Shown one piece after another: positions 1 to 64,000 of a stretch of 64,000 nt of DNA (positions are counted from its first letter, which is position 1; every line of letters starts with the position of its first letter). The stretch is taken from NCBI RefSeq assembly GCF_021049285.1, contig NZ_CP088017.1:682001-746000 (forward strand), read 5' to 3'. This stretch comes from Ruania halotolerans. Its GTDB lineage: Bacteria > Actinomycetota > Actinomycetes > Actinomycetales > Beutenbergiaceae. The position numbers and the translations under genes are program-made. The notes under the pieces were generated by a model that worked only from the letters and a program-made list of their open reading frames with translations, had not been told where the DNA came from and made no database searches.

Positions 1-120
1 GACGTCACACGCGCCCTGGTAGCCGCGGACATTCCGGTGCACGGCCTGTCCGAGCGCACCCCGACGCTCGAGGATGTGTTCGTCCGGTTGACGGGGGAGG
101 GTTTCGATGTCGCGCGCTGA
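1..120 (+). CDS. ABC transporter ATP-binding protein, C-terminal fragment
   Basis: The window opens inside a reading frame whose last 39 codons are visible and end at TGA 118-120. The ending, with TPTLEDVFVRLTG near the C-terminus, is the typical tail of drug- or ABC-2-type exporter ATPases. The Walker motifs lie outside the window. The next gene starts inside this one (14-nt overlap) and encodes an ABC-2-type permease, so the two very probably form one exporter in the cytoplasmic membrane. The substrate cannot be told. Confidence 0.75.
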   Translation, partial: DVTRALVAADIPVHGLSERTPTLEDVFVRLTGEGFDVAR

Positions 121-985
121 GAATGCCACCCTGCCAGCGGGCACCACGACGACGTCCCGCACCACCGGGGGGATGCGCCGCCTGCTGGGAAGTGAACTTC
201 GGCTCGTGTTCGGACGCCGCCGCAATGCGGTGCTTCTCGTTGGTCTGGCGCTGGTGCCGATCCTGCTCGGCCTGGTCGTCTTTCTCGCTCAGGATTCGGT
301 TGTCGGTTCACAAGGTCCGGGGTTCGTCGGGCGCATCACCGGCAACGGGTTGTTCCTGGTGGTGGCTGCGCTCTTCGTGTGCCTGCCGTTCCTGTTGCCA
401 TTGACGATCGGCATCGTGGCCGGGGACACGATCGCCGGTGAAGCCGCCACCGGGACCCTGCGATACCTGGTCACCCTGCCGGTGCGGCGCACCAGGCTCC
501 TGCTCGTCAAGGCCGCGGTCGCCCTGTGCTTCGCTGCCGCGGCGGTGGCGGTGATCGCTCTCACGGGGTTGGTCACGGGCTGGCTGCTGTTCGGGATCTC
601 CGACCTCGTGTTGCTCTCCGGGGACACCATCGCTTCGGGAGCGGGTTTGCTCCGGGTACTCGGTGTGGCCACCTATGTGGCGATGTCGATGAGTGGTCTC
701 GTGGTGGTCGGTGTGCTCCTGTCCACGCTCACCGAGACGCCCGTGGCCGCGATGGCAGGCACGGTGACCGTTGCCGTGGTCTCCGCCGTCCTGGACAGCC
801 TGCCGCAGCTCTCCGCCATCCATCCAGGTCTGCTCACCCATCACTGGTTCGACTTCGCGGAGTTCCTCCGCCTCGACGTCGACCCGGCGGCGCTCGCGCC
901 CGGGTTGGTGGTTCAGGCGGTCTGGGTGGTGATCGCCGGCACCATCGCCTGGAGCCGGTTCACCACCGCCGATATCAGTTCCTGA
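107..985 (+). CDS. ABC-2-type transporter permease
   Basis: A 292-residue integral membrane protein with about six hydrophobic segments, starting around residues 45-60 and running to the C-terminus. The loop with GEAATGTLRYLVTLPVRRTRLLLVK is characteristic of ABC-2 permeases, where the E-x2-x-GT-x3 segment follows the second membrane helix. The ATG at 107 overlaps the end of the ATPase gene, so the two are translationally coupled. By family it exports a small molecule, a drug or a polymer. Nothing in the sequence fixes the substrate. Confidence 0.85.
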   Translation: MSRAENATLPAGTTTTSRTTGGMRRLLGSELRLVFGRRRNAVLLVGLALVPILLGLVVFLAQDSVVGSQGPGFVGRITGNGLFLVVAALFVCLPFLLPLTIGIVAGDTIAGEAATGTLRYLVTLPVRRTRLLLVKAAVALCFAAAAVAVIALTGLVTGWLLFGISDLVLLSGDTIASGAGLLRVLGVATYVAMSMSGLVVVGVLLSTLTETPVAAMAGTVTVAVVSAVLDSLPQLSAIHPGLLTHHWFDFAEFLRLDVDPAALAPGLVVQAVWVVIAGTIAWSRFTTADISS

Positions 986-1001
986 GGGGCGCGCCCCGCT
1001 C

Positions 1002-1071
1002 GATCTGAACCTCTTCTTCGTACCGGAACCTCCGCCGTCGGGGGTTCGATCATGAAAAGTGGGTTCACACG
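1002..1071. repeat. degenerate copy of a 70-bp palindromic element
   Basis: This 70-bp stretch between two converging genes aligns end to end with the perfect palindrome at 62315-62384. Both begin GATCTGAACC. The left arms match at about 20 of 29 positions, and the right arms share GAAAAGTGGGTTCA. The two arms here have drifted apart, so the hairpin is weak. It may be a decayed dispersed repeat or a former bidirectional terminator. Confidence 0.6.
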
Positions 1072-1084
1072 CATGAGGTGCCCC

Positions 1085-1987
1085 TCAGCTCGGCGGTTTC
1101 ATCTCCTGCACTGCCGATCGCAGCATCTCGATCATCCGCATCGCCTGGTCGACATTCGCAGGTTGAGGCGGCACCGGGGACCACAACTCGTCGTCATCGG
1201 TCACCGGTGGCGCCTCCCCGACGATCTCATCGAGGTCGGTGAGCAGGACCCCCTTGGACGCGTCCCCGGACAGGGCTGCCTCGATGCCCGCCACGTCCAG
1301 CGCCGCCGCCGAGGCGATCAGGGTGGCGTTCCCAAACCGCGCGCCATGCAGCACCGAACCCTGGATGATCATCCCCACGTGCGCGAACTGCTCTCGCAGG
1401 GTGGCCAGCTCGCGCCGAGTGAACTCCATCTCGGGCCCGGCCACCGAGTTGATCACCAGCACACCCTCGTCGGTGAGCACCTCGCGCGCGGCAGCGAAAC
1501 ACTCGCGTGAGGTGAACGGCGGCGGGATCCGGTTCCCCGTGAAGATGTCGAGCACGACGGCGTCCAGGTCACCTTCCGTCGGTGCGTCCAGCCATGCACG
1601 CGCATCGCCGACCTCAAGGCGCACCCCGGCCGGTACGCCGAATCGGCTCCGCACCAACTCCACCAGCATGGGGTCCAACTCGATCACCACCTGCTGCGCA
1701 TCGCGTCGCCGTGCGGCGATCGCACGCGGAAGGGTGAGCAGACTGCCACCCAGATGCGCGGAGCGAGCCGGCAGCACTTGCCCTAAGGCGGCGAGCATCC
1801 ACCGCACCGAGGTCAGCGCCGGTGGAGCGGCCGGATCGCCGACATGCGCCTGACGGACGCCATCGATGCTCAGCGACCAACCGGACCCGTCGCGGGTGAG
1901 CACGGCCTCACTGCCATCGCCGTAGACGACCCGTTCCGCCGCGTGCGCATCATTTTCCGCCTTCGAGGGCGGCCCGGATGGGGACAT
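1085..1987 (-). CDS. spermidine synthase-like methyltransferase-fold protein
   Basis: A Rossmann-fold protein of 300 residues, counted from the ATG at 1987; an upstream GTG-type start would add 16 residues that look non-coding. GGSLLTLPRAIAA corresponds to the glycine-rich motif I of polyamine aminopropyltransferases, VVIELDP to the acidic end of strand 2, and DAVVLDIF to the strand-4 motif. Actinobacteria carry many such single-domain spermidine-synthase-like proteins whose substrate is unknown. The usual active-site Asp pattern of true spermidine synthase is not clear, so polyamine synthesis is not certain. It converges on the ABC exporter genes and diverges from the RDD-FHA gene. Confidence 0.7.
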   Translation of the reverse strand: MSPSGPPSKAENDAHAAERVVYGDGSEAVLTRDGSGWSLSIDGVRQAHVGDPAAPPALTSVRWMLAALGQVLPARSAHLGGSLLTLPRAIAARRRDAQQVVIELDPMLVELVRSRFGVPAGVRLEVGDARAWLDAPTEGDLDAVVLDIFTGNRIPPPFTSRECFAAAREVLTDEGVLVINSVAGPEMEFTRRELATLREQFAHVGMIIQGSVLHGARFGNATLIASAAALDVAGIEAALSGDASKGVLLTDLDEIVGEAPPVTDDDELWSPVPPQPANVDQAMRMIEMLRSAVQEMKPPS

Positions 1988-2066
1988 GTGCCCGATCCTG
2001 CCAGAGGCCTCTGCCGGTACCGTGTGCTCGAGCATGTGTGGCCGGCGAAGAGCGGGAGGAGCCCAG

Positions 2067-3521
2067 GTGACGATCTGGGAGGTCGAGGACGATGAGAAGG
2101 CGATCGAAGGACTCGACGAGTTCGGTCGACCTGACCCTGCCTACGCCGCTGCCCTCGGCCTGATTCCCGCCCCGCTGGGCCGGCGTGCGCTGGCGGCGGT
2201 GATCGACGCTGCCTGCTATCTGTTGCTCCAGGTACCCACCTGGGTCTTCGCGCTGCCGCTGGGCCTGAAGTACGTCGACGCCAGAATCAGCTGGTACGGC
2301 TTGGTCAACCACCCGCAGTTCATCCTGGCCGTGGTCATGATGGGCATCTCGTTCGTGCTCAGCATCGCCTACTGCATCGTCCAGATCGCGTTGCACGGAC
2401 GGAAGGGATTCACGATCGGCAAGGTCATCATGGGCCTGCGATCGATCAACGTGAAGACCCTGGAGCGGCCCGGCTTCTTCCGGATGCTGCTGCGGTCCGC
2501 CGTGATCTGGCTCTCCGCACTGGTGGTGGTCGGTCCGATCGTGTTCCTGCTCTCGCCGCTCTTCGATCCGGAGAAGCGCGGGCGCGGGTGGCATGACATG
2601 GTGGCCCGGAGCTGGATGGTGGACGTGCGCCACGGCCTGCAGCCCTACGACGCCAAGCGGATGCGCATCGCACGCAAGACCGTCACGGCAGCACCGATCG
2701 CCCGGCCGAAGCCGATGCCCTCCCTGGCGACTCCTGCCGATGCCGGTCAGCAGCAGATCTACCGGCCCGGGGCGCGAGTGAGTGCCGGAGTGCTCGGGGT
2801 GGCGCGCCCGCACGGCGAAGGACCGCGCCCGGTGGTCGGACTCAGCGGCACCGAGGAGCAGGTGATCGCCCCGGAGTCGAACGCTGCGCCGGTGCCCGGA
2901 CGGCCGGTCATGGGTGCCTATCGTCGGCCCAGCTCCACCGACGAAGCCGGCGGGGCGGCGTACCCGGCCACAGGTTCTGCCGACCTGTCGACGCAGGCGG
3001 CTCAGGCGGCCACGCCCGACGGCGTCCCCTCGCCTGGTCCGGTGCCCTCGCCAGGCCCGCTGCCCTCCGCAGGGCCCGCCACCTCGCACAGTCCCATCAG
3101 CTCACCCCCGCCCGCTCCTGAGCCGCCTCTGGTCAGCGGCGTGCCCTGGAGCGCTGCGCCCCCGTCGCCCTCATCTGGCCCTCACGAGGTCCGCACCGGT
3201 TTCGCGCTGGTGCTCGACACGGGCGATCGGGTGGTGGTGACCGAGGATGTGATCGTGGGACGCAACCCCTCGCCACCCGGTACTGCCCCGGCGGCGCGGC
3301 GTCAGGCGGTCCCCGATGACACCCGGTCCGTCTCGAAGACGCACTTCCTGGTGCGCGCGGCCGAGCAGGGCATCGTGGTGCTGGACCAGGGATCGACGAA
3401 CGGCACATCGATCGTGCATGACGGCGTCGAACGCGGGCTGCCCCCCGGGCAGCCGGGCCTTGCCCTCGTGGGCGACACGGTACGGTTCGGAGAGCGAACT
3501 GCCGTGGTGGCGCGCGCGTGA
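2067..3521 (+). CDS. RDD family membrane protein with C-terminal FHA domain
   Basis: Starts at GTG 2067 after a strong GGGAGGAG site; 484 residues. Residues about 20-190 form an RDD domain with three or four membrane segments and the RRALAAVIDA signature. A Pro/Ala-rich, probably disordered linker of about 180 residues follows. The C-terminal ~105 residues are an FHA domain with the GR, S-x-TH and NGT elements (IVGRNP, SVSKTHF, GSTNGT) that bind phosphothreonine. It lies 40 nt upstream of the FHA-containing FtsK/EccC-like ATPase and is probably co-transcribed with it. This suggests a membrane partner of the secretion ATPase controlled by Ser/Thr phosphorylation. No kinase gene is in the window. 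Confidence 0.85.
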   Translation: MTIWEVEDDEKAIEGLDEFGRPDPAYAAALGLIPAPLGRRALAAVIDAACYLLLQVPTWVFALPLGLKYVDARISWYGLVNHPQFILAVVMMGISFVLSIAYCIVQIALHGRKGFTIGKVIMGLRSINVKTLERPGFFRMLLRSAVIWLSALVVVGPIVFLLSPLFDPEKRGRGWHDMVARSWMVDVRHGLQPYDAKRMRIARKTVTAAPIARPKPMPSLATPADAGQQQIYRPGARVSAGVLGVARPHGEGPRPVVGLSGTEEQVIAPESNAAPVPGRPVMGAYRRPSSTDEAGGAAYPATGSADLSTQAAQAATPDGVPSPGPVPSPGPLPSAGPATSHSPISSPPPAPEPPLVSGVPWSAAPPSPSSGPHEVRTGFALVLDTGDRVVVTEDVIVGRNPSPPGTAPAARRQAVPDDTRSVSKTHFLVRAAEQGIVVLDQGSTNGTSIVHDGVERGLPPGQPGLALVGDTVRFGERTAVVARA

Positions 3522-3561
3522 GCACAGCCGGCGGACCGAGGCGGAAGATGGGGCGTGAGGC

Positions 3562-6500
3562 GTGAAGGTCAAGCTGACTCTGCATCGGCAGGGGGTGGCA
3601 CCCGCAGACATCGTGGTGACCGCGGATTCCACCGCGACGGCCGCGGATGTCGCGAAGTACATCGCCGAGTCGGACCCGGCCCGCACCATCATCGCCGGTG
3701 AACAGGACGTGCTCACCCTCGCTGTGGCCCCGCCGACGGCGGACCGATTCGAACCTCTGCAGCCCGACGTCCCGATCGGCGAAGCGCCCATCGGGTCCGG
3801 CTTCGCTGCGTCCGTGCTCAACCTGGGCGCCCAGCAGACCGGCACCTCCTCGGCCCGGTCGAGGAACGCCGTCGGGGTGCTGCGAGCCACGGACGGTCCG
3901 TTGCGTGGGCAGGAGTTCCCGCTCACGATGGGCCACGCCTCGATCGGGCGGGACCCGGCGAACAGCATCGTGCTCGCCGATCCGATGGTCTCCAAGAGGC
4001 ACGCCCGGATCGAGGTGAGTGGCTATGTGGAACTGGTGGACCTGAACTCCGCCAATGGCGTGCTGGTGGACGGCGAACCGGTACAGCGGGTGCGCCTCGT
4101 TCCCGGGAAGTCGTTCGTGATCGGCGGGACCACGCTGGTGCTGTACCTGGCCAGCGATTTCGACGGAACAGCCGAAGACCCGGTGCTGGAACGTGGCGGC
4201 GGGTTGCTGTTCAACCGCAGCCCGCGGGTGGAGGTGCGTTACCCGGGAGTGGAGCACCCGCCGCCGCGGATGCCCACAGAGGCAGTCCAGAAACTGTTCC
4301 CCTGGGTGATGCTGGTGGCGCCGATCATCATGGCGCTCTCGATCTACTTCATCACCGATCGCCCACGGGCGCTCCTGCTCGTCTTCATGACGCCGCTGAT
4401 GGCCGTGGGCAACTTCATGAACCAGCGGAACCAGACGGGCAACAAGCGCAACCACGAGATCATGCTCTTCGAGCGCCAGTACGAGGAACTCGAGGAGACG
4501 CTCTACCGGGCGAAACCGGAAGAGGAGCAGGCCCGCAACGAGGAAGTGCCACCGGTGGCGGAGGTCTTCGAGCACGCGATGCGCCTCGGACCATTGTTGT
4601 GGACGCGCCGGCCCGAGCACTGGAACTTCCTCGCCCTGAGGTTGGGCATCAGCCGGGCACCCTCACGGAACTCGATCGCGGACCGGGACTCCCAGGATGG
4701 CCTTCCCGAGTACATCCATCGGGTGGACCGGCTCAAAGAGCGGTTCCGCTACGTCGATCGGGTGCCCATCCTGGACTCGTTGCGGGATGTCGGCTCGGTC
4801 GGCGTGGCCGGACCCACGGGGCCCGCCTCGGATGCCATGCGCGGGCTGGCTGTGCAAATTCTCGGTCTGCACGCTCCGAACGAGGTGGTCGCCGTGGCAT
4901 TCACCGATGCCGAATGGGCCGGTGAACTCGACTGGATCAAGTGGTTGCCGCACACCACGAGCGAGACGAGCCCGTTCAAGGATCTGCCGCTGGCGGACTC
5001 GGCGCCGGCCGCGAACGCGCTGCTGAGTGCACTCGAGGAGTTCGTGCTGCGGGCCGGTTCCCGCCCGGATCCTCGTGGACCGTTCGCTGAGCGATGGAAC
5101 CCGATGACCTACGGCACGGACGTGAACCGCGCCGCGGAGCAGATGAAACGGACCCAGCCGATCAATGTGGTGGTGTTCGTGACCAACGATGCCCCCGTGG
5201 ACCGGCCCCGCCTCGTGCAGGCATTGGAGCGGGGGGCCGACGTCGGGGTGCATGCGGTATTCGTCTCGCCCACTGTGGAGTCGCTGCCGGCCACCTGCCG
5301 CAGCTACGTGGACGTCACGGCCGGTCTCGACGACGCCACCGTGGGGCTGGTCCGCAACGGCGACCGGCACGATCACATCGAGGTCGAGGGCGTCTCCAAC
5401 GCCTACATGCACACCTTCGCGAAGCGGCTCGCCCCCGTCGTGGATGCCAGCACGGTGGTGCACGACGCGTCCGACATCCCGAACTCGGTCATGTTCCTCT
5501 CCCTCGTGGGTGCCGACGTTGCCGAGGACCCGCACGCTGTGGTGGACCGGTGGCGGCAGAACAACACGATCATCGACCGCAGCGACGCGCCCCGGCCGCG
5601 GCTGAAGAAGTCCGGCAACCTCCGGGCGATCGTCGGGCAGGGCGCCAGTGACGCGATGACCCTCGACCTGCGCACCCAGGGCCCGCACGCACTCGTGGGC
5701 GGTACCACCGGTGCTGGGAAGTCCGAGTTCCTGCAGGCGTGGGTGCTGGGCATCGCCTCCGCGCACAGCCCCGATCGGGTGACCTTCCTGTTCGTGGACT
5801 ACAAGGGTGGCTCCGCATTCGCCGATTGTGTGGAACTGCCGCACTGTGTGGGCCTGGTGACCGACCTGAGTCAGCACCTCGTGCGCCGGGCGCTGACCAG
5901 CCTGCGAGCCGAACTGCACTTCCGCGAGCACCTGTTCAATCGCAAGAAGGCGAAGGATCTGCTCGAGTTGGAGAAGCGGCAGGATCCGGAGTGCCCGCCC
6001 GCACTGGTGCTCGTGATCGATGAGTTCGCCGCCCTGGCCAGCGAGGTGCCGGAGTTCGTGGACGGAGTGGTCGACATCGCTCAGCGAGGGCGATCCCTGG
6101 GCATCCACCTGATCATGGCCACACAGCGCCCGGCCGGCGTGATCAAGGACAACCTGCGCGCCAACACGAACTTGCGGGTGGCGTTGCGGATGGCCGATGA
6201 GGCCGACTCCAAGGACGTGGTGGACGATCCCATCGCAGCCACCTTCCCGCCGTCGATCCCTGGCCGGGGAATCGCGAAGACGGGCCCGGGGCGTCTGGTG
6301 CCGTTCCAGTCCGCCTTCGCCGGTGGTTGGACGGGACAGGACGAGGTGATCTCCGCCGAGGTGAAGGTGGCCGAACTGCGGTTCGGATCCACCGCCGAAT
6401 GGGAACCCGATCGACCACCCGAGTCCGATTCCCACGACGAGGATCTGGGTCCGAACGACCAGAAGCGGGTGGTGAGTACGCTCATCCGCGCGGCCGATGC

Positions 6501-8112
6501 GGCCAACCTGCCAGTGCCGCGCCGCCCGTGGCTGGATGACCTGCCGGCGGTGGTGGACCTGCGGTCCCTGGCGGCCGAAGGAGACACCCGCGTGCTGCTC
6601 GGACTCGCCGATCTGCCGGCGCACCAGCGGCAGGATCCGGTGTACTTCGCTCCCGACCGGGACGGCTCGCTCCTGGTGTTCGGGACGTCCGGCTCGGGCA
6701 AGTCCACGGTGCTCAAGACCCTCGCCACCGCCGCTGGGATGCGGCCCGACCTCGGCGCCGCCGAGGTGTACGGACTCGACTTCGCCTCCGGTGCCCTGGG
6801 CGTGCTGGAGAAACTGCCGCACGTCGGATCGATCATCGATGGTGACGACGCCGAGCGGCTGCAGCGGCTGCTGCGCACTCTCGACGGGGAGCTGAGCCGC
6901 CGGTCTGAGGCGTTCTCGGCCGCCAACGCGGCCAATCTCTCCGAGTACCGGGATCTGGTCGATCCTTCGATGTCACGGATCATCTTGCTCATCGACAACT
7001 ATCCGGAGTTCAAGAAGGAATGGGAGATCTCCTCGGCGCGTGCGCCCTTCTACCGGATGTTCATGAGGATCCTCGGTGAGGGCCGCCCGCTCGGTGTGCA
7101 CGCCGTCCTGACGGCCGACCGTAGTGGTGCGGTGCCCACGGCCGTGGTCTCGAACGTCTCTCGCCGGGTGATCTTGCGCCTGGCCGATCAGAACCAGTAC
7201 TTCATGCTGGGTGCGCCCAAGGATGTGCTCGACGACCAGTCCGCACCGGGGCGCGCCGTGGTGGACCGGAACGAGGTACAGATCGCCGCACTGGGTGGAT
7301 CCACCAACGTGGCCGAACAGACCAAGGCGCTTGACGAGCTCGCCGCCAGCCTGCGCCAGCGCGGTGTGCCGGAGGTGCGCGAGATCGGGGCACTGCCCAC
7401 GCACATCGACGTGGCCCAGATGCCCGACTCCCTCGACGGCCTGCCCGCAATTGGGATCGCCGATGACACCTTGGCACCACGCGGGTTCGACCCGATCGGG
7501 TCGTTCACCATCACCGGCCCGCCGCAATCCGGCAAGACGAACGCGCTCCGGGCGTTCGTCACGGCAGTGGAGCGGTTCGATCCGGACGTGCGGCTCTTCC
7601 ACTTCGGGAGTCGGCGGGCGCAGCTCACCGAGTTCCGCGACTGGGTGCGCAGTGCCGTGCGGCCCGACGACGAGAAGGACCTCGCCAGCGAGCTTGCCGA
7701 GATTGTGGCGGATGAGTCCGTAGCTGGCCGGATCATGATCGTGGTGGAGGATATGCCGCACCTCGCGGACGGGCCCGCGGATCGGCCGATGCGGGCGCTC
7801 CTGCAGGCGCTCAACAACAGCGATCATCTGCTCGTGGGGGAGGCGGACATCACTCGCGCCGGCGGCGGCTCCGGCGTGCTCGGCGAGTGGAAGTCGCCCC
7901 GCCAGGGGATCGCGCTCAAACCTGACACCTACGACGGTGACACGCTGTTCAAGGTGCCCTTCGGCCGCGTCAAGCGCACCGACTTCCCGGACGGACGAGG
8001 CATCTTCGTCCAGGCGGGCAAAGCGGTGACCATGCACCTGCCGTGGGTGGATGAAGGGGGTGCGGGCCGCCGTCGTGCGCCGCGGCTGCAACGGTCCGAC
8101 GCCGAGCGGTGA
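3562..8112 (+). CDS. FHA-FtsK/SpoIIIE type VII secretion ATPase (EccC/EssC-like)
   Basis: A 1516-residue protein starting at GTG 3562. The first ~95 residues look ubiquitin- or FHA-like. A clear FHA domain lies around 105-190 (ASIGRD, SKRHARIE, NSANGVLVDG). Two membrane segments follow at about 245-290. Three FtsK/SpoIIIE ATPase domains have Walker A motifs near 712 (GGTTGAGKS), 1039 (GTSGSGKS) and 1317 (GPPQSGKT). Domain 1 keeps an acidic Walker B pair (LVIDEF). Domains 2 and 3 have LIDNY and VVEDM, lacking the usual Asp-Glu, which fits the view that the first domain is the main motor in EccC/EssC. FHA plus three ATPase domains in one chain resembles Firmicutes EssC more than mycobacterial EccC. 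It is followed by WXG100-type genes, its expected substrates. Confidence 0.93.
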   Translation: MKVKLTLHRQGVAPADIVVTADSTATAADVAKYIAESDPARTIIAGEQDVLTLAVAPPTADRFEPLQPDVPIGEAPIGSGFAASVLNLGAQQTGTSSARSRNAVGVLRATDGPLRGQEFPLTMGHASIGRDPANSIVLADPMVSKRHARIEVSGYVELVDLNSANGVLVDGEPVQRVRLVPGKSFVIGGTTLVLYLASDFDGTAEDPVLERGGGLLFNRSPRVEVRYPGVEHPPPRMPTEAVQKLFPWVMLVAPIIMALSIYFITDRPRALLLVFMTPLMAVGNFMNQRNQTGNKRNHEIMLFERQYEELEETLYRAKPEEEQARNEEVPPVAEVFEHAMRLGPLLWTRRPEHWNFLALRLGISRAPSRNSIADRDSQDGLPEYIHRVDRLKERFRYVDRVPILDSLRDVGSVGVAGPTGPASDAMRGLAVQILGLHAPNEVVAVAFTDAEWAGELDWIKWLPHTTSETSPFKDLPLADSAPAANALLSALEEFVLRAGSRPDPRGPFAERWNPMTYGTDVNRAAEQMKRTQPINVVVFVTNDAPVDRPRLVQALERGADVGVHAVFVSPTVESLPATCRSYVDVTAGLDDATVGLVRNGDRHDHIEVEGVSNAYMHTFAKRLAPVVDASTVVHDASDIPNSVMFLSLVGADVAEDPHAVVDRWRQNNTIIDRSDAPRPRLKKSGNLRAIVGQGASDAMTLDLRTQGPHALVGGTTGAGKSEFLQAWVLGIASAHSPDRVTFLFVDYKGGSAFADCVELPHCVGLVTDLSQHLVRRALTSLRAELHFREHLFNRKKAKDLLELEKRQDPECPPALVLVIDEFAALASEVPEFVDGVVDIAQRGRSLGIHLIMATQRPAGVIKDNLRANTNLRVALRMADEADSKDVVDDPIAATFPPSIPGRGIAKTGPGRLVPFQSAFAGGWTGQDEVISAEVKVAELRFGSTAEWEPDRPPESDSHDEDLGPNDQKRVVSTLIRAADAANLPVPRRPWLDDLPAVVDLRSLAAEGDTRVLLGLADLPAHQRQDPVYFAPDRDGSLLVFGTSGSGKSTVLKTLATAAGMRPDLGAAEVYGLDFASGALGVLEKLPHVGSIIDGDDAERLQRLLRTLDGELSRRSEAFSAANAANLSEYRDLVDPSMSRIILLIDNYPEFKKEWEISSARAPFYRMFMRILGEGRPLGVHAVLTADRSGAVPTAVVSNVSRRVILRLADQNQYFMLGAPKDVLDDQSAPGRAVVDRNEVQIAALGGSTNVAEQTKALDELAASLRQRGVPEVREIGALPTHIDVAQMPDSLDGLPAIGIADDTLAPRGFDPIGSFTITGPPQSGKTNALRAFVTAVERFDPDVRLFHFGSRRAQLTEFRDWVRSAVRPDDEKDLASELAEIVADESVAGRIMIVVEDMPHLADGPADRPMRALLQALNNSDHLLVGEADITRAGGGSGVLGEWKSPRQGIALKPDTYDGDTLFKVPFGRVKRTDFPDGRGIFVQAGKAVTMHLPWVDEGGAGRRRAPRLQRSDAER

Positions 8113-8154
8113 CGGCGGGAGGAGCCGTGGGGACCGCATGGGCAGTGGTGCCCA

Positions 8155-8183
8155 TTGAGAAGCCCGAGGGGTGTCCATAGAGT
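8155..8183 (+). promoter_or_regulatory. candidate sigma-70 promoter upstream of the first WXG100 gene
   Basis: TTGAGA (8155-8160) and TAGAGT (8178-8183) are separated by 17 nt, close to the consensus -35 and -10 of the housekeeping sigma factor. They lie 58 nt upstream of the WXG100 start codon. The substrate genes could therefore be transcribed apart from the ATPase gene. Confidence 0.6.
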
Positions 8184-8240
8184 CTGTCTCGGGTGATCCA
8201 AGTAGGGGCCCGAATCCGATACGTAGGAAGGTTGGGATCG

Positions 8241-8528
8241 ATGACCGACTTCGGTGCAACGTACGACGAGATGGAGTCGTGCGCCGACAAGCTGGACGAC
8301 GGCAAGGACAGCATCGACTCGGCGCTCGAAGAGTGCCAGGGCTATGTTGACGAGCTGGTTGAGGACGGCTTCAAGACGGAGAAGGCGTCCGGCAAGTTCA
8401 AGGACGGTTACGACGAGCTCACCTCGGGCCTCAAGGACGCGTCTGAGGGCGTGAACGACATGGCACAGGCCCTGCGCGACATGGCGCAGTCCATCCGCGA
8501 CCTGGACGACCAGCTCGCTGGCGGCTGA
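8241..8528 (+). CDS. WXG100-family type VII secretion substrate, atypical
   Basis: 95 residues, with ATG 8241 after AGGAAGG; an upstream in-frame ATG has no ribosome site and adds a non-family segment. The protein is almost wholly helical and acidic, with length and heptad spacing typical of WXG100 proteins. The helix-turn-helix hairpin position, normally W-x-G, reads DGF at about residues 38-40, followed by the A-x3-F-like stretch ASGKFKDGY. So the Trp is missing, although the fold pattern is kept. It directly follows the EccC-like ATPase. A terminator-like hairpin follows it. Probably secreted as a homo- or heterodimer, perhaps with the next small protein. Confidence 0.8.
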   Translation: MTDFGATYDEMESCADKLDDGKDSIDSALEECQGYVDELVEDGFKTEKASGKFKDGYDELTSGLKDASEGVNDMAQALRDMAQSIRDLDDQLAGG

Positions 8529-8539
8529 TCTGCCACGTG

Positions 8540-8580
8540 GGCTGTGGGGCTGGCCATCGGGCCGGTCCCACAGCCTTCTT
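8540..8580 (+). terminator. terminator or attenuator hairpin after the first WXG100 gene
   Basis: GGCTGTGGG (8540-8548) pairs with CCCACAGCC (8567-8575), with further G/C pairing inside, and TTCTTC follows. The position, 12 nt after the WXG100 stop codon, suggests partial termination, giving more of the first substrate than of the downstream genes. It could equally protect the upstream mRNA end. Confidence 0.65.
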
Positions 8581-8672
8581 CTGGCCCAGGGCTGGGGCAG
8601 TGGCACATTGTTGAGCGGTGACGTGGCAATCGCGATCACCGGAGGCAGAGCGAGGCGTGAGGAACCGGGGCC

Positions 8673-8972
8673 GTGGCTGACATCTACATCTCACTGGACG
8701 AGTTGCGGGAAGTGAGTACCCAACTCGGCGACATCGTCGAAGAGTTCGAGAACGCGACCAGCAACTCCGAAGCGTTGGAGGCCGCGATCGGCAACCCGTT
8801 CGGCGAGGGCAAACTACGTTCCGAGGCCCGAGAGTTCGAGGAGCGGTGGGACGACAAGCGCGGTGACTTGAAGGAAGCACTCGTCAAGGTCCAGGAGCAC
8901 GTCGACGGAGTGATTGAAGGCGTGCAGCAATGGGACGCGGAGACTGCGATCGCTCTCGAGCCGGAGGAGTGA
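8673..8972 (+). CDS. second small helical WXG100-like/ESX-type protein
   Basis: 99 residues from GTG 8673. It is predicted helical and highly acidic, with a single possible hairpin around NPFGEG (about residues 41-46) and a second helix with Trp (EERWDDKRGD). Its size, its place beside the first WXG100 gene and its two-helix pattern make it a plausible ESX partner protein. The literal WXG motif is absent. It is followed after 34 nt by the large ESX-like protein. Family assignment rests on architecture and neighbours rather than on a clear motif. Confidence 0.6.
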   Translation: MADIYISLDELREVSTQLGDIVEEFENATSNSEALEAAIGNPFGEGKLRSEAREFEERWDDKRGDLKEALVKVQEHVDGVIEGVQQWDAETAIALEPEE

Positions 8973-9006
8973 GACCGATGACCTTGCGAAACGAAGGAAC
9001 ACGTCG

Positions 9007-10215
9007 ATGACATTCATGCCGCCGTCACCGCGCTACCGGACGATCCAGCATGTCGAGGGGAACGCGCAGGAGATCATCGACCGCGGAACTGCCATCGAGA
9101 CCCTCGGCGGGCAGATGCGGGAGAGTGCCGGGGTCCTTGAGAGCATCAAGAACCGCGCCACTGACCAGCAGGGCAAAGCGATCGACAAGCTACGCGAATC
9201 GATCGGCGAATCCCATCAGGTGCTGAGCGAAGCGGCCGCCCTCTACGAGCCCGTCGGACCCGTGATCCGGACCTACGGCGATGCGCTCGCGGACGTCAAG
9301 CCAAAGATTGACGCTCATGCCGACGAGTGTGAAACGTTGTGGAGCACGTTCGTCTCGTTGCCGCCTTACGGCACGATGGCCATGCCGCGCGGGACCGGCG
9401 GGTGGAATCAGCCCGACGAGGACAGCCCGGAGGCAGAGCAGCAGGCTGAGGAGGACGCCGCCAAGCGGGAAGCATACGAGGCGTGGGAGTCCGAGGCGAT
9501 CGCCTTCGACAACGACTACGACACGTGGGAGACGGCCTACGACGAAGCGGTCGAGAACATCGGCGACGAGATGGCCGATTCGATCAAGGACAGCTTCTGG
9601 GACAACTGGGGCGACTTCATCAAGGGTTTCCTGAGCTGGGCCTCGTTGATCCTCGGCATCGCGGCACTGATCATCGGCGGTCCGATCCTCGCAGCGCTCG
9701 CCCTGCTCGCGGGTCTCGCGTACCTCGCCGTCACCCTCTACGAGTACTCCGAAGGGAATGCGAGTCTCCTCGATGTGGGCCTGGCGGCCCTCGGTGTGCT
9801 GCCGGTCGGGAAACTCGCGAATCTCACCAAGGCCCTGCATTTCAACAAGGCGGCATTCGCGTCCGTGGGTAAGGGCATGCTCGGCAACTTCGCCAAGCTG
9901 AAAGGGCCCGTCTTCCAGGTCGCCGACGACAGTCTGGTGGGCTTGTGGCGCAGCGGGGGAGCCAGGGCTGGAATCACCAAGCTGCTCACCGGCGGCAAGG
10001 GATTCGACGATGTCTGGGCGTCCCACCGGGCCTTCTATCAGGTCAACGATCCGGTGCGGTACTTCAACTCGGTGCGCAACCTGGCTGCCCTCGACTTCGG
10101 CCTGAGTACGGCCGGGAATGTGCTCGGCCACTACGGTCGGGCAGCATCTGCGACGCAGTTGACGCCACTGCCGGACCTGCCGAAGACTCCTGGCTGGGTA
10201 GGCGTGGGTCTGTGA
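9007..10215 (+). CDS. putative type VII-associated protein with N-terminal ESX-like helical domain and membrane hairpin
   Basis: 402 residues from ATG 9007, preceded by AAGGAA. Residues about 10-120 are helical and WXG100/LXG-like, with repeated IDRGTAIETLGGQM-type helices. Residues about 140-200 are strongly acidic. A hydrophobic hairpin at about 208-250 (SLILGIAALIIGGPILAALAL) could span a membrane. The C-terminal ~150 residues carry no toxin motif I recognise. Such chains occur next to WXG100 genes in actinobacteria as candidate secreted effectors or membrane-associated substrates. The next two genes could be accessory or immunity proteins, but that is inference. Confidence 0.6.
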   Translation: MTFMPPSPRYRTIQHVEGNAQEIIDRGTAIETLGGQMRESAGVLESIKNRATDQQGKAIDKLRESIGESHQVLSEAAALYEPVGPVIRTYGDALADVKPKIDAHADECETLWSTFVSLPPYGTMAMPRGTGGWNQPDEDSPEAEQQAEEDAAKREAYEAWESEAIAFDNDYDTWETAYDEAVENIGDEMADSIKDSFWDNWGDFIKGFLSWASLILGIAALIIGGPILAALALLAGLAYLAVTLYEYSEGNASLLDVGLAALGVLPVGKLANLTKALHFNKAAFASVGKGMLGNFAKLKGPVFQVADDSLVGLWRSGGARAGITKLLTGGKGFDDVWASHRAFYQVNDPVRYFNSVRNLAALDFGLSTAGNVLGHYGRAASATQLTPLPDLPKTPGWVGVGL

Positions 10216-10228
10216 GAGGGGAGAGGTG

Positions 10229-10882
10229 ATGACTGCTTCCGCAGTGCACACACCTTGGACTGTGGACGTCGTGGACGATCTGCAGATCCCAGGCTGGTTC
10301 TATGTGCCGGCAGGGATGAGCGCCACCGAGGAGTCGGCATGGCTCGCCGCCTGCTTGGACGAGTTGCCCACCGCGATCGGTACGGCCGGCCTCGACGGTG
10401 CCGAACTTGGGCCCGAGGATGTGCTTCCGATCCTCCGCGAGGCACTGGAGGTGCGGTCCACCTCACCATCACACGGGATCTTCCAGGTGTGGCCGACCCG
10501 GGCTCCCGCGGCAGTGACCTGTCACATCACGATCCTGGCACGTGCTGACGCCCCTCGATGGACCGAACTGGACGCCGTGGTGCACGCAATTGAGGCACCA
10601 CACATCGGCCCGGGGCTGCAGTGTTCGATCCGGGGAACCGTCGATCGCGATGGTGTCTCCATCGAGACTGCCTCGGTGCACCTGGTCTTCGATGATGGTG
10701 AGACCACGCTGATGCTCAGTATCAACGAGTCAGTTGCCGCCCTCGTCGCACTCGCGCTGCCCGGGCTGGTGGCGTTGATGGAGTCCATCCGCTTGGTCGG
10801 CCCGGAGGGCGCGTCGTTCCGGTCGAGGGCACCGTCGGGCATTGTGGAGGATCCCCCGTGGCAGATTGAGGAGGACCGGTGA
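10229..10882 (+). CDS. hypothetical protein in the WXG100/FtsK locus
   Basis: 217 residues from ATG 10229 (a GTG three bases upstream is an alternative), after a GGGGAGAGG site. The protein is soluble, acidic and without a signal peptide or membrane segment. It has a mixed alpha/beta pattern with a beta-rich middle (PAAVTCHITILARAD, VSIETASVHLVFDDG). Its stop codon overlaps the GTG of the next gene, so the two are coupled. I do not recognise the family. A chaperone, immunity or assembly role is possible only from the context. Confidence 0.7.
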   Translation: MTASAVHTPWTVDVVDDLQIPGWFYVPAGMSATEESAWLAACLDELPTAIGTAGLDGAELGPEDVLPILREALEVRSTSPSHGIFQVWPTRAPAAVTCHITILARADAPRWTELDAVVHAIEAPHIGPGLQCSIRGTVDRDGVSIETASVHLVFDDGETTLMLSINESVAALVALALPGLVALMESIRLVGPEGASFRSRAPSGIVEDPPWQIEEDR

Positions 10883-11502
10883 GCACGACAAGCCTGCGAC
10901 AGGACCTGGGCGTGCGCCCGGACCCCGAATTCGAGCTGGACCTGCCGCCGGGCTGGTCACGGCGTGAACCTGACGATGCGACGCTGCAGAGCATGCTCTC
11001 CGACCTGAAGCAGCGACTCATGCAGGCGCACCGGCCAGACATGTACGCACAGATGAAGACGTTGATGGAGCAGTCCTTCGACGATATGCGTCGCGGAGGG
11101 GTCCTCGCCTTCTTCTCGGCGACCGATCCCGGACCGGACACGCTTTTCGTCCCATCATCGATCAACGCTTCCATCCTCACCGCGGAGCCGGGCAGATCCC
11201 TCGACGATGTCGCCCGAACGCTGTTTCGCGACCACGGAGCCACCCCGCTCTTCGGAGACAAGCGCACGTTGCGGGCGGAGAAGGAGAAGACGGTGCGAAT
11301 CGGCACCGACACGCTGATCAGCCACTCCGTGGTCTACCTGACGCCCGTTCCCGGTGCGAAGCGCCGCCGTGCGCTGCAGCTGATGGTGGCTTTCGCACGC
11401 AAGCCGGAGACGGCGCCGGACGACCCATGGCTCGACTCGATGCGCGTGCTCTTCGACTCGTGCGTATCCACTCTGCGTTGGCGAGCACCCCATCCGTCAT
11501 GA
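10879..11502 (+). CDS. hypothetical protein in the WXG100/FtsK locus
   Basis: 207 residues from GTG 10879, overlapping the previous stop codon by four bases. No signal peptide or membrane helix. The start, with LDLPPGWSRREPDD, and the predicted beta strands around residues 70-100 and 140-160 (VLAFFSATD, DTLISHSVVYLTP) resemble small envelope-associated alpha/beta proteins, but there is no decisive motif. It is translationally coupled to 10229-10882 and sits between the ESX-like protein and a membrane protein gene. The function is unknown. Confidence 0.7.
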   Translation: MSTTSLRQDLGVRPDPEFELDLPPGWSRREPDDATLQSMLSDLKQRLMQAHRPDMYAQMKTLMEQSFDDMRRGGVLAFFSATDPGPDTLFVPSSINASILTAEPGRSLDDVARTLFRDHGATPLFGDKRTLRAEKEKTVRIGTDTLISHSVVYLTPVPGAKRRRALQLMVAFARKPETAPDDPWLDSMRVLFDSCVSTLRWRAPHPS

Positions 11503-11535
11503 TGGGACTGGCCGTCAGCACATTCAAGGAGATCC

Positions 11536-12243
11536 GTGGGTCAGTCAAGTGAGTCCGTCGAGGAGTGGGCGCGCACCGCACATTTCCCGTTCCCGATCCG
11601 CTGGGGTGCTGTCGAGGACGCCATCCTCGATCGACGTCCGCCACCGTTGGAGGATGAGCAGGGTCAGGTAGGGCGGGCGATTCTCAAGGCGATCGTCCTG
11701 CTCGTGGCGATCGCGGTGTACGGAGCCGGTGCAATCGGGCTCGCCGCTATCGCCTTGGGTTCCAGTGCGGCGAGTGGCATCGGCAGTGACTCGTGGCTCA
11801 GCCTTGCCCGGATTGCCTTCCTGGTCTCCTTGGTGGCACTCATGACCGTGCTCGCAGTGTGGTGGAGTGACGGCCGGCGCCGTGGGCCCTGGGACGTCCT
11901 CGCCGCCGGGTGCACCGCCTTGACCGGCTCGGGTGCGACGCTCATTCTCTTGGTCGGGCGGGGCGAGGTCGGTGGCCTTGGCGCGCTCACGATCGTGGCT
12001 GCGCTGGGTGGCTTGGTGGCTGTCATCGTGCTGCTGGCCGCCTCGAGATCTCGGACGGTCGGGCGTCGCCGCTGGAGCATCGATCCGATGAAGGACCGGC
12101 GATACCTGGCGGCACGCCAGAGAGTGCTGGCTGTGCTCGAGGAGCGCGGTCTGACGCAGGAGTTGAGCGAGGGTTCGCGCCAGCAGTTGAAGAACATGCC
12201 ACTGGGAACGTGGCACCAGCTCGACCGGGCGCCAGGAGAGTGA
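11536..12243 (+). CDS. hypothetical membrane protein, four predicted helices
   Basis: 235 residues from GTG 11536 after AAGGAGA. A ~48-residue cytoplasmic N-terminus precedes hydrophobic segments at about 50-75, 90-112, 118-140 and 148-168. A basic C-terminal tail of ~65 residues follows. The family is not recognised. It is in the same orientation as, and 33 nt after, the preceding hypothetical gene, so it is probably part of the WXG100/FtsK transcription unit. It is much too small, with too few helices, to be the EccD channel. Confidence 0.7.
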   Translation: MGQSSESVEEWARTAHFPFPIRWGAVEDAILDRRPPPLEDEQGQVGRAILKAIVLLVAIAVYGAGAIGLAAIALGSSAASGIGSDSWLSLARIAFLVSLVALMTVLAVWWSDGRRRGPWDVLAAGCTALTGSGATLILLVGRGEVGGLGALTIVAALGGLVAVIVLLAASRSRTVGRRRWSIDPMKDRRYLAARQRVLAVLEERGLTQELSEGSRQQLKNMPLGTWHQLDRAPGE

Positions 12244-12336
12244 GCATGTGTGCTCGCCCCTCATCCCGAATGGTGGCGTCGTCGGAGGCCCAAGGGAGGA
12301 CGACGTCGAGAATCGCACGTGTGGGGGAGACATCGC

Positions 12337-14130
12337 GTGTTGCGCAGCAGCCGTAAGCCACGAGCCGTCGCCGGTGGTGTGGTGGCTCTCGCGCTCACCG
12401 CATGTGGCGGCCCGGCACTTCCGAACACGGTCATCGTCGGCACGACCGTCACGATCGGCTGGTCGCAGCAGCTGACCAGCACGAACGTGGCGAGTTCCGG
12501 TGGTCACACCGCAGGCAACGAGGACGTTGCGGCGCTCACGCGTTCCCAGTTTGCCGAGTCGGTCGAGGGCGTGGACGTGATCGACGAGAGCTTCGGCACT
12601 GTCGAGGTCACCGCGCCCGAGGGATTCACGGTCCGATATGACCTCGCCGAACCTCAGTGGTCGGACGGTACTCCCGTGGACGCGGCAGATCTCCTGCTCG
12701 CCTGGGCAGCGGGATCGAACGCCCTCGCACCAGAGGAGTTCGATTCGGCTGAGGTCACCGCTGACGATGGCACGGTCGATGTGCCGGCGGGCACGCCGTG
12801 GTTCGATTCACGCCGCACGGGTCTGGCCGAGAGTTCCGAGATCCCCGAGTACGACGAGTTCGCCCGGTGGATCGAGGTCACCTACCCCGAGCCCGTGGTC
12901 GACTGGCAGAGGGCAGTGGACGTCGCGGTCCCTGCTCATGTGGTGGGACAGCTCGCGTTTGAGATCGAGGACCCCATGGAGGCCAAACAGGCCGTCATCT
13001 CCGCGATCGTGGAGGCGGACACCAGCCGGCTGGCCACGATCGCGCGGGTGTGGAACTCCGGATTCGAGCTCGGTGATGGCGACGGCAGCGCGATTCCGGA
13101 GGAGCTGCTCCTCTCCAGCGGGCCCTACCGCGTGGATCAGGTGGACCAGAGCCGACCCGATGCGCAGCACGTGAGCCTGGTCGTGAACCCGGAGTACACC
13201 GGGTTCCCCACACCCGAGTACGAACGCCTTGAGCTTACCCAGACCACCGTCTCCGACCCACTGACGTACGTGGGTGAAACGCTCGACGTCGTGCAGGTTC
13301 CACCGACAGCGCAGAACCGGGAGACGATCGACCAGCTCGAACGCCTCGACTATGGATTCTCCACCAGTCATACCGGCGCCTACTGGGCGCTGGTCCTGCG
13401 CACCGATCGGGGGGAGTTCGCCTGGCAGAGCGCGCGTGAAGCCTTCCTACGCGCCGTGCCGCACCGGGAGGTGGCCGGCGCTGGCGCGGGGCCGTGGTCC
13501 TCAGAGCAGGAGGCCACGAGCGTGCTGTTGTTCCCGCCTAACACGGACGGGCACCAGATCGCTCGCGAGGACGCCGGATTCGAAGCCGCCTTCACGCGGT
13601 CGGAGGACGAGGCGATTGCCGATCGTGAGGCGGCCGGGGTTGAGAACGGAGCACGCGTGTGCCTGTTGTTCGACTCCGGCGAGGAGTACGCCGCTAACGC
13701 CTACCGCGCCTTGCGGGCCGGGGTGAGCGAAGCCGGCTGGGACGTGCGTGATTGTGGCACTGACGACGTCGGCCCTGCGCTCGGAGAGGACGACTGGGAC
13801 GCCGTACTCACTCGTATCCCCATCCCGGAGTCACCCGCGGACATTGCCGCGCAATGGGGCACTGACGGTGCCGCGAACTGGAGCGGTACCGCCGATGACG
13901 ACCGGGATGCCATGATCGCCGAGCTCGAGCACACCGCGGACCACTACGAAGCGCGCGATCTTCGCGTTCAGATCGAGGCGTCCATCGTGGCCGAGGCGAT
14001 CGCGATGCCGTTGGCGATGGACATCGTCGCGACTGTGTCTGGCCGCGGCATTGAGATACCTCCGCCGCAGCCGGGGCCGAGCGCATCCCTCACCTCCCGT
14101 GCGGTCGACTGGACCGCTCCACAGGAGTGA
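12337..14130 (+). CDS. orphan family-5 (oligopeptide-type) solute-binding lipoprotein
   Basis: The best start is GTG 12337, 8 nt after GGGGGAG; it gives 597 residues and a proper lipoprotein signal with lipobox LTAC, Cys at residue 23. The mature part has the SBP_bac_5 layout: PQWSDGTPVDAADLLLAW is the family's hallmark near residue 105, and the last third forms the second lobe. No permease or ATPase gene is nearby, so it is an orphan binding protein. M. tuberculosis LpqW is a precedent for a non-transport lipoprotein of this fold. It closes the WXG100/FtsK gene run, which raises the question of a cell-envelope role. Confidence 0.8.
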   Translation: MLRSSRKPRAVAGGVVALALTACGGPALPNTVIVGTTVTIGWSQQLTSTNVASSGGHTAGNEDVAALTRSQFAESVEGVDVIDESFGTVEVTAPEGFTVRYDLAEPQWSDGTPVDAADLLLAWAAGSNALAPEEFDSAEVTADDGTVDVPAGTPWFDSRRTGLAESSEIPEYDEFARWIEVTYPEPVVDWQRAVDVAVPAHVVGQLAFEIEDPMEAKQAVISAIVEADTSRLATIARVWNSGFELGDGDGSAIPEELLLSSGPYRVDQVDQSRPDAQHVSLVVNPEYTGFPTPEYERLELTQTTVSDPLTYVGETLDVVQVPPTAQNRETIDQLERLDYGFSTSHTGAYWALVLRTDRGEFAWQSAREAFLRAVPHREVAGAGAGPWSSEQEATSVLLFPPNTDGHQIAREDAGFEAAFTRSEDEAIADREAAGVENGARVCLLFDSGEEYAANAYRALRAGVSEAGWDVRDCGTDDVGPALGEDDWDAVLTRIPIPESPADIAAQWGTDGAANWSGTADDDRDAMIAELEHTADHYEARDLRVQIEASIVAEAIAMPLAMDIVATVSGRGIEIPPPQPGPSASLTSRAVDWTAPQE

Positions 14131-14276
14131 CCCGGACGCGAGGGAGTGCGCTGAACGAAGCACCAGCAGATCACGATAGAATAACGACGGCGACGTTCTG
14201 GACCGTGTGGCCCGTGCTGTTCGTTGAAGTAACTGGAGACATTACCGGGGGGTGAGTCGAAAGGAAGCAGTGCGCC

Positions 14277-14927
14277 ATGGAGGAATCCGAGAAGGGCGAA
14301 TCTGTCGCCGCAACAACCAGACAGCGGATCCTTGTTGCCGCGCTTGCGGCCTTCGCCGAGGACGGCTTCGACGTCGGTCTCCGCGCCATCGCGACGCGGG
14401 CAGGAGTGACGGCAGGGCTCATCACCCACTACTACGGATCCAAGGCCCGCCTGCGCCAGGAGTGTGACGCATACGTCCTCGAGCTGGTCGAGCAGGACCT
14501 GCCGCAGGCCTTCGATGCCCGTGCACTGCAGCAGCGGCTGATCGATGATCCAGCGATGCTCGTGCGCTGCGTGCATTACTGCATGCGAGCGTTTGCGGAG
14601 GGCTCACAGATGTGTCAGCAGTTGCTGACGATCTCGGTGGACCACACCAGGCGGATGATCGCCTCGGGCCTCGCGGCGGACTTGCTCAAACCCAGTGCGG
14701 ATGAGGAGGTGCGGGCGCTGGTGGTGGTGCGCGTCACTGTGGGCGTGGCCATGCTCGATTTCGCGATCGACGCACCCTCGGATGCCCAGGCCGTGGGCGA
14801 CTTCCTGCGGCAGATCTGGCGCCACGTCCTGCTCCCGATGGCGCGCTCGACCAATGGTGCGCACTTCGATACCGATCCCGATCGAGGGGGCCTCCTGCAG
14901 CGCGCGTCGTTGCGAGTGAGCGCCTGA
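14277..14927 (+). CDS. TetR/AcrR family transcriptional regulator
   Basis: 216 residues from ATG 14277 after AAGGAAG. The N-terminal helix-turn-helix (residues about 17-62) has the family pattern RQRILVAALAAFAEDGFD followed by IATRAGVTAGLITHYYGSKARL. The C-terminal domain resembles TetR_C forms common in actinobacteria. It stands alone between the orphan lipoprotein gene and a convergent amidotransferase gene. No target is evident, and autoregulation is the default expectation. Confidence 0.9.
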   Translation: MEESEKGESVAATTRQRILVAALAAFAEDGFDVGLRAIATRAGVTAGLITHYYGSKARLRQECDAYVLELVEQDLPQAFDARALQQRLIDDPAMLVRCVHYCMRAFAEGSQMCQQLLTISVDHTRRMIASGLAADLLKPSADEEVRALVVVRVTVGVAMLDFAIDAPSDAQAVGDFLRQIWRHVLLPMARSTNGAHFDTDPDRGGLLQRASLRVSA

Positions 14928-14963
14928 ACGGCCCGGGGAACGGCCGTTGGCGGAGATCGGAAC

Positions 14964-15704
14964 CTACGCGCGCCGGTGCCGCCTGGTGAAGTTGCTGAGC
15001 ACCCGCGGTGCGAGCGAGACGTCGGCGTGGCGTGCGGCCTCGGCGATCTCCTCCATCGCACCGCTTGGGTAGTAGCCGTGCCGGTCATAGACCGCGATCC
15101 GCGTGAGTAGTCCATCTGAATCGAGCTCAGGGTGGAACTGCGTGGCGTACACATTGGCGCCCACCCGGAACATCTGCACCGGGCACGTGGCGGACGTGGC
15201 GAGAAGGGTCGCGTCAGCCGGCAGTACGGTGCACGCCTCCTTGTGGCCGACGAACGCCTGGAAATGATCCGGGACGCCGTCGAGGATCGGATCCGCGCGC
15301 CCCTCCGCCGTGAGGGTGATACTGGTGGCGCCGACGACTTCGCCGTACGTGGTGTCCACCACGCCGCCCCGGTGCACACCCAATGTGGCCACGCCATAGC
15401 ACGCGCCAAGGAACGGGAAGTCGCGCTCGATGATCTCGTCCAGGAGAGCGCTGAGTTCTGTCTCCACGCGGTGCTGTACCGGTGATTTCAGCTCGTCGGC
15501 GTCGGAGGCGTTGAAAGGGCTTCCTCCGACGATCACACCGGAGTACTCGTCCAGGTCGAGTGCGGGCAGCGGGTCACGTTCGAGTCGATGCCGGACGAGC
15601 TCGCCCTCGGTCAGATTTCCGTAGCGAAGAAATGCTGAGTGCTCGGCGGCAGCGGCAGCATCCTCTGCGCGTGTGGCCAGCAGGAGGAAGGGCTTCATCG
15701 TCAT
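14964..15704 (-). CDS. class I glutamine amidotransferase-like protein
   Basis: 246 residues. The catalytic triad of class I amidotransferases is complete: Cys102 in GACYG, and His191 and Glu193 in QFHPE. It stands alone without a fused synthetase, as in the GMP-synthase-like amidotransferases (GATase1) whose acceptor is unknown. It follows the DUF4190 gene with a 4-nt ATGA overlap, so the two are co-translated. The glutaminase activity is well supported. The biological substrate is not. Confidence 0.88.
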   Translation of the reverse strand: MTMKPFLLLATRAEDAAAAAEHSAFLRYGNLTEGELVRHRLERDPLPALDLDEYSGVIVGGSPFNASDADELKSPVQHRVETELSALLDEIIERDFPFLGACYGVATLGVHRGGVVDTTYGEVVGATSITLTAEGRADPILDGVPDHFQAFVGHKEACTVLPADATLLATSATCPVQMFRVGANVYATQFHPELDSDGLLTRIAVYDRHGYYPSGAMEEIAEAARHADVSLAPRVLSNFTRRHRRA

Positions 15705-16036
15705 CCGAACAGCCAGAATGCCGCGAGGATGAGCGACCAGGTGGTCACGGCCAGGGCGCCGATCACGAGTCCGGTGGTCGCCAGCCCGAGGCCGCGGACG
15801 TTGGTCCGGCGGATGTGTCGCAGAGCCACGATGCCGAAGATCACGCCGCCGAAGCCGAGGGCGAAGGTGGGCACGCCCAGGAGTCCGAGAACGAATGCGG
15901 CGATCGCGAAACCAGACATAGGCGCCGGTGAGCTGTGGTAACCGGGCCCGGAAAAGGTGGCGACCGGGTCGGGCAGGGGGAGCGTGTAGGAGTTCACGAA
16001 GGGTGAGGCCCCCCGGTGCTCCTGCTCGAGACTCAT
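15701..16036 (-). CDS. DUF4190 small membrane protein
   Basis: 111 residues with two membrane segments at about 42-65 and 83-108. The short motif between them (FGIVALRHIRRTNVRGLGLATTGLVIG) is the DUF4190 signature. The N-terminal 40 residues are Pro/Ser-rich and probably cytoplasmic. It overlaps the amidotransferase start and follows the LytR_C gene by one base, forming a three-gene unit on the minus strand. The function of DUF4190 is unknown. Confidence 0.8.
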   Translation of the reverse strand: MSLEQEHRGASPFVNSYTLPLPDPVATFSGPGYHSSPAPMSGFAIAAFVLGLLGVPTFALGFGGVIFGIVALRHIRRTNVRGLGLATTGLVIGALAVTTWSLILAAFWLFG

Positions 16037-16037
16037 C

Positions 16038-16652
16038 TCATTCCTCAGCCGAGCTGGACTCGTCAGTCGGTTCCGGTGTCGGCAGCGGCGTGCACCCCTG
16101 GGGGATCGGAATCTCCACCTCCGGGTCGATGTCGATCTCGTCAGCCGAGCGCAGAGCCTCGTAGGAGGACCCGAGGATCACATCGATCGTCTCGTCGGTG
16201 CGGGAGTCGACCTCGATCCGTGGATCGGTGAAAAGAACTCCTGCGGTATACGCGGCGGCCAGGCCCTCCGGGCCGGAGACGATGCGGACGACTCCCGCGA
16301 ACGGGGACTCGGCATTGGCCTGGCGACCGACCGCGACGCCACGTTCTCCCAACTCGGCCGATGTATCCGCCGCAAGCCCGGACCGTGAGGTGCCATTGAG
16401 GACGTTCGCGGAGATCTCCGTGAGCGGGACGTATGTTGCACCGTCCGGTGGGCATGGGCCGGCATCGTCGCTCTCTGTGGACTCGGGTTCGCTGATTGCG
16501 ATGCTCACCGGAGAGGGGAGGATTCCCACCCATACTGCCCCAGCTGCCAGGCCGACCACGAGCATCGCGGCGATGAGCGTGCCGAAGATGACCGTCTGGC
16601 GCTGCTGCAGGTGACGGCGTCGGGCGGCTCGTGCCTTGGCTGGGGTGCTCAC
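16038..16652 (-). CDS. LytR C-terminal domain (LytR_C) envelope protein
   Basis: 204 residues. A basic cytoplasmic N-terminus is followed by one membrane anchor at about 24-47. The LytR_C domain spans about 80-165 (ISANVLNGTSRSGLAADTSAELGERGV...). An acidic, Pro/Ser-rich tail ends the chain. LytR_C domains occur alone or behind LytR-CpsA-Psr cell-wall ligase domains; this one is alone. It probably faces the outside of the membrane. It heads the minus-strand run to DUF4190 and the amidotransferase. Confidence 0.82.
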   Translation of the reverse strand: MSTPAKARAARRRHLQQRQTVIFGTLIAAMLVVGLAAGAVWVGILPSPVSIAISEPESTESDDAGPCPPDGATYVPLTEISANVLNGTSRSGLAADTSAELGERGVAVGRQANAESPFAGVVRIVSGPEGLAAAYTAGVLFTDPRIEVDSRTDETIDVILGSSYEALRSADEIDIDPEVEIPIPQGCTPLPTPEPTDESSSAEE

Positions 16653-16705
16653 AGAGAGAACCTAACGGACTTCGGCGGACAGGTCAGAAGATGACAGTGC
16701 ACGCA

Positions 16706-17023
16706 TCACAACTCCAGGACGCGAGCATGCAAAAGATTGCGCTGTTGCAACGCGGCGCGCAACGCCCGATGCAACCCGTCCTCAAGGTAGAGCGCCCCGC
16801 GCCATTGCACGACGTGCGCGAACAGGTCGCCGTAGAAGGTGGAATCTTCGGAGAGGAGACTGTGCAGATCGAGCGTGGCTTTGGTGGTCACCAACTCGTC
16901 CAATCGAACCTGACGCGGTGGGATCTCGGCCCAGTCCCGGGTGCGATGGCGCCCGTGGTCGGGGTACGGGCGGTCGTCGCCGACGGACTTGAAGATCACA
17001 GAGATGATCCTAGGTGAGCCCAC
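16706..17023 (-). CDS. conserved actinobacterial small protein (VapB-antitoxin-like annotation in relatives)
   Basis: 105 residues from GTG 17023; a shorter start at the GTG eight codons in is equally possible. The sequence has VGDDRPYPDHGR, PPRQVRLDELVTTK and DGLHRALRAALQQR. It resembles a protein that is widely conserved next to LytR_C genes in actinobacteria and is often labelled a type II antitoxin of VapB type (from memory). No toxin gene is adjacent. DGLHRALRAA also recalls ParB-like nucleotide-binding folds. I regard the antitoxin label as unproven. Confidence 0.65.
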   Translation of the reverse strand: MGSPRIISVIFKSVGDDRPYPDHGRHRTRDWAEIPPRQVRLDELVTTKATLDLHSLLSEDSTFYGDLFAHVVQWRGALYLEDGLHRALRAALQQRNLLHARVLEL

Positions 17024-17152
17024 TACGGATGCGCCTCCATCCAGAGGTGGACCGGTGCACCTCCACCCAAAGGTGGATCCGGGTCCGGACTCCGGATGGC
17101 CGCCGCTGCGCCGTTCGCCCGCCGCCGGTGTGCTGGACCAGCGATCAGGTGT

Positions 17153-17560
17153 TCAGGGGAGGACGGCGACGGCCTCGACTTCGATCAACAGGTCAGGCTC
17201 GCCGAGGGCCGCGATGCCCACGAGGGTGATCGGGCGAACGAGGTCGAGACCCAAGCGCTCTGCCGCACGTTGGGCGCCCTCGCCGAGTTGCGCCATCTTC
17301 TCTGGTGCCCAGTCGACGACGTAGATCGTCAGTTTGGCGATGTCGGCGAAGGATCCGCCCGCGGCGGTCACGGCTTCATGCACATTTGAGTACGCCTGTT
17401 CCGTCTGCGCCGCGAGGTCGCCCGCGCCCACCGGGTGGCCCTGCGCATTCCGCGCGACTTGGCCGGAAATGAAGACCAGCCTGGACCCTTCGGCGATCGA
17501 TGCCTGGGCATAGACCTCGGGCTGGGGCAGGGTGGGTGGATTGAGCAGCTGAACGGGCAT
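17153..17560 (-). CDS. RidA/YjgF family enamine/imine deaminase
   Basis: 135 residues from ATG 17560, 6 nt after GGAGG; an upstream start would add 12 unrelated residues. It has the RidA core: SRLVFISGQVARNAQGHPVGAGDLAAQTEQAYSNVHEAVTAAGG and the C-terminal RPITLVGIAALGEPDLLIEVEAVA with the Glu near the end. The guanidinium-binding Arg of canonical RidA is not placed as expected (IAALGEPD where many have V-ARLP), so it may belong to another Rid subgroup. It diverges from a TetR gene across a palindromic operator, so it is probably that regulator's target. Confidence 0.85.
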   Translation of the reverse strand: MPVQLLNPPTLPQPEVYAQASIAEGSRLVFISGQVARNAQGHPVGAGDLAAQTEQAYSNVHEAVTAAGGSFADIAKLTIYVVDWAPEKMAQLGEGAQRAAERLGLDLVRPITLVGIAALGEPDLLIEVEAVAVLP

Positions 17561-17589
17561 GGCGACCTCCGGTGGTGAGTAGTGAGCTA

Positions 17590-17612
17590 ATTCCATAGCG
17601 GCGCTATAGAAT
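17590..17612. promoter_or_regulatory. 23-bp inverted-repeat operator between the RidA and TetR genes
   Basis: Two 11-bp arms around a central G (17601): the left arm is ATTCCATAGCG and the right arm CGCTATAGAAT, matching at 10 of 11 positions. It sits seven bases before the TetR GTG. TATAGA inside its right half could be the -10 of a leaderless TetR transcript, so repressor binding would block it directly. The RidA start is 30 nt away on the other side. Confidence 0.75.
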
Positions 17613-17618
17613 CGTCAA

Positions 17619-18239
17619 GTGGTCCGACCCGCTCGCCCCGAAGTCCGCCGTCAGCTGATCGAGCGAGCCGCAGGGATGCTCGCTCGCCGGGAGAAGATCA
17701 GCCTGCGCAGCCTGGTCGCTGGGCTGGGGGTATCGACCATGGCCGTCTACACCTATTTCGACGGGATGTCAGGACTGCTTGGCGCCGTGCGTCAGGAGGG
17801 CTTTACTCGACTTGCCGATCGCCTCGCGGAACTGTCTCCGACCGATGACGCCGTCAGTGACCTAGCTGCCGCCGGAGCCGCGTATCTGGAGTCGGCCAAA
17901 GGCAGCCCCGATCTCTATGCGCTGATGTTCGACGGTTCGCTGCCGTTGCCGGACCGCAGAGCGGCCGATGCCACTCTTGCTTATCTCGTTGGCGCAGCTC
18001 AACGAGCCATTGAATCTCAACGTTTCGAACGCACCACCGATGCCCGATCGCTGGCGAACGAACTGTGGCTGTTCGGCCATGGCGCCTGCATGCTTCTCGT
18101 GACCGGCGTGCTGTCCTTCGAGCGGATCGAGCCCATCGTGACCACAGGACTGGTACACCTCTATCGAGCCGCCGGAGACGAACCTGAGATGGCCGAACGC
18201 TCCATGCTCAACGGGTGGTCACGTGGGGCTTCGCGGTGA
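17619..18239 (+). CDS. TetR family transcriptional regulator
   Basis: 206 residues from GTG 17619, with no Shine-Dalgarno site and a possible -10 element just upstream, suggesting leaderless translation. The helix-turn-helix region reads KISLRSLVAGLGVSTMAVYTYFDGMSGLLGAV. The C-terminal half resembles the WHG-type TetR_C domain (ELWLFGHGACMLLVTGVLSFE). It diverges from the RidA gene and probably represses both genes through the operator at 17590-17612. Confidence 0.9.
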   Translation: MVRPARPEVRRQLIERAAGMLARREKISLRSLVAGLGVSTMAVYTYFDGMSGLLGAVRQEGFTRLADRLAELSPTDDAVSDLAAAGAAYLESAKGSPDLYALMFDGSLPLPDRRAADATLAYLVGAAQRAIESQRFERTTDARSLANELWLFGHGACMLLVTGVLSFERIEPIVTTGLVHLYRAAGDEPEMAERSMLNGWSRGASR

Positions 18240-18411
18240 CATGCGACGGTGGTCTCGAGGTCGGCGAGGTCGCTCCTTGGCGCGCGCAACTAGGTCAGGG
18301 CGGTGTGGCGGAGCTTTTGGAAGCGGAAGGAGCCGCGGCCGGCCGCGGTGGCTTGGGGAGTGAAGCGCGCCATCGCGCCCCGGGGGGCGTGCGTCTCGAC
18401 GCGCTCGCGCA

Positions 18412-18756
18412 GGCGGAGGATGGGGGAGCCGCATGTCCTCGCTCCGCTGCGGCATGCTCCCGAATCCACAGTGTCCGAGAGGCGCAGAAGCCCCCAACCG
18501 AAATGCGTGGCTGAGGGCTTCTGCGTCTGGCGGAGGATGGGGGAGCCGTCGTCGCTCGTCCCTCGCTCCTCCTCCCGAATCCCACAGCGTCCAATACGGG
18601 TCAGAGCCCCAGCCGAAATGCATGGCTGGGGCTCTGACACGTGGCGGAGGATGGGGGAGCCGTCGTCGCTCGTCCCTCGCTCCTCCTCCCGAATCCCACA
18701 GCGTCCAATACGGGTCAGAGCCCCAGCCGAAATGCATGGCTGGGGCTCTGACACGT
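18412..18756 (-). repeat. three tandem 114-117-bp units carrying the tRNA-Ser 3' end
   Basis: Units start at 18412 (117 bp), 18529 (114 bp) and 18643 (114 bp). The last two are identical to each other and abut the tRNA-Ser gene. Read in the tRNA direction, each unit holds a copy of the last 17 nt of the tRNA including CCA (TCCCCCATCCTCCGCCA; the oldest unit lacks the final A), then a hairpin and a spacer. The hairpin arms are 14 bp and perfect in the two younger units (for example 18601-18614 with 18624-18637). In the oldest unit the stem has changed on both sides (CGCAGAAGCCC with GGGCTTCTGCG), while the loop GAAATGCRT is kept. The remaining stretch 18240-18411 shows only a 16-bp GC palindrome (18333-18348) and no gene. 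Confidence 0.9.
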
Positions 18757-18843
18757 GGCGGAGGATGGGGGATTCGAACCCCCGAGGGCTTGCACCCAAC
18801 ACGCTTTCCAAGCGTGCGCCATAGGCCACTAGGCGAATCCTCC
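18756..18843 (-). tRNA. tRNA-Ser(GGA), CCA encoded
   Basis: On the minus strand the 5' end GGAGGAT (18843 downwards) pairs with ATCCTCC before a G discriminator. The T arm holds GGTTCGAATCC, a long variable arm typical of class II tRNAs is present, and the anticodon loop CTTGGAAAG gives anticodon GGA. CCA (18758-18756) is encoded in the gene. It is transcribed towards the repeat array, so the primary transcript probably reads into those units. Confidence 0.95.
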
Positions 18844-18941
18844 AGGCGTCGTCCAGGGTAGCGGCTCGGGAGTGGCCAGGCGAACTCGCTGGCTGTGACG
18901 ACGCCGACACCTCCCCGTGCCGGGCACTCGAAGGTGAGCGG

Positions 18942-19044
18942 TACAGTGGTCTCAGACCCCTCGTGTGGCGTCATCTCGCTGAACTCCCCCAGGGCCGGAA
19001 GGCAGCAAGGGCAGGCGGGCTCTGGCGGGTGCGCGAGGGGTCCT
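18942..19044 (+). ncRNA. ffs: signal recognition particle 4.5S-type RNA, with possible promoter
   Basis: The conserved SRP apical motif CAGGGCCGGAAGGCAGCAAG (18990-19009) is present. The outer stem GACCCCTCG (18955-18963) pairs with CGAGGGGTC (19034-19042), giving a small RNA of about 90 nt, usual for actinobacteria. TACAGT at 18942-18947 is a plausible -10, placing the start near 18954. The RNA forms the Ffh ribonucleoprotein for membrane protein targeting. Its place between tRNA-Ser and dnaX is common in this phylum. Confidence 0.93.
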
Positions 19045-19105
19045 TTCATGTCCGGACATGGATCCTCTGGGCACGATGTCGGTGCGGGCGCCTATTGTGA
19101 GTCGG

Positions 19106-21637
19106 GTGAGCACTGCGTTGTACCGCCGCTACCGGCCCGAGACGTTCGCCGACGTGATCGGTCAGGAGCACGTCACCACGCCATTGATGGCCGCGCTTGA
19201 GAACGATCGGATCACGCACGCCTACCTCTTCTCCGGCCCCCGCGGGTGCGGGAAGACCACCTCGGCACGGATCCTCGCGCGGTGCCTGAACTGCGCCGAA
19301 GGCCCCACCTCAACCCCGTGCGGCCGGTGTGACAGTTGCACCGAACTCGCCCGCGGCGGGCCCGGTTCACTCGATGTGGTGGAAATGGACGCGGCGTCTC
19401 ACGGTGGCGTGGACGACGCCCGCGAGCTGCGCGAACGAGCGGCCTTCGCTCCGGCGCGCGATCGTTACAAGGTGTTCATCATTGATGAGGCGCACATGGT
19501 CACCCCGCAGGGCTTCAACGCCCTGCTCAAGCTGGTGGAGGAACCTCCAGCGCACGTGAAGTTCGTCTTCGCCACCACGGAACCGGAGAAGGTGATCGGG
19601 ACGATCCGCTCCCGCACGCACCACTATCCGTTCCGCCTGGTCCCACCAGACCAGCTCACCGGCTACCTGGAGACCCTCGCCACGGCCGAGCAGGTCACCG
19701 TGGATTCGGGAGTGCTACCGCTTGTTGTCCGTGCTGGGGGCGGGTCGGTGCGTGATTCGCTCTCCGTGCTCGATCAGCTCATCGCGGGGGCGTCCGACGG
19801 CGCAGTCGGCTATGAGCGTGCCGTCGCCCTGCTGGGGTTCACCCACGCGACGCTCCTTGACGACACCGTGGACGCTCTGGCCGCCCGAGATGGCGGCAGC
19901 TTGTTCCGGGTGGTGGACCGCGTGATCGGTACAGGCCATTCGCCCCGCCGGTTCGTTGAGGACCTGTTGGAGCGACTCCGCGACCTCATCGTGGTGCGCG
20001 CGGCCGGCGAGAACGCTCAGACAGTGCTGCGCGCGGTACCCATGGACCAACTCGAGCGGATGCGGACCCAGGCCGCGCACCTCGGTGAGCACACCCTTTC
20101 GCGGAGCGCGGACCTGGTGAACGAGGCGCTGACGGAAATGTCCGGAGCCACCTCACCTCGACTCCAGCTCGAACTGCTCTGTGCTCGCCTGTTGCTCCCC
20201 GCAGCCGACGACGCCGCGGAAGGTTTCGGGGCACGGCTGGATCGCCTCGAAAGCGCCGTGACCGGCACCGCACAGGCTGCGCCGCGCTCGGCTGCGCCAG
20301 CGCCGCCGGCGCAGCGCCCAGACGCCGCGACCGAACCCGCCTCGCCGCCAGCACCCGCTGAAGCAACCTCAGCGCCAGCACCCGCCGAAGCAACCTCAGC
20401 GCCAGCACCCGCTGAAGCAGCACCGGTACCCGCTGAAGCGGCTCCAGCCACAGCAGCCCCCGAACCAATGCCAGCCGCAGCTGAATCGAGCCCGCCTAGC
20501 GCATCGTCGCCGGACGTCGCTGCCGATCACGTGCCCATGCCCGAGCATGAGGTCGGACGAGAGGCGCCTGAGGATCCCCTCTCGCCGGCGCCGCCCACGG
20601 CGCACGTACCCGAGCCGCAGCCGAATCCGGAGGCGCAGACCAGTGCAGACATGACCGCCGATCAGGTGCGGCGACGTTGGCCCGAAGTGCTGGAAACGCT
20701 CGCACGGGTCAAACGGACCACCTGGGCGCTCATCTCCCAGGACGCCCAGGTCGTCGACGTTACGGCCTCCTCGCTCACGCTCGGATTCTCGACCTCCGGC
20801 CTTGCCTCGACGTTCCGCAACGGCCCGCACTCCGACTTCCTCGCCCGCGCCCTTCAGGAAACTCTGGGGCTGACCGTCCGGATCGAGCCGACCGTGGTTG
20901 ACGGATCTGCCACCAGTACCGCCCCGGCATCGTCGGCCCGGCCTGTCGCGCCTCCTGCCGCATCTGCGGACTGGGGCGCACCGGGAGGGTCGCCATCACG
21001 CGCGGCACAGCCGCCGAAGGAGCCGACGGCGCGACCATCGACGCCTCCACAGGGCACGAGTGGGCCCCCGTGGGATGAGCCCGGGCCCGATACTTCCGAG
21101 GCGGACGACGCCTCTGATGCGGAGGGTGACCCAGCGGGTGATCCGGTCGCCGCTGCCTCCGTTGCACTCCCTGACTCTGCACAGCCTGACTCTGCACAGC
21201 CCAGCGCGGACTGGAAAACCGCCCGCCCTGCCGCTGGACGCGAGCCGATCCCGCCGACGCCGCAGCCGGAGGACGACTGGCCCGAGCTGCCGCCGGATCC
21301 GGCCGCGGGACGTGACGACGTCCCCCTGGCCGAACCGCCGGAGGACCCCTACGCCCCCAGTGGCTCAGCCACTGCAACCTCGCCCGGGGCCTCCGCTCGC
21401 GAGCAGGCGTTCGAGGCCGCACGGCAGGCGACCACCTCTGCCCCCAGACCAGACACGGCAGGTGAGATGCCGCCGGCCACGGATGGGCCGCCGTCGGCGT
21501 TCGACGAGGACGTCCCAGATCCGGACGACCCCGATATCGAATCGACCGGGCTGGTGGGAGCACCGCTGGTGGCCCGCCTGCTGGGGGGAACTGTGATCGA
21601 CGAGATCGTCGAACATCCCGACGGGAGTGAGCAATGA
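19106..21637 (+). CDS. dnaX: DNA polymerase III subunit gamma/tau
   Basis: 843 residues if translation starts at GTG 19106 ([20 protein letters not shown], the usual start of actinobacterial DnaX); an ATG at 19058 is an alternative. It is the clamp-loader ATPase: Walker [10 protein letters not shown], zinc-binding cysteines (CLNC...CGRCDSC), Walker B IIDEAHM and sensor I ATTEPEK, all within the first ~370 residues. A long Ala/Pro/Glu-rich linker contains 9-residue repeats (20347-20427) and PDSAQ repeats. A tau-like folded segment (about 530-610) precedes more low-complexity sequence. It overlaps recR by four bases. Confidence 0.96.
20347..20427 (+). repeat. three 27-bp direct repeats inside dnaX
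   Basis: Units begin at 20347, 20374 and 20401 and encode the nonapeptide APAPAEATS with small changes. They lie in the disordered linker of DnaX, and their number probably varies by slippage without affecting the ATPase core. Confidence 0.8.
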
Positions 21638-22239
21638 ACGCCTACGACGGCGTGGTGCAGGAGCTGATCGACGAACTCGGCCAGCTCCCCGGGGTCGGCC
21701 CCAAGAGCGCCCAGCGCATCGCGTTCCACATTCTCTCCGCCGATACCGAGCGCGTGCAGCGTCTCGCCACCGCGCTCACCGAGGTGAAGGCGCGGGTTCG
21801 ATTCTGCGAGGTCTGCGGCAACGTCGCCGAAGAGCCGCGCTGCCGCATCTGCCGCGACCCACGCCGCAACCCCGCCCTGCTGTGCGTGGTGGAAGAGGCC
21901 AAGGACGTGGTGGCCATTGAGCGCACCCGCGAGTTCCGCGGCCGCTACCACGTGCTCGGTGGCGCCATCAATCCCATCGACGGTGTCGGCCCGGACGATC
22001 TACGCATCCGCGAGCTGATGACGCGCCTTGCCGACGGCGAGGTGGAGGAGATCATCATCGCCACAGACCCGAATGTGGAAGGTGAGGCCACGGCCACCTA
22101 CCTCACCCGGATGCTGCGCCCGATGGGCCTGATCGTCTCCCGACTCGCCTCCGGCCTGCCCGTGGGTGGAGACTTGGAGTACGCGGACGAGATCACCCTC
22201 GGCCGCGCATTCGAGGGGCGGAGGAGCATCGATGTCTGA
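21634..22239 (+). CDS. recR: recombination mediator protein RecR
   Basis: 201 residues, the family length. The N-terminal helix-hairpin-helix ([17 protein letters not shown]) is followed by a C4 zinc finger ([16 protein letters not shown]) and a Toprim domain ([17 protein letters not shown]... [15 protein letters not shown]), with the C-terminal Walker-like segment after it. It acts with RecO and RecF in loading RecA at gaps. ATG 21634 overlaps the dnaX stop codon, and its own end overlaps the DUF5063 start. Confidence 0.97.
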
Positions 22240-22810
22240 GCAGCTGGACCTGGACTCTGACCTGCGAGTGTTGGGCACCGCCACTGCCGGAGTGTCCGAG
22301 CGTTATCTGGAGACCGTCCGTGAGGTGGCCTCGGGAGCTAGCCCCGAGGCGGCGATCCCGCTCCTGCTGCTCGCCGTCTCCGATCTCACCGCCGCCGGGG
22401 CACGCTTGGGGGCGATCGTCGATGTGGTGCCGGCGGCGCGGTTCGAGCCCGACGACGGCCCGGACCCTGACGTTGAGCCGATCCGGCTCTCCCTCGCGAA
22501 CCTGCTCGAGGGGATCGATGAATACCACGAGGTCTCCGACCCGCTGGTGTCTGCTGACGTCAGTCTCGGTTGCCTGAGCAACGACCTCGCCGATGTCGCC
22601 CAGGCGCTCATGGTGGGTCTGAAGCACCACCGCGCCGGGCACCCCTCTGAGGCCCTGTGGTGGTGGCAGTTCTCCTACCTCTCCGACTGGGGCGAGCGAG
22701 CCGCCAGCGCCACCCGTGTGCTGCTCGGCCTAATCGCGCACCTGCGACTCGATGTGGACCCGGACGTGGCGGGGGAGGCCGAGTTCGACGCCCTGCACGC
22801 GGGCCCGTGA
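22232..22810 (+). CDS. DUF5063 domain-containing protein
   Basis: 192 residues from ATG 22232, overlapping recR, with GGAGGAG just upstream. It is a soluble, mainly helical and acidic protein. The pattern [32 protein letters not shown] near the C-terminus is the DUF5063 hallmark. The family sits behind recR in many actinobacteria, so a housekeeping link to replication or repair is suspected but not shown. Confidence 0.85.
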
Positions 22811-22868
22811 CACCGCCCACGCCCTGACGCGATTCGGGCCGGGGGCGTGAGAGTGGAAGACTCACCGC

Positions 22869-23696
22869 GTGCCCGAACTCGCGTTCCTCGACGCCTCGCT
22901 CACCCTGCCCGGCTCAGCGGGCCTGGAGATCACCGTCTGGACCCTGTTTCTCCTTGCCCTCGCGGGCCTCGCCGCAGGATTCGTGGATGCAGTGGTCGGC
23001 GGGGGCGGCCTGATCCAACTCCCCGCACTGCTGCTCGTGCCGGGGATCAGCCCGGTGCAGGCGCTCGCCACGAACAAGGTCGGCTCCATCATGGGCACCT
23101 CCACGAGCTCGATCACCTACTACCGGCGCGTCCACCCCGACCTGCGCACGGCGGCGCCGATGGCGATCGCGGCGCTGATGGCCGCCGTCGGGGGAGCGGC
23201 GCTCGCTGCGAACATCCCGGCCGAGGCCTTCAAGCCGATCATCATCGCGGTGCTGATCGCCGTGGCGATCTACACCGTGGCCAAGCCGAAGGTCGGCGCG
23301 GATACTGCGCTGCGCTGGTCCGGCAATCACCACTACGGCATGGCGATGCTCGTGGGCGCGGTGATCGGCGCCTATGACGGGCTGCTCGGCCCGGGCACCG
23401 GGAGCTTCCTGGTGATCGGTCTGGTCAGCGTGCTCGGATATGCATTCCTCCCAGCCACCGCATTGGCCAAGATCGTGAACTTCGCCACCAACCTCGGGGC
23501 GCTCGCCTTCTTTGTTCCCCACGGTGCGGTGCTGTGGGGGATCGGGCTCGTGGTCGGCCTCGCGAACATGTTCGGCGCCTACCTCGGCGCCCGCACGGCA
23601 GTGGCACGGGGGAGCCGATTCATCCGGATCGCCTTCGTGATCGTGGTGGCGGTGCTGATCGTCAAGCTCACCTGGGACGTCGTCCACGGCCGGTGA
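22869..23696 (+). CDS. TSUP family (TauE/SafE) membrane transporter
   Basis: 275 residues from GTG 22869. Eight or so membrane segments and the paired TSUP motifs are visible: GLAAGFVDAVVGGGGLIQLPALLL near the N-terminus and GAVIGAYDGLLGPGTGSFLVIGLV in the second half. Family members export sulfite, sulfoacetate or related anions, but this one cannot be assigned to a substrate. It lies between the recR unit and lysC without overlap and may be transcribed alone. Confidence 0.9.
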   Translation: MPELAFLDASLTLPGSAGLEITVWTLFLLALAGLAAGFVDAVVGGGGLIQLPALLLVPGISPVQALATNKVGSIMGTSTSSITYYRRVHPDLRTAAPMAIAALMAAVGGAALAANIPAEAFKPIIIAVLIAVAIYTVAKPKVGADTALRWSGNHHYGMAMLVGAVIGAYDGLLGPGTGSFLVIGLVSVLGYAFLPATALAKIVNFATNLGALAFFVPHGAVLWGIGLVVGLANMFGAYLGARTAVARGSRFIRIAFVIVVAVLIVKLTWDVVHGR

Positions 23697-23834
23697 CGAC
23701 GGACCGCACGTCGCCACGGCGTCCGGCCAGGGCTACTGTGAGGTGAGTCATATCGAGATCCGGACGGGCCGCCACCGGTTCCCTGGACGGCCTTTACCAT
23801 TGATTGTCCAGTTCTCTACCCCCCGGAGCGCCCA

Positions 23835-26142
<2,308 letters not shown>

Positions 26143-26210
26143 CAGGCTCCTGGATCCGGACTCGACGTCCAGTCCAGGTCCAGGCTGCACACCACGCGGC
26201 CATCGACCGG

Positions 26211-26258
26211 ATCGCTCGTCGATGCGGCTGTTCATCACAGCCCATCGACGAGCGATTT
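26211..26258 (+). terminator. terminator between asd and the convergent ROK gene
   Basis: ATCGCTCGTCGATG (26211-26224) pairs with CATCGACGAGCGAT (26243-26256). The stem is extended inwards by GGCTGT/ACAGCC, and TTTCTC follows. The stem is nearly continuous over about 20 bp. It lies between converging genes and can serve asd, and possibly the ROK gene from the other side. Confidence 0.8.
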
Positions 26259-26259
26259 C

Positions 26260-27486
26260 TCATTGGCGCGGTGGCGTCGTGATGGGGAGGGTGAAGCTCA
26301 GCGGGTTCGCGCGCACCAGGGCGAGGGCGCGATGCAGCGCGCCCGTGCGGACCACATCCGCCCCCAACTCCGAGGCGACGATGGTCGGGAATGGTGGATG
26401 GGTGTACTCCTCGAGCAGAGTGGTCGCCTGCGTGACCACCGGTTCGGAGGCGGGCGCGATGGCTCCGGCTACGACGATCCGTTCCAGATCGAGCATGGTC
26501 GCGATCACCGCACACACCCGCGCCAACCGATCCGCCAGTCGTGCCACGATCTCGGTGGCCACTGCATCCCCGTTCAGCGCTGCCGCGAAGACGTGTTCGG
26601 CATCCGGACCCTCGCGACCCGCGCGCAGCAACGCGGAATCGCGTGGCACGGTACCTGCCGACACGGCCTCGCGCACCATGTCACGGGCCACGTAGCCCAG
26701 TCCTTCCGGCCCGCCCACGCCCTCCACGAGATCCAGCAGGCGTAGCTCACCCGCGCCACCGGTTCGGCCGCGCAGTAACTCACCGTCGACGATCAGCCCC
26801 GAACCGAACCGTTCACCGGAGAGCAGCACGCCGAAGGAGGTCAACCCGCGGCCTGCCCCCACCGCTCCCTCGGCTACGGCCGCGAGGTTGGCGTCATTCT
26901 CGACCACGACCGTTCGGCCGGGGTGCGCGAGGACATCACCGAGCCCGGGGTTCATTCGCGTCCAGAAGTCGTGATTCGCCGGCGACGCGCCGCGTGCATC
27001 AGTGGGTGCTGGCACACCGGCCACAAGGACCAGCACGGCTTCTGGTGAGACGCCTGCGTGCTCGAGCGCCTCCTCGACGGTCGCCAGCACTGTGGTGCGC
27101 CGCAACGCCGGATCGGTCTGCTGCTCCGAAAGCACACGCTCGGCAGTCCCATGTTCGGCACCAGCCAGGTCAGCCACCGAAGCGGTCACTCGGTGCCAGC
27201 CGGCATCCACACCCACCACGTAGCCGGCGGCGGCGTTGAACGCGTACCGGCGGGCCGGCCGTCCTTTGCTGTAGGCGCCAGCACTACGTGCATCGGCGAG
27301 TTCGATGATCCAACCGCTGGTAGCCAGGTCGTCACACAGGCCGAGCACAGTCGAGCGGGTGAGACCCGTGGTGGCGATCACGTCACTCGCAGTGAAAGGG
27401 ACTCCGTCCCACGCAGTGTGGAGCACCGCGGCCGCATTCGCGCGCCGCAGCACCTGCGACGAACTCACGACGGCGGTTGAGGTCAC
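26260..27486 (-). CDS. ROK family transcriptional repressor
   Basis: 408 residues from GTG 27486. The N-terminal winged helix (about 10-75) reads LRRANAAAVLHTAWDGVPFTASDVIATTGLTRSTVLGLCDDL. The ROK domain follows, with ATP-binding-type DANLAAVAEGAVGAGRG and a GELLRGRTGGAGEL stretch in place of the usual metal-binding C-rich loop. TACAGT six bases before the start codon suggests a leaderless transcript. It diverges from the sugar ABC operon, and a perfect palindrome lies between them, so it probably represses that operon until an alpha-glucoside or its product binds. Confidence 0.9.
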   Translation of the reverse strand: MTSTAVVSSSQVLRRANAAAVLHTAWDGVPFTASDVIATTGLTRSTVLGLCDDLATSGWIIELADARSAGAYSKGRPARRYAFNAAAGYVVGVDAGWHRVTASVADLAGAEHGTAERVLSEQQTDPALRRTTVLATVEEALEHAGVSPEAVLVLVAGVPAPTDARGASPANHDFWTRMNPGLGDVLAHPGRTVVVENDANLAAVAEGAVGAGRGLTSFGVLLSGERFGSGLIVDGELLRGRTGGAGELRLLDLVEGVGGPEGLGYVARDMVREAVSAGTVPRDSALLRAGREGPDAEHVFAAALNGDAVATEIVARLADRLARVCAVIATMLDLERIVVAGAIAPASEPVVTQATTLLEEYTHPPFPTIVASELGADVVRTGALHRALALVRANPLSFTLPITTPPRQ

Positions 27487-27526
27487 CCCTTGACTGTATC
27501 CGAGATCTGGGCCATGATCAGGCAAA

Positions 27527-27547
27527 TAAATCTAGTAACTAGATTTA
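27527..27547. promoter_or_regulatory. 21-bp perfect palindrome, probable ROK operator
   Basis: The half-site TAAATCTAGT is followed by a central A (27537) and its exact complement, with no mismatch. It is A/T-rich in strongly GC-rich surroundings and lies between the ROK gene and the solute-binding protein gene, 40 nt from the former and 80 nt from the latter. Half-sites of this kind are typical of NagC/XylR-type repressors. Confidence 0.85.
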
Positions 27548-27627
27548 GATGACGCAGCAACTTCATCTCGCCCGGCAGGCGCACAGTCGCACCACGTCGG
27601 GCTGCTGGCAGCCAAGGAGACAATGAC

Positions 27628-28905
27628 GTGCCTACCTCTTGCTCATCGCCACCGCCGGGCCTGTCCCGCAGATCGTTCCTGGCCGGAGCCGGCCTCGCGA
27701 GTGCCGGGCTCACGCTCGGTGGGTGCGGTTCCAGTGCCGAAGCCGCGGAGATCACCTTCTATCAGTCCAAGCCTGAGGTGATTCCGTACTTCGGTGACCT
27801 GGTGCATCAGTTCGGGACGGAGCACCCGGGCGTCCGTGTGAGGCACGACTCCACCTCGAACCTCTCAGGCGGCTTCGTGCGTAGTTCACCTCCGGATCTC
27901 GGCTGCCTCAACTACAACTTCGAAGTGGCGCGATTCGTGGATCGAGGGGCCCTTTCCGACCTCAGCGACCTCCCGGCGGCCGGTCGGATCAACCCTGACT
28001 TGCAGCCTCTCGTCGAACTCACGGCCAACTACCCCGGCCGGACCAGTGTGCTGCCGTACTCGCTGATGATGGCCTCGGTGCTGTACAACAGGGAGATTTT
28101 CGCCGAGCACCGGCTCGAGGTGCCCACCACCTGGGACGAGCTGATCGAGATCTGCGAGACCCTGAGCGAGGCCGGCGTGACGCCGATCTACTCCACCTTC
28201 GCCGACCCGTGGACCGTAGGTCAGGGACTCCTCGACTACTGCGTCGGCGGCATGGTGGACGTCTCCGGATTCTTCACCCAGCTGGCCGAACAGGGCACTG
28301 AGGTGGGACCGGATTCGCCCGTCTCATTCCAGAAGGACTTCGCCGAGCCGGTCCAGCGCATGCTGACCCTCGCCTCGTACTCGAACGATGACGCCGCGAG
28401 CCGGGGCTATGGCGACGGCAACCTGGCCTTCGCAGGCGGGGAGGCAGCCATGTACCTGCAGGGACCCTGGGCGCTGACGGAGATCGCCAAGACGAACGAG
28501 TCGATGGACGTGGGTGCCTTCCCGTTACCGATGACCGACAGTGCCGACGATCTGCGCGTGCGGGTGAACGTGGACCTCGCGCTGTGGATCCCGGAGATGT
28601 CCTCCCACCAGGCCGAAGCGCGAGAGTTGCTGACCTACCTCATGCAGCCCGAGATCATCGATGCCTACAACGAATTCGCGAACGGGTTCGGAGTGACCAC
28701 AGACGCCCCCGACGTCACCAACCCCACCCTGCAAGAGTTGCAGTCCTTTTACGACGACGCCGCGTTCTACCTCGGGGCCACGCAACTCATCCCGCAGTCG
28801 ATCCCGGTGCACAACTACGCCCAAGCGCTCGTGACCGGTTCCGACCCGGACCAGATCCTGCGCACGCTCGATGCCGACTGGGCGCGCCTCGCGTTCCGTT
28901 CCTGA
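27628..28905 (+). CDS. carbohydrate ABC transporter substrate-binding lipoprotein
   Basis: 425 residues from GTG 27628 after AAGGAGA. The signal has twin arginines (SRRSFLAGAG, residues 13-22) and a lipobox LGGC with Cys33, so it may be a Tat-exported lipoprotein. The mature chain is a family-1 solute-binding protein (ITFYQSKPEV..., the two-lobed pattern, and GEAAMYLQGPWALTEI, typical of sugar binders). It is followed by two permease genes and an alpha-glucosidase, so an alpha-glucoside such as maltose, isomaltose, trehalose or sucrose is the likely ligand. Confidence 0.9.
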   Translation: MPTSCSSPPPGLSRRSFLAGAGLASAGLTLGGCGSSAEAAEITFYQSKPEVIPYFGDLVHQFGTEHPGVRVRHDSTSNLSGGFVRSSPPDLGCLNYNFEVARFVDRGALSDLSDLPAAGRINPDLQPLVELTANYPGRTSVLPYSLMMASVLYNREIFAEHRLEVPTTWDELIEICETLSEAGVTPIYSTFADPWTVGQGLLDYCVGGMVDVSGFFTQLAEQGTEVGPDSPVSFQKDFAEPVQRMLTLASYSNDDAASRGYGDGNLAFAGGEAAMYLQGPWALTEIAKTNESMDVGAFPLPMTDSADDLRVRVNVDLALWIPEMSSHQAEARELLTYLMQPEIIDAYNEFANGFGVTTDAPDVTNPTLQELQSFYDDAAFYLGATQLIPQSIPVHNYAQALVTGSDPDQILRTLDADWARLAFRS

Positions 28906-28921
28906 TCTCGAAAGGACTGCC

Positions 28922-29857
28922 ATGGCAATCCCTGCACTCTCGCGCACGGGCCGCAAGGCCGCGGTCACGGGCCGCGCATCGGCTCCGCAGTCGCGCCCAC
29001 GACGTCCGGTGGACCGGACCTTCTACCTGTTTCTTCTGCCGTCACTGGTGCTGTTCACGCTCGTGATCACGCTGCCTGCAGTGATGGGCATCTTCTACAG
29101 CTTCACCAACTCGATCGGCTTCGGTGAGTTCGAGTTCGTGGGCCTGATCAACTACATCGCCATGTTCTCTGACCCGGCGATTCGCGCCTCGTACGGATTC
29201 ACGATCGGCTTCGCGCTCGTCACGGTGATCGTGGTGAACGCGGTGGCCTTCCTGCTGGCGATCGGGCTGACGTCGAAGATCCGCGGGAAGGCAGCGCTGC
29301 GGACGGTCTTCGTGCTGCCCATGGTGGTCTCCGGAATCATCATCGCCTTCGTCTTCAACTTCCTCTTCTCCAACTCACTGCCTCGACTCGGCGCCGCGAT
29401 CGGCTCCGATGTGCTGGCGCAGAGCATTCTGGCCAACCCGGACCTGGCCTGGATCGCGATTGTGCTGGTCACGGCCTGGCAGGCGATCCCCGCCACGATG
29501 CTCATCTATATCGCCGGGATCGTGGCCATCCCTGGTGAGGTCTACGAAGCAGCATCGCTGGACGGGGCCTCACCTTCGCGCCAGTTGTTCACCATCACGC
29601 TTCCGCTGGTGGCCGGCTACGTACTCATCAACATGGTGCTCGGCTTCAAGAACTATCTGAACGCCTACGACATCATCGTCGGCCTCACCGACGGCGGCCC
29701 GGGAACTGCCACACGGAGTGTGGCGATGACGATCTTCTCGGGCTTCACCGGTGGCGACTACGCCTACCAGATGGCTAACGCCGTCGTGTTCTTCCTCATC
29801 GCCGTTGCCCTGGCGATGCTTCAGCTGCGGTTGACCCGCGGGAAGGTGTCCGTCTGA
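28922..29857 (+). CDS. carbohydrate ABC transporter permease (MalF type)
   Basis: 311 residues from ATG 28922. Six membrane segments follow a ~40-residue basic N-terminus. The ATPase-contact loop EVYEAASLDGASPSRQLFTITLP is the EAA motif of sugar permeases. It forms the channel with the next gene, which starts on its last base (TGATG). No ATPase gene is in the operon. Actinobacterial sugar importers commonly share one MsiK-type ATPase encoded elsewhere. Confidence 0.93.
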   Translation: MAIPALSRTGRKAAVTGRASAPQSRPRRPVDRTFYLFLLPSLVLFTLVITLPAVMGIFYSFTNSIGFGEFEFVGLINYIAMFSDPAIRASYGFTIGFALVTVIVVNAVAFLLAIGLTSKIRGKAALRTVFVLPMVVSGIIIAFVFNFLFSNSLPRLGAAIGSDVLAQSILANPDLAWIAIVLVTAWQAIPATMLIYIAGIVAIPGEVYEAASLDGASPSRQLFTITLPLVAGYVLINMVLGFKNYLNAYDIIVGLTDGGPGTATRSVAMTIFSGFTGGDYAYQMANAVVFFLIAVALAMLQLRLTRGKVSV

Positions 29858-30741
29858 TGACTACGAACGCGGTTCAATCGACGACCTCAACACAGCCAGC
29901 CCCGCGAAAGCGCAAGGAAGGCCGCGAGCGAGCAAACATCCCTGCCACGGTGATGCTGACAATTGCCTCCCTGGCCGTGCTCGTTCCGCTCCTGGTGACG
30001 GTCTCCATGGCCTTCAAGACGACCGCACAGGCGGTCGACGGGAACGCCTTCTCCCTGCCGAGCCCGGCCAGCGTCGCCGGCCTCGTGCAGGCGTGGCTGA
30101 TGACGAACTTCCCGCGCGGGTTCGCCGTCTCTCTGTTCGTCTCGGCCGTCACCGTGGTGGGGGTGATCATCCTCAGCGCGATGGCTTCCTATGCGATCTC
30201 GCGCAACTGGGAGCATCGCGTGTTCCGCTATGCGTTCTTCTACCTGCTCGGCGCGATGTTCCTGCCGTTCCCGGTGCTCGCGCTCTCGCAGGTCAAGCTC
30301 ACCGGGATGGTCGGGCTGGACAACCCCGTGGGGGTCGCACTCCTGCATGTGATGTTCCAGCTCTCCTTCAGCACGCTGCTGTTCACCGCATTCCTGCGCT
30401 CGATCCCCGAGGAGCTGGAGGAGAGCGCCCGACTGGACGGAGCGACCACCCGGCAGGCATTCTGGAGGCTCATTTTCCCCCTCCTGGCACCGATGAGCGC
30501 CACCGTCGGGATCCTTGCGTTCCTGCACTCCTGGAACGACTTCATGATGCCGTCGCTGATCACTTCGGACCCCTCGTGGCAGACGCTGCCGGTGCTGCAG
30601 AGCATCTTCCAAACGCAGTTCAGTAACAACTACAACGTGGCGTTCGCCTCGTACATGATGTCCATGGCTCCTGCGATCGTGGTCTATCTGTTCACGCAGC
30701 GATGGGTCATGTCAGGCGTGACGCAGGGTGCCATCAAGTAG
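29857..30741 (+). CDS. carbohydrate ABC transporter permease (MalG type)
   Basis: 294 residues with six membrane segments; the start overlaps the stop of the first permease by one base. The EAA loop reads EELEESARLDGATTRQAFWRLIFPLLAP. It is the second half of the heterodimeric import channel. The coupling and spacing to the alpha-glucosidase gene (79 nt) put all four genes in one operon. Confidence 0.93.
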   Translation: MTTNAVQSTTSTQPAPRKRKEGRERANIPATVMLTIASLAVLVPLLVTVSMAFKTTAQAVDGNAFSLPSPASVAGLVQAWLMTNFPRGFAVSLFVSAVTVVGVIILSAMASYAISRNWEHRVFRYAFFYLLGAMFLPFPVLALSQVKLTGMVGLDNPVGVALLHVMFQLSFSTLLFTAFLRSIPEELEESARLDGATTRQAFWRLIFPLLAPMSATVGILAFLHSWNDFMMPSLITSDPSWQTLPVLQSIFQTQFSNNYNVAFASYMMSMAPAIVVYLFTQRWVMSGVTQGAIK

Positions 30742-30820
30742 GCCCGAGTACCCCCGGCGGCCCAGTGTGCCGCGGACTCCGCGGTCATCCCCACCAAGAG
30801 CAGAAGGAAGATCCACCCCC

Positions 30821-32494
30821 ATGACGAATACCGTGGCCAGCGAGCCAGACGTTGCGGCGCTCTCTGCCGACGCCACCTGGTGGCGGCAGGCCGCCGTCTA
30901 CCAGATCTACCCCCGAGCGTTCGCCGATTCCGACGGCAGCGGGCTGGGTGATCTGCGCGGAATCACGCAGAAGGTGCCCTATCTGAGCGCTCTCGGCATC
31001 GACGCCGTGTGGTTGAGCCCGTTCTATCCCTCGGCCCTGGCCGATGGCGGGTACGACGTGGATGACTACCGCGGCGTCGATCCCAAGCTTGGCACCCTGG
31101 CCGACTTCGACGAGATGGTCACTGCCCTGCACAGTGCCGGGATCCGGTTGATCGTGGACCTGGTCCCGAATCACACATCGGACCGGCACGAGTGGTTCCA
31201 GGCGGCTCTCGCAGCACCGAAAGGGTCGCCGGAACGCGACCGGTACATCTTCCGGGACGGGAAGGGGACCGACGGCGCAGAGCCGCCCTCGGATTGGGGA
31301 TCCACATTCGGCGGACCTGCCTGGCACCAGGTCGAGGACGGGCAGTGGTATCACCACTTCTTCGCCAAGGAGCAGCCGGACCTGAACTGGGCCAATCCTG
31401 AGGTCCGAGCGGACTTCCTGCACACGCTGCGCTTCTGGTCCGATCGCGGGGTGGACGGGTTCCGCGTGGATGTGGCCCACGGGCTCGCCAAGGATCTGCC
31501 CGAGGAGTTGCCCAGCCAGGCTGAGCTCGATGCGATCCCGGTGGACGGCGATCACCCGATGTGGGACCGCGACGAGGTCCACGAGATCTATGCCGAGTGG
31601 CGTGAGGTGTTCAATTCCTATGACCCGCCGCGTACGGCGGTGGCCGAGGCATGGGTGAAGGCCGATCGCCGCTCCCGGTATGCCAGCGCGGACGGGCTCG
31701 GGCAGGCGTTCAACTTCGACCTCCTCGAGGCCGACTTCGACGCTGAGCAGTTCCGCGAACTGATCACCTTCAACCTGGAGCTTGCCGAGCGGTCCGGTTC
31801 ATCCACCACGTGGGTGTTCTCCAACCATGACGTTGTGCGCCACGCCACCCGGTACGGCCTTCCGCCGCGTGGTGAGGACGAGCAAAAGGCCGGCCTCGCC
31901 TGGCTGCTCAGCGGTGGCACCGCACCGGTGCTCGATGCCGATCTCGGCCTGCGCCGGGCCCGGGCGGCGACCATGCTCGAACTCGCACTGCCCGGATCCT
32001 CCTATCTGTACCAGGGGGAGGAGCTGGGACTGCACGAAGTGGCTGATATCCCCGCCGAGCAGCGCCAGGATCCCACGTTCTTCCGCACCGAAGGCGCCGA
32101 GATCGGCCGGGACGGGTGCCGGGTGCCGCTGCCGTGGACCACAGCAGGTCCGTCGTTCGGCTTCGGTTCCGCGGCCCCGGACCTGCCGCAGCCTGAGTGG
32201 TTCGGGCCGTCCTCGGTACAGGCGCAGGACGGGGTGCCCGGTTCCACGCTGACGCTGTACCGGGAGGCGCTCGCGCTGCGCCGCGAGTTGCAGACGCAGG
32301 AGAGGCTGGAGTGGCTCGAGACTGGAGACGAGCAGGTCCTGGCCTTCCGCCGGCCGAATGGGTGGGTGAGCGTGACGAACTTCGGATCGGCCGCCGTCGG
32401 CCTCCCTCATGGTGAGGTCCTGCTGACGAGCGCAGACCTGACGGCGGATGGCCAGCTTCCGGGCGCCACCACCGCCTGGCTCCGCCAGTCCTGA
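30821..32494 (+). CDS. GH13 alpha-glucosidase (oligo-1,6/alpha-1,4 type)
   Basis: 557 residues from ATG 30821 after AGAAGGAAG; no signal peptide, so it acts inside the cell. All four GH13 regions are present: LVPNHTS (about 113-119), GFRVDVAH with the nucleophile Asp217, the acid/base Glu276 in VAEAW, and FSNHDVV with Asp337. Length and the QIYPRAFADSDGSGLGDLRGI start match alpha-glucosidases and trehalose- or isomaltose-hydrolysing enzymes. It probably hydrolyses the sugar brought in by the adjacent ABC importer. The exact linkage preference cannot be read. Confidence 0.92.
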   Translation: MTNTVASEPDVAALSADATWWRQAAVYQIYPRAFADSDGSGLGDLRGITQKVPYLSALGIDAVWLSPFYPSALADGGYDVDDYRGVDPKLGTLADFDEMVTALHSAGIRLIVDLVPNHTSDRHEWFQAALAAPKGSPERDRYIFRDGKGTDGAEPPSDWGSTFGGPAWHQVEDGQWYHHFFAKEQPDLNWANPEVRADFLHTLRFWSDRGVDGFRVDVAHGLAKDLPEELPSQAELDAIPVDGDHPMWDRDEVHEIYAEWREVFNSYDPPRTAVAEAWVKADRRSRYASADGLGQAFNFDLLEADFDAEQFRELITFNLELAERSGSSTTWVFSNHDVVRHATRYGLPPRGEDEQKAGLAWLLSGGTAPVLDADLGLRRARAATMLELALPGSSYLYQGEELGLHEVADIPAEQRQDPTFFRTEGAEIGRDGCRVPLPWTTAGPSFGFGSAAPDLPQPEWFGPSSVQAQDGVPGSTLTLYREALALRRELQTQERLEWLETGDEQVLAFRRPNGWVSVTNFGSAAVGLPHGEVLLTSADLTADGQLPGATTAWLRQS

Positions 32495-32524
32495 CCCCAC
32501 CCCCTGCCGCCCCCACCCTCACCA

Positions 32525-32583
32525 GCCGAGCGCAAATCTGTGCGGCTTCTGCTCGGAAAATGCCGCACAGATTTGCGCTCGGC
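32525..32583. repeat. dispersed palindromic repeat, family A, copy 1
   Basis: Two perfect 22-bp arms (32525-32546 and 32562-32583, beginning GCCGAGCGC and ending GTGCGGC) are separated by a 15-nt loop. It lies behind the alpha-glucosidase gene, and the hairpin could act as a terminator. The same arm consensus recurs at 33641, 40123 and 41514. Confidence 0.9.
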
Positions 32584-32682
32584 CAGAGTGCTGCAGGGCA
32601 TGTGTCACGCGGGATGTCGCTGTGTCCACAACCCCACGTGGGTGGGTCACCCGGGTGATCGGCGATGTGGCGATGATCGTAG

Positions 32683-33633
32683 ATGACCAAGAGCATCCCA
32701 ACCCCATTGTATGAGTGCGCCCGCCGGCAGGAGGGGCTCATCTCCACCGCTCAGTGCGACGAGTACGGGGTGTCCGGTGACCGCCGGTCGCGACTTGTCG
32801 TTTCGGGTCGCTGGCGACGGGTCACCCGCGGCGTCTACGACACCGGAAGCATCGATGATCCGACAGGCTGGGAACATCGGCGACTCCGGCCAGTGTTCCT
32901 CGGCCTTCTTGCCTACCCCTGCTCGGTAGCCGTCTCCGGGTGTGCGCTTGCACTACACGATATCTGGGGACTTCCCATCGACCTCGCCCCAGAAGTGGCG
33001 TTGCCGCGCGGTCACTGGGCACCGGCTCGCGACTCGATCAGGGTGCGGCGGTTCGACAATGGCATGACGACGACCGTCGCGCGAGGATGCCCGACCGCGA
33101 CGGTTGATTTTGCCCTAGCCCAGGCGATCTGCGAGATGACACGAGCATCGGCGCTCAGCGTGCTGGACTCGGCTCTCCACCAGGGACGGGCCGACGCCGC
33201 AACATTGCGTCGGGTGAAGACGCTGGTTCGCGGCAGGCGTGGGGCAGCACGGACACACGAATACTGGGATCTCGTGGACGGTCGCGCCGAGTCCCCGTTG
33301 GAGACGCGAGCCCGTCTCATCTTCCACGATGCCGACGTCGCACCGGACGAGTTGCAGGTGCCGTTGCGCAACGCCGACGGTGCGGTGATGGCCTATGGAG
33401 ACATGGGGTGGCGGCTGGCCGATGGTACCTGGCTGATTGTGGAGATGGACGGTCGCGAGGTCCACGCGGCTCCGGAGGCGGTCTACCGAGATCGTGCCCG
33501 GCAGAACGAGGTGCTGGCAGCAGGACGCACCCTCTTCCTGCGCTTCACCGGAGCCGACCTCGGTCGCCATCAGACGATGGTTGCCCAGGTGCGGCGGAGC
33601 CTGGCCCGCGGAACCGCCGCAGTCGCCGCCTAA
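32683..33633 (+). CDS. AbiEi antitoxin-like/DUF559-type protein
   Basis: 316 residues from ATG 32683. The N-terminus (ECARRQEGLISTAQCDEYGVSGDRRSRLVVSGRWRRVTRGVY) is the winged-helix domain of AbiEi-type antitoxins. The C-terminal ~100 residues (AESPLETRARLIF, WLIVEMDGREVH, RDRARQNEVLAAGRTLFLRF) resemble the DUF559/Vsr-like endonuclease fold, with an E...E-x-D pattern. Actinobacteria carry many such proteins without an AbiEii toxin, as here. The gene is bracketed by two inverted copies of palindrome family A. Whether it is a nuclease, a regulator or an antitoxin is open. Confidence 0.75.
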   Translation: MTKSIPTPLYECARRQEGLISTAQCDEYGVSGDRRSRLVVSGRWRRVTRGVYDTGSIDDPTGWEHRRLRPVFLGLLAYPCSVAVSGCALALHDIWGLPIDLAPEVALPRGHWAPARDSIRVRRFDNGMTTTVARGCPTATVDFALAQAICEMTRASALSVLDSALHQGRADAATLRRVKTLVRGRRGAARTHEYWDLVDGRAESPLETRARLIFHDADVAPDELQVPLRNADGAVMAYGDMGWRLADGTWLIVEMDGREVHAAPEAVYRDRARQNEVLAAGRTLFLRFTGADLGRHQTMVAQVRRSLARGTAAVAA

Positions 33634-33640
33634 TGCGGCC

Positions 33641-33699
33641 GCCGGACGCAAACCTGTGCGGCGTTTTCCGAGTGGAAGCCGCAGTAGTTTGCGCTCGGC
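33641..33699. repeat. dispersed palindromic repeat, family A, copy 2 (degenerate)
   Basis: Arms 33641-33662 and 33678-33699 match at 17 of 22 positions. The 15-nt loop is the reverse complement of the copy-1 loop at 12 of 15 positions, so this copy is inverted relative to copy 1. It starts eight bases after the stop of the AbiEi-like gene. Confidence 0.85.
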
Positions 33700-33739
33700 A
33701 GGTGGGGGAGGTCTCAGTAGGTGGGGGGAGGTGCCAGGG

Positions 33740-35560
33740 TCAGGCCGGGAGATGGCGGGTGGCGAATTCCAACTCCGCCCGCATCTGCCGCACCCGCTCA
33801 TCGTCCACTGCGGACCCGTGCCCGGCGTCATAGGTGTACAACTCCACCTCGCCGCCGTGCGAGCGCAGCATGTCCACGTAGTTCTCGATCTGCTTGAACG
33901 GGCAGCGCGGGTCATTCTTCCCGGCCAGGATCAGCACCGGCGCCCGTACCTGCCCCACGTAGGTGATCGGCGAGGAGTCCGTATAGGCCTGCGGTACCTG
34001 GCTGGGCGATCCGCCGAACAGGGACCGGTCGAACGCCTGCAGCGCGTCCATCTCGTCTGCGTAGGCGCTCACGTAGTCGGCCACCGGCACACCAGCGATA
34101 CCGAGGGCCCAGCGATCCGGCTGCGTGCCCAGCCCGAGCAACGTCAGGTATCCACCCCAGGAGGCTCCGGCGAGGATCGACCGCTCCCGGTCCACCACCC
34201 CGGCCTCGGCCAGCGCCTCGTGCACGGCAGCGATGTCTTCCAGCTCGGTGTGCCCGACGCGGCCCTCGAGTGCATCGCGCCAGGCATTGCCATACCCGGT
34301 GGATCCCCGGTAGTTCACGCTCAGCACCGCGTAGCCGTGATCCACCCACGCCGCGGCATAGGGGCTGAACGAGTCCGATTCGTGCCAGGTGGGCCCGCCG
34401 TGCACTTCCACCACCACGGGGAATGGCTCGCTGCCCTCCACCGGCCGACGCAACAGCGCGTGCACCCGCCCGGCTGGACCCTCGGCCCACACATCCTCCA
34501 CCGGGACCGAACCCGGCACCCGGTTCTCGCCCAGCGTGATCAAGGTCTTGCCCGTGCTCGCCTCGATGACGTCCCTGGGCTCGGCCGCCGAGGAACGGGC
34601 CAGCCACACGTCACCATCGGGACGAGCCGTGGCGCCCGAGACGGTGCCGGTGGTCGATCCCACCTGGTGCACCGACCCATCGGCCAGGTCGTACCGGTAG
34701 GTGAGTGTTCGGGCCTCGTGGTCCATCGCGATCAGCAGGGACCGGCCGTGCGGGTACCACTGCGCGTCGGCCACTTCCCCGGGCAGACCCAGATCGACTG
34801 GCCGCACACCCGAGGTGGCCACGTCCCAGATCAGCAGGCCGGCCACGTCCGTGCGTTCGTGGCGTACCAACAGGCGAGTGTCGCCGGGAATCGGGGCAAA
34901 GTCCAGGGCGAAGAGTCCGTGCCCGGGGCCGTCGTCGAGGTCGGCGAGCGTGGCTCCGGTGTCCGCTCGCAGCACGCGCAGTGCCGGGTGCCGGGAGTCG
35001 CCACGTTCTGAATGCTCGAGTGCGACGAGGTTCCCGTCCCGGCTCAGCGCCGCCGCCTCGGCCGGCTCCGTGTGCGCGTACAGCAGGCGCGGGCTCGTCC
35101 CTGCGGCCGCAGGCCCCACATAGAGCGCGTGCACCTGGGTGCCGAAGTCACCACTACGGCCCACGACGACGGTCCCGTCCTCGGCGAGGAGGAGCCCGGC
35201 GTCGTAGGCATCCGGCAACGGGATAGGACGTTCGGCGCGCGTGTAGGCGGGGGAGCCGAACGGCTGGCGCCGCCACTGGCCGAACTCATCGCCGTCGGTG
35301 TCGTCGAACCACCAGATCCAGGTGCCGAGCGGGTCGATCGTGGCATCAGTTGTGCCGTTCGTGCGCTCCGTAGCGCGCACCAGGGTGCGCGTGGACGGCG
35401 TCCAGGAGTGCACTTCCAGGGTGCCGCCCACACTGGCAACCACCACGGCACGGTCCGGTGCTTGCGCTGCCCACTCGGGCAGGCCGACCCGGCGCGCGCG
35501 GAACCGTCGTTCCCAGTCCGGCGGCGGCCAGGCCGAGGGCCCCGGGGAGAGCGTGGTCAT
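33740..35560 (-). CDS. S9 family prolyl oligopeptidase-like peptidase
   Basis: 606 residues. The first ~350 form a beta-propeller-like region of repeated short strands. The C-terminal ~250 are an alpha/beta hydrolase domain with nucleophile Ser467 in GASWGGY, Asp in GKNDPRCP and His in DAGHGSA. No signal peptide is seen, so it probably acts on short peptides in the cytoplasm. It overlaps the end of the CopC-like gene by four bases, which suggests co-transcription, although a functional link is not obvious. Confidence 0.92.
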   Translation of the reverse strand: MTTLSPGPSAWPPPDWERRFRARRVGLPEWAAQAPDRAVVVASVGGTLEVHSWTPSTRTLVRATERTNGTTDATIDPLGTWIWWFDDTDGDEFGQWRRQPFGSPAYTRAERPIPLPDAYDAGLLLAEDGTVVVGRSGDFGTQVHALYVGPAAAGTSPRLLYAHTEPAEAAALSRDGNLVALEHSERGDSRHPALRVLRADTGATLADLDDGPGHGLFALDFAPIPGDTRLLVRHERTDVAGLLIWDVATSGVRPVDLGLPGEVADAQWYPHGRSLLIAMDHEARTLTYRYDLADGSVHQVGSTTGTVSGATARPDGDVWLARSSAAEPRDVIEASTGKTLITLGENRVPGSVPVEDVWAEGPAGRVHALLRRPVEGSEPFPVVVEVHGGPTWHESDSFSPYAAAWVDHGYAVLSVNYRGSTGYGNAWRDALEGRVGHTELEDIAAVHEALAEAGVVDRERSILAGASWGGYLTLLGLGTQPDRWALGIAGVPVADYVSAYADEMDALQAFDRSLFGGSPSQVPQAYTDSSPITYVGQVRAPVLILAGKNDPRCPFKQIENYVDMLRSHGGEVELYTYDAGHGSAVDDERVRQMRAELEFATRHLPA

Positions 35561-36279
35561 GAATTGCGCCGGAATCGCACCACGGTGGCGGCAACGGCGC
35601 CGATCACCCCGAGCGCAATGACCGCAAACAGGGCGATCCGCCCGGCGGATGGGCCATCGCCTTCGCTCTCGTCGGAGGTGCCGGTGTCCATGCCGTCCGC
35701 AGGCGTATCGCTGGGCTCGGCGGAGTCGCTGGCGGCGTCCTCGTCAGAGGACTCAGTGATCTCTTCGGAGGGCTCCTGGTTCGCGGTCTCCGCCTCGGAT
35801 GTCTCGGTCGGCTCGCTCTCACCACCGGCCTCACCTTCGGAGCCGGTGACCCCCAGTCCCTCCTCGGCCGTGAAGGTGAGCTCGCCGTCGATGGGATGCC
35901 CGTCGGCCGAGACCACGCGCCAGATCACCACGTACTCACCGGCCGGCAGATCCGCGACCAGCCGCTGGCGGACGTCGGGACCATCCAACTCGGGCTCACC
36001 GTCGGTGACGTCGGCGCTGTCCGGCCCGGTGATCTCGATACTCGTGCCCATCTCGAGGATGTCCTCGTTGAACGTGAGCAGCAGCGACTCCGGCGCCGTG
36101 CTGAGCGTGGCGCCATCCTCCGGATCAGAGGAGATCAGCGCACTGTGCGCGGCCGCCGGAGATGCGGTGATGGTGCCCAGCAGGCCGGCCGAGAGGGCAG
36201 CCAAGGACAGGGTGAGGGCGGCGCGGAGCGTCCGCCGAGGAGCGCTGCTGCCGGGTCGAGAGCCGGAGTGTACGGACAT
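35557..36279 (-). CDS. CopC domain copper-binding protein with C-terminal membrane anchor
   Basis: 240 residues. A Sec signal of ~45 residues ends AAAHSA, leaving His as the first mature residue, the classical N-terminal copper ligand of CopC. The ~95-residue beta-sandwich has the family motifs SSDPEDGATLSTAPESLLLTFNE and GEYVVIWRVVSADGHPIDGELTFT, where the second His lies. A Glu/Ser-rich acidic linker and one membrane helix (about 213-235) follow. It is exported and anchored on the outer face of the membrane. No CopD partner is adjacent. Confidence 0.88.
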   Translation of the reverse strand: MSVHSGSRPGSSAPRRTLRAALTLSLAALSAGLLGTITASPAAAHSALISSDPEDGATLSTAPESLLLTFNEDILEMGTSIEITGPDSADVTDGEPELDGPDVRQRLVADLPAGEYVVIWRVVSADGHPIDGELTFTAEEGLGVTGSEGEAGGESEPTETSEAETANQEPSEEITESSDEDAASDSAEPSDTPADGMDTGTSDESEGDGPSAGRIALFAVIALGVIGAVAATVVRFRRNS

Positions 36280-36499
36280 GACCTCAGCCTACGGCGGCTC
36301 GGGGGTGGCACGGTCGTGAGCGCCGTCACTCGTTCCGCCTGTGCGCCGCTGCCCACCCTCCAAGGCACCTGGGCGACTGGGCAGTGGGCGCGCGGAGAGG
36401 AGTTCGATATGGATACATTGCCATGAGTACCGCAGGCAACGATGGGCGCTCCGGCCCGCATCCTCTCGCCCGCTAGCACTCTCTCCGGAAAGGTCGACG

Positions 36500-38017
36500 A
36501 TGCCGATCACTCATGAGGTCCGGCCCCGCGCCAGCGCTGAGGGCCTGCCACGCACCGAGCAACTGGCCTGGAAGTTGGCTGAGGTTGCCTCCGATCCCGC
36601 GCCCGTTCCCGGTGATGTGGTGGACATGGTGATCAATCGGATCATCGACAACGCCGCCGTCGCCGCTGCCTCGCTGCTGCGCGAACCGGTGGTGGCCGCC
36701 CGGGCACAGGCGCTCGCCCACCCCTACTCTGCCGGGGCCACCGTCTTCGGGCGCAGTTCCGACCTTCGCGTCAGCCCGGAGTGGGCCGCCTGGGCGAACG
36801 GCGTGGCCGTGCGTGAGCTCGACTATCACGACACCTTCCTCGCCGCCGACTACTCCCACCCGGGAGACAACATCCCCCCCATCCTCGCCGTGGCGCAGCA
36901 CACCGGCGCCAGTGGTGCCGATCTCGTCCGGGCGATCACCGTCGGCTACCAGATTCAGGTGGATCTGGTAGCAGCGATCAGCCTGCACAAGCACAAGATC
37001 GACCACATCGCCCACCTCGGCCCGAGCGCCGCCGCCGGTATCGGTACCCTGCTCGGCCTGGACGTCACCACGATCTTCCAGGCGATCGGACAGGCTCTGC
37101 ACACGTGCACCGCCACCCGCCAGTCCCGCAAGGGGCAGATCTCCTCGTGGAAGGCCTACGCCCCCGCGTTCGCAGGCAAGGTGGCGGTGGAGTCGGTGGA
37201 CCGGGCGATGCGCGGGCAGAGTTCACCGGAGCCGATCTATGAGGGCGAGGACGGCGTGATCGCCTGGCTGCTCGATGGCCCGGACGCGCGCTATCAGGTC
37301 ACTCTGCCGGCCCCGGGGGAGGCGAAGACGGCGATCCTGCGCACCTACACCAAGGAGCACTCGGCCGAATACCAGTCCCAGGCGCTCATCGATCTGGCCC
37401 GCCGGTTGCACCGCACCCACCCGGAGTTGACCGACCCGACGAACGTGGCCGGCATCGTGATCCACACTAGTCACCACACGCACTACGTGATCGGTTCCGG
37501 CGCGAACGATCCGCAGAAGTACGACCCGAATGCGAGCAGGGAGACCCTGGACCACTCGATTCCCTACATCGTGGCGGTCGCCCTGCAGGACGGCGCCTGG
37601 CATCACGAGGCTTCCTACGCCCCTGAGCGCGCCGGCCGGGCGGACACGGTGGAGCTGTGGCGCAAGATCACCACGGCTGAAGATCCCGAGTGGACTCGGC
37701 GCTACCACAGTGAGGATCCGGCTGAGAAGGCGTTCGGGGGGCGGATGGAGATCACCCTCACCGATGGGCGCACGATCGTCGAGGAGATCGCAATGGCCGA
37801 TGCGCACCCCCTGGGCGCGCGGCCGTTCGCCCGAGCCCAGTACGTGGAGAAGTTCCGCACGCTTGCCGACGGCGTCTGTGAGCCTGAGGAGATCTCTCGC
37901 TTTCTCGAGTTGGTCCAGCGCCTGCCCGAGCTCACCACCGAAGAGGTGGTGGGCCTCACCGTGGCCGCACGCCCCGGCCTCCTCGGCACAGTGCGTAACC
38001 CGAAGGGACTGTTCTGA
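36500..38017 (+). CDS. prpD: 2-methylcitrate dehydratase (MmgE/PrpD family)
   Basis: 505 residues from ATG 36500 after GGAAAGG; the longer frame upstream is not coding. It has PrpD-type features: [17 protein letters not shown] near residue 50, [28 protein letters not shown] near 110, and the C-terminal beta-rich domain. It dehydrates 2-methylcitrate in the methylcitrate cycle, which removes propionyl-CoA. It is coupled through a ten-codon mini-frame to prpB, and prpC follows. Confidence 0.93.
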
Positions 38018-38049
38018 TGGCCCGCACCGATCGCGAGAAGGGGCACTGA
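38017..38049 (+). other. ten-codon mini-frame coupling prpD to prpB
   Basis: ATG at 38017 shares its A with the prpD stop codon (TGATG). The frame encodes [10 protein letters not shown] and ends at TGA 38047-38049, whose A is the first base of the prpB ATG (again TGATG). It contains GAGAAGGGG, a ribosome site for prpB. It may only carry translating ribosomes across the gap. Confidence 0.5.
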
Positions 38050-38948
38050 TGCTGCACGCACAGAGCACACCGGCGGCCAAGCGTGCCCGGTTGCGCGCCG
38101 ACCTCGCTACGGGCCGCTTGCTGCGGTTTCCTGGGGCTCTGAACCCCCTCAGCGCCCGGCTGATCGCGGAGAAGGGCTTCGAGGGCGTCTACGTCTCCGG
38201 CGCCGTTCTCGCTGCCGACCTGGGCCTGCCGGACATCGGCCTGACCACATTGCCGGAGGTGGCCATGCGGTCGGGGCAGATCGCCCGGATGACCGACCTG
38301 CCCACGATCGTGGATGCGGATACCGGATTCGGTGAACCACTGAACCTCGCACGGACCGTGCAGACTCTCGAGGACGCAGGCTTGGCGGGCTGCCACATCG
38401 AAGACCAGGTCAATCCCAAGCGGTGCGGTCATCTCGAAGGAAAGTCCGTGGTGGACCTCCCCACGGCCGTCCAACGGATCGAGGCGGCCGTGAAGGCCCG
38501 GCGTGACCCAGACTTCCTCCTGATGGCACGCACCGACGTGCGCGCCCTGGAAGGGGTGGGGGCCGCCGTCGAACGGGCGAAGGCCTACGTGGATGCGGGG
38601 GCGGATGCGATCTTCGCCGAGGCGATGCGTGACCAGCGTGAGTTCGAGGCGATCGCATCCGCGGTGGACGTGCCTGTGCTGGCGAATATGACCGAGTTCG
38701 GCAAGTCCGAGCTCCTCACCACCGGTCAGCTCGCCGACGCCGGGGTGCAGATCGTGATCTACCCGGTGACTCTTTTCCGGCTCGCCATGGGCGCTGCCGA
38801 GGCAGGCCTGGACGAGATCGCCGCCGCCGGCTCCCAGGTGAACCTGGTGGAGCGGATGCAGACCCGCACACGCCTGTATGAACTGGTGGACTACGCCGGG
38901 TACGAGGCATTCGACGCCTCCGTCTACCGGGGCCCGACGAACTCCTGA
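38049..38948 (+). CDS. prpB: methylisocitrate lyase
   Basis: 299 residues from ATG 38049, the family length. It cleaves 2-methylisocitrate to pyruvate and succinate. The isocitrate-lyase-superfamily signature KRCGH has the catalytic Cys126. The Mg-binding region DADTGFGEPLN and substrate-contact ARTDVRALEG are present. It is the middle gene of prpDBC. Confidence 0.94.
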   Translation: MLHAQSTPAAKRARLRADLATGRLLRFPGALNPLSARLIAEKGFEGVYVSGAVLAADLGLPDIGLTTLPEVAMRSGQIARMTDLPTIVDADTGFGEPLNLARTVQTLEDAGLAGCHIEDQVNPKRCGHLEGKSVVDLPTAVQRIEAAVKARRDPDFLLMARTDVRALEGVGAAVERAKAYVDAGADAIFAEAMRDQREFEAIASAVDVPVLANMTEFGKSELLTTGQLADAGVQIVIYPVTLFRLAMGAAEAGLDEIAAAGSQVNLVERMQTRTRLYELVDYAGYEAFDASVYRGPTNS

Positions 38949-38989
38949 CTGAACTCCTGACGCAGCTATGCCGACAATGAGGAGGACAC

Positions 38990-40117
38990 ATGACTGACAT
39001 GCACAAGGGCCTGGCAGGCGTGGTGGTGGACACCACCGCGATCTCGAAGGTCAACCCCGAGACCAACTCGCTGCTCTATCGCGGCTATCCCGTGCAGGAG
39101 CTGGCCGAGCACTGCTCGTTCGAGGAGGTCGCCCACCTGCTCTGGCATGGGGAGCTGCCCGGGCCGGACGAATTGGCCGAGTTCGAGAAGCTCGAGCGAT
39201 CACTGCGCCCACTCGATTCGCGCACGCGAGAGCTCATCGACGCCTTGCCGACGACGGCCCATCCGATGGACGTGGTGCGCACGGCAGTCAGCCAGTTGGG
39301 CACCTTCGATGACACACTGTTGCAGCCGGATGGGCTGACCGACCGCACCCTCAACGAGGGGCGCGCGATGTACCTCTTCGCCCAGCTCCCGGCGATCGTG
39401 GCCTACGACCAGCGCCGCCGCCGCGGCGAGGATCTGATCGAGCCGCGCGCGGATCTGGGCTACTCGGCGAACTTCCTCTGGATGACCTTCGGGAGTGAAC
39501 CGGCGCCGGCGGTGGAGCAGGCGTTCAACGTCTCGATGATCCTGTACGCCGAGCATTCATTCAATGCCTCCACCTTCACGGCGCGGGTGATCACGTCCAC
39601 GTTGTCGGACCTGTACTCGGCGGTGACCGGGGCGGTCGGTGCGCTCAAGGGACCGCTGCACGGTGGTGCGAACGAGGCAGTGATGGCCGTCTTCGAGGAG
39701 ATCGGCGATGCCGAGAAGGCTGACGAGTGGCTGGAGGCCGCCCTCGCCGAGAAGCGCAAGATCATGGGATTCGGGCACCGCGTCTACAAGAACGGCGATT
39801 CCCGCGTACCCACGATGAAGGCGGTGCTGGACGATCTGGTCGAGCACTCCGGCAGGCAGGATATGGGCGATCTCTACGCTGCCCTTGAGCAGGCGATGAC
39901 CTCGCGCAAGAACATCCTGCCGAACCTCGACTACCCGGCTGGCCCCGCCTACCACCTGATGGGCTTCGATACGCCCACCTTCACACCACTGTTCGTTGCC
40001 TCCCGGGTGACCGGGTGGACCGCCCACATCATGGAGCAGTTGGAGGCCAATTCTCTGATCCGGCCGTTGAGCGAGTACGTCGGCCCGGAGCAGCGGGAAG
40101 TGCCGCCGGCCTCGTGA
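38990..40117 (+). CDS. prpC: 2-methylcitrate synthase/citrate synthase
   Basis: 375 residues from ATG 38990 after GAGGAGG. Citrate synthase motifs are clear: GPLHGGANEAV, MGFGHRVYKNGDSR with the catalytic His, and the closing region with Asp/Arg ligands. The length and the place after prpB favour methylcitrate synthase, which condenses propionyl-CoA and oxaloacetate. Such enzymes also make citrate at low rate. A palindrome of family A starts six bases after the stop. Confidence 0.92.
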   Translation: MTDMHKGLAGVVVDTTAISKVNPETNSLLYRGYPVQELAEHCSFEEVAHLLWHGELPGPDELAEFEKLERSLRPLDSRTRELIDALPTTAHPMDVVRTAVSQLGTFDDTLLQPDGLTDRTLNEGRAMYLFAQLPAIVAYDQRRRRGEDLIEPRADLGYSANFLWMTFGSEPAPAVEQAFNVSMILYAEHSFNASTFTARVITSTLSDLYSAVTGAVGALKGPLHGGANEAVMAVFEEIGDAEKADEWLEAALAEKRKIMGFGHRVYKNGDSRVPTMKAVLDDLVEHSGRQDMGDLYAALEQAMTSRKNILPNLDYPAGPAYHLMGFDTPTFTPLFVASRVTGWTAHIMEQLEANSLIRPLSEYVGPEQREVPPAS

Positions 40118-40122
40118 TCCCG

Positions 40123-40182
40123 TGCCGAACGCACACGCGTGCGGCCCGCCACCGGTTGCTCTCGCACAGGGTGGCGTTCGGC
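40123..40182. repeat. dispersed palindromic repeat, family A, copy 3 (imperfect)
   Basis: GCCGAACGC (40123-40131) and GCGTTCGGC (40174-40182) are the outer parts of imperfect arms whose inner parts follow the family consensus (ending GTGCGGC on the left). It lies directly behind prpC and may terminate the prp operon before the DAHP synthase leader. Confidence 0.75.
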
Positions 40183-40229
40183 TGAACGGCGGACGGGGCG
40201 AGCTGACAGGGTGGTGTAGGGTCTCAGCC

Positions 40230-40286
40230 ATGCATTCGGTTCGTTGGTATTGGTTTGTGTCGGCTCCGGCCGCCGCGACCAGCTGA
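40230..40286 (+). CDS. aromatic leader peptide (attenuator) of the DAHP synthase gene
   Basis: An 18-codon frame encoding MHSVRWYWFVSAPAAATS. Four aromatic codons in a row (Trp-Tyr-Trp-Phe) are very unlikely by chance and mark a ribosome-mediated attenuator. TAGGGT lies seven bases before the ATG and no ribosome site is visible, so the transcript may be leaderless. Two hairpins follow (40261-40304 and 40309-40334). A comparable leader has been described ahead of aroF in Corynebacterium glutamicum. When charged Trp/Tyr/Phe tRNAs are plentiful, termination is expected. Confidence 0.85.
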   Translation: MHSVRWYWFVSAPAAATS

Positions 40287-40334
40287 CGCGCGCATCCGGA
40301 GCCGACCAGGGCGTGGACCATGAGGTCCGCGCCC
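40261..40334 (+). promoter_or_regulatory. attenuator hairpins between leader peptide and aroF
   Basis: CGGCTCCGG (40261-40269) pairs with CCGGAGCCG (40296-40304); the left arm overlaps the leader codons, so a ribosome can mask it. GGGCGTGGACC (40309-40319) pairs with GGTCCGCGCCC (40324-40334) around an ATGA loop and is followed by TT, forming the terminator candidate. A further copy of GCTCCGGAGC downstream offers an alternative partner. Confidence 0.7.
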
Positions 40335-40399
40335 TTCGCCATTGAGGCGGGCGCTCCGGAGCATCGGTGAGTTCGCCTCCACACTGTGAGGAACCACTG

Positions 40400-41479
40400 A
40401 TGACCACCACTCCCACCGCCGAACGGACTGCCGCGGACACGGGTGACCTACGGGTGCGCCGCATGGATCCGCTCCCCACCCCCGGCGAAGTGCTCGCCGA
40501 GCTGCCCCTTCCCGCCTCGGTGGCAGAGCTCGTGGCCAGCGCTCGGGCCGATGCCGCCGACGTGCTCGCCGGGGCCGATGACCGGCTGCTCGTGATGGTC
40601 GGCCCGTGCAGTGTGCACGATCCGGTCGCCGCCATCGAGTACGCGAGCCGGCTGGCCAGGGTGGCCTCTCGGTTCAGCGACGACCTCGTGCTGGTGATGC
40701 GGGTCTACTTCGAGAAGCCGCGCACCACCACCGGGTGGAAGGGCCTCATCAACGATCCTGGCCTGGACGGCTCCTACGACATCCCGCGCGGCTTGCGCCT
40801 GGCCCGGCAGGTGCTGCTCGACGTGCTCGCCGAAGGGGTGCCGGCGGGGTGTGAGTTCCTGGAGACCACATCCCCGCAGTACATCGCGGACACGGTCAGC
40901 TACGGCGCGATCGGCGCCCGCACTGTGGAATCGCAGGTGCACCGCCAGCTCGCCTCCGGGCTGTCCATGCCGGTGGGGTTCAAGAACTCCTCCGACGGCG
41001 ATGTGCAGGTCGCCGTGGACGCCTGCGTGGCCGCCGCCGCGCCGCAGGCATTCCTGGGTGTGGATACGCAGGCGCGGGCCGCGCTCGTGGAGACGGCCGG
41101 TAACCCGGACTCGCACGTGATCCTGCGTGGCGGGCGCCGCGGACCGAACTACGGTGCCGAGCACGTCCGTGCGGTGGCGGAGCGGCTCGCCGGCGTCGGC
41201 CGGGCCGGTGTGATGGTGGACGCCAGCCACGGAAACTCCGGGAAGGACCATGTGCGCCAGGCGCAGGTGGCCGGTGAGATCGCCGACGCTGTCGCTGCCG
41301 GGGAGCGCTCCATTGCGGGGGTGATGCTGGAGAGCTTCCTCGTGGAAGGGCGCCAGGAGCCGGCGCCGAGCGGGTTGATGTACGGCCAGTCGGTCACGGA
41401 TGCGTGCATGTCTTGGGAGGTCACTGAAGGCGTGCTCGAGCGTCTTGCGATCGCCGCTGCCACCCGCCGCCGGGTGTGA
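40400..41479 (+). CDS. aroF: 3-deoxy-7-phosphoheptulonate (DAHP) synthase, class I
   Basis: 359 residues from ATG 40400. It condenses phosphoenolpyruvate with erythrose 4-phosphate, the first step of aromatic amino acid synthesis. Class I AroF/AroG/AroH features are clear: VMVGPCSVHDP, MRVYFEKPRTTTGWKGLINDP, MPVGFKNSSDGD and VMVDASHGNSGK, with metal ligands Cys, His, Glu and Asp. It is preceded by an aromatic leader peptide and hairpins, so it is probably attenuated by Trp/Tyr/Phe supply. Palindrome copy 4 follows and may end transcription. Confidence 0.95.
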   Translation: MTTTPTAERTAADTGDLRVRRMDPLPTPGEVLAELPLPASVAELVASARADAADVLAGADDRLLVMVGPCSVHDPVAAIEYASRLARVASRFSDDLVLVMRVYFEKPRTTTGWKGLINDPGLDGSYDIPRGLRLARQVLLDVLAEGVPAGCEFLETTSPQYIADTVSYGAIGARTVESQVHRQLASGLSMPVGFKNSSDGDVQVAVDACVAAAAPQAFLGVDTQARAALVETAGNPDSHVILRGGRRGPNYGAEHVRAVAERLAGVGRAGVMVDASHGNSGKDHVRQAQVAGEIADAVAAGERSIAGVMLESFLVEGRQEPAPSGLMYGQSVTDACMSWEVTEGVLERLAIAAATRRRV

Positions 41480-41513
41480 CGGGCTGTCTCTCTGGCTGGC
41501 CGCTCACCTCTCA

Positions 41514-41571
41514 CCCGAGCGCCAACCCGTGCGGCGTTCTGAAACACACGCCGCACGGGTTGGCGCTCGGC
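41514..41571. repeat. dispersed palindromic repeat, family A, copy 4
   Basis: A hairpin with 23-bp perfect arms (41515-41537 and 41548-41570) and a 10-nt loop. The arms follow the same consensus as copy 1 (CCGAGCGCC and GTGCGGCGT ends). It stands 34 nt after the aroF stop and would make an efficient terminator. Confidence 0.9.
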
Positions 41572-41709
41572 ACTATGAGGGGCGGCGATACGGAGGCGGC
41601 GGCTTGGGTCCCTTCGCTACGCTGCCGCTGTACGAGTGTTGCCCGGGGCCGGCCGCGTCGGCACGTGAGTCGGCATCACGAGTTGGCCACAGTCAGAAGG
41701 AGAGTAGCC

Positions 41710-42039
41710 ATGACCACAGTGTCCGCACCCGAACCCGTCGCGTCGTTCATCGAGACCGTCAACGCCCACGACGAGGACGGCTTCCTCGATGCGTTCGCTG
41801 CCGACGGCTTCGTCGATGACTGGGGCCGGATCTTCACCGGCCGCGCCGAGATCAAGGGCTGGAGCGACAAGGAGTTCATCGGCGCCACCGGCGTGCTGAC
41901 TCCCACGTCGGTGACGGTCGATGGTGACATCGTCGTCGTCATCGGAGATTGGCGCAGCACCCACGCGAACGGCTTGTCCCGCTTCGAGTTCCGCACCGCA
42001 GGGGACAAGCTTGCCTCGATGACCATCCGCGAGGGCTGA
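41710..42039 (+). CDS. SnoaL/NTF2-like small protein
   Basis: 109 residues from ATG 41710 after AGAAGGAGAG. The cone-shaped NTF2-like fold is suggested by VASFIETVNAHDEDGFLDAFAADGFVDDWGRIFTGRAEIKGWSDKEF. Members include isomerases, cyclases and non-enzymatic ligand binders, so no function can be assigned. It stands alone between the aroF terminator and ltrA. Confidence 0.75.
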   Translation: MTTVSAPEPVASFIETVNAHDEDGFLDAFAADGFVDDWGRIFTGRAEIKGWSDKEFIGATGVLTPTSVTVDGDIVVVIGDWRSTHANGLSRFEFRTAGDKLASMTIREG

Positions 42040-42126
42040 GCTCTGCGGCGCATGCGCCGAGTCAGAGTCCCCTGAGTCCGTCGAACCCGCTCCGCACCTG
42101 AGTGCGGCCCGTCCCCAAGGCTGCCC

Positions 42127-43266
42127 ATGTCTGTTCTCGCCCGCCCACAGGAGCGCCGCTCCGAAGTTGGCCCCGCCGAACTGTTCTTCGATCTCGTCTA
42201 CGTCTTCGCGATCATCCAGCTCTCCCACCTGCTGCTGCACCACCTCTCCTGGCATGGCGCGGCGCAGACCGTGATCGTGTTCGCCGCCGTGTGGTGGGGG
42301 TGGAATTACACCGCGTGGGCCATGAACTGGCTCGACCCGCGGCGCACCGCAGTGCATCTGATCACCGGGGTGCTGATGCTCGCCTCCCTCGGGATGGCGG
42401 TGGCGATTCCGAGCGCCTTCGGCGACAAGGCGTGGCTCTTCGTGGCCTGCTACCTGTTCGCCGGCGTGCTGCGCCCCGTGGTCATGATGGTGGCTTTCCG
42501 TGGCCAGCAGATGGCCACGAACTACCGGATGCTCCTGCTGTGGACGCTGGGTGCCGGCATCTTCTGGGTGGCGGGCGCCGTCGTCGATCCGGATCTGCGG
42601 CTGTGGCTCTGGTTGGTTGCGGTGCTCGTGGATTACGCGGCGCCGATCGCGAACTTCAAGGTACCCGGGGTGGGCGCGGCCCCGATGCATCTGTGGGACA
42701 CCGATGCCGAGCATCTCGCCGAGCGTAATCGCCTGGTCTTCATCATTGCCCTGGGTGAGTCAATTCTGCTGATGGGCGGTGCGGTGGTGGACGAGGGCGT
42801 CCTCACGGGCTCACTCGCGCTCAGCCTCTTCCTCGGCTTCGCCGGCCTGTTCGTGCTCTGGTGGAATTACTTCGCGCTCGCCGGTCACGATGTGCACGGG
42901 GGTGACACCTCGACGGCGGCCCTGCGCTCCGCCTTCGCCTACGCCCACGCGTTCATGGTGCTGGGCGCCATCCTGTTCGCCGTATCCGTGGAGCTGCGCC
43001 TTTCGCATGAGCACCTCACGCCCACGGTGGTGATCGTGACCGTGGCTGGTCCGCTGGTCTACCTGGTGGGCAACCTGCTGTACCTGGGTTCGCGGTTCGG
43101 CCGGTTCGCCCGATCCCGGTTCGTGGCGATGGCGGCGTTGGTGGTGATCGGTATCGCGGGCGTGCTCACCGCCGATCAGTTCCCACCGATCGTGCTGAGC
43201 CTGGCGGTGCTCGCCGTCACCGGGTCACTGGCAGCTCTGACGGCGTACGGTCGGCGTTCGGCCTGA
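42127..43266 (+). CDS. low temperature requirement A (LtrA) family membrane protein
   Basis: 379 residues with about ten membrane segments. The LtrA signature ELFFDLVYVFAIIQLSHLL near residue 18 and IIALGESILLMGGAVV near 210 are both present. LtrA was named from Listeria growth in the cold; its biochemical function is not established. The gene is followed by a short gap and the convergent NUDIX gene. Confidence 0.9.
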   Translation: MSVLARPQERRSEVGPAELFFDLVYVFAIIQLSHLLLHHLSWHGAAQTVIVFAAVWWGWNYTAWAMNWLDPRRTAVHLITGVLMLASLGMAVAIPSAFGDKAWLFVACYLFAGVLRPVVMMVAFRGQQMATNYRMLLLWTLGAGIFWVAGAVVDPDLRLWLWLVAVLVDYAAPIANFKVPGVGAAPMHLWDTDAEHLAERNRLVFIIALGESILLMGGAVVDEGVLTGSLALSLFLGFAGLFVLWWNYFALAGHDVHGGDTSTAALRSAFAYAHAFMVLGAILFAVSVELRLSHEHLTPTVVIVTVAGPLVYLVGNLLYLGSRFGRFARSRFVAMAALVVIGIAGVLTADQFPPIVLSLAVLAVTGSLAALTAYGRRSA

Positions 43267-43329
43267 CCCCGCCCCGCACCCCACAGCACACCACGCCCCA
43301 CACGCAGAGCTCAGCGTTCGGGAGGGCGA

Positions 43330-43809
43330 TCAGCGGATGAAGCGAGTCCCCGCGGCCGGGTCGTAGGCGAGCGCGTCGGCGATGCGCTGCCGAGAGGACT
43401 CCTGCAGATCCGCGGGTAGCGCATCCGGGGCGAACCAGGCCACGTCGAGCGACTCGTCGTCGCCCACGTGGGCCTCGCCTGAGATGTACCGGCACAGGAA
43501 GGTGAGATCGAGGTAACTGGCCTGGTCCCCGTTCGGGTAGGTGATCTGCTCCCCGCTCATCACCGAGACCAGCGCGTCCGCCTCGGCCCGGACGCCGGTC
43601 TCCTCCGCAACCTCCCGGATCGCTGCTATCGCAGGCTGCTCACCCGGATCGAGGATTCCGCTGATCACGGCCCAGCGCCCGGTATCGGCCCGCTGCCCCA
43701 GCAAGATCCGGCCCTCGGGATCGAGCACCACGGCACTCACCCCGGAGAGCCACAGGGGTGCGGTGCCCACATGCCGGCGCAGTTCGAGGACGAAATCTGG
43801 GACTGGCAT
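43330..43809 (-). CDS. NUDIX hydrolase
   Basis: 159 residues from ATG 43809. The full Nudix box is present in GILDPGEQPAIAAIREVAEETGV (G-x5-E-x7-REV-x-EE-x-G). The flanking sequence resembles the 8-oxo-dGTP or ADP-ribose subgroups, but the substrate cannot be chosen. It faces away from the permease gene across a 224-bp intergenic region in which I see no gene or convincing promoter. Confidence 0.92.
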   Translation of the reverse strand: MPVPDFVLELRRHVGTAPLWLSGVSAVVLDPEGRILLGQRADTGRWAVISGILDPGEQPAIAAIREVAEETGVRAEADALVSVMSGEQITYPNGDQASYLDLTFLCRYISGEAHVGDDESLDVAWFAPDALPADLQESSRQRIADALAYDPAAGTRFIR

Positions 43810-44033
43810 GGACCGATCCTCGCACGGGTGCCTCGCGCCACCGCGCCTGTCGCTGTCATTCGAATCCACGTGCCCGGTTCGAATCCGCTACCGAGGGCGC
43901 GCAACGGGATTCAAACCTGGGAAGGGGATTCCTACGGTGACGCGGTCTACGAAAGGCGCGGGCCGCCGTCGTGGGCCACTACGATCTGGCGGGGCCACGA
44001 GCGTGGCCCGCTCGGACGAGACGAGGGAGAACT

Positions 44034-45326
44034 GTGCCCACCTGGACGGTGTACCGGGACGGAAAGAGCATCGCGCCAGGAGAGGTGGTGGCGCCCAGGC
44101 AGCGATTGAGTTGGCCGCGCACCATCGGCATCGGTGCACAGCATGTGGTGGCGATGTTCGGTGCCACGTTCCTGGTGCCGTTGCTGACTGGGTTCCCGCC
44201 GGCGACCACGCTGTTCTTCTCCGCGATCGGGACGGCCGGGTTCCTGCTGATCACCCGCGGCCGGGTGCCGAGCTACCTGGGGTCGTCTTTCGCGTTCATC
44301 GCCCCCATCGGTGCCGCGACGGCGTCGCAAGGGATGGCCTCGGCCCTCGGGGGAGTGCTCGTGGTCGGTGTGTTGCTCGCCATGGTAGGCCTCGTGGTCC
44401 ATCTCGCCGGGGCGCGCTGGATCGATGTAGTGATGCCGCCGATCGTCACCGGCACGATCGTGGCACTGATTGGTCTGAACCTCGCCCCTGCGGCCTGGGA
44501 CAACGTGCAGTCTGCCCCCGTGACGGCGGTGGTCACCATCGCTGCCATCGTGCTGATCACCGTGCTGTTCCGGGGCCTGCTGGGCCGGTTGGCAATCCTG
44601 CTCGGTGTGCTGGTGGGCTATGCGGTCGCAGTGGTTCGTGGTGAGGTCGGCTTCGACGCCGTGCAGGATGCCGCCTGGGTGGGCCTGCCGCAATTCACCG
44701 CTCCGCACTTCGAAGTCGCGGTGCTCGGGCTGTTCGTGCCGGTGGTGCTGGTGCTGATCGCGGAAAACGTCGGCCACGTGAAGTCCGTGGCCGCGATGAC
44801 CGGTGAGAACCTCGACGATGTGATGGGGCGCGCACTGCTGGCCGACGGTGTGGCGACGACGCTCGCCGGCGCCGGCGGCGGTTCGGGTACGACCACGTAT
44901 GCCGAGAACATCGGCGTCATGGCGGCCACCAAGGTGTACTCGACGGCCGCGTACTGGGTGGCGGCAGGAGTCGCGCTGTTGCTGAGCCTGTCCCCGAAGT
45001 TCGGCGAGCTGGTGGCCACGGTGCCGGTCGGTGTGCTCGGCGGTGCTGGCACAGTGCTGTACGGCCTGATCGGCATCCTCGGCGCGCGCATCTGGGTGCA
45101 GAACAAGGTCGACTTCTCCGACCCGGTGAACCTCACAACCGCGGGCATCGCGCTGGTTGTGGGGATCGCGAACTTCACGTGGGTCGCCGGGGATATGACG
45201 TTCGAGGGTATTGCTCTGGGCACGGCCGCAGCGCTGGGGATCTACCACGTCATGCGTGCTGTCGCCCGGTGGCGGGGCACGTCGGCGGAGCCGGTGAGCC
45301 CGGCGTCGGCGGCCAGGGAAGGCTGA
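44034..45326 (+). CDS. nucleobase:cation symporter-2, uracil/xanthine permease
   Basis: 430 residues from GTG 44034 after GAGGGAGA. It has 12-14 membrane segments. The NCS2 signature is clear: IGAQHVVAMFGATFLVP at the start, the substrate-site helix VLVLIAENVGHVKSVAAMTG, and GGSGTTTYAENIGVMAATKVYS. The AENVGH and TTTYAEN forms favour uracil over xanthine. It imports the base with a proton or sodium ion. It ends 24 nt from the convergent MarR gene. Confidence 0.92.
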   Translation: MPTWTVYRDGKSIAPGEVVAPRQRLSWPRTIGIGAQHVVAMFGATFLVPLLTGFPPATTLFFSAIGTAGFLLITRGRVPSYLGSSFAFIAPIGAATASQGMASALGGVLVVGVLLAMVGLVVHLAGARWIDVVMPPIVTGTIVALIGLNLAPAAWDNVQSAPVTAVVTIAAIVLITVLFRGLLGRLAILLGVLVGYAVAVVRGEVGFDAVQDAAWVGLPQFTAPHFEVAVLGLFVPVVLVLIAENVGHVKSVAAMTGENLDDVMGRALLADGVATTLAGAGGGSGTTTYAENIGVMAATKVYSTAAYWVAAGVALLLSLSPKFGELVATVPVGVLGGAGTVLYGLIGILGARIWVQNKVDFSDPVNLTTAGIALVVGIANFTWVAGDMTFEGIALGTAAALGIYHVMRAVARWRGTSAEPVSPASAAREG

Positions 45327-45350
45327 CGGTAGCCTGCGCCAGTCCTGTGG

Positions 45351-45833
45351 CTACGGCTGCGGCGGGCGTGTGGCACGGCGGGTGACGCCGTCGGTGCCGT
45401 GGACCAGATCGAGCAGGTGGCTGAGCACAGTTCCGGCCTGCGTCACGGCACTGGCTCCGGCTCGCTCGACGAGGGCGTACTCCAGTTCGGTCCGAGCCTG
45501 GCGACTGTCGGTGACGAGTTCGTGCCCGCGCTCGGTCAGCGACAGCCTCCGGACTCGCGCATCGTCGGCGTCGGCTGCGCGCTGCACGTACCCGAGGCTC
45601 TCGAGCTCTCGCACGTACTTGGACGCGGCCTGCTGAGTGACGCCCAGATGAGCCGCCAGCTCGGTCACGGTGGGCCCGCCGTCGATCAGGTGCTGGATGA
45701 CGTAGCCGTGCGACGTCCGCACGCCCTGATGGCCGAGGCGGTGCAGCCGCTCGAGCAGGTAGTCGTTGGCGGCCGATCCGGTCAGCCAGGCGAGGGTGGC
45801 GATGTCGAGGGACGCGGGGTGGACGGCAGGCAT
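45351..45833 (-). CDS. MarR family transcriptional regulator
   Basis: 160 residues. The winged helix is clear (TVTELAAHLGVTQQAASKYVRELESLGYVQRAADADDARVRRLSLTERG). It diverges from a SnoaL-like gene, and two copies of a CAAC-N4-GTTG inverted repeat lie between them. Autoregulation and control of the divergent gene are expected. The ligand is unknown. Confidence 0.92.
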   Translation of the reverse strand: MPAVHPASLDIATLAWLTGSAANDYLLERLHRLGHQGVRTSHGYVIQHLIDGGPTVTELAAHLGVTQQAASKYVRELESLGYVQRAADADDARVRRLSLTERGHELVTDSRQARTELEYALVERAGASAVTQAGTVLSHLLDLVHGTDGVTRRATRPPQP

Positions 45834-45847
45834 GCCTCAGTTTCGCA

Positions 45848-45887
45848 CAACCATGGTTGAGCATTCGTAGATCAACAACTACGGTTG
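45848..45887. promoter_or_regulatory. paired MarR operator candidates
   Basis: CAACCATGGTTG (45848-45859) is a perfect palindrome, and CAACTACGGTTG (45876-45887) is a second copy with the same outer arms. The centres are 28 bp apart, on nearly the same helical face (about 2.7 turns). They occupy the space between the MarR start and the divergent gene at 45893. Confidence 0.8.
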
Positions 45888-45892
45888 TGGAT

Positions 45893-46339
45893 ATGAGAAC
45901 TCAGAACGAAGCCGATGCGCCGCCGACGACTGCATCCGAGAGTGAGCCGTTCACCGTGCTCCGCAGGCTCCACGAGGCGCTGGAATCCGGAGGACATGGA
46001 GAGCAGTTGCGTGAGCTCTTCGCGCCGGAGGCAGAGCTGGTGGAGCGACCGAATGTGCTCAAACCGGATGGAGCCACAGCGACCGTCGGGGACATGATCG
46101 CCGCATCCACGGCTGGGGCGTCACTGCTCGCTGTGCAGCGCTACGCGGTGCACGCATGTGTGACAGCGGGGGATGAGGTGGCGGTCCGCCTGACCTGGGA
46201 GGGTGAGGTGGCAGCCGACGCCGGCCCGTTCCGTCGCGGGCAGATGCTCACCGCTCATATCGCCCAGTTCGCGACAGTTCAGGACGGGCGGATCGTTCGT
46301 CTGGAGACCTTCGACTGCTACGAGCCGTTCGATCGGTAG
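45893..46339 (+). CDS. SnoaL-like/NTF2 family protein
   Basis: 148 residues from ATG 45893; the in-frame TTG upstream lies in the operator region and is rejected. The NTF2-like pattern includes TVLRRLHEALESGGHGEQLRELFAPEAELVERPN and the C-terminal strand ATVQDGRIVRLETFDCYEPF. It diverges from the MarR gene and is probably its target. Proteins of this type next to regulators often help detoxify small molecules, but no substrate is evident. Confidence 0.8.
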   Translation: MRTQNEADAPPTTASESEPFTVLRRLHEALESGGHGEQLRELFAPEAELVERPNVLKPDGATATVGDMIAASTAGASLLAVQRYAVHACVTAGDEVAVRLTWEGEVAADAGPFRRGQMLTAHIAQFATVQDGRIVRLETFDCYEPFDR

Positions 46340-46396
46340 GCCGGGTGGTGGGAGCCGCCGCTGCGCTCCTTCCGCTCCATTCGGGGTCAAACAATA

Positions 46397-46442
46397 GAAC
46401 GCTGGCGAGCGCCCCCTCGTTCGGAGGTGCTCGCCAGCGTTC
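46397..46442 (-). terminator. terminator downstream of tRNA-Pro
   Basis: A 14-bp stem: GAACGCTGGCGAGC (46397-46410) and GCTCGCCAGCGTTC (46429-46442). On the minus strand it is followed by TATTGTTTGA, an unusually T-rich stretch for this DNA, six bases behind the tRNA 3' end. Confidence 0.88.
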
Positions 46443-46446
46443 GTGT

Positions 46447-46522
<76 letters not shown>

Positions 46523-46670
46523 AGCAGCCTGGCCAGGATAGCGGAGCATCGGCCCTGGAGCGAAACTGGCCGTGTGCGCGGGGTCACATTCGCCCGCATG
46601 TGGTGGATCGACGGTGGCGCGATCGGCGCGATCGGCGCGATCGCATCTGCCGCATGGCACGGCAGGCTGG

Positions 46671-47621
46671 TCAGGTTCGCGAAGTGAGGGTCACCAGGGT
46701 GACGCTCGGCCGGCACGCGAATCGCACGGGCGTGTATGGGCTGGTGCCGATCCCGTTGCTCACATGCAGCCATGCAGAACCGGGATCGCCGGCAGTCCCG
46801 GGCCACCCGCTGAGCCCACTAGCGCGGCTGGTGTCGAGGTCGCAATTGGTCACCAGAGCTCCGTAGCCGGGCACGCACAGTTGCCCGCCGTGCGTGTGAC
46901 CGGCGAGGATCACCTCGCATCCGTCCGCGTGCATCGTGTTCAGCACCCGCTGGTAGGGCGCGTGTGCGACGCCCAGCCGCACCGCCGCGCTCGCATCGGA
47001 AGGGGCGTCCTCGCGAGCAGGGAAGCTGTCCCGGTCCAGGTGTGGATCGTCGACTCCGACCAGCTCGAACTCGACGCCTCGAACGGTGAGCGTGTCGCGC
47101 CGATTCGTCAGGTCTCGCCACCCGGCGGCGGAGAACGCCTTGCCCAGCTCCCGCCCAGGCAGATTCTCCGGGGGTTGATCGCCAGAGTCCGGTCGGCGAG
47201 GGTCGGCGAGGAGGTATCGGGCTGGGTTTTTCGCCTGCGGGCCGAAGTAGTCGTTGGAGCCCATCACGAATGCGCCAGGGCGAGTCAGGAGTGGCTCAAG
47301 TGCGTGCAGCACCGCGGGCAAGGCGCGGCGGTGCGCCATGTTGTCGCCGGTGTTGACCACCAGATCCGGTTCGAGTGCCGCCAAACTGCGCAGCCATGCG
47401 ATCGTGCGGTGCTGGCGGGGGAGCAGGTGCAGGTCCGAGATGTGCAGTAGCCGGATCTCCGGCGCCGTGGGCGCCAGGATCGGGATCCGCACCTGGCGCA
47501 CGGTGTAGGCCCGAGCTTCGAGAAGGGACCAGCCGAGCACACCGAGTCCGACGGCAGCCACGGCACCTACCGCGGTGAGGGCGCCCCGGGCGGGGCCTGA
47601 CGGAGTTGAGGAAGACATCAC
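46671..47621 (-). CDS. metallophosphoesterase, membrane-anchored
   Basis: 316 residues. One N-terminal membrane segment (about 13-35) is followed by the calcineurin-like phosphoesterase domain: HISDLHLL, VVNTGDN, VMGSNDYFG (in place of GNHE), and the closing ILAGHTHGGQLCVPG. The position next to the penicillin-binding protein and whiB genes matches that of Rv3683 in M. tuberculosis (recalled). It probably hydrolyses a phosphoester at the membrane. The substrate is not known. Confidence 0.9.
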   Translation of the reverse strand: MMSSSTPSGPARGALTAVGAVAAVGLGVLGWSLLEARAYTVRQVRIPILAPTAPEIRLLHISDLHLLPRQHRTIAWLRSLAALEPDLVVNTGDNMAHRRALPAVLHALEPLLTRPGAFVMGSNDYFGPQAKNPARYLLADPRRPDSGDQPPENLPGRELGKAFSAAGWRDLTNRRDTLTVRGVEFELVGVDDPHLDRDSFPAREDAPSDASAAVRLGVAHAPYQRVLNTMHADGCEVILAGHTHGGQLCVPGYGALVTNCDLDTSRASGLSGWPGTAGDPGSAWLHVSNGIGTSPYTPVRFACRPSVTLVTLTSRT

Positions 47622-47633
47622 CAGTGGTCGGTG

Positions 47634-50123
47634 TCAGTCGTCGTCGTTGTTGCCGCGACCATTGCCATTCCCGCCGCCATTGCCGTTTCCGCCGCCATTG
47701 CCCGAACCGCCGCCGTTGTCATCGTCGTCGTCATCGGACTCGTCCTCTTCCGGTTCGGCCCCGTTGCTGATGATCAGCCCCACGGAGGATCCGGGGCGCA
47801 ACTGCGATCCGGCCCCTGGATTGGTGCCGATCACGTTACCTGCAGGCACGCTGTCGCTGTAGGTGGTGGCACTGGCGCGGGGTTGGAATCCGGAGGCGCG
47901 CAGCGTGCTCTCGGCGTCACTTTGGCTCATCCCGACCACACTGGGCACCGCGCGGCGCTCACCGTAGATCTCGCGATCGTTCGCTTCCGGGAACTCCTCC
48001 ACATCCATGCCCTCGGTGGCCTCGGACATATAGTCCTGCCAGATCGGGGCCGCGATGTTCCCGCCATACCAGTACTGACGGGTGACACCGTTGATCGTCT
48101 CGCCGATCATCGATCCGGTGCCCTCGGAGTACCCCACCCAGGCAGCCGTGGCGAGTTGCGGTGTGTAGCCCACGAACCACGCGGCGGAGTCGTCGTTCGC
48201 CGTCCCGGTCTTGCCCGCGATGGGACGCCCGGAGAGCTGGGCGTTCTCGCCTGTACCACCGGGGCCCGCCACCTCCTGCAGCGCGTAGTTCATGGCGTTC
48301 GCGACCCGGGGTTCGAGTACTTGGTTGCATTCCGCGTCCGGCACGGGAATGTCTTCACCGTCCTGGTTCACCACCCGCTCGATCGCGATCGGCGTGCAGT
48401 AGGTGCCACCGGAGGCGTAGGTGGCGAAGGCGGCCGCCATGGTCAGCGGTGCCACCTCGTTCGCTCCCAGGGCCATGGACGGCACCACGGCCATCGAGTA
48501 GTCCCCGTACGGTTCGTCATAGCCCGGACCGGTATACGGCTCGCCGGGTTCGACTGTGGCGTGGTGGAAACCCATGCGTTGCACCGTGTCAGCAATATCG
48601 CACTGATTGAGCTGGTTCGACATATTCGCGAACGCTGTGTTCACCGACTGGCGCGTGGCGTCGAGCACAGTCATCTGCGAGCCGCCGGCACTTTCTAGGT
48701 TGGCCGGCTCCCAGGCATTGACATCGACGAACTGCGGCAGACACGTGTTCCAGGAGGAGCGTGGGAAGGACTGGTTGTCAGTACCGTCCACCCGCTCGCT
48801 CAGTGAGTGCCCGTCGATGAGCCACTGCGTGAGGATGAACGCCTTGAAGGTCGAGCCGGTCTGGAACCCTCGCGATCCGCCGTGGGACTGGTCGGTGTTG
48901 AAGTTCACTTGCGTCGCGCGTGGGTTGTCCTCTGTGGCCGCGCCGTACGGGGTGTTCTGCGCCATCGCGAGAATTCGTCCGGTGCCCGGTTCGACCGTGG
49001 ACGTGGCGGTGGACACGCCCGACTCATCGTCGATCGGGATGTTCTCCACCAAGGCGTCGTAGGCGTCCTGCTGCATGTCCGGGTCGATCGTGGTCTCGAT
49101 CCGCAGACCGCCACGGACCAGGAGCTGATAACGATCGGCCTGGGTCTCACCGAACTCCGGACTCCGCAGTACCTCGGCCCGGACGTAGTCGCAGAAGTAC
49201 GCCGCTGTCCCTGCGGTGGCGCACCCGTTCGGGGTCCGTTGTACATCGTCGCCGAGCATGTCCTCGATCGGAGTGGCGACGGCTTCGTCGAACTCCTCCT
49301 GGGTGATCTTCTCCTGGTTGAGCATCAGCCGGAGCACTGTGTCGCGGCGAATCTGTGCGTTCTCCGGATTGACCACCGGGTTGTGCTTGGCCGGATTCTG
49401 GGTGATCCCGGCCAGTAGTGCGGCCTCGGCCACGGTGAGTTCGGCGGCGCTGTGCGAGAAGAAGTACCGGGAGGCGGCCTCCACGCCGTACTGCGACGGG
49501 CCGAACTGCGCGATGTTCAGGTACCCCTCGAGGATCTCGTCTTTACTGCGTTGCTGCTCCAATGCGATCGCCAGCTTCGCCTCACGGAGCTTACGGCCGA
49601 GGGTAGGTGCGGTGGCCGCGGCGATCGCGTCGGCATCTTCGGCGCGCCGGCCGGCCTCGATCAGCACGTTCTTCACGTACTGCTGGGTCAGGGTCGACCC
49701 GCCCTGATCACTCATACCGAGCACGTTCTGGACGGCGGCACGCATGATCCCTTCCGGGTCCACCCCGCCATGGTCGTAGAAGCGCTGGTCTTCCACGGCC
49801 ACCACGGCCAGTTGGACGTTCTCGGAGATCCGATCCATCGGCCGCACGATTCGGTCCTCGAGGTAGAAGCGCGCGAGCACCGAACCGTCCGAGGCCAGGA
49901 TCACGCTCTGCTCGGAGAGTTCCTCGCTGCCCAGTTCAGTGGGCAGTTCGTCGAACATCCGCGTGGCGGCGTCGGTGGTCGCACCGAGGGCGGCCACGGC
50001 CGGCATGACGAAGCCCGCCGAGAGCACGCCGCCTACGCCCGCGACCATCAGGAACGCGAGGAACATGGAGACCAACTGCGCCACGTTGACCGTGCGAGAG
50101 GTCGCTCGTGAAGGAGGAGCCAT
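47634..50123 (-). CDS. class A penicillin-binding protein with PASTA domain (PonA2-like)
   Basis: 829 residues from ATG 50123. One membrane anchor (about 15-48) precedes a GT51 glycosyltransferase domain with catalytic Glu111 in AVEDQRFYDHGG and the GGSTLTQQYVKN motif. The transpeptidase domain has nucleophile Ser424 (TGSTFKAF), the SVN triad (QSVNTAF) and AGKTGTAND. One PASTA domain (VPSVVGMSQSDAESTLR...) follows. The tail is rich in Glu/Asp and then Gly/Asn (GGNGNGG repeats). It polymerises and cross-links peptidoglycan. It diverges from a WhiB gene, as ponA2 and whiB4 do in mycobacteria. Confidence 0.95.
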   Translation of the reverse strand: MAPPSRATSRTVNVAQLVSMFLAFLMVAGVGGVLSAGFVMPAVAALGATTDAATRMFDELPTELGSEELSEQSVILASDGSVLARFYLEDRIVRPMDRISENVQLAVVAVEDQRFYDHGGVDPEGIMRAAVQNVLGMSDQGGSTLTQQYVKNVLIEAGRRAEDADAIAAATAPTLGRKLREAKLAIALEQQRSKDEILEGYLNIAQFGPSQYGVEAASRYFFSHSAAELTVAEAALLAGITQNPAKHNPVVNPENAQIRRDTVLRLMLNQEKITQEEFDEAVATPIEDMLGDDVQRTPNGCATAGTAAYFCDYVRAEVLRSPEFGETQADRYQLLVRGGLRIETTIDPDMQQDAYDALVENIPIDDESGVSTATSTVEPGTGRILAMAQNTPYGAATEDNPRATQVNFNTDQSHGGSRGFQTGSTFKAFILTQWLIDGHSLSERVDGTDNQSFPRSSWNTCLPQFVDVNAWEPANLESAGGSQMTVLDATRQSVNTAFANMSNQLNQCDIADTVQRMGFHHATVEPGEPYTGPGYDEPYGDYSMAVVPSMALGANEVAPLTMAAAFATYASGGTYCTPIAIERVVNQDGEDIPVPDAECNQVLEPRVANAMNYALQEVAGPGGTGENAQLSGRPIAGKTGTANDDSAAWFVGYTPQLATAAWVGYSEGTGSMIGETINGVTRQYWYGGNIAAPIWQDYMSEATEGMDVEEFPEANDREIYGERRAVPSVVGMSQSDAESTLRASGFQPRASATTYSDSVPAGNVIGTNPGAGSQLRPGSSVGLIISNGAEPEEDESDDDDDDNGGGSGNGGGNGNGGGNGNGRGNNDDD

Positions 50124-50250
50124 ACCCCAAGAGTACGTTGCCCGGCTGACCCGTGGCCCATCTCGACTTTCGTTGTGGCCGGATTCGAGATATAACGCTC
50201 GTGGCGACTGTGATCGCTGACGTTGACAGCAAGGGTGGGCCTCGGGGGAG

Positions 50251-50269
50251 GTCAAGTAGTCAGCTTGAC
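50251..50269. promoter_or_regulatory. inverted repeat upstream of whiB
   Basis: GTCAAG (50251-50256) and CTTGAC (50264-50269) form an inverted repeat with a 7-nt spacer, 44 nt before the whiB start. A TTGACA at 50223-50228 could be a -35 but has no good -10 at the right distance. The role is unproven. Confidence 0.35.
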
Positions 50270-50312
50270 TCGCTTTTGAATCGGTCACGCCACTCAGGGT
50301 GGAGAGGTGTAC

Positions 50313-50657
50313 ATGAGCATCAGGTTCGATGAGGAATGGACGCTCAGGGCGGCGTGCGCGGCACGATCGCCAGATGAACTGTTCGTGCAGGGGGCAGCAC
50401 AGCGCGAAGCGCGCGAGATCTGCTTTACCTGCCCGGTGCGGTTGGAATGCCTGGTGGATGCGCTCGACAATCGGATCCAGTTCGGGGTGTGGGGAGGAAT
50501 GACCGAACGCGAACGCCGGGCATTGCTGCGCAATGAGCCAGATGTGGACTCATGGCGGATCGCGCTGGGAGAGCTCGATGACGAGGAGCTGGACACGTTC
50601 ATCGGGACGCGGCGGTCGAAGGCGCGCCGATGGGTGGCAAGTAGCGGCGTCTCGTAG
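50313..50657 (+). CDS. whiB: WhiB-family iron-sulfur regulator
   Basis: 114 residues from ATG 50313, which is better spaced from GGAGAGG than the GTG at 50307. Four cysteines (15, 37, 40 and 46; C-x2-C-x5-C) bind a [4Fe-4S] cluster. The GVWGG turn (residues about 60-64) and the basic C-terminal tail (RRSKARRW) complete the family pattern. Context next to a PonA2-like gene and before DUF4177/RidA/Crp matches WhiB4 in mycobacteria, a redox sensor. The ArsA-like ATPase genes found there are absent here. Confidence 0.93.
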   Translation: MSIRFDEEWTLRAACAARSPDELFVQGAAQREAREICFTCPVRLECLVDALDNRIQFGVWGGMTERERRALLRNEPDVDSWRIALGELDDEELDTFIGTRRSKARRWVASSGVS

Positions 50658-50666
50658 GATCGCGGC

Positions 50667-50822
50667 ATGACACGCTGGGAGTACGCGACCGTACCGCTGA
50701 TCATCCATGCCACCAAGCAGATCCTCGACCAATGGGGTGAGGACGGCTGGGAACTCGTCCAGGTGGTGCCTGGCCCGGACAACAACGGGCTGGTTGCCTA
50801 CCTGAAACGAGCGAAGGAGTGA
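50667..50822 (+). CDS. DUF4177 small protein
   Basis: A 51-residue frame from ATG 50667, ten bases after whiB, ending at TGA 50820-50822. The sequence MTRWEYATVPLIIHATKQIL, with QWGEDGWELVQVVPG following, is a typical DUF4177 protein. Its stop overlaps the GTG of the RidA gene by four bases (GTGA), so the two are coupled. A small protein of the same family precedes the RidA gene in M. tuberculosis (Rv3678A, recalled). Function unknown. Confidence 0.88.
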   Translation: MTRWEYATVPLIIHATKQILDQWGEDGWELVQVVPGPDNNGLVAYLKRAKE

Positions 50823-51292
50823 GCGCCTCCGCGCGTCTGGCCGAGCTTGGTATCGAGCTGCCCGACGTCGTCCCACCGGTGGCCTCCTATGCACCGGCCG
50901 TGCAGTGGGGCACCCTGATCTACACCTCCGGCCAGGTGCCGTTGGTCTCCGGGGCCCTTGAGCATGCCGGCAAGGTGGGCGAGGGTGAGGGCCTGGTCAG
51001 TGAGGCTGACGCCACGGCGGCCGCCCGCGTTGCCGCACTCAACGCCGTCGCCGCGGCCGCATCGCTGGCCGGCGGCGTGGATCGGATCGTCCGGGTGGTC
51101 AAAGTGGTCGGCTTCGTCGCTTCGGATCCAACATTCACGGGGCAGCCCCGGGTGATCAACGGGGCCTCGAACGTGCTGCAGGACATCTTTGGTGAGGCGG
51201 GCGTGCACGCACGGTCCGCCGTCGGAGTGGCTGTGCTCCCACTGGACGCACCGGTCGAAGTGGAGCTCATCGTCGAGGTAAGCCCCACGTAG
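50819..51292 (+). CDS. RidA family protein (Rv3678c-like)
   Basis: 157 residues from GTG 50819. The YjgF/RidA fold is visible: GTLIYTSGQVPLVSGALEHAGKVGEGEGLVSEADATAAARVAALNAVAAA. The C-terminal segment ARSAVGVAVLPLDAPVEVELIVEV supplies the trimer interface. This long subgroup lacks some active-site residues of the deaminase type, so an enzymatic role is not certain. It is co-translated with the DUF4177 gene and ends at a strong hairpin. Confidence 0.88.
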   Translation: MSASARLAELGIELPDVVPPVASYAPAVQWGTLIYTSGQVPLVSGALEHAGKVGEGEGLVSEADATAAARVAALNAVAAAASLAGGVDRIVRVVKVVGFVASDPTFTGQPRVINGASNVLQDIFGEAGVHARSAVGVAVLPLDAPVEVELIVEVSPT

Positions 51293-51295
51293 ACG

Positions 51296-51337
51296 AACGC
51301 CCTGACGACCGGCCAGGCGGGCCGTCGTCAGGGCGTT
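51296..51337. terminator. bidirectional terminator between RidA and crp
   Basis: A 14-bp perfect stem: AACGCCCTGACGAC (51296-51309) and GTCGTCAGGGCGTT (51324-51337). It stands four bases after the RidA stop and eleven bases before the crp stop, so it can end transcription from both sides. Confidence 0.85.
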
Positions 51338-51347
51338 GGTGTGGGTG

Positions 51348-52025
51348 TCAGCGGGCGCGGTGGGTCAGCCGGTCGATATCCACCAGCACCACCGTGCGGC
51401 CCTGCAGCTGGATCCAGCCGCGGTTGGAGAATTCGGCCAGTGCCTTGTTCACCGTCTCGCGGGTGGCTCCGACGAGCTGGGCAAGTTCCTCTTGGGTGAG
51501 GTCATGGGTGACCCGGAGCCCGGAATCGGTGCGCTCACCGAACCGTCGACCCAGGTCCAACAGCGCCTTCGAGACCCGGCCGGGCACGTCGGAGAAGATC
51601 AGATCGGCCACCTTGTCATTGGTCTGCCGTAGCCGCATCGCCAGGGAGCGCAGCAGATGCTGGGAGACCTCGGGGCGCGCGTCGAGGATCTGCAGCAGGC
51701 CCTGGTGGCTCAACTCGACCAACTCGGTGGTGGCCAGGGCCGTGGCCGTGGCGGTGCGCTTGCCCGGGTCGTACAGGGACACCTCGCCAAGAATCTCGCC
51801 GGGGCCGAGGATGGCGAGGAGGTGCTCACGGCCGTCGGGGGCCATGTGCCCGAGCTTCACCTTGCCGGAACCGATCACGTAGAGCCGGTCGCCGGCGGAG
51901 CCTTCGTGGAAGATCTCCTCACCGCGACGGAACGTGAGTTCTCCGGTGCGTTCGCGAACCGCGCGATAACTCTCATCGCTCAGCTCAGCGAAGAGCGGGG
52001 CGGATCGAACGACAGCCTCGTCCAT
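51348..52025 (-). CDS. crp: Crp/Fnr family cyclic-AMP-responsive global regulator (GlxR/Crp)
   Basis: 225 residues, as in GlxR of corynebacteria and Crp of M. tuberculosis. The cyclic-nucleotide-binding beta-barrel covers about 10-125, with GEILGEVSLYDPGKRTATATALA as the phosphate-binding cassette. A long dimer helix (about 128-155) precedes the winged helix (LTQEELAQLVGATRETVNKALAEF). It is expected to bind TGTGA-N6-TCACA sites genome-wide. One near-consensus site lies just upstream of its own gene. Confidence 0.93.
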   Translation of the reverse strand: MDEAVVRSAPLFAELSDESYRAVRERTGELTFRRGEEIFHEGSAGDRLYVIGSGKVKLGHMAPDGREHLLAILGPGEILGEVSLYDPGKRTATATALATTELVELSHQGLLQILDARPEVSQHLLRSLAMRLRQTNDKVADLIFSDVPGRVSKALLDLGRRFGERTDSGLRVTHDLTQEELAQLVGATRETVNKALAEFSNRGWIQLQGRTVVLVDIDRLTHRAR

Positions 52026-52047
52026 CTCAGGATGTCCCTTCAGTTGC

Positions 52048-52063
52048 TGTGAGGTCAGCCACA
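52048..52063. promoter_or_regulatory. Crp/GlxR binding-site candidate
   Basis: TGTGAGGTCAGCCACA matches TGTGA-N6-TCACA with one mismatch. It is 22 nt upstream of the crp start and also lies in the upstream region of the divergent nth gene. Autoregulation is the simplest reading. Confidence 0.7.
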
Positions 52064-52153
52064 GTCTGCCACTCTTCGGCAGGTGGGCACGTCCGCAACG
52101 CTGCGTAGGCTGACCATGTCAGTCACGAACGCCGCAGTTCAGGAGGAACTCGA

Positions 52154-52858
52154 GTGCGCGCAGAACCGCTCCAGATCGACGAACTCCTTGGCGAGGCGTA
52201 CCCCGATGCGCACTGCGAACTCGACTATCGCACACCGCTGGAGCTCCTCGTGGCCACGGTGCTCTCGGCCCAGTGCACGGACGTGCGGGTGAATCTCACC
52301 ACACCCGCCCTGTTCGCCCGGTTTCCCGATGCCGCTGCCTACGCCGGAGCCGATCGCAGCGAGTTGGAAGAGCTCATCCGGCCGACAGGATTCTTCCGGA
52401 ACAAGGCCGCCGCCGTGCAGGGCATCGGTGCCGCGCTGGTGGCCGAGCACGGGGGAGAGGTTCCCTCCACTCTGGAGAAACTGGTCGCTCTCCCAGGCGT
52501 CGGCCGCAAGACCGCCAATGTGGTGCTCGGCAACGCCTTCGACGTCCCGGGGATCACCGTGGACACCCACGTCGGCCGGCTCTCCCGGCGCCTCGGATGG
52601 ACCACGAACACCGATGCGCTGAAGGTGGAACGGGACTTGATGGAGCTGTTTCCGGCCGAACGCTGGGTGATGCTCTGCCACCGCCTGATCTTCCACGGCC
52701 GGCGTACCTGCACCGCCCGCAAGCCCGCCTGCGAAGGATGTCCGATCGCCGACCTGTGCCCGTCCTATCCAACGGGCGAGCCGCCGGCAATGAAAGTAGC
52801 AGTGAAGACAGGCGCGAAGGCCGCTGGAAAGGGACGGAACAGACAAGCGAAGAAGTGA
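52154..52858 (+). CDS. nth: endonuclease III
   Basis: 234 residues from GTG 52154 after AGGAGGAA. The DNA glycosylase/AP lyase has the helix-hairpin-helix [14 protein letters not shown] with catalytic Lys119 and Asp137 in VDTHVGR, close to K120/D138 of E. coli. The [4Fe-4S] cysteines are in [17 protein letters not shown]. The Lys-rich C-terminal tail is common in actinobacteria. It removes oxidised pyrimidines. The crp-nth divergent order matches M. tuberculosis. Confidence 0.96.
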
Positions 52859-52920
52859 AGCAACCTTTTCGGTCACTCAGGCGTGTTCCGGAGACGATGG
52901 AAGTCGCTTACCTCGGCGGC

Positions 52921-53829
52921 TCACTCGAGCTCGTCGAGCCATCCGATCAATAGCTCACTGACCTCCTCCGGCGCTTCCTCAGGAAGCCAGTGCCCGGCGC
53001 CGTCGATCGTCACCCGGGAGTAGCGGGCGTGCGTGTAGTCCCCGTCCCGCCGGTATGAGCTCGAACTGAACACCGGGTCCGCCGAACCACGCACAGACAG
53101 CACCGGAACGCCGATACCGGTGGTCACCTGCGCACGGTACTGCTGGCCGTCCACGCGAGGGGTGGACCGCAATGACCAGCGCAGCTGCTCCATCGCGCTG
53201 TGCGCCACGAACGGCAACTGCATCGCCTGCGTGTACAGCTCCACGGACTCCGGCTCCCAGCCGGGCGCTCCCCACGCACGCAGGAGGCGAGCGACGCCGT
53301 CGGAACGGGTGAAGGACCGCTCCGGGAACCACGGCACCTGGAACTTCGCCAACGTTGCCAGCGTCCCCGCCGGCGTGACCCGCACCGATGGCGTGTGCAA
53401 TGGCACCGGGTGCGGGGCGCCCAGCACTGCGATCGCGCGGGTCACCTCCGGTGCAATCGCCGGCATCGACCAGGCCACCTGGCCGCCGAGGCCGTGCCCG
53501 ATCACGACGGCGTCGCTCGCCCCGAGCGAGCGGATCACCCCGCGTACGTCCGCCACCATCGATGGGGTGTCGTGACCCGAGGGAGGTTTGTCGGATCCCG
53601 CGTAGCCGCGCAGGTCCATAGCCGCCACCCGGTAGCCGGCGGTAGCCAGCGCGGGGAGCTGCGCACGCCACGCCCACCAGAACTGCGGAAAGGCGTGCAG
53701 GAGCACCACGAGGGGAGCATCGCCGTCATCGGGGCCGGCCAGGGCCAGGTGGAATCGGCCTCCGTTAGCGGCCACCATCCGGTGGGTCCAGGGCCCAGCG
53801 GCCAACACGATCGCAGGGTCAACAGTCAC
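52921..53829 (-). CDS. alpha/beta hydrolase, epoxide-hydrolase-like, with altered nucleophile elbow
   Basis: 302 residues. The fold and cap region match epoxide-hydrolase-type enzymes: LHAFPQFWWAWRAQLPAL (oxyanion HGFPQ-like motif), MDLRGYAGSDKP, and the acid-His pair in RGSADPVF and GAGHW. The nucleophile elbow reads GHGLGG, with Gly113 where Asp or Ser is required. The DNA is unambiguous (codon GGC). Normal hydrolase chemistry would therefore be impossible. The position behind nth resembles ephE (Rv3670), as I recall it. It may be a non-catalytic or differently acting member. Confidence 0.85.
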   Translation of the reverse strand: MTVDPAIVLAAGPWTHRMVAANGGRFHLALAGPDDGDAPLVVLLHAFPQFWWAWRAQLPALATAGYRVAAMDLRGYAGSDKPPSGHDTPSMVADVRGVIRSLGASDAVVIGHGLGGQVAWSMPAIAPEVTRAIAVLGAPHPVPLHTPSVRVTPAGTLATLAKFQVPWFPERSFTRSDGVARLLRAWGAPGWEPESVELYTQAMQLPFVAHSAMEQLRWSLRSTPRVDGQQYRAQVTTGIGVPVLSVRGSADPVFSSSSYRRDGDYTHARYSRVTIDGAGHWLPEEAPEEVSELLIGWLDELE

Positions 53830-53920
53830 GAGAGGCGACGTTACCGCGCCGACCGGCGCGGCAAATCATCCCCGAGAGGGACAACTCCCCGTGGGCCAAG
53901 CGCCCCTGCCTCATCCGAAA

Positions 53921-53976
53921 GTGGGGCAACGGTGTAGCCGGTTTCGCGTTCAGTACCGGCCACACCGTTCCCCCAC
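53921..53976 (-). terminator. terminator of the acetyl-CoA synthetase gene
   Basis: Arms of 22 nt (53921-53942 and 53955-53976) match at 20 of 22 positions around a 12-nt loop. On the minus strand it follows the acs stop by 17 nt and is followed by TTTCGG. It separates acs from the hydrolase gene downstream. Confidence 0.8.
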
Positions 53977-53993
53977 AGCAGCGGGGAAGCGGG

Positions 53994-55982
53994 TCAATCC
54001 TGGCTGGAGCTGCCCTGCATCCCGGTGGAAATCAGGTCCATCACCGAACTGTCCGCGAGGGTGGTCACATCGCCCACCTGACGGTTTTCGGCCACGTCCC
54101 GCAGCAGCCGGCGCATGATCTTTCCCGAGCGGGTCTTCGGCAGCTCCGCCACCACGAGGATCGAGCGCGGCTTGGCGATGGGGCCGATCTCGGAGGCGAC
54201 GTGGTTGCGCAGTGCGGCGACCACATCGGCCCCCTCACCCACCTCATCGGCCTTCTCCTGGGCTTCGCCGCGCAGGATCACGAAGGCCACCACGGCCTGG
54301 CCGGTGGTCTCATCACTGGCGCCCACCACGGCGGCCTCGGCCACCCACTCGTGCGAGACGAGGGCGGATTCGATCTCCGTGGTGGACAGGCGGTGCCCCG
54401 AGATGTTCATCACGTCATCCACCCGGCCGAGTAGCCAGATGTCGCCGTCGGCGTCGTACTTGGCACCGTCGCCGGCGAAGTATGTGCCGGGGAAGCGGGA
54501 CCAGTAGGTCTCCTTGAACCGCTCCTCATCGCCCCAGATGCCGCGCAGCATCGAGGGCCACGGCTGGTCCAGCACCAGGTAGCCGCCGCCCCCTGGACCG
54601 ACCGGCTGCCCGGCGTCATCCCAGATGCTCGTCGAGATACCCGGCACCGGCACCTGCGCCGAGCCGGGCTTGGTGGCCGTGACGCCCGGCAGCGGCGAGA
54701 TCATGATCGCGCCAGTCTCCGTCTGCCACCAGGTGTCCACGATCGGGGCCTTGTCTCCACCGATCACCCGGCGGTACCACATCCACGCCTCAGGGTTGAT
54801 CGGCTCACCCACACTCCCCAGCACCCGCAGGGTGCTCAGGTCGAACTTGCCCGGGATCTCCTCACCCCACTTCATGCAGGTGCGGATCGCCGTCGGGGCC
54901 GTGTAGAGGATCGTGACGCCGTACTTCTCCACGATCTCCCACCAACGCCCTTGGTGCGGGCTGTCCGGGGTGCCCTCGTAGATCACCTGGGTGGCACCGT
55001 TGATGAGCGGGCCGTAGGTGACGTAGGAGTGCCCGGTGACCCAGCCGACGTCGGCCGTGCACCAGTACACGTCCGTTTCCGGCTTGAGATCGAACACGTT
55101 CCAGTGCGTGTAGGCCGCCTGGGTGAGGTAGCCGCCGGTGGTGTGCAGGATCCCCTTGGGCTTACCGGTGGTGCCGGAGGTGTAGAGGATGAACAGCGGG
55201 TGCTCGGCCTCCACCGCTACGGGCGTGTGCTTCTCCGGCGCCTCGGCGAGCGCCTCGTGCCACCACACGTCCCGGCCGTCCGTCCACGCCACGTCCTGCT
55301 CGGTGCGGCGCACCACCAGCACGTGCTTGACGTTCGTCTCGCCCTTGGTCAGCGCCTCGTCCACGGCGGGCTTGAGGGCGCTGGGCTTACCGCGGCGGTA
55401 TCCGCCGTCGGCGGTGATCACAGCGCTCGCATCGGCGTCGATGATGCGCGAGTACAGGGCCTCGGCGGAGAAGCCGCCGAAGACCACCGAGTGGGCGGCG
55501 CCGATGCGGGCGCAGGCCAGCATCGCGATCACGGCCTCGGGGATCATCGGCAGATAGATAGCTACCCTGTCACCCGTCACCACGCCGAGCGACTCCAGGG
55601 CGTTCGCGGCCCTGGAGACCTCACGCTGCAGCTCGGCGTAGGTGAGTGTGCGGGTATCACCCGGCTCGCCCTCGAACAGAATCGCGATGCGGTCACCGTT
55701 GCCCGCCTCCACGTGCCGGTCCACGGCGTTGTACGCGGCATTCAGGCGGCCGTCAGCGAACCAGCGGGCTGTCGGGGCACCGGAGAAGTCGAGCACCTCG
55801 GTGAACGGGGTATCCCAGGTGAGGTGGCGGCGGGCCTGCTCGGCCCAGAACTCCAGGCGGTCGGCCTCGGCGCGGGCGTACATGTCGTCTTTGGCGTTCG
55901 CTGCCGCGGCGAACTCCTCCGAGGGCGCGAAGGCGCGCGTCTCGGTGAGGAGGTTCTCCAGGGCGGGATTGTGGTCAGTCAC
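53994..55982 (-). CDS. acs: acetyl-CoA synthetase
   Basis: 662 residues from GTG 55982 after GGAGGAACA; the frame extends further upstream but without family similarity. It activates acetate with ATP and CoA. AMP-binding signature [19 protein letters not shown], the [16 protein letters not shown] segment, and the C-terminal catalytic Lys621 in RSGKIMRR, the residue acetylated in regulated homologues. Acetyl-CoA synthetase genes lie in the same block in M. tuberculosis (Rv3667). No control site is obvious. Confidence 0.96.
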
Positions 55983-56118
55983 TGTTCCTCCGAGCAACGG
56001 CTGTGGTGCATGGCTACCCGCCCAGCCTATGCCCAGCGCCGCCCCCCGTGTAGGCGAGCACAGACGACGGCGGCCGGCCCCCGCCAGGGGACCGGCCGCC
56101 GTCGACGGGGTGCTGTGC

Positions 56119-57159
56119 TCAGCTCTCCACTGCGATCTTCCGGCGCTCTTCACGCCGGCCCTGCCGGCGTGCGCCGTGCGAGATGATGCCGACGAAGATC
56201 AGCACCACCCCGTACAGCAGCAGCCGCCCGGCGTGGCCCTCGGTCACCAAGTGATCGAAGACGTTCTGCCCGAACTGGCCCAGCCGATCGAAGACCGTGG
56301 CCTGCTGGTCCAGGAAGTCCTGCACGATCACCGGAATGGCGAGGAAGGCAGCCCCGATCAGCGTGCCGATAGAACCGACGATGATCGGCCCCACCGAGGA
56401 CCACCGTGCTGCGATGAGCAGCACCACCGTGCAGACGATTCCACCGGCCAGCTCAAGCAGACCGGCCACGTTGACCGCTTCCAGGTTGCGGTCCAGCGAG
56501 AAGGAGACGCGCTCGCCACCGTCAACGAGCAGGTACCACGCGACCGGCGCGAAGACGATCGCGATGAGGATGCCCCACCAATGGGCGGCGGCGCGTGATT
56601 GCGGACCCTCATCCCAGTCACTGAACGGGTCATCGGACTCGGGCGTGGTCTCCACCCGGGTGGTCGTCGGTTCCACGCGCGTGTGATCGGCGTAGCCGCC
56701 GGGGGCAGCTGGCGAGGTCACGGGAGGCTCCTGGTCAGGTGTAGCAGTTCCTCGCCCGAACCGGCGTGCGCGCTGCTCGCGCAGCACGGCATCATCCTCT
56801 TCGGTAGGGAGTTGGCGGGTTGGCGGTTCCGGATCGACGGCGCGTGTGTGCGCTCCCGTGCCGGTGCTGCTGCTGGCCGGCGGGGTCGCCGTGGGCTCCC
56901 GGTTCACCACAGGCTCCGGCGTCTCAGGCGGCGCTGGGGACGCCGGGTCGGTAGGGAGCGGTCCGGCAGTGCCAGCGTCGGGCGCTACGCCGGCGGAGGA
57001 GTCCGCACGGTAGCGATCGGCTCGGTCGGAATCGGCAGCGGGCGCGCTGCCGGCAGGACTCGCGGGGTCGGCCGCCTGGGTGGTGTCGGCGGCCGCACTC
57101 TCATCAGGTGCAGCGTTCGGGTCGCGTTCCTCGCGATCGTGCGGGGGGACGGTACTCAC
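56119..57159 (-). CDS. membrane protein with long disordered N-terminus (Rv3669-like position)
   Basis: 346 residues from GTG 57159 after GGAGGATCCC. The first ~185 residues are rich in Pro, Ala, Asp and Thr and probably unstructured in the cytoplasm. Four membrane segments follow at about 192-212, 228-252, 256-278 and 310-330. The last ~15 residues are basic. The gene lies beside acs as a multi-helix protein does in M. tuberculosis. I do not recognise a domain and no function can be given. Confidence 0.75.
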
Positions 57160-57314
57160 GGGATCCTCCAGTCGGCGGGTGCGTTCACCGTATCGATGGT
57201 GACGCCTGCGAAGCGCCGTGGCACGCCGAAAGAACGCCGGCGTGACCATTGCGTGTCCGGGTGACGGCGGATCTCGGCGCCGGTATCCACAACTGGTCAT
57301 CGGTTGCGCTTCTG

Positions 57315-57324
57315 TCCACAGCCC
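57315..57324. promoter_or_regulatory. TCCACAGCCC motif upstream of ssd
   Basis: The decamer TCCACAGCCC recurs at 61159-61168 ahead of the DUF4244 pilin gene. It stands 66 nt before the ssd start here and 85 nt before the pilin start there. A further TATCCACA at 57286-57294 is nearby. The motif could be a shared regulatory element, but DnaA-box-like sequences of this kind also occur by chance. Confidence 0.35.
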
Positions 57325-57390
57325 CCTCAGGTGAGCAGGCGGTGCGTGCCGTCGCTCGCTCACGCTGGATTTCCGGCGGAGGGAGAATCG

Positions 57391-58404
57391 ATGAGTCAGG
57401 ACCTGCAGGCGGTGGCGCTGCGTTCCGCAGATGCTGCCGTGATCGACGCGGTGCGCGAGGTGGTCACCCTCGCCGACCAGCCCGTGGTCGTCTACGCCCC
57501 GGGCGCGCCACCACCGACCAGCGCACGCCTGCTGCTGGACAGTGCCGGTGAGCGTGGCCACGAGGATCCACCCTGGGTGCGCCCCGGCGCCAGAGCAGCG
57601 TGGGTGAGCGCCGGACCGGCGACTGAGACCGGGCACGGGCAGAGCGATGGCCGGATGATGTCCTTGCCGGGAGAGGCCGAAGCGCTCCTCGCGCTGGTGC
57701 GCACAGCCTGCCGGGACCGGCGGGCTCAGGTGCTGGGTGTGGTGGGTGCCAGGGGCGGTGCCGGCGCCTCGTGCTTTGCCGCCGCGCTCGCCACCGTGTG
57801 CGCCGAGGCAGGCCTCGGGGTCGCGCTTGCTGATCTGGACGGTCGCGGGCCGGGAATCGACCTCCTGCTCGGGATCGAGCACATCGGAGGGCTGCGCTGG
57901 GCCGATGTGGCCGACGACCGGGGCGCGATGCCACAAGAACCGCTGGCAGGCGCGCTGCCGACCTGGAATGGCGTGCACGTCCTGTCCACGGACTGGCGCG
58001 GCGGACCGGCACCCACCGCCGGGGGAGAGGTGCTGGAGGCGCTCGCGGCCGGGCACGACGCTCTGGTGCTTGATCTGCCACGTACCCAGAACGCGTGGGC
58101 CGACGCGTGCGACGTCGTCTACGTGATCACGCCCTGCGATGTGATGAGCGGCGCCGCTGCCCGAGCGCTGGTGACGTCCTGGCAAGGTATCGACCTGCGG
58201 TTGGTGGTCCGCGGACCGGCCCCCGGCGGACTCACCCCGGCGGAGCTCGCGCAGGCATGCGGTCTCCCGCTGGCACTGAGCATGCGGGAGGAGCGGTCCC
58301 TGGCAGCCGCGATCGAACGCGGTGTGGCCCCAGGCGAGTACCGGCGTGGTCCGTTGCGTCGCGGTGCACGCCGGGTGGTCGACGAACTCGATCTGGTCTC
58401 CTGA
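57391..58404 (+). CDS. ssd: septum-site-determining protein Ssd/CpaE-like ATPase
   Basis: 337 residues from ATG 57391 after GGAGGGAGA. It is a MinD/ParA-type protein of the CpaE/TadZ branch: deviant Walker A GARGGAGAS near 150, an acidic switch (ALADLDGRGPGIDLLLG), and LVLDLPR as Walker B. The first ~120 residues are a receiver-like N-terminal domain. Homologues localise tad pilus machines or affect septation (Ssd in M. tuberculosis). It heads the tad cluster and is coupled to tadA by TGATG. Confidence 0.85.
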   Translation: MSQDLQAVALRSADAAVIDAVREVVTLADQPVVVYAPGAPPPTSARLLLDSAGERGHEDPPWVRPGARAAWVSAGPATETGHGQSDGRMMSLPGEAEALLALVRTACRDRRAQVLGVVGARGGAGASCFAAALATVCAEAGLGVALADLDGRGPGIDLLLGIEHIGGLRWADVADDRGAMPQEPLAGALPTWNGVHVLSTDWRGGPAPTAGGEVLEALAAGHDALVLDLPRTQNAWADACDVVYVITPCDVMSGAAARALVTSWQGIDLRLVVRGPAPGGLTPAELAQACGLPLALSMREERSLAAAIERGVAPGEYRRGPLRRGARRVVDELDLVS

Positions 58405-59648
58405 TGGCGCACCCGCGCCGCGCCCTCCCACGACCCGCTCTCCAGCGGTCCACTCTCCGGCCGTCCCCGCCCCCATCTCTTGGGGGTGGCTCGGATCAGC
58501 TCGGCGATGTGCGCGAATCGCTGCTCAACGGTGCCGCCTCGCGCAGCAGCAACGGGCTGGTGGGTCCATCGGAGGTGAGCAGGGCAGTGCGGCGCTCCGC
58601 GGGCGTGCGCGGTGACAAGGATCTGCTCTCGCTGGAGCGCACCGCTCGTGCCGAGTTCCTCGGAGCGGGTCCGGTCCTGCAACCACTCCTGGATGACCCA
58701 CAGGTGAGTGATGTCGTCGTGAACGGTGACGGCAGCGTATGGGTGGACCGTGGCTCGGGATTGCGGGCCGTTCCTGGGCGGCTCCGTGCCGTCCGTGAGC
58801 TGGCTACCCGACTGGCTGCGGCCTCCGGCCAGCGTCTCGACGATGCTGCACCGGTGGCCGAGGGGCGCCTCCCGGATGGGACCCGCCTGCATGCGCTGTT
58901 GCCGCCGCTGTGCGCCGAGGGGGCGGTGCTCTCGTTGCGCACCATGCGCACGCGGGCTTTCGGGCTGGACGAGCTGCGGGCCTCCGGCATGCTGGACGAT
59001 CGTAGCGCCCAGGTGCTCGAGCGCCTCGTGCAGGTCCGGGCGAATGTGCTGGTCAGTGGTGCCACCGGCACTGGCAAGACGACCCTGGTGGCGAGTGCGC
59101 TGAGCCTGGTACCGCCGGGGGAGCGCATCATCTGCATCGAAGAAGCGGCCGAACTCGCACCGGACCACCCGCACGTGCTGCATCTGCAGGTGCGCCGGCC
59201 GAATGTGCAGGGTGCAGGCGAGATCACGCTGCCAGATCTGGTGCGCACCGCGATGCGAATGCGTCCGGACCGGCTCGTCCTCGGCGAGTGCCGTGGCGCA
59301 GAGGTGCGGGAAGTGCTGGGAGCGTTGAATACCGGCCACGACGGCGGCTGGGCCACAGTGCACGCCAACGCCGCCCGCGATGTCCCGGCCCGGCTGGTAG
59401 CCCTCGGTGCACTCGCCGGGATGTCGCCCGCGACCGTCGCAGTTCAGGCGCGCAGCGCCGTCCATGCAGTGGTGCATCTGGTGCGCCGGGAGGGGCGGCG
59501 GCGCTTGACTGAGGTAGCTGTTCTGCGAGCCGAGGGGGCTGAGGGGTTCCGGGCAGCGTTGGCGTTGCGCTGCGACCGTCGCGGCGAGCTCGCCGAGGCT
59601 GAGGCGTGGCCGGAGCTGGCCCGCACTCTCGACGATGCCGGGCGATGA
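58404..59648 (+). CDS. tadA: TadA/CpaF-type pilus assembly ATPase
   Basis: 414 residues from ATG 58404, one base overlapping the ssd stop. It is a secretion ATPase of the VirB11/PilB superfamily: VSGATGTGKTTL (Walker A), CIEEAAEL, the Asp-box region RRPNVQGAGEITLPDLVRTAMRMRPD, RLVLGECRGAEV (Walker B) and the His-box HDGGWATVHANAA. It powers assembly of Flp-type pili with the TadB/TadC platform encoded next. The N-terminal 60 residues are Pro/Arg-rich. Confidence 0.93.
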   Translation: MAHPRRALPRPALQRSTLRPSPPPSLGGGSDQLGDVRESLLNGAASRSSNGLVGPSEVSRAVRRSAGVRGDKDLLSLERTARAEFLGAGPVLQPLLDDPQVSDVVVNGDGSVWVDRGSGLRAVPGRLRAVRELATRLAAASGQRLDDAAPVAEGRLPDGTRLHALLPPLCAEGAVLSLRTMRTRAFGLDELRASGMLDDRSAQVLERLVQVRANVLVSGATGTGKTTLVASALSLVPPGERIICIEEAAELAPDHPHVLHLQVRRPNVQGAGEITLPDLVRTAMRMRPDRLVLGECRGAEVREVLGALNTGHDGGWATVHANAARDVPARLVALGALAGMSPATVAVQARSAVHAVVHLVRREGRRRLTEVAVLRAEGAEGFRAALALRCDRRGELAEAEAWPELARTLDDAGR

Positions 59649-60370
59649 CGGTGCCGATGACGGAGCTGCTGGCGGCGCTGTTGGTGATGGGTGCGGCAGC
59701 GATTCTCACCATCCCGGGCCGGGGAGTACCGCTGCCCGGGGCCCGCGTGTTGCCGCGGCGGCGCAGGCGAGCACGACGACGGCGTGGACGCACACCTGAG
59801 GAGCCGGTGGGTGCCCTGCTTGTGGAGGTCGCTGCGCGGCTTCGCACCGGGGCCGCGATCTCAGTGGCCTGGGACCACACATTGCGGAACCGGCCCGATG
59901 TGCCCGCGGAACTGGCGGCCCTTGCTCATCCTGCAGGCCGGCCCGGGCCAGGTGCTGCTGGGACATCAGATCGTCGTGGGGTGCGGCGCGGGATCGGGAA
60001 TTCCGCCGATCGCTCCGGTCCACGTGCCCAGGCCGTGGCTGGTGCAGTGGCGGCCGTGCGTGTGGCCGAGCACCTCGGCGCCCCGCTCGCGGACGTGCTG
60101 GACTCGTGTGCGCATGGCGTTGCTGAGGCCGAGGAAGCCGCGAGCGGTCGGCGGACGGCACTGGCTGCCCCTCGGGCGACTGCTCGATTGCTCACCTGGC
60201 TCCCCGTGGCGGGCATGCTGATGGGAGCGGCGCTCGGCGCTGACCCCTTGGTGCTCCTGGACGGCAGCTGGGGCACTGTCTGCCTAGTGGGGGGAATTGT
60301 GTTGCTGGTGGCGGGGCACCGGTGGACGACGTCCCTGGTGCGGGTCGCTGAGCGCGCCGGGAGTCGGTGA
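59645..60370 (+). CDS. tadB: TadB-like type II/IV secretion F-domain membrane protein
   Basis: 241 residues from ATG 59645, overlapping tadA (ATGA). A hydrophobic start, a basic Arg-run (about 36-48), a soluble GspF-like helical domain (LLVEVAARLRTGAAISVAWDHTL... RVAEHLGAPLADVLDSCAHGVAEAEEAASGRR) and two C-terminal membrane helices. With TadC it makes the inner-membrane platform. It is short for TadB, as in other actinobacterial clusters. Confidence 0.85.
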   Translation: MTVPMTELLAALLVMGAAAILTIPGRGVPLPGARVLPRRRRRARRRRGRTPEEPVGALLVEVAARLRTGAAISVAWDHTLRNRPDVPAELAALAHPAGRPGPGAAGTSDRRGVRRGIGNSADRSGPRAQAVAGAVAAVRVAEHLGAPLADVLDSCAHGVAEAEEAASGRRTALAAPRATARLLTWLPVAGMLMGAALGADPLVLLDGSWGTVCLVGGIVLLVAGHRWTTSLVRVAERAGSR

Positions 60371-61002
60371 TGGTGATGCATGCCGGCAGTGCGGTGCTGA
60401 TCGTGGTGCTGGCGACGCTCGCCCTCGTGCCGTGGGCGCTCCCGCGACCTCCGCAGGACTACCCCGATGCTGTGTCTCCCGATCACGGCGCGCACGGGAA
60501 GAAGGTGCACGGGAAGTGGGGGCGCGGGGGAGCGTCGTCGGCTCGCCCGGCGCGGCGATCTGCCGCCCAGGTCGATGAGGCTGTGCTGCTGGACCTGGCC
60601 GGAGCCTCGCTCAGTTCAGGGGCATCAGTTCCGGCCGTGATCGAGGCTTTGGGGCATGCGCTTGACGAGGAACTCGCGGACCCCCTGCTGCGGGCGGTGG
60701 CGGCGCTCCGGCTGGGTGCCCCGTGGGACGAGGCATGGCAGAACGGGAGAATCCCGGTACAGGTGGAGTCGTTGCGGGACGCGCTCGGACCGGCGTGGCG
60801 AGACGGAGTGGACCCTGCGCCGCTCCTGGCTCAGGCGGCGGTGACGATCCGGGCCCGGCGGGGTTCTCGTGCCCGGGAGGCAGCGGCCCGGCTGGGAGTC
60901 CGGCTCGTCCTCCCGCTCGGGTTGTGCCTATTACCCGCATTCGTGCTGCTGGGGTTGGCTCCTGTATTGCTGTCCACCGGTATGAACCTGTTCGGCTGGT
61001 GA
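60370..61002 (+). CDS. tadC: TadC-like type II/IV secretion F-domain membrane protein
   Basis: 210 residues from ATG 60370, overlapping tadB by one base (an in-frame GTG three bases earlier is possible). One N-terminal membrane helix, a basic stretch, an F-domain (DEAVLLDLAGASLSSGASVPAVIEALGHALDEEL... ARRGSRAREAAARLGVRLVLPLGLCLLPAFVLLG) and C-terminal hydrophobic segments. It is the second platform subunit of the tad machine. Confidence 0.85.
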   Translation: MVMHAGSAVLIVVLATLALVPWALPRPPQDYPDAVSPDHGAHGKKVHGKWGRGGASSARPARRSAAQVDEAVLLDLAGASLSSGASVPAVIEALGHALDEELADPLLRAVAALRLGAPWDEAWQNGRIPVQVESLRDALGPAWRDGVDPAPLLAQAAVTIRARRGSRAREAAARLGVRLVLPLGLCLLPAFVLLGLAPVLLSTGMNLFGW

Positions 61003-61253
61003 GCGCCGCGTAGTGCACGTGTCCATGGGAATCGGATTCCCTGAGGAGTTGGCCGCCCGTGGGGAGTGGCGTTCCGCACGCCTCAAGCCAGTTCGACGGC
61101 GAGAAATTCGATTCGGGGCCACGCACATTGTGCACACGAGGCACCCGGCGCACTGTTCTCCACAGCCCACCCCGCACCCTCGGCGCGGTGCCGTCGCCGC
61201 GTCGCAGCCTGGAGTTCCACGGGGCCACCGGCCCCCGAACGAGAGGAACGTTG

Positions 61254-61505
61254 ATGACTGCACACACGATCCAGGCCCGCCACCGGGGCACACTGACCCG
61301 AGGCCGGAGCGTCCGGGCGGCATTGGCCGCGCGGTGGTCGGCAGTCCGCGCTCGGGGCGACGCGGGGATGGCCACAGCCGAGTACGCCATCGCCACCCTT
61401 GCCGCAGTGGCTTTCGCCGGGCTGCTGCTGGCGATCATGCGCAGCGACGAGGTCCGCGGGATGCTGCTGGGAATCATCCAGCAGGCGCTCTCCATCGGCG
61501 GCTGA
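61254..61505 (+). CDS. DUF4244/Flp-type pilin
   Basis: 83 residues from ATG 61254 after GAGAGGAAC. A ~38-residue basic leader ends GDAG, followed by MATAEYAIATLAAVAFAGLLLAIM, the class IV pilin pattern with Glu at position 5 of the mature protein. DUF4244 proteins fill the pilin place in actinobacterial tad clusters. No prepilin peptidase gene is in the window. Upstream lie 251 bp (61003-61253) with a TCCACAGCCC motif and no other gene. Confidence 0.88.
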   Translation: MTAHTIQARHRGTLTRGRSVRAALAARWSAVRARGDAGMATAEYAIATLAAVAFAGLLLAIMRSDEVRGMLLGIIQQALSIGG

Positions 61506-61506
61506 C

Positions 61507-61878
61507 GTGACCGGCGTCCGTGCACTTCGAGAGATACCGCGCGAACGTGGCTCGGTCACCGCCGAGCTTGCGGTCCTGTTGCCTGCGGTCGTGCTCATCC
61601 TCGTGGCGGTGCTGGTCGCGGCCGCCATCGGAGTGGCGCAGGTGCGGTGCGCGGACGCCGCCCGAGCCGGCGCCCGGGCGGCCGCCGTCGGACAATCCCA
61701 GGCGGAGGTGGTCGAACTTGCCCAGGGCGTGGCCGGCCCGGACGCGGTAGTGAGCGTGCAGGAGGACGGCGCCTGGGTGCAGGTGCGGGTGGTCGCCGAG
61801 GTGCCGCTGGGGCCGCTCGGCGGACTGCTGGAGGTCTCTGCCGAGCTGAGCGCCCCAGTGGAACCAGGGGTGCCATGA
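61507..61878 (+). CDS. TadE-like pseudopilin
   Basis: 123 residues from GTG 61507, one base after the pilin stop. Short basic leader then GSVTAELAVLLPAVVLILVAVLVAAAIGVAQV, the TadE membrane segment with the Glu five residues after the cleavage Gly. The Ala-rich helical part (RCADAARAGARAAAVGQSQAEVVELAQGV) and a beta-rich end follow. It is a minor pilin, and it overlaps the next gene by four bases. Confidence 0.88.
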   Translation: MTGVRALREIPRERGSVTAELAVLLPAVVLILVAVLVAAAIGVAQVRCADAARAGARAAAVGQSQAEVVELAQGVAGPDAVVSVQEDGAWVQVRVVAEVPLGPLGGLLEVSAELSAPVEPGVP

Positions 61879-62303
61879 CCTCCGAACACCCCGAACAGCC
61901 CGGACACCCCGAACACCCTGAACGCTCCGAACGCTCCGGACGCACCGGACGGGCGCATCGCGACGCCGGTTCAGTGACGGTCCTGGTGCTCGGCGTGGTC
62001 GCGGCAGCGCTCCTGTGCTTCACGCTCCTGTCCGCGTTCGTGCAGGCCACAGCCGCCCGGGGGCACGCGCAGGGTGTCGCCGATCTGGCCGCACTCGCCG
62101 CAGCCAGTGAGGCCGTCGTGGGTGAACCGGACCCATGCCGCATGGCGGCGCTGGTCGCCGAACGCAACGGTGCCTCATTGGTGACCTGCGCCGTCGGGGA
62201 CGGCCCGCTGGTGGACGTGCGCGTGCAGGTTCCGGTGCACCCGCTGCCTGGGTGGCGAGACGTCGCCTCGGCCGAGGCGCGGGCCGGCCCCGTCGGGCTG
62301 TGA
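61875..62303 (+). CDS. TadG/Rv3654c-like secreted or membrane-anchored protein
   Basis: 142 residues from ATG 61875. An unusual N-terminus of repeated EHPEQPGHPEHPER-type dipeptides (about 25 residues, rich in His, Pro and Glu) precedes a membrane helix (SVTVLVLGVVAAALLCFTLLSAFV). The helix leads into ATAARGHAQGVADLAALAAA, the hallmark of the helical part of TadG/Rv3654c-like proteins. It completes the tad cluster. The His/Pro/Glu repeat at the start is not typical of the family and may bind metal or be a slippage product. Confidence 0.8.
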   Translation: MTSEHPEQPGHPEHPERSERSGRTGRAHRDAGSVTVLVLGVVAAALLCFTLLSAFVQATAARGHAQGVADLAALAAASEAVVGEPDPCRMAALVAERNGASLVTCAVGDGPLVDVRVQVPVHPLPGWRDVASAEARAGPVGL

Positions 62304-62314
62304 TTGCCGCCCGC

Positions 62315-62384
62315 GATCTGAACCCACTTTTCGCGTGTGAACCCGGCGCCGTGCGGGTTCACACGCGAAAAGTGGGTTCAGATG
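62315..62384. repeat. 70-bp perfect palindrome, family B
   Basis: Two perfect 29-bp arms (62316-62344 and 62355-62383, left arm beginning ATCTGAACCC) surround a 10-nt loop. It lies between the tad cluster and the helicase gene. A degenerate relative of the same length is at 1002-1071. It is an efficient terminator candidate or a dispersed repeat. Confidence 0.92.
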
Positions 62385-62463
62385 ACACGTGGGTTTCAGA
62401 CGTGGAGCACCCGTCTGGAGACCCTCCCTCCGCACGTGTCGGTTCGTGCTGAGACACTGAGCC

Positions 62464-64000
62464 GGTGAGCGACCCGGACACCCTCGGCGTGCTCCTCACG
62501 CCACGGCGGGTGCGGGAGAGCCTCGTGCATGTGGAGCACATCCCCCCGCGGGAAGGTGCTCGTGGGACCTGGCCCGACTGGGCCGACCCCGAACTCATGG
62601 GCGGGTACGTGAGCCGCGGTGTGGCCGCGCCGTGGGAGCACCAGGTGGAGGCCGCGGAGGCGGCGTGGGCCGGGCGGCACGTGGTTCTGGCCACCGCCAC
62701 AGGCTCCGGAAAGTCCTTGGCGTCCTGGCTGCCGGCGATCAGCGCGGTGCGCGCGGCTACGAGGGAGGGGCCCGGGACCAGTATCGCCGCACTGAACAGG
62801 CGCCCCACCGTGCTCTATCTGAGCCCCACCAAGGCTCTCGCGGCCGACCAGCTGCATGGCCTGCAGTCGTTGCTGCGTGACGCCGCGATCCGCGATGTGC
62901 GGCCCGCCACCTGCGATGGAGATACCCCGAGCAACGAGCGCGACTGGGTCCGCGACTACGCCGACCTGGTGCTCACGAACCCGGACTTCCTGCACTTTTC
63001 GCTGCTGCCACGGCATCGTCGCTGGCAACGGTTCCTGCGGGGTCTGCGGTTCGTGGTGGTTGACGAGTGCCACGCCTACCGCGGCGTGCTGGGCGCACAC
63101 GTAGCCCTGGTGCTTCGGCGCCTGCTCCGGCTGGCGGCGCATTACGGCGCCACCCCGAGCGCAATCCTCGCCTCGGCCACCACCGGCGATCCCGGGCAGA
63201 GTGCTGCCCGATTGCTGGGCGTACCCGCCGAGACGGTCACCGCCGTGACTACCGATACCGCCACCGCGGGCCGGCGCACGGTGGCGCTCTGGCAACCACC
63301 GGTGCTCGATCCCGCGGGTGCCTACGAGGAGACGGCAGCCTCCGCGGACGGCACCGCCCCCGAAGCCGGCATAGCCTCCGCCGCAGATGCTAGTCCCGCC
63401 GACGCAGCGTCCGAATCGAATGAGTGGCGCCCCAGCGGCACTCCTGAAGACGGCCCGCGCCGATCCACCCTTGCCGAGACCTCCGAACTACTCACTGATC
63501 TCGTCCGCGCCGGAAGACGCACCCTCGCCTTCGTCCGCTCCCGGGTGGGCGCCGAGGCGATCGCCGACCAGACCCGCTCCCAGCTGCGCGACCGGGGCAG
63601 CGCCGATCCGCACGGCGCCCATGGCGCCGCGATCGACCTCCCAGGGACTGTGGCCGCCTACCGGGGCGGCTATCTGCCCGAGGAACGCCGCGAACTGGAA
63701 CGAGCGCTGCGCACCGGTGAGTTGCGTGCACTGGCCACGACGAACGCGCTCGAACTGGGTGTGGACATTGCCGGTCTGGATGCCGTGCTCATTGCCGGCT
63801 GGCCCGGCACCCGCGTCTCGTTCTGGCAGCAGGTCGGACGGGCCGGGCGGGCCGGTGCGGAAGGTCTGGCTGTGCTGATCGCCAGCGACAACCCGCTCGA
63901 TGCCTACCTCGTACACCACCCCGACATGATCTTCGGTGCACCGGTGGAAGCCACCGCCTTCGATCCCGGGAACCCGTACGTGCTAGCGCCGCACCTGTGC
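62464..64000 (+). CDS. DEAD/DEAH-box helicase (Rv3649-like), 5' part
   Basis: 512 codons are visible from GTG 62464; the frame is open to the window end. Motif I is LATATGSGKSLASW, Ia LSPTKALAADQLHGL, Ib TCDGDTP, motif II VVVDECHAYRG, III SATTG, and the second RecA lobe shows the conserved VAYRGGYLPEERRELERALRTGELRALATTNALELGVDIAGLDAVL and QQVGRAGRAG. Between the lobes is an Ala/Ser/Glu-rich linker (about 280-330). Homologues carry a DUF1998 zinc-binding end, which lies outside the window. Probably a superfamily-2 DNA repair helicase of the MrfA/Hrq1-like branch. Confidence 0.9.

Follow-up and report, generated by a model that had tools for sequence, protein, structure and literature searches.

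The window, a stretch of 64,000 nucleotides from Ruania halotolerans, contains a tRNA-Ser(GGA) gene on the minus strand at 18756..18843 (ARAGORN; Rfam tRNA, 53.4 bits), which is followed on its 3′ side by three tandem units on the same strand. Three tail copies, TCCCCCATCCTCCGCCA, lie behind the tRNA at spacings of 114, 114, and 117 bp, and the units end in TCCCCCATCCTCCGCC followed by A (T in unit 3), which is the 3′ end of the host from T60 in standard numbering (18756-18772 in the tRNA itself). Unit 1 (18642..18755, body and tail copy, 114 bp) was delimited by sequence comparison and TRF and is identical to unit 2 (18528..18641, 114 bp) with 0 mismatches, whereas unit 3 (18411..18527, 117 bp) has diverged and shares 93 of 125 aligned columns with unit 1. 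The tail copies occupy 18642..18658 (host T60-A76), 18528..18544, and 18411..18427, and TRF describes the array with a period of 114, 3.1 copies, and a score of 510. An earlier sequence-only reading had described such units built with the tRNA-Ser(GGA) 3′ end, each carrying its last 17 nt, with identical tRNA-proximal units and a diverged distal one whose tail copy lacks the final A; the tail copies and lengths were verified, and the start of the array moves by one base from 18412 to 18411.

An SRP RNA is located at 18952-19048 on the opposite strand to the array, next to an 859-aa frame at 19058-21637, which we take to be dnaX (assigned without a family search). A simple scan of 18350-18960 found no T-run terminator, which weakens the earlier suggestion that the units act as serial terminators. 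Elsewhere in the window, a 26-bp repeat is present in two tandem copies at 17030-17082, and the Rfam miRNA matches fall far under their cut-offs and were taken as chance.

Each body has an ordered internal structure. Hairpin 1 of unit 1 (18714..18752, minus strand), identified by folding and alignment, stands directly 3′ of the tRNA with 15 pairs and is followed by GGATTCG (18690..18696), which is complementary to host T-loop bases 56-62, and by a core (18656..18689) of the form GGAG-GA-hairpin 2-GA-CGGC-TCC. Hairpin 1 of unit 3 (18485..18523; folding and alignment) still forms 15 pairs (G-T in two cases) despite changes in either arm, in agreement with the paired changes noted earlier for the distal unit, while the hairpin 2 in its core (18425..18460) is a different one and has no GA step ahead of CGGC. 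The RNA folding z-scores of units 1 and 3 are -3.76 and -2.97, with 0 of 200 shuffles as good in either case. Among 13 units, 9 of the 12 consensus pairs of hairpin 1 show two-sided changes (17 pairs in the whole structure), so that pairing is preserved while the sequence varies. The T-loop complement, the second structured stretch, and a family extending beyond the tRNA-Ser(GGA) locus were absent from that reading.

The earlier reading would have been undermined by relatives lacking the unit, but a search of eight Ruania genomes (G000-G007) with the tRNA and unit 1 as the query found units at tRNA-Ser(GGA) and elsewhere. At tRNA-Ser(GGA), three units are present in G000 and in G003, two in G006, and one each in G005 and G001; among the eight genomes searched, the tRNA-Ser(GGA) genes of G002 and G007 have no unit, and the G004 contig stops within the tRNA. 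The same query also matched at tRNA-Ala(CGC) in three genomes and at tRNA-Ser(GCT) in one. A covariance model built from 13 units found hosts including Ser(CGA), Ser(GCT), Ala(CGC), Ala(GGC), Pro(TGG), Pro(CGG), Pro(GGG), and Arg(CCG), as well as a Gly(CCC) unit in another genus of the family, some of these at E > 0.01 and judged by eye; at E 0.01, the model matches in 11 of 24 family genomes. Two model matches (G006:131647 and G001:2027870) look like chance. Behind what appears by eye to be the tmRNA 3′ end in two genomes (G000:2983802 and G003:1494362; L076 and L078), there is a structure of the hairpin 1 type without the core.

Tail copies were also sought independently of the unit, by looking for the own 13-nt tail of each tRNA in the next 450 nt of the window's own genome. 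The 44 testable tRNAs of 45 (Phe was left out for lack of a T-loop match) include six, namely Ser(CGA), Ser(GGA), Ala(CGC), Pro(TGG), Arg(TCT), and Leu(TAG), whose tail recurs between +50 and +109 with 12 or all 13 nt matching. The same tails occur in 10 of 1,892 combinations with the flanks of other tRNAs, a control in which some isoacceptors have common tails, and the tail copies are therefore not a product of chance. The units at Arg(TCT) (L247) and Leu(TAG) (L250) are a variant in which the inverted piece (GGCAGG and AGCGGG, respectively) fits the T-stem rather than the T-loop, and the minimal hairpin is GCGCAGC.

The core extends over much of the phylum. A scan of species genomes with the pattern GGATTYGGGAGGAG-N2..30-GACGGYTCC matched at least 120 loci. 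The first 80 among the matches listed (L090-L169) are nearly all Actinomycetota by title and hold 89 core copies, 73 of which follow a tRNA with a recognizable T-loop at a distance of no more than 300 nt; the 40 loci examined afterwards from the same scan (L170-L209, again among the matches listed) hold 43 copies, 37 with a host. These host counts leave out 22 of the 132 core copies in the 120 listed loci (16 and 6 in the two sets), which have no tRNA within 300 nt or no T-loop match, some of them standing behind a partial tRNA. Serine tRNAs make up 58 of the 110 hosts among the matches listed, followed by Met (19), Pro (14), Thr (7), Ala (6), Leu (4), and Arg (2). A slightly longer exact core pattern occurs at 13 places in 6 of 396 phylum-wide genomes, one of them that of the window, so few genomes carry the exact form, though it is widely scattered; the reversed pattern has no match in the 396, and all 19 core copies in the loci from this set (overlaps counted) stand behind a tRNA. 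A core in a Bacteroidia MAG (L126), with no tRNA in the locus, was treated as chance. At L131, L137, L125, and L104, units stand behind partial tRNA 3′ ends, which are perhaps right edges of integrated islands, and at L118:1540-2242 two copies of tail, terminator, and unit flank about 0.6 kb with an apparent small frame in a cassette-like arrangement.

The units lie downstream of a tRNA, in its orientation, and share one plan. Hairpin 1 comes first, then GGATTYG, then hairpin 2 flanked by GGAG and CGGY, and each unit closes with the host 3′ end copied from T60 onward; both the inverted piece and the tail are matched to the particular host. GGATTYG is the complement of host bases 56-62 (CRAATCC). 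The search pattern fixes it except for Y, as well as the first TCC of the tail, and these fixed positions are no test; Y itself fits host R57 in all 73 copies of the first 80 loci (56 A-T and 17 G-C) and in 36 of 37 copies of the next 40 (the exception being one A with C), or 109 of 110 copies overall among the matches listed. The Ser(GGA) tRNAs of L102 and L118, with the same anticodon and a different base 57, both obey this rule. Complementarity to the host fades past base 63. In the first 80 loci, tail identity is at least 0.96 at each of positions 1 to 9 counted from T60. The pattern fixes three of these, at the start, and the six non-fixed ones fall to 0.26-0.69 when hosts are shuffled; in the next 40 loci, the first 9 nt of the tail are identical to the host in 34 of 37 copies. 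The end of the tail copy, at the CCA site, is the least conserved part, with identities of 0.66, 0.52, and 0.49 at positions 15-17. Comparison by eye of the Pro(TGG) core of G005 with a G006 unit bearing a Ser(CGA) tail found four differing bases, three of which track the host T-stem.

Hairpin 2 varies greatly in sequence. Of its 59 distinct sequences, 44 can be resolved completely into base pairs and tandem GA steps (mean of 7.0 and maximum of 9 when shuffled), 11 of the 44 with a tandem GA step, and 15 fail to parse; for those of at least 13 nt, 37 of 51 parse (shuffled mean 0.8, maximum 5). The hairpin 2 of units 1 and 2 may be parsed as G, GA, GC, GA, G, a GGA loop, and back, giving four pairs and two tandem GA steps in unit 1. 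In the minimum-energy fold of unit 1 alone, this stretch pairs instead with the tail and the parsed hairpin does not form. The rule GA-hairpin-GA-N4-TCC-tail fits the sequence of units 1 and 2 and finds no fit in unit 3. The hairpin 2 pairs comprise 234 Watson-Crick, 4 G-T, 2 A-C, and 19 other combinations; as G-T and A-C are both rare, hairpin 2 is silent on the strand and on whether RNA or DNA is the selected form, and selection at the DNA level is possible judging from these sequences. The triloops of 53 distinct hairpins include GCA (5), GTA (3), and GAA (1), all of which are very stable in single-stranded DNA. When tRNA and unit are folded together, the tail copy pairs with the 5′ strand of the acceptor in 49 of 66 minimum-energy folds and GGATTYG with the T-loop in 31 of 66 (counts without a shuffled-host control), and these modeled folds are only suggestive of pairing between unit and tRNA.

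A similar plan is found in E. coli, where the rtT repeat of K-12 contains GGGGAAGGAT (the complement of host positions ~59-68), a GA-rich hairpin stretch, and then ATCCTTCCCCCACCACCA, and related units lie behind tRNA-Pro, tRNA-Lys, and tRNA-Arg. The Lys and Arg unit tails match their hosts at 14 of 14 positions, and the inverted piece, compared by eye, shows a complete fit to the Tyr, Pro, and Arg hosts and a five-base fit to Lys. The rule GA-hairpin-GA-N4-TCC, which was derived from the actinobacterial units, has nine matches across five E. coli loci (13,586 positions), of which eight fall on a full tail copy and the ninth, at Lys, is cut by the locus end; in 80 actinobacterial loci, true units included, it matches at 68 of 1,101,684 positions. 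The unit in the tyrT-tyrV spacer violates the N4 spacing. Rfam assigns RtT to the Tyr, Pro, and one Lys unit of E. coli and leaves out the Arg units. Of 5,426 E. coli genomes, 5,211 match the inner part of the Pro unit, at a median of six places, few of which were examined. Among the seven strains compared at proK, the number of complete units is 0, 1, or 2, a count of 0 standing for a truncated unit; at this locus (L262-L266), the truncated form continues into REP-like sequence.

We tentatively prefer, with slightly less than even confidence, the reading in which the array represents three copies of an actinobacterial RtT-like tRNA-trailer unit that acts at the RNA level and provides a second tRNA-like 3′ end. 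The tRNA transcript would continue through the unit as its 3′ trailer, and the tail copy would present a second 3′ end to be cut or trimmed by tRNA 3′-processing enzymes, releasing a small RNA. In the read-through transcript, the T-loop complement and tail may pair with the T-arm and acceptor strand of the tRNA and compete with its normal fold, and array size would shift by recombination between identical tails. A small RNA or decoy role, as had been proposed earlier, may also apply to the Ruania units. The K-12 rttR annotation runs from the 8th base past the tRNA through the last A of the tail copy. This endpoint suggests to us that the tail copy undergoes tRNA-like 3′ processing, but the poorly conserved CCA positions of actinobacterial tails argue against a strict need for a CCA end.

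Several observations count against the trailer-RNA reading, including the fold of unit 1 without the parsed hairpin 2, the weakly conserved CCA end, the missing GA step of unit 3 together with the spacing break at tyrT-tyrV, the 15 unparsed hairpin 2 sequences, the mixed outcome of the folds of tRNA with unit, the slight RNA-strand bias of hairpin 2, and the patchy presence of units (none at Ser(GGA) in G002 and G007; exact core in 6 of 396 genomes). Two RtT RNAs gave Northern signals in Actinobacillus and are described there as lying upstream of tRNA genes (PMC4986893), and this location also counts against a trailer.

The main rival, on balance unlikely, is a miniature mobile DNA hairpin without an enzyme of its own, which would insert behind a tRNA 3′ end and duplicate the 17-bp tail, with GGATTYG recognizing the near-universal T-loop. 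Movement between tRNAs is suggested by the bodies themselves, as the most similar of 347 between-genome Ruania pairs (0.979) joins Ser(CGA) in G005 to Ser(GCT) in G003 and exceeds every same-tRNA pair, the second most similar pair (0.958) being at the same tRNA. In this comparison hosts were labeled by the nearest tRNA, and one unit so labeled as Ser(GCT) (G006:398961) has a Ser(CGA) tail. Moreover, among the matches listed, seven hairpin 2 sequences of at least 16 nt recur identically at different tRNAs; a 19-nt hairpin 2 is shared by Ser(GGA) in Ruania and Ala(CGC) in Pedococcus (L116), and a 28-nt one by two contigs of one MAG. The GCA, GTA, and GAA triloops, with their stability in single-stranded DNA, would also suit such an element. 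On the other hand, no mobilizing gene was found in any of the places searched. The Y1 (TnpA_REP) transposase PF01797 is absent from all eight Ruania genomes (the control was positive in 5 of 14), the reverse transcriptase RVT_1 is present in 3 of 8 and absent from G000 and G005, the core has 0 matches in viral contigs with two patterns (the second a guessed E. coli form), and inspection by eye of the 25 largest ORF clusters beside units revealed no evident recombinase. A common neighbor gene was sought in the same clusters and rejected, one cluster being tadA-like and several being shadow frames. Plain insertion also leaves unexplained why GGATTYG varies with the host, and the sole candidate empty site, Ser(CGA) of G007 compared with that of G003, is not empty, having an IS-like stretch between the tRNA and a degenerate unit. 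This stretch of about 0.5 kb begins with an IS481-type end and is followed by a second tail copy of about 15 nt.

A transposase does occur beside tRNA tails in Ruania, in the form of an IS481-family frame of 403 aa (L055:177-1388), and is in keeping with a mobile hairpin. In Ruania, Terrabacter, and Rarobacter, tRNA or unit tails are followed immediately by the end sequence TGTGATGTCTCGCGACATC or a similar one, with such ends in the flanks of L048, L074, L084, L131, and L137, the transposase having been checked at L055 alone. The IS481-family element seems to target tRNA 3′ ends and resembles the unit in that its end sequence stands directly behind the tRNA. It differs in that its right end lacks the CGGY-TCC core, so the unit is not simply its deletion form, and in that the L055 copy has a transposase frame. 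The tRNA in L055 is Ser(GCT) and the tail joined to it that of Ser(CGA), a mixture which indicates that L055 is not a simple insertion. The units likewise resemble REP/RAYT systems as short palindromic repeats dispersed in the genome without a gene of their own, and differ from them in being tied to tRNA 3′ ends with host-matched ends and in the absence of Y1 from the eight genomes of the genus.

Functionless slippage or unequal crossing-over of a terminator region has a small probability in our estimate and is refuted as a full account. The identity of units 1 and 2, the variable number of complete units at E. coli proK, and a 175-bp rtT length difference entered in an insertion/deletion table for Salmonella (PMC2658671), are all as expected from such a process, which accounts for copy number and not for the same body elsewhere, the host-matched ends, or the phylum-wide core. 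A slim chance is left for the disfavored idea that integrative elements, inserting at the tRNA 3′ end and being lost again time after time, left attachment-site copies in tandem. The tail copies do resemble att repeats, and some units lie behind a partial tRNA that is perhaps an island right edge (L131, L137, and L125), but in these cases the entire unit remains with the tRNA remnant. The conserved body, the host-tracking T-loop complement, and hairpin 2 are no features of att sites, and the searches of viral contigs and of neighboring ORF clusters, as above, yielded neither the core nor an evident recombinase. RNA-templated copying, in which reverse transcription from the tRNA 3′ end stops at methylated A58 to give 17-nt tails, is hardly credible, for although the tails begin at T60, just past position 58, and their length fits and has a parallel in retroviral primers, RVT_1 is present in only 3 of 8 Ruania genomes and absent from that of the window, and the GGATTYG piece spans position 58. 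None of the explanations, our preferred trailer reading included, fully covers the host-matched ends at different tRNAs.

In the literature, a tandem GA motif has been found by covariation in RtT RNA (PMC7657543), an RtT sRNA is among the upregulated RNAs of a Thioalkalivibrio cold-response study (PMC8092127), and rttR is among sRNAs listed as containing REP (PMC12306157). The actinobacterial form of the unit is not named in the titles or abstract openings of the open-licence literature searched. RtT has an Rfam entry and an uncertain role, and relatives in another phylum supply covariation data for it. The rule of a fit to host base 57, a tail from T60, and GA-hairpin-GA-N4 allows a test of action via the tRNA T-arm, and one body at different tRNAs with matched ends raises the question of how short bacterial repeats spread and are rewritten. 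More speculatively, and rather improbably in our estimate, RtT may be one branch of bacteria-wide tiny RNA/DNA hairpin cassettes that colonize tRNA genes, rewrite both ends for each host by copying, and refold with or compete for the host T-arm.

Among known systems, the closest comparison is with the RtT RNA of E. coli (RF00391; the rttR/tyrT repeats). The actinobacterial units differ in inner sequence and length (114-117 bp compared with 178 bp), their inverted piece covers the T-loop (56-62) rather than the T-stem (~59-68), and the Rfam model misses them. RF00391 gave no match at E 1 in window positions 18200-19100, none at cut-off in 10 unit-bearing loci, and none over the Rfam gathering cut-off in 24 family genomes, where the E. 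coli control was positive; three weak matches in family genomes (E 0.23-0.99) were treated as chance. These misses count against assignment to the RtT kind. On the other hand, the array shares two traits with RtT, as it is placed downstream of a tRNA, in the orientation of that gene, and its units end with the host tRNA 3′ end, in tandem as in E. coli. The likeness to rtT pointed out by the sequence-only reading holds in greater depth than the shared tail, since both have a host T-arm complement, a stretch that reads by sequence (here in units 1 and 2) as GA-hairpin-GA, four bases, and the host tail, and in both, related bodies occur at several tRNAs with host-matched tails and varying copy number. 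This common plan speaks for one kind and makes an independent actinobacterial case, as first proposed, doubtful, with common descent unproven. By sequence, the array thus appears to be a real new variant of the RtT kind, while by Rfam's model it is not a formal member.
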